From an uncultured Mycoplasmatota bacterium (GTDB lineage: Bacteria > Bacillota_I > Bacilli_A > RF39 > UBA660), in contig CAMNAC010000003.1 in NCBI GenBank assembly GCA_946530475.1, positions 1 to 36,594 of the forward strand: DNA of 36,594 nucleotides, read 5' to 3'. The notes under the pieces were generated by a model. It made no database searches and was not told the DNA's origin. It was given only the letters and a program-made list of their open reading frames with translations. Of this stretch, positions 1 through 36,594 are shown one piece after another. The first letter of the stretch is position 1. Every line of letters begins with the position of its first letter. The translations under genes were made by a program, and so were the position numbers.

Positions 1-178
1 TTTCTCTCATAGACTTTAATTCGATTGCTTTCGTAATTCCATAAGCAGAATCTTTGAAACTATTCTTTCTTGCATCGTTAATCACATTCATGATTAATGG
101 CGTTGCGATAATTGCGATCACTGCAAGTATTACTATGACTGCAAGTAACTCTATAAGTGTAAATCCTTTTTTCTTCAT
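1..178 (-). CDS. Prepilin-type N-terminal cleavage/methylation protein (3'-truncated by window edge)
   Basis: Minus strand from ATG at 178 reads MKKKGFTLIELLAVIVILAVIAIIATPLIMNVINDARKNSFKDSAYGITKAIELKSMRE..., a class III/type IV prepilin signal (KGFTLIELL). The open frame runs off the window. Confidence 0.9.
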   Translation of the reverse strand, partial: MKKKGFTLIELLAVIVILAVIAIIATPLIMNVINDARKNSFKDSAYGITKAIELKSMRE

Positions 179-263
179 TTTATCCCTACTTTCTACTATT
201 TCAATCATAACATTTCTTTATGAAATAATCAATGTATCTTTTTTTTGAAAACATTTTGTTTAC

Positions 264-294
264 AAAAAAAATCAAGTGTGAAACTTGATTTTTA
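264..294 (-). terminator. Rho-independent terminator of trpS
   Basis: AAAATCAAG-TGTGAAA-CTTGATTTT hairpin with T-run; right arm overlaps the trpS stop codon (292-294). Confidence 0.8.
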
Positions 295-1272
295 TCTTAT
301 AACTCCCATTCTTTGTTTCATCAGATCATATTTTCCTTTCGCAAGAGTTCTTGATTTTTGAATTCCTTCATCTAATATTTGATCGAGTTCTTTTCCATTT
401 AGTAATTGTTGATACTTTTCTTGAATCTTCATAATATGTTCAGATGTAATAGATGCAACATATTTTTTAAAAGTTCCATATCCTTGTCCATCAAATTCTT
501 TTTCCAATTCTTCAATCGTTCTTCCTGTAATGGATGAAGCAATATTTAGTAAATTGGAAATTCCTGGTTTATGATCCATATCATATTTTATTTGATTATC
601 ACTATCGGTAGTAGCTCTCATAATTTTCTTTTCAATATCTTCTTTTGTGTCAAACATACTAATGACACCTTGTGGGTTTTCTTCTGATTTACTCATTTTT
701 TTAGTTGGATCTTTTAAATCCCTAATTTTTACTCCTGACTTACTAATCATTGGTTCTGGTAATACAAACGTATCTCCATATCTATGATTAAAACGTTCTG
801 CAATATCGCGTGCAAGTTCTACATGTTGTTTTTGATCAATTCCAACAGGGACATAATCAGCATCACAATATAGAATATCTGCAGCCATTAAAACTGGATA
901 AGTCAATAACCCAACTGAAAAATTACTGTGTTCTTTACTTTTTTCTTTAAATTGAATCATACGGGAAGCTTCGCCATATTGAGTCGTACATTCTAGCAAG
1001 TAAGACATAGCAGGAATATATTCATTTTCTGATTGTAAATAAATCGTATTTTTTTTCGGATCAATTCCACATGCAATATACATCGCGATAAACTTTTTTA
1101 AACGTTCATGAAGTTCTTTTGGATCTTGTGGAATGGTTAGGGCATGTAAATCCGCTACAAAAAGATAAGAATCATATTCTTCTTGCATAGAAACCATCTG
1201 TTTAATCGCTCCTATATAATTTCCTAATGTAAAATCTCCTGTAGGTTTAATTCCTGTTAATATTTTTTTCAT
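292..1272 (-). CDS. trpS: Tryptophan--tRNA ligase
   Basis: GIKPTGDFTLGNYIGA and KMSKS motifs of class I TrpRS; full-length 326 aa. Confidence 0.97.
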   Translation of the reverse strand: MKKILTGIKPTGDFTLGNYIGAIKQMVSMQEEYDSYLFVADLHALTIPQDPKELHERLKKFIAMYIACGIDPKKNTIYLQSENEYIPAMSYLLECTTQYGEASRMIQFKEKSKEHSNFSVGLLTYPVLMAADILYCDADYVPVGIDQKQHVELARDIAERFNHRYGDTFVLPEPMISKSGVKIRDLKDPTKKMSKSEENPQGVISMFDTKEDIEKKIMRATTDSDNQIKYDMDHKPGISNLLNIASSITGRTIEELEKEFDGQGYGTFKKYVASITSEHIMKIQEKYQQLLNGKELDQILDEGIQKSRTLAKGKYDLMKQRMGVIR

Positions 1273-1312
1273 AGTATCACTCCGTCATAAACATTATACA
1301 CATTTTAAAAAA

Positions 1313-1335
1313 AAGAAGCAATTATTTTGCTTCTT
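1313..1335 (-). terminator. Terminator of rny with the stop codon in its loop
   Basis: AAGAAGCAA-ttatt-TTGCTTCTT inverted repeat plus A/T run; loop contains the rny TAA (1322-1324). Confidence 0.8.
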
Positions 1336-2875
1336 CTGTTGCTCTTGTTTCACGTATAACGGTAACTTTAATCGTTCCTGGATATTGCAATTGATCTTCA
1401 ATTTTATTCTTGATATCACGTGCAATTTTATAACTTCCAAGATCATCTACTTCTTCAGGTTTTACAACAACACGAAGTTCTCTACCTGCTTGAACTGCAA
1501 ATGTCTTTTCAATTCCATCCATATCTTTTGCGATATTTTCCAAATCTTCTAATCGTTTGATATAGTTTTCTAAAGAATCATTACGTGCTCCAGGTCTTGA
1601 TGCAGAAAGAGTATCTGCGATTGCGACTAATTCTGCAATAATACTAGTTGGTGCAGTATCACCATGATGAGATTCAATTGTGTTAATCACAACTTCATTT
1701 TCATGATACTTATGTGCAATTTCACTACCTAAAGTAACGTGGCTACCTTCTACTTCATGATCAATTGATTTCCCAATATCATGGAATAATCCAGCTCTTT
1801 TCGCAAGCATTACATTTTCACCAATTTCACTTGCCATAAGTCCTGATAAGTGAGCAACTTCAATGGAATGTTGTAATACATTTTGTCCATAGCTTGTACG
1901 GAAATGTAGTTTTCCTAAGATTTCCATTAATTCAGGATCTACTTTTGTAAGTCCTAATTCGAAAAGTGCAGCTTCCCCATATTCACGAATTTTTACTTTC
2001 ATATCATTTGATACTTTTTCATAAACTTCTTCAATACGAGTTGGATGAATTCTTCCATCTTTAATTAATGTTTCAATTGTAACTCTTGCGATTTCTCTTC
2101 TTAGAGGATCAAAGCTTGATAATACAATTGCTTCTGGAGTATCATCAATAATTAAATCAACCCCTGTTACGGATTCTAATGTACGAATATTTCTTCCTTC
2201 TCTACCAATGATACGACCTTTCATTTCATCATTAGGAAGATTTACCACTGTAACAGTTTGTTCATTCGATACATCCGCAGCATATCGTTGCATAGAAGTC
2301 ATAAGCATTTCTTTTGCTTTTTTATCTACTTCTAATTTTGCTTCTTCTTCTCTTTCTTTAATCAGATTCGCAATTTCTAGGCTCATCATTTCTTCTACTT
2401 TTTGAAGAACCATTTCTTTTGCTTGTTTTTTTGAAAGCCCAGCGATTTTTTCTAATAAATCAATCTGTTCTTTCTTAATTTCTTCCACTTTACCTTGTTC
2501 TTCTTGGATACTTTTTTGTTTTTCAATTAAACTGTTTTCTTTTTCTTCTAGCATTTGTTCACGGTTTTGAAGAGTTTGATCCCTACGATCCATATTTCCT
2601 TCACGAACAAGTAATCTTTCTTCTGCTTCTTTAATTTCTGCTTTTCGTTCTTTAACCTCTTTATCCGTTTCCATTTTTAATTTATGAGCTTCTTCTTTTG
2701 CTTCTAATAAATAATCTCTTTTAGCTTTTTCGCCATCTTTTCTTGCTTTTTCAAGCATTTTTTCAATTTTTTTAGAAGTATTGGATTCTCTCATGTAATT
2801 AAATACAAATACTATTATTGCGCCTATAAAAAGTCCAATGAGTACCAATAAAATGGAGAGTGCGATATTATTCAT
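1322..2875 (-). CDS. rny: Ribonuclease Y
   Basis: N-terminal TM and coiled coil, KH region ([15 protein letters not shown]), HD domain ([13 protein letters not shown]). Confidence 0.97.
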
Positions 2876-2931
2876 TTCTTTCCTCCATTTTCTAAATAAT
2901 AATTTTCAAGTGAATTTCTCACTCTAAAATT

Positions 2932-2960
2932 ATTTTACCGTTTATAAGAAAATAAGTCAA
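2932..2960 (-). promoter_or_regulatory. SigA-type promoter of rny
   Basis: Minus strand TTGACT-17 bp-TAAAAT. Confidence 0.7.
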
Positions 2961-2965
2961 GGAAG

Positions 2966-2986
2966 AAAAAAAAGCCCAATGGCTTC
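2966..2986 (-). terminator. Terminator of recA
   Basis: AAGCCATTGGGCTT hairpin followed by T-run on minus strand. Confidence 0.65.
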
Positions 2987-3991
2987 TTACTTTTCTTCTT
3001 CAGCAATCCCATAATGGATACGGACTTTCTTTTCCAACTCTTCTTTTAGTTCTGGATTCTTTTTTAAAAGTTCTTTGACATTTTCTTTTCCTTGCCCAAT
3101 TTTTTCTCCATTATAGGAATACCAAGCTCCACTTTTTTCCAAAATACCAGCTTCACTTGCAAGATCTACAATTTCTCCTTCAACAGAAACACCTTGTCCA
3201 TACATAATATCCACAGAACATGTTTTAAATGGAGGTGCCATTTTATTTTTAACAACTTTAATATTTGTTTTATTTCCAGTAATATCCGTTCCTGCTTTAA
3301 TTTGTTCAGAACGTCTAATTTCAAGCCTTACAGAAGCATAAAACTTAAGTGCTCTTCCACCTGGAGTCGTTTCCGGATTTCCAAACATAACACCTACTTT
3401 TTCGCGTAATTGATTGATAAAAATACAAATTGTATTGGTTTTATTAATAACACCTGATAATTTACGAAGGGCTTGACTCATAAGTCTTGCTTGAAGACCT
3501 ACATGAGAATCTCCCATTTCTCCCTCAATTTCTGCTTGTGGAACTAAAGCAGCAACAGAGTCAATAACTACAATACTAATCGCTCCACTGCGAACAAGTG
3601 CCTCACAAATTTCTAGTGCTTGTTCTCCATTATCTGGTTGAGATAGTAATAATTCATCTGTATTGACACCTAAATTTGCAGCATATTTTGGATCTAAAGA
3701 ATGTTCTGCATCGATAAATGCAGCTCTTCCTCCTCTTTTTTGTGCTTCCGCAATCGCATGTAAAGCAAATGTTGTTTTTCCACTTGACTCAGGTCCATAT
3801 ATTTCTATAATTCTCCCCTTTGGGTAACCTCCAATACCAAGTGCGATATCAAGTGATAAGGAACCACTTGGAATTACATCAATTTTTGTATGTTCTTGTT
3901 CTCCTAATTTCATAACAGCGCCTTTCCCGAATTGCTTTTCAATATCGGCAAGCACTTGTTCTAATGTTTTATCTCCAGTTGATTTAACCAT
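2987..3991 (-). CDS. recA: Recombinase RecA
   Basis: GPESSGKTT Walker A, full RecA core and C-terminus; 334 aa. Confidence 0.99.
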
Positions 3992-4021
3992 TTTATTTCC
4001 TCCTTAATGTCTTACAAATCT

Positions 4022-4050
4022 ATTTTATAATAGTTTTTTTTCAATGTCAA
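4022..4050 (-). promoter_or_regulatory. SigA-type promoter of recA
   Basis: Minus strand TTGACA-17 bp-TAAAAT. Confidence 0.8.
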
Positions 4051-4058
4051 GCATTTTA

Positions 4059-4072
4059 CGAACATTTGTTCA
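4059..4072. promoter_or_regulatory. LexA/DinR (SOS) box upstream of recA
   Basis: CGAACATTTGTTCA, matching GAAC-N4-GTTC, 8 bp upstream of the recA -35. Confidence 0.85.
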
Positions 4073-4134
4073 TTTTCCTAATATTCCCTTCTATTTATAA
4101 TATAAAAGGCGCTTTTTTGATTTCCTACAAAAAA

Positions 4135-4153
4135 AAGGAATTTATTTTTCCTT
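4135..4153 (-). terminator. Terminator of pgsA with stop codon in its loop
   Basis: AAGGAA-7 nt-TTCCTT plus A/T run; loop contains the pgsA TAA (4142-4144). Confidence 0.75.
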
Positions 4154-4747
4154 CTTTGCTTTTAAAACTACTTTCTTTGTTAAATCATAATATTGTACTG
4201 CAGAGATAATACTTAAAACTGCAGATACAATTAATAAGAAATCAGAAACTTTCAAATTCCATAATTCAAATGGTAAATTATAAAAAAGTGTAAGACCAAT
4301 TCCAGTCATAAGACAGGCAGTTTTAATTTTACCACTCTTAATGGAAGCGATTACCACCCCATGGCTTGCAGCTGACATTTTAAATGCATCGACTGCAATA
4401 TCTCTCACAATTACTACAACTGCGATAATAGGTTTGATAAAACCAGCTCCAGATAAAATGATGAGCATCGAATCTACCAATACTTTATCTGCTATTGCAT
4501 CTAACATTTTTCCGTAGTCTGTTACTTGATTATTTTTTCTCGCTAGATATCCATCAAAAAAATCTGTGATAGAAGCAATTACAAATAAGACACCTGCAAT
4601 AATATATTTTAAATTGATAACAATTGCTTCATTAATGAATAATCTTGGAATATCAATTCCCATTGCATCAAAAGGAAACAAAAGTAAAAAGATAATTAAA
4701 ACAGATAGCCCTATACGAAAAACGGTTAGCTTTGTCGGAAAATTCAT
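4142..4747 (-). CDS. pgsA: CDP-diacylglycerol--glycerol-3-phosphate 3-phosphatidyltransferase
   Basis: CDP-alcohol phosphatidyltransferase motif (TDFFDGYLARKNNQVTDYGKMLDAIADK). Confidence 0.95.
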   Translation of the reverse strand: MNFPTKLTVFRIGLSVLIIFLLLFPFDAMGIDIPRLFINEAIVINLKYIIAGVLFVIASITDFFDGYLARKNNQVTDYGKMLDAIADKVLVDSMLIILSGAGFIKPIIAVVVIVRDIAVDAFKMSAASHGVVIASIKSGKIKTACLMTGIGLTLFYNLPFELWNLKVSDFLLIVSAVLSIISAVQYYDLTKKVVLKAKKEK

Positions 4748-4761
4748 ATTCTCACCTTACT

Positions 4762-5238
4762 TTACAATACATTTTCTATTTTTTCTGGTTCTTTATTTGT
4801 TCCATTGATTGCTTGATAAATAAAAAAGCTTCCTACTCCAATTATCAAGAGTATCAAAAGTGTAATCATAATCTTTGTAAATAAAGATTTTTCCTTTCTC
4901 TCTACCGTATAAGGAGAATGGATTCTTTTTTCTTCTTTTTCTTCTTTTAGAGAAGCATTTTTTTTCGCTTTTTTAATATCATCAATAGATATCTTAGAAG
5001 TATAGTCAAACAAGTATTCATTGAACTCATCTACCATATCTTCATAATCTAATCCCAAATATTTGGCATAATCACGAATAAAATACTTTAAATAAAAAAC
5101 ATCTTTAAATACTTCCATATTTCCAGATTCTATATTTTCAATTTGAGAAGGTCTCATTTTTAGATCTTCAGCAGCTTCCTCAATGGAAATTCCTATAGAC
5201 TCTCTGGTTTCTTTCAGACGTTCTCCAATTTCTTTCAT
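4762..5238 (-). CDS. RodZ-like helix-turn-helix membrane protein (YmfM-like)
   Basis: N-terminal HTH_25-like domain (IGERLKETRESIGISIEEAAEDLKMRPSQIENIESGN), C-terminal TM; adjacent to pgsA as in B. subtilis. Confidence 0.85.
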   Translation of the reverse strand: MKEIGERLKETRESIGISIEEAAEDLKMRPSQIENIESGNMEVFKDVFYLKYFIRDYAKYLGLDYEDMVDEFNEYLFDYTSKISIDDIKKAKKNASLKEEKEEKRIHSPYTVERKEKSLFTKIMITLLILLIIGVGSFFIYQAINGTNKEPEKIENVL

Positions 5239-5267
5239 GGAGCACCTACTCTCTTAAAAAAATAAAT

Positions 5268-5618
5268 AATACTTTATAAGCCATGTTCTGTTCCTATTTC
5301 TAGGCGACAAACATTTATCTATCAATTACTTGATCCCAAAAGAAAATTCAGTTCTTTTCTTTCAAGCTCCCCTACCAAAATTTGGGTTTCTCACTCGTGG
5401 GGTTTACCGCGTTCCACTCTTTTCCTTTCGAAAAAGAATCGTCACTATGGCACTTTTATACCTAGTTTGACCATGGTTTCCTTTAGGTCATTTCGGAGCC
5501 GTTAGCTTACGCTACCAAAGGTTATTTTTTCCCTTTGCACGAACACTACAATCGTCGCAGATTGTGTGAGCATGGACTTTCCTCTATATTACAAGAATAT
5601 AGCGTTTGTCAAAGTATT
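5268..5618 (-). ncRNA. rnpB: RNase P RNA (bacterial type B)
   Basis: Minus strand contains GAGGAAAGTCCATGCTC near the 5' end and ACAGAACATGGCTTATA near the 3' end; termini pair (AATACTTT/AAAGTATT). Lies just downstream of gpsB as in Bacillus. Confidence 0.93.
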
Positions 5619-5620
5619 AT

Positions 5621-5944
5621 TTAATCTTTTCCATATATAATTTTTTCTAAATTTGATAAACGACGTAATACATCTGCACTACTAGATTCATTTCCTGTAC
5701 TATCTTTTAAAATTTCTAATTTTGTTCTAAGACTTCGAATCTCTTGTTTTAATTTCATATTTTCTTCAATTAAATCTTTTTTATCTTGTTCTTCTTCATT
5801 TAATATTTTAGAAAATTCTTCATAATCGCGAATAATAATATCTAAGAATTTATCTACTTCTTGTGGTCGATATCCTCTTGTGTCAATTTTAAATTCCTTT
5901 TCTAAAATATCCTTTGTTGTTAAAGTGATTCTTTCTTGGTACAT
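5621..5944 (-). CDS. gpsB: Cell-division protein GpsB (DivIVA-domain)
   Basis: DivIVA N-terminal motif (LTTKDILEKEFKIDTRGYRPQEVDKFLDIIIRDYEEF), 107 aa, next to rnpB. Confidence 0.92.
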   Translation of the reverse strand: MYQERITLTTKDILEKEFKIDTRGYRPQEVDKFLDIIIRDYEEFSKILNEEEQDKKDLIEENMKLKQEIRSLRTKLEILKDSTGNESSSADVLRRLSNLEKIIYGKD

Positions 5945-6016
5945 ATTTCCACCCCCGTATTACTATCTCTATTCTCTCAAAAAAAGATAGTTTTGTCAAT
6001 CGAAGGGTGCCCATAG

Positions 6017-6054
6017 AAAAAGACTACTTTTTTCTTTCTATGAAGCAAGTAGTC
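6017..6054 (-). terminator. Putative terminator of the 32-aa sORF
   Basis: Minus strand GACTACTT-17 nt-AAGTAGTC-TTTTT. Confidence 0.55.
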
Positions 6055-6122
6055 AGTTTTATCAAACGAACATCCTGAATCATATCATCAAATATTTTAT
6101 TTACGTGATGATAGTCATTCAT
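6024..6122 (-). CDS. Putative 32-aa small protein (MNDYHHVNKIFDDMIQDVRLIKLTTCFIERKK), not in ORF track
   Basis: ATG at 6122 preceded by SD-like AGAGGTGAT; TAG at 6026-6024 overlaps a terminator-like hairpin; promoter-like region and exact 0A-box match upstream. Confidence 0.5.
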   Translation of the reverse strand: MNDYHHVNKIFDDMIQDVRLIKLTTCFIERKK

Positions 6123-6173
6123 ATAATCACCTCTATCATCACTGTACCATATTAATTAATTGATTTCTTTTCA

Positions 6174-6181
6174 TTCGACAA
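6174..6181. promoter_or_regulatory. Candidate Spo0A (0A) box upstream of 32-aa sORF
   Basis: Exact TTCGACAA (TTGTCGAA on minus), ending 52 nt upstream of the sORF ATG. Confidence 0.4.
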
Positions 6182-6197
6182 AACTAGAAAAAATATG

Positions 6198-6908
6198 TTA
6201 TTGAATTTTCTTTTTTAATATTGGTTCTACTTCTTCTTTTTCATACAATTGATTTTTTAAATCTTCTCCTAATAATAAAATATTAAATGATTTATCCTTT
6301 ATTCGATTATAAATTCGAGCTTCTTTTGAAAGAGGATGATTTAAAGACTTTAAGTAATCACTTTTTGAAAATGATCTTCCTTTATATTGGATATCATAAA
6401 TAGAAGTTCCTAAGAAATAAATTTTTAAATCTTGGTCAACAATTACTTCTTTTATCATATCTTTTAGATCAAGTTCTTCAATTGCTTCCTTTAAAGAAGA
6501 TGAATGAATTTGTTTTTCTTTTTGTAACATACTTACTCTCTTTATCAAATCATCTAATTTGATAAAATATTTTGAACGAATCATCTCTTCATTCGCACAA
6601 ACAAAATCAAACTTTTTTTGTTCTTCTTTCGTTAAATTACGACTCATATCTAAAAAGCATAAGTTTTTTTCCTCCATAGAATAAAAAACACATCCTACTT
6701 GGATATCTGTAAACAGATTAAAAAACATTACCATATAGTCATCAATCAATTCAATTTCAGTGTTTGATTTAATATAACTTTTTTCATTTTTCAAACAATG
6801 AGATAACCAATTAATCTCTTCCATGTCTTTTGCAGGTAAAACTCTTGATACTTTTAGATTTTCATCGCGAAAATAATATCCATATTTTAAAAACTCTCTT
6901 TCCGTCAT
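6198..6908 (-). CDS. Hypothetical protein, 236 aa
   Basis: Intact ORF with AGGAGG-type SD and strong upstream promoter; no family recognised. Confidence 0.8.
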   Translation of the reverse strand: MTEREFLKYGYYFRDENLKVSRVLPAKDMEEINWLSHCLKNEKSYIKSNTEIELIDDYMVMFFNLFTDIQVGCVFYSMEEKNLCFLDMSRNLTKEEQKKFDFVCANEEMIRSKYFIKLDDLIKRVSMLQKEKQIHSSSLKEAIEELDLKDMIKEVIVDQDLKIYFLGTSIYDIQYKGRSFSKSDYLKSLNHPLSKEARIYNRIKDKSFNILLLGEDLKNQLYEKEEVEPILKKKIQ

Positions 6909-6971
6909 AGTTCCCTCCTACTCTATTGTATTCACATTTGGAACATTTTATGTGGAAACAAAAGTGGGTTT

Positions 6972-7000
6972 ATTATAGCACATTTTGAATAGAGATTCAA
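6972..7000 (-). promoter_or_regulatory. SigA-type promoter of the 236-aa ORF
   Basis: Minus strand TTGAAT-17 bp-TATAAT. Confidence 0.75.
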
Positions 7001-7031
7001 CTATCTTTTTTTAAAAAAAGCATAAAATAAA

Positions 7032-7060
7032 TTGACAGTTACTCACTTTTCGTGTAGAAT
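7032..7060 (+). promoter_or_regulatory. SigA-type promoter of tRNA-Cys
   Basis: TTGACA-17 bp-TAGAAT. Confidence 0.8.
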
Positions 7061-7078
7061 GAAATTGTGTCAAAAGAT

Positions 7079-7152
7079 GGGCTCGTAGCCAAGTGGTAAG
7101 GCACGGGACTGCAACTCCCTGAGCGCTGGTTCAAATCCGGTCGGGCCCTCCA
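7079..7152 (+). tRNA. tRNA-Cys (GCA anticodon)
   Basis: Cloverleaf: GGGCTCG/CGGGCCC acceptor, anticodon loop CTGCAAC, T-loop TTCAAAT, U73, encoded CCA. Confidence 0.95.
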
Positions 7153-7165
7153 AATTGATTTTATG

Positions 7166-7190
7166 CGAACTTTTATAGTTCGTTTTTTTT
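7166..7190 (+). terminator. Terminator of tRNA-Cys
   Basis: CGAACT-TTTAT-AGTTCG-TTTTTTTT. Confidence 0.8.
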
Positions 7191-7198
7191 ATTCCATA

Positions 7199-7227
7199 AA
7201 AAAAGTATCAATGATTGATACTTTTTA
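7199..7227 (-). terminator. Terminator of the 7225..8652 ORF
   Basis: AAAAAGTATCAATGATTGATACTTTTT palindrome at the 3' end of the ORF. Confidence 0.7.
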
Positions 7228-8652
7228 TGATTCTAACATAGGATACTCAACAGATTGTTCTTGTACAAAAGATGAAAAAATAGGTGATTCTGAGATTTTT
7301 TCAATAAATTCTTCTAATACAGTTTCGAACTCTTCATCGGTTAATTGTTTTGCTTTTGATGGATCAATATCTGCTATTTTTGCATCCCAGTTCACAGTTT
7401 CATTTAGATTTAATTTGATTTTTCCTTCTGTTGTTTCTAGAGAAATAGATCCGGACATTGCAACATCATTTTTTGATTCTTTTTTGTTCATTGTTACTGT
7501 TCCTTTTAGTGGAGTTTCTAAATTGATTTGATAATCAAAATCCACTTTTTCAGAAGAAGATTCTCTGACAACTAAAGTTGCTAATTCTTCTGAATTTAGT
7601 TTAACAGAAACATTTGTAACCTTTCCTTGCTCTGTTCCAATTATTGTGAAATTATTTTTTTCATAAGAATCTCCCGTTGTAAAATCCATAACTGCAAGTT
7701 CAAATTCTTTTCCATTTGCGTAATAATGGAATTCTCCTGGGGCAATCGTACTTGTCATTTGCATTCCTATCACATCATTTTCAGAACCTGATGTATAGAT
7801 GTTCATTACAAAACCGTCTGTATCGTTTCCAAAAATCGTAACTTCAGGTTTACTTTCTTCTAACATTTGTTTTAATTGTGATTCTGAAGTTTGTGTTAAT
7901 TCAGCCAATAATTTTAATGCTTTTTGATCATTTAGTATTCCATCACGAATTGATTTTGCAATTTCTGTAAGTGCTTGATCATTAAACAAATATTTGTGAG
8001 CAGTTACTTTCACATTTTTTCCTGAAACCGTAATATTTGTATTTGATTTTTCAATTTTATCTGCCTGAATTCCATTTGAAATCCAAGATCCCATTTGAGT
8101 GATTAAGTAATCGTAATCTTTTATATTAGCAGATTCGATTGCTTCAAAAATTTGAGCATAATCATTTTCTTCTACATTAGGAAGCAAAATTAAAGAGTCA
8201 AATGTAGATAAATCCAAATACATGTTATTGTTTTTTACATATGTAGTTAATCCGGTTACATCTGATAAATTCTTCTGCGTAATTCCAAATTGTAAAGCTT
8301 TTTCATCATAATCAATTCCAGATTCAACCATATAAGTATATCCTGATAAACTTTTGAATGGCTCCATATCACTTTCTATATTTACTTCAGCTTTGCTTAG
8401 CATTTTTGAATGATTCTCATAGTTTTCCATTGCATTTTGAACTGTTTTGATTGCATTTTTAATCGTCATTTCATAAACATTTTTAGAATTTGACATATAG
8501 TTCTTGTGGTAAAGATGGAGAGCAAATGCAGATGCTCCAATTAAAAATACAAGTACACAAGCACCAATTAGAAGTCCCTTAAAACCTTCTAATGGATTCG
8601 ATTTTGGTTGTTCATTTAATTCAACCTTTTGATTTTCATCATTTAAATTCAT
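7225..8652 (-). CDS. Hypothetical membrane-anchored extracytoplasmic protein
   Basis: Start at internal M (8652) with SD AAGGG rather than 8676; single N-terminal TM (GLLIGACVLVFLIGASAFALHLY) and a long extracytoplasmic domain. Confidence 0.8.
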   Translation of the reverse strand: MNLNDENQKVELNEQPKSNPLEGFKGLLIGACVLVFLIGASAFALHLYHKNYMSNSKNVYEMTIKNAIKTVQNAMENYENHSKMLSKAEVNIESDMEPFKSLSGYTYMVESGIDYDEKALQFGITQKNLSDVTGLTTYVKNNNMYLDLSTFDSLILLPNVEENDYAQIFEAIESANIKDYDYLITQMGSWISNGIQADKIEKSNTNITVSGKNVKVTAHKYLFNDQALTEIAKSIRDGILNDQKALKLLAELTQTSESQLKQMLEESKPEVTIFGNDTDGFVMNIYTSGSENDVIGMQMTSTIAPGEFHYYANGKEFELAVMDFTTGDSYEKNNFTIIGTEQGKVTNVSVKLNSEELATLVVRESSSEKVDFDYQINLETPLKGTVTMNKKESKNDVAMSGSISLETTEGKIKLNLNETVNWDAKIADIDPSKAKQLTDEEFETVLEEFIEKISESPIFSSFVQEQSVEYPMLES

Positions 8653-8693
8653 TTTTTCACTACCCTTCAAATTCATTATATCATATTTTTTTC

Positions 8694-8720
8694 AGAAAAA
8701 AAGAACTAAAAAGTTCTTTC
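8694..8720 (-). terminator. Orphan terminator-like hairpin
   Basis: Minus strand AAAGAAC-TTTTTA-GTTCTTTTTTTC; no intact minus gene upstream. Confidence 0.5.
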
Positions 8721-8783
8721 TTTTGCTTTTTTCTTTACTTGCTCTTCTTCATTTAATTGTTCTGACAAATATTTTGTTAGAGA
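8706..8783 (-). pseudogene. Possible 3' remnant of a lost gene (...SLTKYLSEQLNEEEQVKKKAKERTF*)
   Basis: Open frame with no ATG or SD; stop lies inside the hairpin, the gene-end pattern seen elsewhere in this window. Confidence 0.25.
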
Positions 8784-8846
8784 CTAGCCAAAAAAATGAT
8801 TTTGATATATAATGATATAGTGTATATAAAACGCAGGAGGAATAAA

Positions 8847-11039
8847 ATGAGGAAAAAGAAAAAAATAACATTTGGAATTATGTCAGTTACAGCCTTTATT
8901 GTTGCAGGAATGACTGGATATTTTATATATTCTTTAAATTTATTAACAGGAATTGAAAACCTTTTAAGAGCCATCATTATGATTGCTACAGGAGGAATTC
9001 TTTTACTAATCTTGTTAGGATTATTTGTATTAAGTAAAAAGAAAAAGAAAAAAGTTTTCACATTACTTGTTTGCTTTACACTTCTTTATTCTTTTGGGCT
9101 TTACTTTGGAGCAAGCAATATTGACCGAATTATTGGTAAAATTGAAAATATTACAACTGATACGACTACTTATTCAACTAGTTTAGTAGCGCTTTCTTCA
9201 AATGAATTAGATGATATTAAGAATCTTGATTCTGGAGTTATTGGTATTTTGAGTGATGAAACAAATGTAGAAGGAAATGTTCTTCCAAATGAAGTCATTA
9301 AAGATTTAAAAATTAAAAATGAAGTAAAAAAATATGACAGTTTTGTAACATTAATTAAAGCACTTTTAGAAGAAGAAATTGACTATGCATTTCTTCCAAC
9401 CAATTATTCGATTCTTTTTGGAAATATCGAAGGTTTTGATAAATTAAAGGAACAAACAAAAATTATTTATACAAAATCAAAAGAAGAAAAACAAAAGAAA
9501 GAAAGAAAAAGTAACGGTTCTAAACTTGATAAACCATTTACTATCCTATTAATGGGAGTTGATTCTGATATTGAAGAAATCAAAGGAAGTAGTTTTAATG
9601 GAGACTCTTTAATGTTAATCACATTTAATCCTACTACACTAAATTCTACCATTGTTAGTATCCCAAGGGACTCATATGTTCCAATCACATGTTTTACAGG
9701 ACAAAGAAAAAATAAAATCACACATGCTGCTTGGTACGGAGAAGGTTGTATGATTGATACCATTGAAAACTTTTTAGACGTACATATTGATTACTATGCA
9801 AAAATCAATTTCAAAGGAGTTGTAAAACTAGTCGATGCATTAGGTGGTGTCGATGTAGATGTAGAATATAGTTTCTGTGAACAAGATAGTAACCGTTCAT
9901 TTGGAGAAAACACAGTCTATGTCAAAGAAGGATTTCAAACATTAAATGGTGAAGCTGCACTTGCCTATGCAAGAAACAGACATCCAAATCCTGAATACTG
10001 TAGTTCTGAATGGACCAATTATGACAGTAATGATTTCATAAGAGGACAACATCAACAAGATGTGGTAAAAGCTTTGATGAATAAATTTTCAAAAATCGAT
10101 AGTTTAGATACTTTCTACGACATTCTAGATACTATTAGTAACAGCATGGAAACCAACTTATCAACTTCTGAAATTTTGTCTTTATACGATATCGCAAAAG
10201 ATGTATTATTAAAAAGTAGAAATATGCCATTAGAAGATTTATTTGGAATACAAAGACTTTATATCAGTGGATATGATTATTACATTTATGATTATCATCC
10301 TGCAAGTGGACAAGGTTCACAGATGAGTTTGTATGACTTTGTTCCATACAAAGGAAGTATTCAAGATGTATCCAATGCAATGAAAGTAAATCTTGGATTA
10401 AAAGAAGCAGAAGTCATTAAATCATTCTCGTTCGATGTGGACGATGAATATGAAGAAACAGTAATTGGTAGAAAGAATTATGGTGAAGGCGGAATCCCAT
10501 TAATGAGAGATTTCACAGGAGTAGATGTAAGTGTTGCACGAAGTTATGCAAACGTACATGGAATTAGTTTAATTGTAGAAGAAATTGATTCTCCATCAAT
10601 TGAAGGTCTAATACTTGATCAAAGTATCCCAGAAGGAACTGATTTGGAATATGTTAGTACGTTAAAGGTATACGTTTCCAATGGATCTGGTGGAGATGAT
10701 CCAGTAGACCCTTCCGAAGGAGTTACGGATTGTAGTAAAAAAGAAAATGCAACAAATTCCGTATGTGCAATGCCAACATTTATTGGAGACACAGTTGGAT
10801 TTGTCAAAACATGGTTTAAAAACCAAGGATATGACATCAATGTTGAATTTAGTCCTAGTGGGGAAACAGATTCTGCAATTGTAACAGGACAATCTACTAC
10901 AAATGCTTATCTATACGATTATATCGGTACTGAAAAAACATTTACAATTGAATGGGAAGAAAAGAAAGAAGAACCAGTAGAGCCTGAAGAACCTGAGGAA
11001 CCTGAAAATCCAGACAATCCAGATAATTCAAACGAATAA
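8847..11039 (+). CDS. LytR-CpsA-Psr (LCP) family protein with C-terminal PASTA-like domains
   Basis: AGGAGG SD before ATG at 8847. LCP core (LLMGVDSD..GDSLMLITFNPTTLNSTIVSIPRDSYVPI, ...ALAYARNRH...RGQHQQDVVKAL); PASTA-like repeats; Glu/Pro-rich tail. Confidence 0.93.
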   Translation: MRKKKKITFGIMSVTAFIVAGMTGYFIYSLNLLTGIENLLRAIIMIATGGILLLILLGLFVLSKKKKKKVFTLLVCFTLLYSFGLYFGASNIDRIIGKIENITTDTTTYSTSLVALSSNELDDIKNLDSGVIGILSDETNVEGNVLPNEVIKDLKIKNEVKKYDSFVTLIKALLEEEIDYAFLPTNYSILFGNIEGFDKLKEQTKIIYTKSKEEKQKKERKSNGSKLDKPFTILLMGVDSDIEEIKGSSFNGDSLMLITFNPTTLNSTIVSIPRDSYVPITCFTGQRKNKITHAAWYGEGCMIDTIENFLDVHIDYYAKINFKGVVKLVDALGGVDVDVEYSFCEQDSNRSFGENTVYVKEGFQTLNGEAALAYARNRHPNPEYCSSEWTNYDSNDFIRGQHQQDVVKALMNKFSKIDSLDTFYDILDTISNSMETNLSTSEILSLYDIAKDVLLKSRNMPLEDLFGIQRLYISGYDYYIYDYHPASGQGSQMSLYDFVPYKGSIQDVSNAMKVNLGLKEAEVIKSFSFDVDDEYEETVIGRKNYGEGGIPLMRDFTGVDVSVARSYANVHGISLIVEEIDSPSIEGLILDQSIPEGTDLEYVSTLKVYVSNGSGGDDPVDPSEGVTDCSKKENATNSVCAMPTFIGDTVGFVKTWFKNQGYDINVEFSPSGETDSAIVTGQSTTNAYLYDYIGTEKTFTIEWEEKKEEPVEPEEPEEPENPDNPDNSNE

Positions 11040-11069
11040 AAACCTCTAGCAAAAAGCTAGAGGTTTTTC
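11039..11069. terminator. Bidirectional terminator between convergent genes
   Basis: AAAAACCTCTAGC-AAAAA-GCTAGAGGTTTTT. Confidence 0.9.
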
Positions 11070-12106
11070 TATCGATAGATTTTTGATTTTTCTTTATAAA
11101 CTTTTTTCGCTTCTAGTTGTTCCATTTTTTGCATCCAAATAGTCATTAAAACTTCATAAATATCAACGGAATAATCCATTACTAATTCATACTGTTCATA
11201 ATCGCATTTGTGAAACAAATCATTTGATTGGAAGAATAAATCACATTGCCTCATCAAATCCTCATTGGAAGGTAAATTCATCATAAAGAAACTATCATTA
11301 TGTTCTTTTACAACCATTAGGTTTTCCAATCTTTTTGCTAAGAAACAAGCAAAAGACATTAATAGTTTTCGATTGTCTGATTGTTCTTCATTTATAAAGA
11401 AAGGTGTACACATAAGGCTGATATCTTTAGGAGTGATATATAAATGGAAAAAATGAGGATATGTTCGGTATGCATAATCTGATAAGAGTTCTGCCACTTC
11501 TGCCATTTCAAAAAGTTCAATTCCGATAACTCCAGATTCATAATAATAAGAAATATAAGGATTTTGATTTCTACTAATATTCTGTTCATAAATAGTCGAA
11601 AGTGCGGTATCAATCCCCAAGAAGGAAGCATTAATTAATTCTACTCTTTCATTTTTATCTTTTTTATAATAGTCAGAATCCATACTTTCTGAGAATTCTT
11701 CAATATAATAATTAAATAATTTGTGATAGAATTCACTATCAATACTATCCGTCTCTTGTAATCTGTTTTTTTCCTTTGTATAGACAAAATATATTCCATT
11801 CAAATAATACTTCAATTTTTCATTCGTTGCGCTATTTTGATATTCATTATAAAAAGTTGCGGTGAAATGATTTAAATCTGGAATTTTATGGTATTTTTTA
11901 ATAAGATGTTTTTTTAACTTTTGACTTCCCTTTTCATAGTCTTTATCATTTTGAATCAAAGCATATCGTTCTCCATTGACTTTCCTATTAAATATATCTA
12001 CTTTATGGTCAAAAGTTCTCAAAGTAGAATTCCAATTTTCAACATCTACTAATTCATCCATATAATTAATAAAATCATCTACCTGTTTTAATATTTTTTT
12101 CTGCAT
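11069..12106 (-). CDS. Hypothetical protein, 345 aa
   Basis: Intact ORF with upstream SD (AAGGTGATAG); predicted soluble; no family recognised. Confidence 0.8.
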   Translation of the reverse strand: MQKKILKQVDDFINYMDELVDVENWNSTLRTFDHKVDIFNRKVNGERYALIQNDKDYEKGSQKLKKHLIKKYHKIPDLNHFTATFYNEYQNSATNEKLKYYLNGIYFVYTKEKNRLQETDSIDSEFYHKLFNYYIEEFSESMDSDYYKKDKNERVELINASFLGIDTALSTIYEQNISRNQNPYISYYYESGVIGIELFEMAEVAELLSDYAYRTYPHFFHLYITPKDISLMCTPFFINEEQSDNRKLLMSFACFLAKRLENLMVVKEHNDSFFMMNLPSNEDLMRQCDLFFQSNDLFHKCDYEQYELVMDYSVDIYEVLMTIWMQKMEQLEAKKVYKEKSKIYR

Positions 12107-12156
12107 ACTATCACCTTTTTCATTATTTTAATGAAAAATTGAAAAAAAAACAAGAC

Positions 12157-12402
12157 TTAAAACATTTTATCTATATTTTTAGGAATGGAATCTTTTTTTA
12201 CAGCATCAATAATTTTTTGTTCTTTTTCTTTTGAAATGGGATTTCCTGTCATTTTACTTAATTCCCCTATAACTTCTCTTAGAGTTCCTTCATCTTTTAA
12301 ATCCCCTTCTTGCAGTTTCTTTGCTAATTCTAAGATTGTAGCTTTCCCTACATTTGTTTTTTTCTCTACCCTATGAAAAAAATTATCCGTAAAACGAAGC
12401 AT
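12157..12402 (-). CDS. spoVIF: Stage VI sporulation protein F
   Basis: 81 aa resembling SpoVIF (NFFHRVEKKTNVGKATILELAKKLQEGDLKDEGTLREVIGELSKMTG...). Confidence 0.8.
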   Translation of the reverse strand: MLRFTDNFFHRVEKKTNVGKATILELAKKLQEGDLKDEGTLREVIGELSKMTGNPISKEKEQKIIDAVKKDSIPKNIDKMF

Positions 12403-12447
12403 AAAAAAACCTCCTACTGTATTATATGTAAGAGGTTTTATATGGTA

Positions 12448-13767
12448 CTAAAAATCTTCTTCTCCTTTATTTTTAAATTGTAGTACAATTGGAGTTCCTT
12501 CAAAATCAAAAGATTCTCGTAATTTGTTCTCCAAATAACGCTCATAAGAAAAATGAATTAACCCTTTACTATTTACTTGAATATCAAATGTTGGTGGATT
12601 GGTACCCACTTGTTTAGAATAATATATCTTTAATCGCTTTCCTTTATAAGAAGGTGGCATATTTAATAAATAAGCTTCTTCAATTACATCATTTAATAAA
12701 CTTGTTTTAATTTGTTTCTTACTATTTTCATAAACTTTTAATACTTCAGGCATTAAAGTATGAATACGTTTTGTAGTTAAAGCAGATAAAAATACAATTG
12801 GAGCATAAGTCATAAATTGGAAATTTGCTCGAATTTCTTTTGTAAATTCCTTCATTTTTTCATCTTTATTATCAACCGTATCCCATTTATTGACAACAAT
12901 TACAACTGCCTTTCCAGCTTCTAATGCATATCCTGCTATATGCTTATCATGCTCTTTGATCCCTTCTTCTGCGTTTAATACAATCAAACATACATCAGAA
13001 CGATCGATTGCTTTCATAGATCGAAGATAACTATATTTTTCTATTTTCTCATAGATTTTACCGCGTTTTCTAAGTCCTGCAGTATCAATTACAACACAAT
13101 CTGTTCCGTGATAAGTAAAAGGGGTATCAATCGCATCTCTTGTAGTTCCAGCAACATTACTTACAATCACTTTTTCTTCCCCGATTAGTGCATTCACTAA
13201 ACTACTCTTTCCTACATTTGGTCTTCCAATTACAGAAAGTTTTAAAAGATTCGAATTTTCTTCTTCTATTATTTTTGGAAATTCATGTGTCACTTGTAAT
13301 AGCAAATCATAAATTCCTTCATTTTGTTCACCTGAAACATTATAATAGTGTTCAAAACCTAATTCATAGAAATCATACAAATGATTTTTTGCTTCTTTGC
13401 TATCTACTTTATTCATTGCGACTACAACTGGTTTTTGAGATTTTATTAACATATCTCTGACAATATAATCATCACTTGTTAAACCTTCTTTTGCATCCAC
13501 TACAAAAATAACAACGTCTGATTCATCAATCGCAAGTTCTGCTTGCATTTTAATCTCTTCTTGAAAAGCATCTGATTCTAGACTAATACCACCTGTATCA
13601 ATTAAATGAAATTGATAATCTTCAAATTTCACTTCTCCGTATATGCGATCTCTTGTAACTCCAGGTGTATCTTCAATGATAGATACTTTATGTCCTACTA
13701 AACGATTAAAAATAGTCGATTTTCCTACATTTGGTCTTCCAACTAATGCGACAACTGGTTTTTTCAT
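12448..13767 (-). CDS. der: Ribosome biogenesis GTPase Der (EngA)
   Basis: Tandem GTPase domains (GRPNVGKSTIFNRLVG and GRPNVGKSSLVNALIG), C-terminal KH-like domain. Confidence 0.98.
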   Translation of the reverse strand: MKKPVVALVGRPNVGKSTIFNRLVGHKVSIIEDTPGVTRDRIYGEVKFEDYQFHLIDTGGISLESDAFQEEIKMQAELAIDESDVVIFVVDAKEGLTSDDYIVRDMLIKSQKPVVVAMNKVDSKEAKNHLYDFYELGFEHYYNVSGEQNEGIYDLLLQVTHEFPKIIEEENSNLLKLSVIGRPNVGKSSLVNALIGEEKVIVSNVAGTTRDAIDTPFTYHGTDCVVIDTAGLRKRGKIYEKIEKYSYLRSMKAIDRSDVCLIVLNAEEGIKEHDKHIAGYALEAGKAVVIVVNKWDTVDNKDEKMKEFTKEIRANFQFMTYAPIVFLSALTTKRIHTLMPEVLKVYENSKKQIKTSLLNDVIEEAYLLNMPPSYKGKRLKIYYSKQVGTNPPTFDIQVNSKGLIHFSYERYLENKLRESFDFEGTPIVLQFKNKGEEDF

Positions 13768-13879
13768 AGGAATCCCCCATTTCCGAAATTATTATAACAT
13801 CTTTTTTGAAATACGAAAACAAATTTGATTTTTTTTCTATTTTTGTTTATAATAAACAGGCTGAAAAAAGGAGGGCTTT

Positions 13880-14869
13880 ATGAAAGTAAAAATAGAAAAC
13901 AAAGATGGAGATACAGAATTTGTTAATTATAGTAAGAAAGAAGCATTGAAATTAATTGAAGAATTGCATAACGAAATTCCAGAAGTTCGTTATCATGCTG
14001 ATCCTATTAGTACCTATTTTGATCAAACATCCTATAGAATACTTACTCCTTATGAAGAACGTATCCTATTTCTAGCAATGGAAAATGGAATCAAGGATGC
14101 CAGAACAATTTTAATTGAGCGCAACACAAGACTTGTCATTAGTATTGCGAAACATTATTCGAATAATCATATACCAATTTCTGACCTTATTCAAGAAGGA
14201 AATCAAGGACTAATGGATGCGGTAGAAAAATTTGATGTAAAAAGAGGATTCCGTTTTTCTACCTATGCAACTTGGTGGATTCGTCAAGCAATCACTCGAT
14301 ATATAGGAACATCCACTGAAAACATTCGTATCCCTGTTCATATAGTAGAAAGTAAAAGGAAATTATATAAAATTGAAACGCAATTGACACAAAAACTACA
14401 TAGAGCGCCAACCTCAAGTGAGATTGCAGAAATTGCAGGATTAACAGAAGAACAAGTAGAAAAGATTAAAGCATATGATAATGGCTATTGGAGTCTTAAT
14501 GAAACTGTCACCGAAGAAGAAGATGTAGAATTAATGGATTTTTTACCAGATAATAAGAAAAATCCAGAGCAAGCGATGATGGATAACTCTTTAATTGAAG
14601 AAGTTCATAATGCACTTCGTACATGTGGATTAAAAGAAAGAGATATTCAAATCATTAAAAAAAGATTTGGAATCGATTGTAATCGAACTTACACCTTAGA
14701 AGAATTAGGCGCACAATATAATTTAACACGCGAACGTATTCGTCAAATTGAATCAAGAGCACTCAATAGTTTAAAAAAGAATGCACAATTTCAAGATTTA
14801 AAGCCATATGTATTAGAAGAAAAAGCAGAAGATAAAAAAAAGATTCTATACAGAAAAAAGGAAAAATAA
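13880..14869 (+). CDS. RNA polymerase sigma-70 factor, RpoD-like (probable group 2)
   Basis: Regions 2 (DLIQEGNQGLMDAVEKFDVKRGFRFSTYATWWIRQAITRYI), 3 and 4 (YTLEELGAQYNLTRERIRQIESRALNSLKK); short N-terminus. Confidence 0.93.
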   Translation: MKVKIENKDGDTEFVNYSKKEALKLIEELHNEIPEVRYHADPISTYFDQTSYRILTPYEERILFLAMENGIKDARTILIERNTRLVISIAKHYSNNHIPISDLIQEGNQGLMDAVEKFDVKRGFRFSTYATWWIRQAITRYIGTSTENIRIPVHIVESKRKLYKIETQLTQKLHRAPTSSEIAEIAGLTEEQVEKIKAYDNGYWSLNETVTEEEDVELMDFLPDNKKNPEQAMMDNSLIEEVHNALRTCGLKERDIQIIKKRFGIDCNRTYTLEELGAQYNLTRERIRQIESRALNSLKKNAQFQDLKPYVLEEKAEDKKKILYRKKEK

Positions 14870-15361
14870 TCAATTTCCTTTTTTTATTTTATTTTGTGCT
14901 TTTAGTATGTCTTTCCAATCTTTATAATCAATAATACTATATTCAAACAAATAAATTTTTTCTAATTCTTTCAAAGGTTTTTTTATGAAATAATAAAAAG
15001 CATTCTGATAATAATACACTTCCCCTTTTTTTAACAAACTAGGAGTCAACAAATAATAATCTTCTAATTTATATAAAAAGGGATGCTCCCTTTCAATTTG
15101 AATTCTTAATTCGATTTCATGCGTAGAAAATGGATAATAATCCATATCTTCCTTTTCTACTTCTAAAACTACCCCAGTATTCGAATCATGATAAAGTGTA
15201 ACATGATAAAAACCGTTTACATTTATGTGATAATAACTTTCTAATTTTAAAAAGATTTGTTTCAATTCTTGTTCCAATTTTTCTTTATTGTCAATGGAAA
15301 AAGAAAAAAATGAATTCAAAAAAATCTCATAATGAGACTCATCACATAAAATCACTTTCAT
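14870..15361 (-). CDS. Hypothetical protein, 163 aa
   Basis: Intact ORF, convergent with the sigma-factor gene; no family recognised. Confidence 0.7.
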   Translation of the reverse strand: MKVILCDESHYEIFLNSFFSFSIDNKEKLEQELKQIFLKLESYYHINVNGFYHVTLYHDSNTGVVLEVEKEDMDYYPFSTHEIELRIQIEREHPFLYKLEDYYLLTPSLLKKGEVYYYQNAFYYFIKKPLKELEKIYLFEYSIIDYKDWKDILKAQNKIKKGN

Positions 15362-15404
15362 TTTATCACCTAAAGTATTTTATGCAATTACTATCGTTAT
15401 GAGA

Positions 15405-15995
15405 TTAAATCGTACGTTCTATTTTTTCATGGATTTCGTCTTTTCCCTGTTTCGTAACATTTGAAAATAGTACAAAATCATTTCCTAATACTAATTCTAA
15501 TTGATCCAAAATTTGATTACGATGTTTTTGGTGGCTACTAACTCCTACTTTATCTGCTTTTGTTGCGACAATTGTAACAGGTATATTATAATACTTTAAA
15601 TAATCATACATCATCACATCATCACTAGATGGCTTGTGTCTAAAGTCCACCAATAAAAAGACTTGTTTTAAATTTGGTCTATTTGTCATGTAATCTTCCA
15701 TCATTAAACCAAACTTTTTCTTTTTTGATTTTCCAATATTAGCAAATCCATAACCAGGAGCATCTACTAAATAAAAAGAATCATTCACAAGATAGAAATT
15801 AATCGTTTGCGTCTTCCCAGGATTGGAAGATGTTCTAGCAAAATTTTTACGATTAATGATGGTATTAATAAAACTGCTTTTCCCAACATTGCTTCTACCT
15901 ACCAGTAAAAATTCTGGTTTATTATCTGTCGGATATTGACTACGTCTTACAGCTGTAACTGTTAAATCTACACTTGTAATTTTCATTTGATACAC
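15405..15995 (-). CDS. ysxC: Ribosome biogenesis GTP-binding protein YsxC/EngB
   Basis: GRSNVGKSSFINTIINRKNFARTSSNPGKTQTINFY ... DAPGYGFA ... TKADKV. Confidence 0.97.
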   Translation of the reverse strand: MYQMKITSVDLTVTAVRRSQYPTDNKPEFLLVGRSNVGKSSFINTIINRKNFARTSSNPGKTQTINFYLVNDSFYLVDAPGYGFANIGKSKKKKFGLMMEDYMTNRPNLKQVFLLVDFRHKPSSDDVMMYDYLKYYNIPVTIVATKADKVGVSSHQKHRNQILDQLELVLGNDFVLFSNVTKQGKDEIHEKIERTI

Positions 15996-16040
15996 CTCAT
16001 TCGTGTAATCATTATATCATATTTTAAAAAAATAGAAAAA

Positions 16041-16526
16041 TTACAAATATTTTTTTAAAGCTGTCATATTATCTTTACTAAAATTCAAATAATCATGTGC
16101 AAGTTTCAAGTAACTCTTCTCTGATACTTCTTCATATTTTTTTATTTTTTTCTCCATATCCAAACTTCCCATCGAAATCCCTTTTATCAGCATATCTGCA
16201 ATAGAAGCGTCACTGTTATCACTTTTCACTTCTTTTTTTATTCCCTCTTTTGCCATCATTTTTTCAAAAAAATTATTTGTTTTAAACTCACCACTCTCTT
16301 TTTTTAATATTTTTGAGGAATCTTTTACATAACGGTTATATCCACTTATTAAATGTTCTACATCTGTAAATATTTTGTTATCCTTTTTTTTAATCTCTTT
16401 TAATAATTCCTTTAAAGAAAAAACAGACATACTAGAATCTTTATAAATATGCTCAACAAGTTCCATTCCTTTCACATCGCTCACCCTTTCAATTTTATTA
16501 TGAGAATCCAAAATAAATTTATTCAA
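16041..16526 (-). CDS. Hypothetical mostly helical protein (possibly ferritin-like fold), 161 aa
   Basis: Intact ORF with charged helical repeats; fold assignment is a guess. Confidence 0.65.
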   Translation of the reverse strand: MNKFILDSHNKIERVSDVKGMELVEHIYKDSSMSVFSLKELLKEIKKKDNKIFTDVEHLISGYNRYVKDSSKILKKESGEFKTNNFFEKMMAKEGIKKEVKSDNSDASIADMLIKGISMGSLDMEKKIKKYEEVSEKSYLKLAHDYLNFSKDNMTALKKYL

Positions 16527-16575
16527 AAACTTTTAAAAAAAGAAAAAATATAGTATAATGTATTAAGGTGACCTT

Positions 16576-17163
16576 ATGAAGTATCCGAAGGGAATTGTAA
16601 AAAAAGAAAAACACGAAATCTATTATGGAAATCGAGGAATGGCCTTAGAAAGTGATTTAAATGAAACCAATGAATACTATTTAAATAGAGACATTGCGGT
16701 GATTCACAAAAAGCCAACACCTATTACCATCAATCAAGTAGATTACCACTCTAGAGTCGATGCAGTTATTAAAGAAGCACACTTTAGAATCCCATCTACC
16801 ACTGATTACAACGGAATCTATAGAGGAAAATATATTGATTTTGAAGCTAAAGAAACAACTTCTACTACTTCTTTTCCTTTAGCGAATATCCATAGTCATC
16901 AAATTGAACATTTGAAAAAAATTATAAAACACGGAGGAATTGGTTTTCTAATTGTTCGTTTTACAAAATGTGGGAAAACTTTTTATTTAGATGGAAAAGA
17001 TCTTATGAGTTTTCTACAAACAGAAACTAGAAAATCAATCCCACTTTCTTTTTTTGAACAAAGAGGTTATCAAATCAAAGATGCATTTCAACCAAGAGTT
17101 GATTATCTAAATATCATAAATAGAATTTATTTTGGAGGGGAAAGCAATGAAAAAAACAGTTAG
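16576..17163 (+). CDS. recU: Holliday junction resolvase RecU
   Basis: GNRGMALESDLNETNEYYL, IDFEAKETTSTTSFPLANIHSHQI motifs; followed by pbp1A. Confidence 0.96.
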   Translation: MKYPKGIVKKEKHEIYYGNRGMALESDLNETNEYYLNRDIAVIHKKPTPITINQVDYHSRVDAVIKEAHFRIPSTTDYNGIYRGKYIDFEAKETTSTTSFPLANIHSHQIEHLKKIIKHGGIGFLIVRFTKCGKTFYLDGKDLMSFLQTETRKSIPLSFFEQRGYQIKDAFQPRVDYLNIINRIYFGGESNEKNS

Positions 17164-20050
17164 AAAGGTTGGAAATTGGATAAAAGAAAATCCTATTTCG
17201 ATTATCGTTTTAATATTCAGTGTTATTATTTTTATATGTACTAGAAAAATGGTAACAAAAAGAAAACTACGAATTTTAATTGAAGGAGCAATTATTGTAC
17301 TAGATGTCATTTATTTCTTACCTGAGCTCGTCAGGTTAATTACTCACAAAAAGAAAAAGAAGCGTACAAAAAAGCAAAAAAGGACATTAAGAAAAAGAAT
17401 ATTAATTGTGATATTCTCAATTATTGCGATGATGTTACTTGCAGCAATGGTATTCATGTTCATGATTGTAAAAAATGCTCCTGATTTTGATCCGGATCGT
17501 TTGTATAAAAAAGAATCTAGTATCCTATATGATAAAAATGGAAATATTTATGCAAAAATAGGTTCTGAAAAACGTGAAAACATCACTTATGATCAAATGC
17601 CTGAAGTATTAATTGATGCAATTGTCGCAACAGAAGACTCCAGATTCTTCCAACACAATGGATTTGACCTACCACGTTTTATGGTAGCATCTGCAAAACA
17701 ATTATTAGGTGATTCAAGTGCTGGTGGAGCTTCTACCTTAACAATGCAACTTAATAAAAACAATTACACTTCTACTACTGCAAGTGGTTGGGAAGGAATT
17801 ATCCGTAAATTTACCGATATTTATATGGCTATCTTTAAGATAGAAAAACAATATACCAAAAAAGAAATTATAGAGTTTTATGCAAATTCCAATTATTTAG
17901 GAGCAGGTGCTCATGGTGTGGAACAAGCGTCCCTCACCTATTTTGGAAAAAGTGCAAAAGATTTAAACTTATCAGAAGCAGCGATGATTGCAGGGTTATT
18001 TAACGCACCTTCTTCCCTAGATCCAACTATGTATCCAGAACGAGCTGAAGAAAGACGTTTAGTTGTATTAAGCTTAATGGAAAGACATGGATACATTACA
18101 AAAGAAGAAAGAGAAATTGCAAAAAAGATTACCGTTCAAAAAATGTTAGTACAGAATACAGAAACCGCTAATGAACATCAATCATTTATTAATACCGTTA
18201 CAAAAGAAGTATTAGAAAATACAGGAAATAACCCATATGATGTTCCAATGGAAATTTATACAACTATGGATCCAGAAAAACAACAATATATCGATGATAT
18301 CTTTGCTGGAAAAACAGATTATGAATGGGAAAATGATAAAGTTCAAGCCGGAGTTGCAGTAGTAAGTGTAGAAGATGGTTCTATCGTAGCAATCTCTGGA
18401 GGAAGAAACAGAAATAGTGCATTCGGTTATAGCTTCGCTACCGATATTGATCGTCACATTGGATCAACCGCAAAACCACTTTATGACTATGGACCTGGTA
18501 TTGAATATCAAAATTGGTCTACTTATACTCCATTTACAGATGAACCATGGCAATATAAAAATGGAACCTCCATTGATAACTGGAATCGTACTTATGAAGG
18601 ATTTAGAACCTTAAGAGAAGCACTTCGTGTTTCCCGTAATATCCCAGCATTAAAGGCATTCCAAAAAAATGAAAACTCAAATATTGTTAAATTTGTTACA
18701 GCACTTGGCTTACATCCTGAAATAGCAGAAGATGGAAGCATCCATGAATCTCACGCATTAGGTGGATATAATGGAGAAAATCCACTTTCTATGGCAAGTG
18801 CCTATGCTGCTTTTGGAAATGGTGGATACTACAATCAACCACATGCTGTTACCAAAATCGTTTATCGTCAAAGTGATGAAACTTGGGAATATAAAGTAAA
18901 GAAAACAAGAGTTATGAGTGAAGAAACTGCTTATATGGTCGCAAACTTATTAGTATCGAGTGGACAATATGGACTTGGTGCATATAATTATATCAATGGT
19001 GCTGAGTTTGGAGCCAAATCAGGAACTTCTAATTATGATTCAGAAACAATTGAATTACACAATTATCCAAATAATGCGGTAAATGACTTATGGGTAAGTG
19101 GAACTAATGCCAAATATGCAATTGCCTTATGGTATGGATATGAAGAAGCAGAAGATGGATATACCAATACCCTAAATACTCAAAACCATAGACAACTATA
19201 TCAAAAAATCGCAAAAAATTTCTATGAAAATGGAGTGACATTCAAACGTCCAAGTAATGTCATTTCAGTAGAAGTTGAATTGGAATCTTATCCAGCAAAA
19301 CTTCCTTCTGAATATACTCCTTCTGATAAACGTGTTACCGAATTATTTAAAAAAGGAACTGAACCAACTGAAGTTTCAAAACGTTTCAGTGCTCCAGAAG
19401 CCCCTACTTCTTTAAATGCAAGTGCTAATAAAGGAGTTATAACATTAACATGGGAAGCAAGTCCAACACCTTGGGGACTAGATCAACAAAATGCAAATGC
19501 CTTAGGTGCAGAATTGTTTGGAAATGAAACGCAAAGAAATTATTTCGTTAATTCTTATTTAAATTATAACCAAAATGTATTAGGTAGCCTACTTTATAAA
19601 ATATATTATAAAAACTCAGATGGCTCCCTTTCCTTAATTGCTACATCACAAGAAAATAAAACAAGCTTTAAGATTCAATCAACAGATGCTTCACAAACTT
19701 ATGTTGTAAAAGCAGGTTATACAAATTCTGGAATCGAAAGTGATGGAGCTGAAGTAACTTACAAATTAGATGATTCTGATTTCATTATTACAAGTGAGTT
19801 AAATGGAAAAGAAACGATGTCTTTAAAAGATGGAGAAACATTTAAAGATCCATCTGTTAGTGTTACAGAAAATGGAATTGATGTTACTTCGAAAGCAACT
19901 ATTACAACGAAAATCACACAAGCTTCAAAAGAAGTAGAAACAATTGATACTTCAAAAGAAGGAACCTATACAATTACATATTCTGTAAAATATAAAGATT
20001 ATACAGATACCCATACAAGAACCGTTGTAATTGAAAAAGGAGAAAATTAA
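17147..20050 (+). CDS. ponA: Penicillin-binding protein 1A (transglycosylase/transpeptidase) with C-terminal FN3/Ig-like extensions
   Basis: GGAGGGG SD before ATG at 17147. Transglycosylase motifs (EDSRFFQHNGFD, GGASTLTMQLNKN) and transpeptidase motifs (STAKPLYDYGPG, KSGTSN). Confidence 0.96.
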   Translation: MKKTVRKVGNWIKENPISIIVLIFSVIIFICTRKMVTKRKLRILIEGAIIVLDVIYFLPELVRLITHKKKKKRTKKQKRTLRKRILIVIFSIIAMMLLAAMVFMFMIVKNAPDFDPDRLYKKESSILYDKNGNIYAKIGSEKRENITYDQMPEVLIDAIVATEDSRFFQHNGFDLPRFMVASAKQLLGDSSAGGASTLTMQLNKNNYTSTTASGWEGIIRKFTDIYMAIFKIEKQYTKKEIIEFYANSNYLGAGAHGVEQASLTYFGKSAKDLNLSEAAMIAGLFNAPSSLDPTMYPERAEERRLVVLSLMERHGYITKEEREIAKKITVQKMLVQNTETANEHQSFINTVTKEVLENTGNNPYDVPMEIYTTMDPEKQQYIDDIFAGKTDYEWENDKVQAGVAVVSVEDGSIVAISGGRNRNSAFGYSFATDIDRHIGSTAKPLYDYGPGIEYQNWSTYTPFTDEPWQYKNGTSIDNWNRTYEGFRTLREALRVSRNIPALKAFQKNENSNIVKFVTALGLHPEIAEDGSIHESHALGGYNGENPLSMASAYAAFGNGGYYNQPHAVTKIVYRQSDETWEYKVKKTRVMSEETAYMVANLLVSSGQYGLGAYNYINGAEFGAKSGTSNYDSETIELHNYPNNAVNDLWVSGTNAKYAIALWYGYEEAEDGYTNTLNTQNHRQLYQKIAKNFYENGVTFKRPSNVISVEVELESYPAKLPSEYTPSDKRVTELFKKGTEPTEVSKRFSAPEAPTSLNASANKGVITLTWEASPTPWGLDQQNANALGAELFGNETQRNYFVNSYLNYNQNVLGSLLYKIYYKNSDGSLSLIATSQENKTSFKIQSTDASQTYVVKAGYTNSGIESDGAEVTYKLDDSDFIITSELNGKETMSLKDGETFKDPSVSVTENGIDVTSKATITTKITQASKEVETIDTSKEGTYTITYSVKYKDYTDTHTRTVVIEKGEN

Positions 20051-20074
20051 AAGAAAAGCAAAAGCTTTTCTTTT
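20049..20074. terminator. Bidirectional terminator overlapping both convergent stop codons
   Basis: AAAAGAAAAGC-AAAA-GCTTTTCTTTT. Confidence 0.85.
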
Positions 20075-20489
20075 AATGTACCATTTTTTTTAAAACAAAT
20101 CCAAATATTAATATACCCGATACTGCAAATCCAGCAATCATATAAGTGCGATAGTCTTCTAAAGGTTGTGTTTTTTCTTCCTTTTTTTCTTTGTTATCTT
20201 CTATCTTAATGATGTATTCCCCGTCTTTTGAATACAAATAATTCTCTCTTGCATATCTTGCGATATATTCTGGATCTTGCAATTTCTGGATTTCTAACTT
20301 TAAAGTTTGCTCATCTTCTTTTAAACTAACAAGTTCGTGCTCCAATTCTTTTTTTTGATTTTCAAGTTTTGAAATGGAAAAAGTATAATCGACGATACTA
20401 AACAAAAAATAACCAATCATTAATAAAGAAGCCGTTCCAAATACAATTAATCTTGTCTTTGATTGTTTTGTTATTTTTTTCTTAGCCAT
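20073..20489 (-). CDS. divIC: Septum formation initiator (DivIC/FtsB family)
   Basis: TM plus coiled coil plus LQDPEYIARYARENYLYSKDGEYIIKI; next to yabQ. Start at internal M (20489) with GGTGAGG SD. Confidence 0.9.
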   Translation of the reverse strand: MAKKKITKQSKTRLIVFGTASLLMIGYFLFSIVDYTFSISKLENQKKELEHELVSLKEDEQTLKLEIQKLQDPEYIARYARENYLYSKDGEYIIKIEDNKEKKEEKTQPLEDYRTYMIAGFAVSGILIFGFVLKKMVH

Positions 20490-20533
20490 AGCCTCACCAT
20501 CCATTCTAGTATGAATAGTATATCATTTTTCCT

Positions 20534-20809
20534 TTAAAAATGCAATTTCCTATGTAAAGTACTTGACAATATAAATCCACATAGAATTAGGATAAAGGAA
20601 TAAATATGAATGATTCCATGGTTAATTTTTTGAATGCACCAATAATAAAAAAGAGTATGCACAATTAAAAAAAAGAACGTAAAAGGATAACGAACCCATT
20701 TCCGCTTATGGTATAGATACGGAGAAAGCATATGATACGTGACAAAAAAAAGAATTCCAAAAAGAAAAGAAAAAACAGACAACAAAAGTTGAGTTTTTAA
20801 TTCCATCAT
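20534..20809 (-). CDS. yabQ: Spore cortex biosynthesis protein YabQ
   Basis: Small multi-TM protein between divIC and yabP, matching Bacillus yabP-yabQ-divIC order. Confidence 0.82.
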   Translation of the reverse strand: MMELKTQLLLSVFSFLFGILFFVTYHMLSPYLYHKRKWVRYPFTFFFLIVHTLFYYWCIQKINHGIIHIYSFILILCGFILSSTLHRKLHF

Positions 20810-21093
20810 TTAAACAGTTTTCCAAACATACTTTCTTCTTTTTCTTTTTTCTCTTTATCCATATATTGAAAACTATTAATCTTTCCTTTAATCGATACAG
20901 TCCCTTGAAAAGTATCCAACTTCATAATTTCTAAACCTTCTCCTTTTAAAGTGATGTATCCCATTGTTGTACTCATTAAAAATTCTTCTTCATCAAAACT
21001 ATCTATTTTTTTTACCCCAGTGATCATAATATTCTTTCGATCTGTCACAGTAATATTATGATTCATTGTAGAAATAGTATTATCTTTATCCAT
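20806..21093 (-). CDS. yabP: Sporulation protein YabP
   Basis: NHNITVTDRKNIMITGVKKIDSFDEEEFLMSTTMGYITLKGEGLEIMKLD; YabP/YqfC-type. Confidence 0.9.
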   Translation of the reverse strand: MDKDNTISTMNHNITVTDRKNIMITGVKKIDSFDEEEFLMSTTMGYITLKGEGLEIMKLDTFQGTVSIKGKINSFQYMDKEKKEKEESMFGKLFK

Positions 21094-21141
21094 AAATTCC
21101 TCCTACTACAATATATGGGAGGAAACAATAATTAGAACAAA

Positions 21142-21163
21142 AAAAACTCTATATAGAGTTTTT
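21142..21163 (-). terminator. Terminator of spoVG overlapping its stop codon
   Basis: AAAAACTCTATATAGAGTTTTT palindrome. Confidence 0.8.
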
Positions 21164-21440
21164 ATTCACTAGCTGCTGAATTTTCTAATTCTTTTTTATA
21201 AGCATCTAGAATTGTTTCATCAAACATAGTACGAGTCTCTTGATTCAATGGATGAACGATATCATGTGATTCACCATTCTTATCTTTACGACTTGGCATT
21301 GCGACAAATGTTTTGTTTTCTCCTTCAATAATTCGTAATCCACGAATAATGAAGCAGTCATCTAAAGTCACAGAAGCAATTCCTTTCATACGTCCACCTT
21401 CATTATCCACTAAATGGACATTAACTGATGTTATCTTCAT
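21162..21440 (-). CDS. spoVG: Septation/regulatory protein SpoVG
   Basis: MKITSVNVHLVDNEGGRMKGIASVTLDDCFIIRGLRIIEGENKTFVAMPSRKDKNG; SD AAGGGAGTG before ATG at 21440. Confidence 0.97.
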   Translation of the reverse strand: MKITSVNVHLVDNEGGRMKGIASVTLDDCFIIRGLRIIEGENKTFVAMPSRKDKNGESHDIVHPLNQETRTMFDETILDAYKKELENSAASE

Positions 21441-21478
21441 GCCTAACACTCCCTTCAGTATATACAATATACAGTTTT

Positions 21479-21507
21479 ATTATAAACTACTTTTTTTAGA
21501 AAAGCAA
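21479..21507 (-). promoter_or_regulatory. SigA-type promoter of spoVG
   Basis: Minus strand TTGCTT-17 bp-TATAAT. Confidence 0.65.
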
Positions 21508-21524
21508 GTACTTTATGCTATATG

Positions 21525-21734
21525 CTAATAGATAATATGAATTGTTTTCATTATCACATCAGAATAAGAAAAAGACTTCCTTTCGTCTCCGCTTTCTACT
21601 AAAAATATGTAATCATATAGTTCTTTAATTTTAACATAAAACTCTTCATATTTATTTCTTCCAAGATTATATTTAATAGTTGCCTGTTTTCCTAAATGCT
21701 TCTCCATTTCTTTTTTTACTTCTTCAATTCTCAT
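21525..21734 (-). CDS. veg: Veg family protein
   Basis: LGKQATIKYNLGRNKYEE...SFSYSDVIMKTIHI resembles Veg; directly downstream of yabG as in Bacillus. Confidence 0.85.
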   Translation of the reverse strand: MRIEEVKKEMEKHLGKQATIKYNLGRNKYEEFYVKIKELYDYIFLVESGDERKSFSYSDVIMKTIHIIY

Positions 21735-21743
21735 AAATTCCTC

Positions 21744-22523
21744 CTATCTTGGATATCCAACATACATTGTGCCTTTTGTTTTGATCCCACCCATTCCACT
21801 ACTTCCATATTTTGTTTCTTGAAGCAAGGATTTTAAATCAATATCTTTTGTTATTTCAAGTAAACTTATACGAGATGCGATAATTGCCGGGTCTAATGCA
21901 TGAATATTAATTCTTTTAGGGCTTGATGCAAAATTAGCACCTGCTTTAATCAATTCCTCATAGTCAGATTGACAAGCGCCTGCTATTATGATTAGTTTCT
22001 CATGGCTTTTTTCATATTTTCTTGCTTCTTTAACTGCTTCAATAAAATATTTGCTATTTTTATATGAAGAAATATTATGAATATCCCCTTTTTTCTTGTA
22101 ATAAGCATCATGTCCAGTAATGACTACGATATTAGGTACAAAAGTTTCTAATAATCTATAGATTTGATTAGGAATTTCTTCTTCCTTTATTTTAGAACCC
22201 ACTGCCCATATTTCATTTTCTTCATAATATTTTAAACATCGATTTAGATAATCTTCATCTCCGTCGATATGTAGTATTTTTCCAGGCAAATAAAAATAAT
22301 CATCTCGGTTACTAGGTAGCTCTTGTTTAATTCGCTCTAAAAACAGTTTTTCTTCTTCATTTGAACCTTCATATCGTTTTAAATCGGTAATTGGAGCATC
22401 TGCACATAACCGAACTGCTTTCCCTTTTAAATATGCAACTCCGTTTTCTATTTTTACAATAGTAAATATTAAATCATTTTGATAAGAGTTACGAGTGACA
22501 ATATCCCCTATTTTAAAATCCAT
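21744..22523 (-). CDS. yabG: Sporulation-specific peptidase YabG
   Basis: MDFKIGDIVTRNSYQNDLIFTIVKI... ILHIDGDEDYLNRCLKYY ... GSSGMGGIKTKGTMYVGYPR; SD GGAGGAATAGGT before ATG at 22523. Confidence 0.93.
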   Translation of the reverse strand: MDFKIGDIVTRNSYQNDLIFTIVKIENGVAYLKGKAVRLCADAPITDLKRYEGSNEEEKLFLERIKQELPSNRDDYFYLPGKILHIDGDEDYLNRCLKYYEENEIWAVGSKIKEEEIPNQIYRLLETFVPNIVVITGHDAYYKKKGDIHNISSYKNSKYFIEAVKEARKYEKSHEKLIIIAGACQSDYEELIKAGANFASSPKRINIHALDPAIIASRISLLEITKDIDLKSLLQETKYGSSGMGGIKTKGTMYVGYPR

Positions 22524-22560
22524 ACCTATTCCTCCAATGAAGTATATGTGAAAACAAAAA

Positions 22561-22586
22561 GAAAAAGACTGAATATTCAGTCTTCT
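22561..22586 (-). terminator. Terminator of ftsX
   Basis: AAGACTGAATATTCAGTCTT perfect palindrome plus T-rich tail. Confidence 0.75.
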
Positions 22587-22588
22587 TA

Positions 22589-23488
22589 TTATATTTTTAA
22601 GTACTTTCGAACAGCTCTCCATGATCCAAACATACCTACAATAATACCAATTCCAAGTAATATAAGGGCTGTTTGATATACAAATGGACTTGGAACAATC
22701 AATTTGATGAATGGAGAAAATAATTGCCCATTGAATCGATTATATAATGCGGTATACCCATAAATAGTAGCTACCATTGGAATAATCGATCCAAATGCTC
22801 CTAAAAATAAACCTTCAAAGATAAATGGTATTTTAATATTAATATTAGAAGCACCTACAAGTCGCATAATTTCAATTTCTCTTTTTCTTGAAGAAATCGT
22901 GATTTTAATCGTATTTGAAATTAAGAATGCAGTTACAAGGATTAAAGCTACTACTACACCATAAGTAATATTTCTAACAATTTCAAATACCCCTACTAAT
23001 TGTTCTACCATACCTGCCCCATATTTTACAACTTGAACTCCTTCAATTTGTTCAATTTTCTTTGCAGTTTCACCAATGTAATTAATATCTTTTACTTTTA
23101 CTAAAAAAGTATCTTGTAAAGGATTTTCTCCTTCTTCCCATTCTTCCATGATCTTTTTATAAGTATCACTAGCTTCCATAAATTCTTCTGTAATACTCTC
23201 TTTCGAATTAAATACGACACTTTCAATATTATCCAAATCTTTAATTTCTGCTTCAATAATTTTTATTTGTTCATCTGTAGTATCTGTTTTTAAGAATGTA
23301 ACAATCGTTACATCTTTTTCTACTAAAGTGGCAAAATTATTAACATTAATTGATAATACAATTGAAATTGCGACAACAAGAAGTGTAATTGTAATACAGG
23401 AAATAGATGCTAAAGAAAGAGAAAAGTTACGAAAAACACTTTTGAAGGAATCACGAATATCCCTTCCTAAAATTCTAACCTGCTTCAT
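22589..23488 (-). CDS. ftsX: Permease-like cell-division protein FtsX
   Basis: FtsX topology, SSRKREIEIMRLVGAS motif; overlaps ftsE. Start at 23488. Confidence 0.96.
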   Translation of the reverse strand: MKQVRILGRDIRDSFKSVFRNFSLSLASISCITITLLVVAISIVLSINVNNFATLVEKDVTIVTFLKTDTTDEQIKIIEAEIKDLDNIESVVFNSKESITEEFMEASDTYKKIMEEWEEGENPLQDTFLVKVKDINYIGETAKKIEQIEGVQVVKYGAGMVEQLVGVFEIVRNITYGVVVALILVTAFLISNTIKITISSRKREIEIMRLVGASNINIKIPFIFEGLFLGAFGSIIPMVATIYGYTALYNRFNGQLFSPFIKLIVPSPFVYQTALILLGIGIIVGMFGSWRAVRKYLKI

Positions 23489-24170
23489 GCACATACGTTC
23501 CTTTCTCATAGTCTTTTAAGACGCGACCTGCATCTAGTAAGATTACTCTCTTCTTCATTTTATTAACAATTGTAGTATCATGTGTAACCATGATAATGGT
23601 TGTTCCAAGCTTATTGATTTCATCTAACACACTCATAATTTCCATACTGGTCACTTCATCTAAGTTTCCAGTTGGTTCATCGCAGATTAACAGTTTTGGA
23701 CCGTTAACAATTGCTCTTGCAATTGCAACACGTTGTTGTTCCCCACCTGATAATTGATGTGGATAATGTTTTGCCTTATTCTTTAACCCAACTAAATCTA
23801 AAACTTTTAAAACTTTTTCATGAATTTCACTTTTTGGGAGTCCAAATACTTCTAAAGCAAACGCTACATTTTCATATACAGTTGATTTAGAAAGTAATTT
23901 AAAGTCTTGGAATACGACCCCTAATTTTCTTCTTAATTTATATACTTTGCTATTTCTTAATTTTGCCACATCAAGACCACCTACAATAATTTGTCCACTT
24001 GTAGGTTTTTCTTCACGATAAAGCATTTTAATAAAAGTAGATTTTCCACAACCAGTAGAACCTATTACAAAAACAAATTCTCCTTTTTCAATTTTTAAAT
24101 TCAAATCATAAATTGCGGTTACACCACTTTTATAAACTTTTTTTACATTTTTTAATCGTATTAAGTTCAT
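23475..24170 (-). CDS. ftsE: Cell-division ATP-binding protein FtsE
   Basis: ABC ATPase (GSTGCGKSTF, LSGGEQQRVAIARA, LLICDEPTGNLD). Confidence 0.97.
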   Translation of the reverse strand: MNLIRLKNVKKVYKSGVTAIYDLNLKIEKGEFVFVIGSTGCGKSTFIKMLYREEKPTSGQIIVGGLDVAKLRNSKVYKLRRKLGVVFQDFKLLSKSTVYENVAFALEVFGLPKSEIHEKVLKVLDLVGLKNKAKHYPHQLSGGEQQRVAIARAIVNGPKLLICDEPTGNLDEVTSMEIMSVLDEINKLGTTIIMVTHDTTIVNKMKKRVILLDAGRVLKDYEKGTYVHEAG

Positions 24171-24187
24171 ACAACCACCTTTTCTAA

Positions 24188-25096
24188 TTATTCTCCACCA
24201 TAGACTTCATAAGCATCTGTTACAAGGAAAAAGGCTTCACTGTCAATATCATGAATTGCTTCCTTTACAACAAAGTATTCTCTGGTTGGAACAATACACA
24301 TAATTACTTTTTTATGATCTCCTGTATATCCACCACGACCGTCTAAAACAGTCACACCGTGATTTAAATAATCCATTAAAAACTTTTTCACTGCTGTTTC
24401 ATGAGAGGTAACAATATAGAAACATTTTGAACTGGATATTCCTAAAATTACTTTATCAGTCATAAAACTTAACAGGTACAATACTATTATAGCATACATC
24501 ACTTTTTCCCAAGCAAATAATGTACCGTTTCCTAAAAAAAATCCAGCAGATAAAACGATTAATCCATCTGACATTAACATTGCTTTTCCAATTGAAACCT
24601 TTGCATATTTTGCAATAATTTGGTTAATAATATCTGTTCCACCTGTTGTAAAACCAGACTTAAACAAGATTCCTGCGCCAGTTCCAGCAACAACTCCTCC
24701 AAATACAACAATCAAAAGTAAATTATCAATATTAAACTGTAAGAGATCCCCAAAATTTGACGTTAGTTTGACAAGTAATGGGAATAGTAAAGAACCTATA
24801 ATTGAACCTTTGGTACTTTCCCATCCTAAAGCAAAATAACTCACAACTAATAATATTAAAGATAATATAAGAATGATGAAAGAAGGATCTAAACCAAATA
24901 ATTCTTTTGTAATAATGGATATTCCTGCTACCCCACCATAAACAATGTTTTCCGGTAAGAAAAATACGTTAAATGCAATTGCTAAAAGAAAGCAACCTAA
25001 GAAAAGAGAAAAACTTCTCGAAAGAATCGTTTTCGCATTAATTCTATTTACTAATTCCTTTACATCAAAAGCGTCTTTTTTTTCAAAAATATTCAT
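24188..25096 (-). CDS. YitT family membrane protein
   Basis: Multi-TM N-terminus, FKSGFTTGGTDIINQI, C-terminal DUF2179 (GVTVLDGRGGYTGDHKKVIMCIV). Confidence 0.93.
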   Translation of the reverse strand: MNIFEKKDAFDVKELVNRINAKTILSRSFSLFLGCFLLAIAFNVFFLPENIVYGGVAGISIITKELFGLDPSFIILILSLILLVVSYFALGWESTKGSIIGSLLFPLLVKLTSNFGDLLQFNIDNLLLIVVFGGVVAGTGAGILFKSGFTTGGTDIINQIIAKYAKVSIGKAMLMSDGLIVLSAGFFLGNGTLFAWEKVMYAIIVLYLLSFMTDKVILGISSSKCFYIVTSHETAVKKFLMDYLNHGVTVLDGRGGYTGDHKKVIMCIVPTREYFVVKEAIHDIDSEAFFLVTDAYEVYGGE

Positions 25097-26146
25097 TTAC
25101 TTCCCTCTTTTCAAATTTGCCTCAATGAAGCCTTCTATATTCCCGTCTAATACTTTTTCAACATCCGTTTCTTCATAATTGGTTCTATGGTCTTTTACTA
25201 AGGAATATGGATGCATCACATAACTTCTTATTTGAGAACCAAAATTAATAGAAGATAATTCCCCTTTCATTGATTTTAGCTCTTCTTCCTTTTTTTCTAA
25301 ATCCAATTGATATAATTTATTCTTTAACATCTCTAATGCTTTTTCTTTATTTTGAATTTGACTTCTTTCATTTTGACAAGTCACAACAATCTTAGTTGGA
25401 AGATGTGTAATCCTTACTGCACTCTCTGTTTTATTAACATGTTGTCCTCCTGCTCCTGAAGAACGATAAACGTCTATCTTTAAATCATTTTCATTCAATT
25501 CAATTTGGATTTTATCATTATCAAACAATGGTGTTACATCAACACTAGCAAAAGAAGTATGTCTTCTAGCTCCACTATCAAAAGGCGATATACGAACGAG
25601 TCTATGAACTCCTTTTTCATTTTTTAAGTATCCATATGCATTTAATCCATGAACAAAAAACGTAACACTTTTAATTCCTGCTTCTTCTCCTGCCAGCTCA
25701 TCTACTACTTCCACTTGATATCCAGATTTCTCACAATATCTTAAATACATACGATAAAGCATATTTGCCCAATCACAAGCTTCTGTTCCACCTGCTCCGG
25801 GATGAATCTCAATAATCGCATCATTGGAATCATATTCTCCATTTAAAAGTAAAGCAACCTCTAAAGAGTCTAACTCTTCTTTGATAGAAGAACTTTCTGT
25901 TTCAAGTAACCCTTTTATTTCTTCATCGGGTTCCTCTTTGATTAATTTTAGTGTTTCTACATTTTCAGCAATTTGAATTCTTATTTTCTCTACTCGTTCA
26001 ATCATTCGTTTTAAGTAATTTATTTCATCAATAATTTCTTTACTCTTTCTTTGATTTTGCCAAAAATCATCTTTTTTGGTTAAAGTATCTAATTCCTTTA
26101 ATCTTTTTTCTTTTCCTTCTTTGTCAAAGTGACCTCCATAGGTCAT
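25097..26146 (-). CDS. prfB: Peptide chain release factor 2; annotated ORF begins in the frame after the recoding site
   Basis: GAGGTEACDWA (GGQ region is GAGGQHVNKTESAVRITH); FW motif; see finding on frameshift leader 26123..26199. Confidence 0.97.
   Translation of the reverse strand: MTYGGHFDKEGKEKRLKELDTLTKKDDFWQNQRKSKEIIDEINYLKRMIERVEKIRIQIAENVETLKLIKEEPDEEIKGLLETESSSIKEELDSLEVALLLNGEYDSNDAIIEIHPGAGGTEACDWANMLYRMYLRYCEKSGYQVEVVDELAGEEAGIKSVTFFVHGLNAYGYLKNEKGVHRLVRISPFDSGARRHTSFASVDVTPLFDNDKIQIELNENDLKIDVYRSSGAGGQHVNKTESAVRITHLPTKIVVTCQNERSQIQNKEKALEMLKNKLYQLDLEKKEEELKSMKGELSSINFGSQIRSYVMHPYSLVKDHRTNYEETDVEKVLDGNIEGFIEANLKRGK
26123..26135 (-). promoter_or_regulatory. RF2 programmed +1 frameshift motif
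   Basis: Minus strand AGG TCA CTT TGA C, with GGAGG placed 3 nt before CTT, as in the canonical prfB site. Confidence 0.85.
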
Positions 26147-26261
26147 TACCTCTTATTTGAAAAGAAGAATAAAGAGCTTCTAATTCATATAGTTCCATAT
26201 ATCATTCTCCAATTCTCATTATATTATATCAAATATTTTCTATTTAATAAAGTCATCAAAA

Positions 26262-26318
26262 AAGAACTTTCTTTTTCTTAATTACAAGTAGCTGTAGAAT
26301 AAGTCATAGAAAGTTCTT
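26262..26318 (-). terminator. Long-loop terminator of the 122-aa prepilin, 5' arm within the CDS
   Basis: Minus strand AAGAACTTTCT ... AGAAAGTTCTT-TTTT. Confidence 0.6.
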
Positions 26319-26646
26319 TATTCCTTAATACCTTAATTTGAACAGAATTTGTTAATGGGATTTCTTCTCCACTTGCAGTTTGAAGTGGTGGTTGTAGTAA
26401 GCCATCTTGAACAAGCATATTTAATGTTACACAGTATTCTAATCCTTGTTCTTTAGGGTATGTAGAAGCATGTAAATCCAAATAGTTTTCTACAGAAGCT
26501 AAAATTAGTTTTTCCGTAGTACCATCTAATTCTCCTTCTTTTTTCTTAATTTGAGAAACAATTTGTGGAAATACAATCAATGCGATAATCGCAAGTACTG
26601 TAATCACTCCTAGTAATTCCACTAATGTAAATCCTTTTTCTTTCAT
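26278..26646 (-). CDS. Prepilin-type N-terminal cleavage/methylation protein, 122 aa
   Basis: MKEKGFTLVELLGVITVLAIIALIVFPQI signal. Confidence 0.93.
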   Translation of the reverse strand: MKEKGFTLVELLGVITVLAIIALIVFPQIVSQIKKKEGELDGTTEKLILASVENYLDLHASTYPKEQGLEYCVTLNMLVQDGLLQPPLQTASGEEIPLTNSVQIKVLRNKELSMTYSTATCN

Positions 26647-26688
26647 ATTCTCACTCCTATTATCATTATAACATAAAAAAGAAGATAT

Positions 26689-26961
26689 TTAAATCTTCTT
26701 TAATACAAAATACTTACAACCATATGCACAGTTTTCTTTTAGATAAGTTTCTTTTCTTGAAATATGATTATACTTTTTGTGAATTGGGTTTTCTTTTTCA
26801 CAAAAACCTTTCAATCTTAGCTTTCCATACGACCAATCTCCAATAATGTAGTCATAAGGTGTGAAATAATCTGTATAGGCGGTTTCAATTGCTTCTTTAT
26901 CATAACCATCATGATCTTCTATAATTTCATATTCTGTACCATCTAATGTAATTTTTTTCAT
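26689..26961 (-). CDS. yutD: YutD family protein
   Basis: Internal YDYIIGDWSYGKLRLKGF and C-terminal CAYGCKYFVLKK characteristic of YutD. Confidence 0.88.
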   Translation of the reverse strand: MKKITLDGTEYEIIEDHDGYDKEAIETAYTDYFTPYDYIIGDWSYGKLRLKGFCEKENPIHKKYNHISRKETYLKENCAYGCKYFVLKKI

Positions 26962-28656
26962 TTAATACTCCTTTTTAAAAGCATCTGATAATGCACGATA
27001 TTTAGAAAGACTAGATCCACCATTCCAAGCAATAAAACCGTTACGGATTCCAGAATCATAAAGTCCTCTTATTTCATCACTTACCATATCACTATCATAG
27101 ATTGCTTCTGGATATTTCCAAGTTGCATCATAAGCTTGAATCCAAGTTCTTACAATTGCTGGAGTTGGTACTAATTCTTGTTGTTTTAATACATAACTTG
27201 TGGACCATAATTTCAATAAGTCATATGGAATTGTCCATACAGGATCATCAAAACCATATTCATATTTATTAAATAATTCTGGATAAGGCATGCCACTAAT
27301 TACATCTACAACATTTGAAATAGCCCCCCAATATTGGCCATATCCTGTTACATAATTATGAGCACTTTCTCCAAATACATCTGCTGATACATATGCCCCT
27401 AATTTATGAATTTCATCACAAGCATATCTTAAAAAGTTTTGAATTGCTTGTGCCTTTTCTTCTCCGTATTCATTTTGAAAATTAATAATTCCATCTTCTT
27501 CATCATAATAAGTTCGATCAGGAAATCTTACATAATCAAATTGAATTTCATTAAATCCCATTTCTTTTACTGCTTCTTTTGCAAGTTCTACATCATATTC
27601 CCAAATGGTTCTTTTAAATGCACTTGGCCAATAAGAACCATCATGTTCATATGGAGCTCCTGTTTCATTATCTAAGATTGCATCTTCAGGATGATCTGCA
27701 ATATAATAACTATCTTTAAAAGTAGTAATTCTTCCAATCACATAAATGCCTGCATCTTTGATCTTTTGAATAACTTTCCTGTATTCATCCATGGTATTAA
27801 TTGCATATTTGTAACTAGTTGGAGATAATTCTTTCATTACCAAAGACTCATAACCAGGTTCTGTATCATCTTTGATATCCACTACAAATGCATTGATTCC
27901 GGATTCTTTTGCAAGCGCAATATATTCATCAATACTATCTAATACTCCAGCGTTCAGATAAAGTGCTTTCACTTCTTCTGGCATAACATTGTTTTCAAAT
28001 TTTGGTTTTTCTACAGGAAAATAATCAAGATTTCCTGCACTTCCACCTTTTAAATAATCTTCTCTGGACGCATGCACTTCATAAGACCCATTATGATCAT
28101 AATTTACTTCTGCTTTTTCTTTCGTAAACTCTAGATATTTCCCATAGATATATCCTTCTTTGTCATCTTTTTTTACCTTATAAGATTTTACCGCACCCGT
28201 ATCAGATACTTCATCGAATCCAACAATTTCTAATGCTTCTCCTTTTTTCCCAAAGGATAAAATTTTAGAAGAATTCAAATCTTTATAGATAGTGGCTGGG
28301 GTTCTTACAAACATTTCTTTTTCTTCCACTATTTCCTCTTTATTTTCTGTCAAATCGGAAGTTTTAATATAATATTCTTCTTCTCCTTTTTTGATTCTAT
28401 AATAACTTTCTTCTTCATTTTTTACTTCCTTTGAAGCAATGGTTAGTTTTGTTCCTCTTGAAAGATCGGTTACTTCTTTAAATTCATCATCATAAAGTGG
28501 AACGGTTAAAGAAGAAGATTTCACATAATAATCTTTTGATCCTATTTTTTTAAAACCTTTCAATAAAAAACCACTTCCATATACTGCTGCAGCAATCAAA
28601 AGAAGTAAAAATACGATTCTTCCATAGTGTATTTTTTTCTTTCTCTCTCTTTTCAT
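26962..28656 (-). CDS. Putative glycoside hydrolase (DUF4015-type) with N-terminal TM and SH3-like repeats
   Basis: ALYLNAGVLDSIDEYIALAKESGINAFVVDIKDD ... GFNEIQFDYVRFPD ... GIRNGFIAWNG. Confidence 0.9.
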   Translation of the reverse strand: MKRERKKKIHYGRIVFLLLLIAAAVYGSGFLLKGFKKIGSKDYYVKSSSLTVPLYDDEFKEVTDLSRGTKLTIASKEVKNEEESYYRIKKGEEEYYIKTSDLTENKEEIVEEKEMFVRTPATIYKDLNSSKILSFGKKGEALEIVGFDEVSDTGAVKSYKVKKDDKEGYIYGKYLEFTKEKAEVNYDHNGSYEVHASREDYLKGGSAGNLDYFPVEKPKFENNVMPEEVKALYLNAGVLDSIDEYIALAKESGINAFVVDIKDDTEPGYESLVMKELSPTSYKYAINTMDEYRKVIQKIKDAGIYVIGRITTFKDSYYIADHPEDAILDNETGAPYEHDGSYWPSAFKRTIWEYDVELAKEAVKEMGFNEIQFDYVRFPDRTYYDEEDGIINFQNEYGEEKAQAIQNFLRYACDEIHKLGAYVSADVFGESAHNYVTGYGQYWGAISNVVDVISGMPYPELFNKYEYGFDDPVWTIPYDLLKLWSTSYVLKQQELVPTPAIVRTWIQAYDATWKYPEAIYDSDMVSDEIRGLYDSGIRNGFIAWNGGSSLSKYRALSDAFKKEY

Positions 28657-28700
28657 AGTACAACTTATCCTCCAAGGTTAGTATACCACAAATTATGACA

Positions 28701-29432
28701 TTATTGTATCGGAAGAGAAAAAATATTTGAATTTTTATCCATACCAGAATAATAATAATTTGGCACATTTCCCTCAATTAATTTCATAATGATGGGAACA
28801 CTTACCGTTGTTTGAACATTCTTAGTAAAAAAAGGCAGAATCATACGTTCTGATATCGTTACATTTGCGAACACTTCAATAAATGCATTATTGATTCCAT
28901 AATTCGTTACTTTTGCCTGAATATTACTAACAATATCGCCTGTCAAACTAAATCGTACTGGTATTTTAGGTCCTAAATTAGAGAACAAGAAATTAGAAAA
29001 AAATATTCCGCTTGGAACCATAAACACAATTCCTCTTTTTAATAGATCTTTTTTATAAGAAGATAGAATCGTATCCTTTATAGATATTTCTTCAAATTGA
29101 CCTTGTTCAATTTTTTGAAAATCAGTTTGAATACTATTTGTAATGATACTTAATAATCGATTTACTGCGATTGGGTTAAAATCAATCGTATGAATTTTAT
29201 AATCTTCTGTTTTGGATATTAAAAATAAATCTTCTAAGCTTACCGTATCATTAATTTCTTTAATAATCATTTGATTAATTATGATACTATTAAATTTTTT
29301 TAATTCATATTCTGAATATTCTTCTAATTTTGGTCTTATTATTTTATTAATTTGAAATAAAAGAATAAAAACAAAGAAAAAAAGAAAGAAAAATGTAATG
29401 ATTAAAACTCTATTTTTAAACTTTAATTTCAT
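28701..29432 (-). CDS. yunB: Sporulation protein YunB
   Basis: N-terminal TM, IIRPKLEEYSEYELKKFNSIIINQMI, GDIVSNIQAKVTNYGINNAFIEVFANV; near yutD as in Bacillus. Start at M 29432. Confidence 0.88.
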   Translation of the reverse strand: MKLKFKNRVLIITFFFLFFFVFILLFQINKIIRPKLEEYSEYELKKFNSIIINQMIIKEINDTVSLEDLFLISKTEDYKIHTIDFNPIAVNRLLSIITNSIQTDFQKIEQGQFEEISIKDTILSSYKKDLLKRGIVFMVPSGIFFSNFLFSNLGPKIPVRFSLTGDIVSNIQAKVTNYGINNAFIEVFANVTISERMILPFFTKNVQTTVSVPIIMKLIEGNVPNYYYSGMDKNSNIFSLPIQ

Positions 29433-29456
29433 ACCATCACCTACTCCAATATATGA

Positions 29457-29482
29457 AAAAAAGATATGATTTTTCATATCTT
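29457..29482 (-). terminator. Terminator of the 486-aa prepilin
   Basis: AAAGATATGA-TTTT-TCATATCTTT hairpin. Confidence 0.75.
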
Positions 29483-30942
29483 TAATTTTGCGTAATTTCT
29501 GGGTTAAGATTACTTCCAACGTATAAGTATTGAACTTGAGATAAATCTAACCTTTCCGTACTAATATTTTCGGTTTGTTCTTCATTTAGCGTATAATATA
29601 CATCAACTGGATGTGACTCTAAAAATTGAATCAATGTATTCACATCTGGCATTTCAGTCTTTAGAACCTTCAACATCACATTATTAGAATCTACTGCTAT
29701 TCCTATTTGATTTACTGAACTCTGCCAATTGTTTGAAACTGATGGGAAAGTATTACTCATAATCTCCGTGTTGGAAGATAAATGATCGGATAAAACCCCT
29801 GTTATTTGGAAAGTATGATATCCGTTAGCAGATTCTGATCCAGGGACAAGCGATACATTCGATAAATGAACGTTGTTGCGATTCAATGTTATTTTCCCTA
29901 TTTTTCTTTTTACCACAAAAGAACCATCACTTTGAATCAAAAGATTATCTTTGATAGTTCCAAGGGAACGAATTGGAGCAGTTAATCCCACTCTTCTTTC
30001 TACATAACTTCCATCCTCCATGACTGCTTTTACCTCTAAATAACGTTCTTCTGCTAAACTTGTTATTTTTCTGGAATAATTAGGTGCTGGTACTGCATCT
30101 GGTGTTATTTTAAAAGAATCTTTTATAAAACCATATAGGTGATGAGATTCTTCCCCTGTAACAAAAGAAACAGATCGAATTGATTTTGATGCATCACTTG
30201 TACAAGTATGCTCTGTAAAATCAGTATCCGAAGAAATCGCAATTTCACAGGCTTCAGAAGTAGTTCCATCTATATAATTAAATTGAACATTGATGTGGTA
30301 TTTTGAATCTTGAGATACTGGTGTGATTGGCTTTGACATAATGGATAATGTATAAGCTGTATTTGGTGTAAATGTATTTAAAAACCACTCGTGTCTGACA
30401 CTATCAATGTCATTACTATCTACTACCAAAGATTCTTTTCCATCAATTTTTTTATTTTCACTATTCCCTTTTCCTGCTACTTGAGTCGCAAGTGTTTCAA
30501 ATAAATTACTTTTCGCATTTTGAGAAATACCTGAAATTGTAATTGTAGAAGGAGTCTCCCCATTTAACTTTAAAATAGATGGATCCGAAATATCTGCTAC
30601 ATCAACGTACTCATAGCGATTATTAGTAGCTGTTCCTGTAATTTTTACAACTCCATCCATTCTTTTTCCGGTAACTGCATCTTTTGGAACAGAATTTATA
30701 TAACTCTCTGTAAATAATTCTCCAACACTAATAAAAGCATATTCATCTATATCTAGCGAAATAGCTCTATCAGTTGTGTATAAATCTACTGCTTTATAAA
30801 GTTCTTCTAATTGGTGTTCTTGAGACTTTTCTTTAGAATCTTGTACGATTCCCCAAATAGAAGGAACTGCTATTACTGCAATCAAAGCAAGAATTGAAAT
30901 AGTGGCAAGTAATTCAACTAATGTGAATCCCCTTTTTTTCAT
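29482..30942 (-). CDS. Large multidomain prepilin-type protein, 486 aa
   Basis: MKKRGFTLVELLATISILALIAVIAVPSI followed by about 450 aa of beta-rich extracytoplasmic sequence. Confidence 0.92.
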   Translation of the reverse strand: MKKRGFTLVELLATISILALIAVIAVPSIWGIVQDSKEKSQEHQLEELYKAVDLYTTDRAISLDIDEYAFISVGELFTESYINSVPKDAVTGKRMDGVVKITGTATNNRYEYVDVADISDPSILKLNGETPSTITISGISQNAKSNLFETLATQVAGKGNSENKKIDGKESLVVDSNDIDSVRHEWFLNTFTPNTAYTLSIMSKPITPVSQDSKYHINVQFNYIDGTTSEACEIAISSDTDFTEHTCTSDASKSIRSVSFVTGEESHHLYGFIKDSFKITPDAVPAPNYSRKITSLAEERYLEVKAVMEDGSYVERRVGLTAPIRSLGTIKDNLLIQSDGSFVVKRKIGKITLNRNNVHLSNVSLVPGSESANGYHTFQITGVLSDHLSSNTEIMSNTFPSVSNNWQSSVNQIGIAVDSNNVMLKVLKTEMPDVNTLIQFLESHPVDVYYTLNEEQTENISTERLDLSQVQYLYVGSNLNPEITQN

Positions 30943-31002
30943 ATTATCACCTATTCTCTACATTATTAATTTATCACATTTTTTTTCTTTTTACAACAAA
31001 AA

Positions 31003-31018
31003 AGAAGCATTGCTTCTA
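31003..31018 (-). terminator. Terminator overlapping stop of DHH phosphoesterase
   Basis: AGAAGCATTGCTTCT plus T-run on minus strand; overlaps TAG 31016-31018. Confidence 0.7.
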
Positions 31019-31984
31019 CTCTTGTTCATTTTTATATTTTTTACATCCTTCATCTAATTCCGTTAATAATTCTTTGAATTGTTCTTCATTTTCCACACGA
31101 ACTCCACTTGCGAAGGAATGTCCTCCTCCATTAAAATGACCTGCTATTTCATTAATGATTGGTCCTCTTGAACGAATTGATCCTTTTAATGCTTCTCCTG
31201 ATTTTTCATTGGTTAGAATCATCCATACTAAGATTTCATCAATATAATTAAACTCACTTACCATATTTCTTGCAGTGGATGCATCTACCTCATATTTCTC
31301 TAACATTTCTGGAGTACATACTAAATATGCAAGCCCATTTTCCGTAATGGTGAAGTGTTCTGCTACGTATCCCTCAAATTTTGATTCTTTAATAGACTTT
31401 AAATAAAGTGGTTCATATAAATTAGTAAATTCAATTTGCGTAGTTTGGATTAGCTTAGAAACTAAATCAAATGTCTTAGAAGAAGTATAGGAAAACAAAA
31501 ATCGATTGGTATCAGAAACGATTCCCACATATAATTTTTCAGCAGCTTCTTTTGTCATTTTTAATTTTGTATGAAATACAAGTTCAATGATCATTTGAGA
31601 AGCACTACTAGAAGCCGTGTCAATCCATTCTAAATTACAAAACTTATCTACAAAAGGATGATGATCAATTTTAATGGAATCTTTAAACTTAGAAGGAACC
31701 ACTCCATCTACTCTTTTTAAATCAGGAGTATCTGTCACAATCAAAAGAGAATTCTCATATAAATCTTCATGAAATTTATCTAATATCCCTAAATATTTAA
31801 ATTTAGATACGGGAAATCCTACGGTATATACTTTCTTTTTTGGAAATGTATTTAATATGATATCACGCAATGCGATACTACTTGCTAAAGCATCTGGGTC
31901 AGCACCAGTATGTCTAGCGATCACAATCGTATCATATTTTTTTATTTTTTTATAGATTTTTTGATAAATGGTTGATGAAAACAT
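31016..31984 (-). CDS. DHH family phosphoesterase (NrnA-like oligoribonuclease/pAp phosphatase)
   Basis: RHTGADPDALASSIALRD, DHHPF, C-terminal GGGHSFASGVR. Confidence 0.93.
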   Translation of the reverse strand: MFSSTIYQKIYKKIKKYDTIVIARHTGADPDALASSIALRDIILNTFPKKKVYTVGFPVSKFKYLGILDKFHEDLYENSLLIVTDTPDLKRVDGVVPSKFKDSIKIDHHPFVDKFCNLEWIDTASSSASQMIIELVFHTKLKMTKEAAEKLYVGIVSDTNRFLFSYTSSKTFDLVSKLIQTTQIEFTNLYEPLYLKSIKESKFEGYVAEHFTITENGLAYLVCTPEMLEKYEVDASTARNMVSEFNYIDEILVWMILTNEKSGEALKGSIRSRGPIINEIAGHFNGGGHSFASGVRVENEEQFKELLTELDEGCKKYKNEQE

Positions 31985-32032
31985 AATATCCCCTCTTCTT
32001 ATAGTTATTATACCAAAAAAAAGAAAGAAAAA

Positions 32033-32161
32033 CTATTTTTTCTTCTTTTCTTTTTTGGGTTCTTCCTTTTTCTTTTCTTTCGTTTCATAAGTAAAAATTA
32101 GTTTCCCATTTTCTTCTTTCAAAGGATTCCCTATTAAATTTTCATAATCTAATTTTTCCAT
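32033..32161 (-). CDS. Small Lys/Glu-rich protein, 42 aa (MEKLDYENLIGNPLKEENGKLIFTYETKEKKKEEPKKEKKKK), not in ORF track
   Basis: AAGGAGG SD 4 nt upstream of ATG at 32161; TAG at 32035-32033; just downstream of gpmA. Confidence 0.6.
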   Translation of the reverse strand: MEKLDYENLIGNPLKEENGKLIFTYETKEKKKEEPKKEKKKK

Positions 32162-32170
32162 AATTCCTCC

Positions 32171-32857
32171 TTATTTTAAATAGTAATGTCTAATTGGTTT
32201 TAAATTATCATCTAGTTCATAACAGATTGGATTACCAGTTTGTATTTCTAAGTCAATTACTTCTTCATCGGTCATCTGATCTAAATATTTCATGAGGCCT
32301 CTCAAACTATTTCCATGGGCTACAATTAACACCTTTTTCCCATTTAAAATAGATGGTTTAATATCACTTTCCCAATATACCAAAACTCTTTTAATGGTAT
32401 CTTCAAGATTTTCACATAAAGGCAATTCCTCTTTTGATAATTCTTGATATCTTGGGTCATTACCTGGATACCTTTTATCATCAAGACTTAAAGCAGGTGG
32501 TCTTACATCCATGCTTCTTCTCCAAAGTAACACTTGCTTTTCACCATATTTATCTTTTGTTTCTGCTTTATTTAGTCCTTGAAGTGCTCCATAATGTCTC
32601 TCATTTAATCTCCAAGAACTTTCAATTGGGATATTGATTTTCATTTCCTTCAAAATATAATCTAAAGTATCTTTTGCTCTTGTTAAAAAGGAAGTATATG
32701 CAATATCAAATGTATATCCTTTTTCTTTCAACACTTTTCCTGCATCTTTCGCTTCTTTAATTCCACGTTCACTTAATCCAACATCTGTCCAACCAGTAAA
32801 CTTGTTTTCTAAATTCCAAATACTTTCTCCATGTCGTACTAATACTAACTTTTTCAT
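32171..32857 (-). CDS. gpmA: 2,3-bisphosphoglycerate-dependent phosphoglycerate mutase
   Basis: [27 protein letters not shown] ... [14 protein letters not shown]. Confidence 0.97.
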
Positions 32858-32888
32858 ATTCTCACCATCATCATTCTAACATATTTTT

Positions 32889-34019
32889 TTAAAAACTGAC
32901 AATAGGTAAACATACAATTGCTTTTGTAATTCCATTCTTTGAATCATAATTCAAACTTCCTTGATGCTTTTTCACAATTTCGTTAGACAAAGAAACACCT
33001 AATCCAGTTCCATTTGATTTGGTAGTAAAAAAAGGTTCTTTTATCTTTTGTAAGACTTCCTCTTCAATTCCACATCCATTATCAATAATATTAATTCTTA
33101 TAATTCCATTTTCAATTTTTGATTCAATTACTAATTTCCCATTTTCATGAATTGCTTCAATGCTATTTTTTATTAAATTGATGAATACTTGACACAATCT
33201 ATTGTAATCTCCAAAAATATCTACTTCTTCCTCAACCAATTCCATTTTTGTTTGAATTTGTTTTTCTACTAAAATAGGTTTGAAATTTCTCATCACTTCT
33301 TCTAACAAATAATTAATATCCAGGATATCTTTTTCCATTTTAATATTAGAAATTGATAAAAAATCTTGTAGTAAAAATAAAGTTCTGTCAATTTCTTCTT
33401 TCATAATGGGAATATACTTTTTAAAGTGTTCTGGATTATTGACATCAAACATATCCAAATATCCTTTACATACAGCGATTGGGTTTTTAATTTCATGAGT
33501 GATTTTAAATAAAGAATCCTTCATTTGTTTTTCTTGCTCTAATTCTTTTTGATTCATTGAAAACTTTAAAATGCGTTCTCCTTTTTGAAAAAGAATCAAA
33601 GATAAAATCGTGATAAAAAAATAAGGCATAATATCTGATATAGTTAGAAAAAAGCATTTTAAAACTATTAAAAAAGGAATCTGATATTTCTTTTTTTTCA
33701 TAAAAATATAGATTATAAAATAGAAACTATATTCAATTAATACATAAGGATTATTTTTAACTGTTAAAAAAGAAAGAATAAAAATATATCCCATAACAAA
33801 TTTACGATTTTTTTGAAAAGCATATAAGAAAGGGATATGGCACACATAATAGAATAAATTCCCTCCAAATCGATAAGATAAAAACACAGATGTTAATAAA
33901 GCTAAATCCAAAAACAATTCATTTTCTTCTTTTCCAAAGGAACGATTAAACGCAACATAAAATAAATACAACAAAACAGGCAACATAACAAACATAAAAT
34001 TCAATAATATTACTTCCAT
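32889..34019 (-). CDS. Orphan membrane sensor histidine kinase (sporulation-kinase-like)
   Basis: Multi-TM N-terminus, H-box FKITHEIKNPIAVCKGYLDMF, N-box NLIKNSIEAI, G-boxes DNGCGI and GTGLGVSLS. Confidence 0.93.
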   Translation of the reverse strand: MEVILLNFMFVMLPVLLYLFYVAFNRSFGKEENELFLDLALLTSVFLSYRFGGNLFYYVCHIPFLYAFQKNRKFVMGYIFILSFLTVKNNPYVLIEYSFYFIIYIFMKKKKYQIPFLIVLKCFFLTISDIMPYFFITILSLILFQKGERILKFSMNQKELEQEKQMKDSLFKITHEIKNPIAVCKGYLDMFDVNNPEHFKKYIPIMKEEIDRTLFLLQDFLSISNIKMEKDILDINYLLEEVMRNFKPILVEKQIQTKMELVEEEVDIFGDYNRLCQVFINLIKNSIEAIHENGKLVIESKIENGIIRINIIDNGCGIEEEVLQKIKEPFFTTKSNGTGLGVSLSNEIVKKHQGSLNYDSKNGITKAIVCLPIVSF

Positions 34020-34037
34020 AGTATCACCTCTAGTTTT

Positions 34038-34072
34038 ATTATAGGGTAATACCTATGTCATATTTTGTCGAA
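34038..34072 (-). promoter_or_regulatory. Candidate Spo0A-controlled promoter of the histidine kinase
   Basis: Minus strand TTCGACAA (34072-34065) then 21 bp then TATAAT (34043-34038). Confidence 0.45.
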
Positions 34073-34077
34073 AAAAA

Positions 34078-34107
34078 AGAAAAAATGAAGATAATTATCA
34101 TTTTTTC
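34078..34107 (-). terminator. Terminator of the essC-like gene, touching its stop codon
   Basis: GAAAAAATGAAGATAATTATCATTTTTTC hairpin. Confidence 0.7.
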
Positions 34108-36594
34108 TATTTTAAATTGATATCAAATTTTTCCAATAATTTGATTAAAACTGCTTTTCCTCTACGGATTACAAATGCGAAATTATCTGGTAAATCTAAT
34201 TTCATATCATTTGTTCGTTTGGCAATTTTAATACTGTATTGTTCTAATACACCATTTCCTATCCAAATTCCATCATTTGAATTGACAGTATTTTTATACC
34301 ATTTATCTAGTTCAAAACGGTGAATACTATTGGAATTATCAAATATAATAACATCTAATACTTTTAAACTCTTTGCTTGTTCTAACATGGTTTCAAATTT
34401 AGTTCTTGCAGTTGCGGAAATTCTAGCAAAAAGATTAGTAGTACCAATTATTACAAGTGTATAATGTTTTAAATTAGTATCCAATCGATAATTGTTTTGT
34501 ACATACTTCTTATATAGTTGATCAACAATCTGAGAAAGATATTCAATACCATCTTCATATTTTGAATCATAATAGTGTAAGTATTTTTGGTATCTGCTAT
34601 CGAATTCATAATCCTCTGTATTAAAAACTACTATTTGTTCTTTCAAGCATAAAAGTTCATTTATCATTGGTTGAATTAGTAAATAAGTTTGTACTATATC
34701 CTGTGCAAGTACAAGATTTACTAGATTTTTCTTATAATCATATTCAGAGACCGTAAGAGTATCTTTTCTGATTCCAACAATTAGATTTCCATCTTTTCCA
34801 AAGCTTGATGCAATGTCACGGTAACTTACAACCTCTGGTAAAGTCGGAATGGATAATGCTTTATTAGGATGAGCTTGATTATAAATGCTTGTTTCTTTCG
34901 AAATAAATTCTTGAAGTTTATCTTCAGGACAAATTCTAGCAATTTGGAATTCATATACTTGATCCCACTTTACAATTCCTCTACCGTTATTTTTAGATGG
35001 GTATTGTTTGTTAACATTTCCTAGAATATTAGAATAATCATCATCGTTGTTTTGTTGTAAAACAAAATATTGGTTAAAGTTTTGTTTTAATTTGAAGCGA
35101 ACTCCATTTGGAGTAGATGCAGTCATAATGAAGTATATTCCATATTTGTAAGCATCTCTTGTAAAATCAATTAAATTTTCTTCATATTCTTCAAACAATT
35201 CATGGAAATTTTCAAATTCATTTAAAACTACAATCATAGCTGGAAGTTTTTTTCCAGAAATCTTTAAATAAGAAATATAATCTCCATTATATTGTGCAAA
35301 CAGTTTTTTTCTTTCTTCAATGACTGTATTCAACAATTTGAAAAGATTTTCTACCTTCTCTATATTATCCGTAGAGATTGCATCTCCTACAATTGAAACT
35401 TGTGAATATGCTTTTAAAGTACCTGCTCCACAGTCTAATATATAAAAGTTTACTTCTTCTGGTGTATATAATAACATAGAAGAATAAATACAAGAATGGA
35501 TTGCATTTTCTTTTCCACTTCCTGCTACTCCATATATTAAGGCATTTCCTTCTTCCGATAATGGAATCGTTAAAAGTTTTTGGGACTGTCTTGAAGGATC
35601 ATCATATTCTCCAATTACAAGAGATAGATCGTTTTCCTTTTTCTGATAATGATATTTTTCAATTAATTCATTTACATAAATGTCATTTGGAATACGGTCT
35701 AACCATAGTTGAGTACGCTTAATATTTAGTTCTTTTGCTAGAGAATCCAAGTATTTTACAATATTTGTAATTTCTTCTCCATTAGAAGCAATGTTTACAT
35801 TCTTTTTCTTTGGACTATTTGATTTAATCACATAACCAATATGGTTAACAACATCAACATCACTATCAATGTTTTTAATAATGTGATCAGAAGGAATATA
35901 TTTTCCACCAGCCCAAGCAGCTTGTCCCAATACAAATATCTCATTATACCCTACTTGAAAATAAAATCGTCCAGTTTGTTTTAAATAAGCTGCATCTTGT
36001 CTTTTAATAACCTCACTACTGTCAGACTGTTCTTGAACCCTTAAGCAAACTCGAAAACGTGTATTACTCCATATTTGCGCATCTACTACACCACTTGGCT
36101 TTTGAGTTGCCAAAATCAAGTGTACACCTAAACTACGACCAATACGTGCTGTCTGTATTAATTGTGCCATAAACTCAGGTTGTTGTACTTTTAATTCTGC
36201 AAACTCATCGCTAATGATGAATAAATGAGAGATAGGTTCCTTTACAATTCCATCTCGATATAACTTTTGATATTTATAAACATCTATAGTACTATCCCCT
36301 GATATTTCTCTTGCACGATTAAATGCAGTCTGTCTTCTTTTTAATTCTGATTCAATAGAAGCAAGGGAACGATTGATTTCATTTGCATCCAAATTTGTGA
36401 TTGTACCAACTAAATGAGGTAATCGAAAGTTTTGATTATTAAATGCTCCTGCTAATCCTCCACCTTTATAATCAATTAAAATAAACTGTACTTCATAAGG
36501 ATGATAATTGATTGCCATGGATAAGATATAAGTAATGATAAATTCTGACTTTCCACTACCAGTCATACCTGCAATTAAACCATGAGGTCCATGA
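34107..36594 (-). CDS. essC: EssC-like FtsK/SpoIIIE ATPase of a type VII secretion system (5'-truncated by window edge)
   Basis: GPHGLIAGMTGSGKSEFIITYILSMAINYHPYEVQFILIDYKGGG..., LFIISDEFAELK, LGVHLILATQKPSGVVD, second domain YGVAGSGKENAI. Frame is open to the window end, so the track's 36566 start is internal. Confidence 0.88.
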   Translation of the reverse strand, partial: HGPHGLIAGMTGSGKSEFIITYILSMAINYHPYEVQFILIDYKGGGLAGAFNNQNFRLPHLVGTITNLDANEINRSLASIESELKRRQTAFNRAREISGDSTIDVYKYQKLYRDGIVKEPISHLFIISDEFAELKVQQPEFMAQLIQTARIGRSLGVHLILATQKPSGVVDAQIWSNTRFRVCLRVQEQSDSSEVIKRQDAAYLKQTGRFYFQVGYNEIFVLGQAAWAGGKYIPSDHIIKNIDSDVDVVNHIGYVIKSNSPKKKNVNIASNGEEITNIVKYLDSLAKELNIKRTQLWLDRIPNDIYVNELIEKYHYQKKENDLSLVIGEYDDPSRQSQKLLTIPLSEEGNALIYGVAGSGKENAIHSCIYSSMLLYTPEEVNFYILDCGAGTLKAYSQVSIVGDAISTDNIEKVENLFKLLNTVIEERKKLFAQYNGDYISYLKISGKKLPAMIVVLNEFENFHELFEEYEENLIDFTRDAYKYGIYFIMTASTPNGVRFKLKQNFNQYFVLQQNNDDDYSNILGNVNKQYPSKNNGRGIVKWDQVYEFQIARICPEDKLQEFISKETSIYNQAHPNKALSIPTLPEVVSYRDIASSFGKDGNLIVGIRKDTLTVSEYDYKKNLVNLVLAQDIVQTYLLIQPMINELLCLKEQIVVFNTEDYEFDSRYQKYLHYYDSKYEDGIEYLSQIVDQLYKKYVQNNYRLDTNLKHYTLVIIGTTNLFARISATARTKFETMLEQAKSLKVLDVIIFDNSNSIHRFELDKWYKNTVNSNDGIWIGNGVLEQYSIKIAKRTNDMKLDLPDNFAFVIRRGKAVLIKLLEKFDINLK

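Follow-up and report, generated by a model that had tools for sequence, protein, structure and literature searches.

Sda, a helical hairpin of 46 aa, acts as a sporulation checkpoint in Bacillus subtilis, where SirA is known as a Spo0A-induced inhibitor of replication and MciZ as a 40-aa inhibitor of FtsZ, and the Spo0E-like phosphatases are characterised by a SQELD motif. Moreover, a Spo0A-activated promoter of the extended -10 type is said to have been described in B. subtilis by Chen et al. 2006. The consensus of the 0A box is TGNCGAA (PMC7643835), and in RF39 spoIIAB and spoIIE are reduced or absent, yet spore formation is predicted, with a different regulation (PMC10868615). Nothing on Spo0A, a small protein and gpsB together was found in the literature. 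Here, a small gene with a putative Spo0A-controlled promoter is described from a window of 36,594 nt (the whole stretch of DNA that was analysed) of an RF39-like uncultured bacterium. Its product would resemble Sda in being very small, helical and present when sporulation sets in, SirA in being a regulator that Spo0A induces as sporulation starts, and MciZ in size and sporulation context. It differs from Sda, which is DnaA-controlled and forms a two-helix hairpin, from SirA, which comprises about 148 aa in a globular fold, and from MciZ, which is Sigma-E controlled; similarity of the product to SirA or MciZ was not detected. The search of 59 family members against Pfam and NCBIfam returned no credible match. 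Membership of the Sda family was rejected for lack of a match to an Sda model, and a Spo0E-like phosphatase was discarded on the missing family-model match and the absence of SQELD from the homologue alignment. The PDB sequence search with the family stayed at chance level (top match Csm2, E 0.09).

The gene encodes a protein of 32 aa (MNDYHHVNKIFDDMIQDVRLIKLTTCFIERKK; 6024..6122, minus strand) and extends from an ATG at 6122 to a TAG at 6026-6024 behind the Shine-Dalgarno sequence AGAGGTGAT (6126..6134, minus strand); an SD-like sequence and the start codon are retained across the homologues. A sequence-only reading of the window had proposed this frame as a gene, and the parts which it listed were all recovered, namely TTGTCGAA at 6181-6174, the Shine-Dalgarno sequence at 6134-6126, the ATG, the TAG, a hairpin at 6054-6022 and a TTTTT. 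It had also named, beforehand, a lack of codon-level conservation in relatives as evidence against the gene; the frame proved to be conserved. For the core up to the terminator stem, 36 near pairs gave a dN of 0.10 and a dS of 0.85, i.e. a ratio of 0.12 that carries some downward bias due to the fact that the near pairs were picked by protein profile, and the differences were distributed over the three codon positions as 75/36/167. The pN/pS of the near pairs was 0.19 in frame, and the two shifted frames gave 1.08 and 1.25. The frame is under codon-level purifying selection, and the shifted frames are unconstrained. A T-Y/F near the C-terminus is conserved, for which the terminator stem accounts in part. 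On homologues and codon-level constraint, the 32-codon ORF is almost certainly a real protein gene.

Using a profile of six homologues, matches were obtained in 161 of 386 genomes of the RF39-like family at E <=0.1 (about 90 of these below 1e-3), and homologues are present in approximately one quarter of the family genomes; in an order-level sample, a 59-row profile matched 44 of 193 genomes. The alignment is nearly without gaps in the core, with the consensus I-E-x-I-F-D/N-E-M-I-E/D-D-I/V-K-Y-I-K-L-A-T. A scan of named genomes with a narrower alignment gave 11 named loci; the named carriers are MAGs of uncultured Bacilli or Tenericutes and include Candidatus Faecisoma merdavium, and together with the sporulation gene content they suggest RF39 as the order. 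Matches outside the RF39-like family, sought in 296 genomes sampled at class level, were weak and partial and none was convincing. Within the family, a homologue was undetected in many of the 386 genomes searched, where the protein is either dispensable or diverging fast. With this gene, uncultured gut Bacilli would gain a family of small sporulation proteins that has so far escaped annotation.

The 0A box TTTTGTCGAA (6174..6183, minus strand) has the core TGTCGAA. Taken alone, TTCGACAA is found 2 times in the window versus 1.25 expected, which is not significant and is in line with the earlier estimate of about one chance occurrence per window. The argument is carried by a putative 0A element that is longer than first described, the 14-mer CTAGTTTTGTCGAA. 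Among 87 distinct loci whose homologues were found by protein alone, 83 have this 14-mer at <=2 mismatches within 130 nt upstream (49 exact, 23 with one mismatch and 11 with two). The reversed motif was found before none of the 87 and never came within three mismatches, and shuffles gave a single occurrence in 1740, that one with two mismatches. Position frequencies of 86 homologues revealed that TTTT and CTAG are conserved, with a period of 10 bp from the main box, and in the anchored frequencies a degenerate copy of the form C.A.TTTT lies 10 bp ahead of CTAGTTTTGTCGAA. The upstream degenerate half-site of the window is TTTTTTCTAG (6184..6193, minus strand), 10 bp from the main box, and copy and 14-mer may be read as tandem 0A half-sites 10 bp apart. 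The box was additionally found, at <=3 mismatches, in 14 of 40 gpsB-upstream regions taken from genomes without a strong profile hit; 13 of these 14 boxes are followed 62-72 nt further on by an ORF of 29-43 codons, many of these ORFs with the pattern N-x-M-I-x-x-x-R/N-x-x-K. Since chance alone gives a few boxes with three mismatches in about 0.9 kb, these regions widen the family just tentatively, and the constant spacing to the short ORF is the better argument.

The extended -10 element TGGTACAGT (TGnTAnnnT; 6141..6149, minus strand) is conserved in 86 homologues at a fixed offset of 39-47 from the C of CTAG, and its hexamer is TACAGT (6146-6141). The TAATAT at 6154-6149, earlier taken for the -10 region, is present, but the element conserved across the 86 homologues is the TGnTAnnnT at 6149-6141. 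No TTGACA was seen in the anchored promoter frequencies of the homologues, and their start codon lies mostly 62-67 nt downstream of the C in CTAG. From this conserved anatomy, the transcript is predicted to start at about 6134. The combination of a 0A box with an extended -10 is like the promoter reported by Chen et al. 2006; the difference here lies in the 14-bp conserved element, the fixed spacing and the recurrence across the whole family.

In the 0.90 Mb of the genome to which the window belongs, CTAGTTTTGTCGAA has 4 exact copies (reversed control 0), located at the small gene, spoIIAA-sigF, a short STAS gene and, upstream in opposite orientation, spo0A, with no others. The sole copy with one mismatch, CAAGTTTTGTCGAA, lies between spoIIAA and sigF (C34:10684; L149:885) and suggests a second 0A element with a separate Spo0A input to sigF. 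The sites at <=2 mismatches were set aside (15 versus 12 for the reversed control). The motif also stands before spoIIAA-sigF, sigF and short STAS genes in relatives. When the genome of the window was searched at the DNA level with the intergenic region, a second place with 77% identity over 78 nt was found, which covers the promoter only and precedes the short STAS ORF (77 aa; C7:9188, L083) and then a YqfC-like ORF, both under the same element. Spo0A, SpoIIAB and SpoIIE were searched for with models, and the remaining sporulation names given to genes at motif sites, STAS and YqfC among them, were read from translations.

Neither a SpoIIAB above cut-off nor a full SpoIIE match was found in 25 family genomes, and our observation agrees with the pattern published for RF39 (PMC10868615). 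At the phospho-serine site, the SpoIIAA-like proteins of the family have DLKG, DIKG, DTYG, DQEG or DEEG (DLKG in the genome of the window) and five SpoIIAB-bearing relatives of the class have DSSG; the short STAS protein is also devoid of the phospho-serine. The spoIIAA-like STAS gene is followed directly by sigF with no spoIIAB between them (C34:10268-10697, L149), and the same order is found at five loci of relatives. Because SpoIIAB and SpoIIE are missing and the phospho-serine of the SpoIIAA-like proteins is lost, early sporulation control appears rewired in the family. The locus points to a rewired sporulation onset without SpoIIAB and SpoIIE, and with a clean lineage-specific Spo0A element the early sporulation regulon would become readable from genomes alone. 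The peptide itself might be a new component of this altered sigma-F control, e.g. a regulator that binds sigma-F or STAS directly and replaces the classical partner switch; besides the losses just described, its confinement to the RF39-like family and the promoter element common to spoIIAA-sigF speak for such a role. However, this is a correlation within a single clade, many family genomes without SpoIIAB are also without a detected homologue, and nothing in the peptide sequence hints at binding to sigma or STAS, which leaves this role improbable.

Control by Spo0A, which had been suggested from the placement of the 0A box, is supported because the same element precedes spo0A, spoIIAA-sigF and the short STAS gene and Spo0A is encoded in the genome (Spo0A_C, PF08769, E 2.3e-41); binding and activation by phosphorylated Spo0A would be direct. 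The small gene thus shares with Spo0A-activated genes the TGNCGAA box, a box common to spo0A and spoIIAA-sigF of its own genome, and an encoded Spo0A. A Spo0A_C domain was found in 354 of 386 family genomes, and no Spo0A match was obtained in four genomes with gene or motif, perhaps due to their draft state. These gaps in element-bearing genomes, and a 14-mer that exceeds the textbook box of 7 bp, would suit another regulator binding the shared element; as this element contains TGTCGAA, precedes spo0A, spoIIAA and sigF and has a layout of two half-sites at 10 bp that fits a Spo0A dimer, such a regulator is decidedly improbable. Spo0A control of the small gene is, on the shared element, very probable.

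The AlphaFold model of the peptide is one helix (residues 3-31, mean pLDDT 90), and the amphipathicity of the core is just moderate. The product is probably a Spo0A-controlled small protein of early sporulation. We propose a monocistronic gene for an essentially all-helical protein of 32 residues in the early sporulation regulon of the RF39-like uncultured lineage. Bound to the tandem 0A site, which lies immediately upstream of the -35 region, phosphorylated Spo0A would activate the extended -10 promoter. The resulting mRNA would be very short, with a 5' UTR of about 10-12 nt and a terminator that overlaps the ORF at its 3' end, and would be translated. The peptide, presumably helical in vivo, could then dock on a protein partner at the pre-divisional or early sporangial stage, as small sporulation regulators such as Sda and MciZ do; this mode of action is slightly more probable than not, and any partner, or a positive or negative sign of its regulation, would be a guess.

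The small gene ends in an intrinsic terminator (6017..6054, minus strand); the last codons contain the 5' arm of this terminator, and TTTTT follows. A terminator-like hairpin was found 3' of 66 of 90 homologues and overlaps the ORF in 60 (shuffles 21/90). The next gene on the minus strand is gpsB (DivIVA domain, PF05103, E 2.2e-12; 5621..5944), which has a promoter-like site of its own, TTGACA-17-GAGAAT (5999-5971). Of the earlier description as a self-contained unit beside gpsB, the unit stands; gpsB adjoins it in the window and is not part of it, and the commoner neighbour of the homologues is recU, which is divergent and upstream in 63 of 86. The overlap of the ORF end with the terminator and the position of gpsB in the window would suit control of gpsB by the ORF as a leader peptide or attenuator. 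Such a function is very unlikely, since gpsB has its own promoter-like site, is found in the approximately 1 kb downstream at 36 of the 80 testable loci and is absent from that span at 44, the hairpin is kept at two loci where gpsB is not adjacent, and the amino-acid sequence is conserved away from the hairpin; on this inconstant adjacency and the codon statistics it was rejected. The reading of the transcript as a small regulatory RNA with an incidental frame is just as unlikely and was rejected by the codon statistics, as a short transcript with terminator and a fold better than shuffles (z -3.3) stand against purifying selection in this frame and none in the shifted ones, a retained SD-like sequence and start codon, and a search of Rfam with gathering and relaxed thresholds that gave nothing credible. 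In the neighbourhood, a 236-aa protein without a Pfam match above cut-off is encoded upstream of the small gene (6198-6908), where most relatives have the divergent recU, and a class B RNase P RNA (RF00011) lies directly downstream of gpsB (5272-5617).

In one relative (G011), five exact copies of CTAGTTTTGTCGAA precede a sequence that is repeated, appears to be non-coding and has TATAAT as a good -10; this sequence is possibly a repeated Spo0A-driven RNA or a mobile element. In another (G051, locus L010, 1575-1694), a different ORF of 39 codons lies behind the same motif and is directly followed by an ORF of 115 codons, and the regulon of the putative Spo0A element may comprise more than one small protein.
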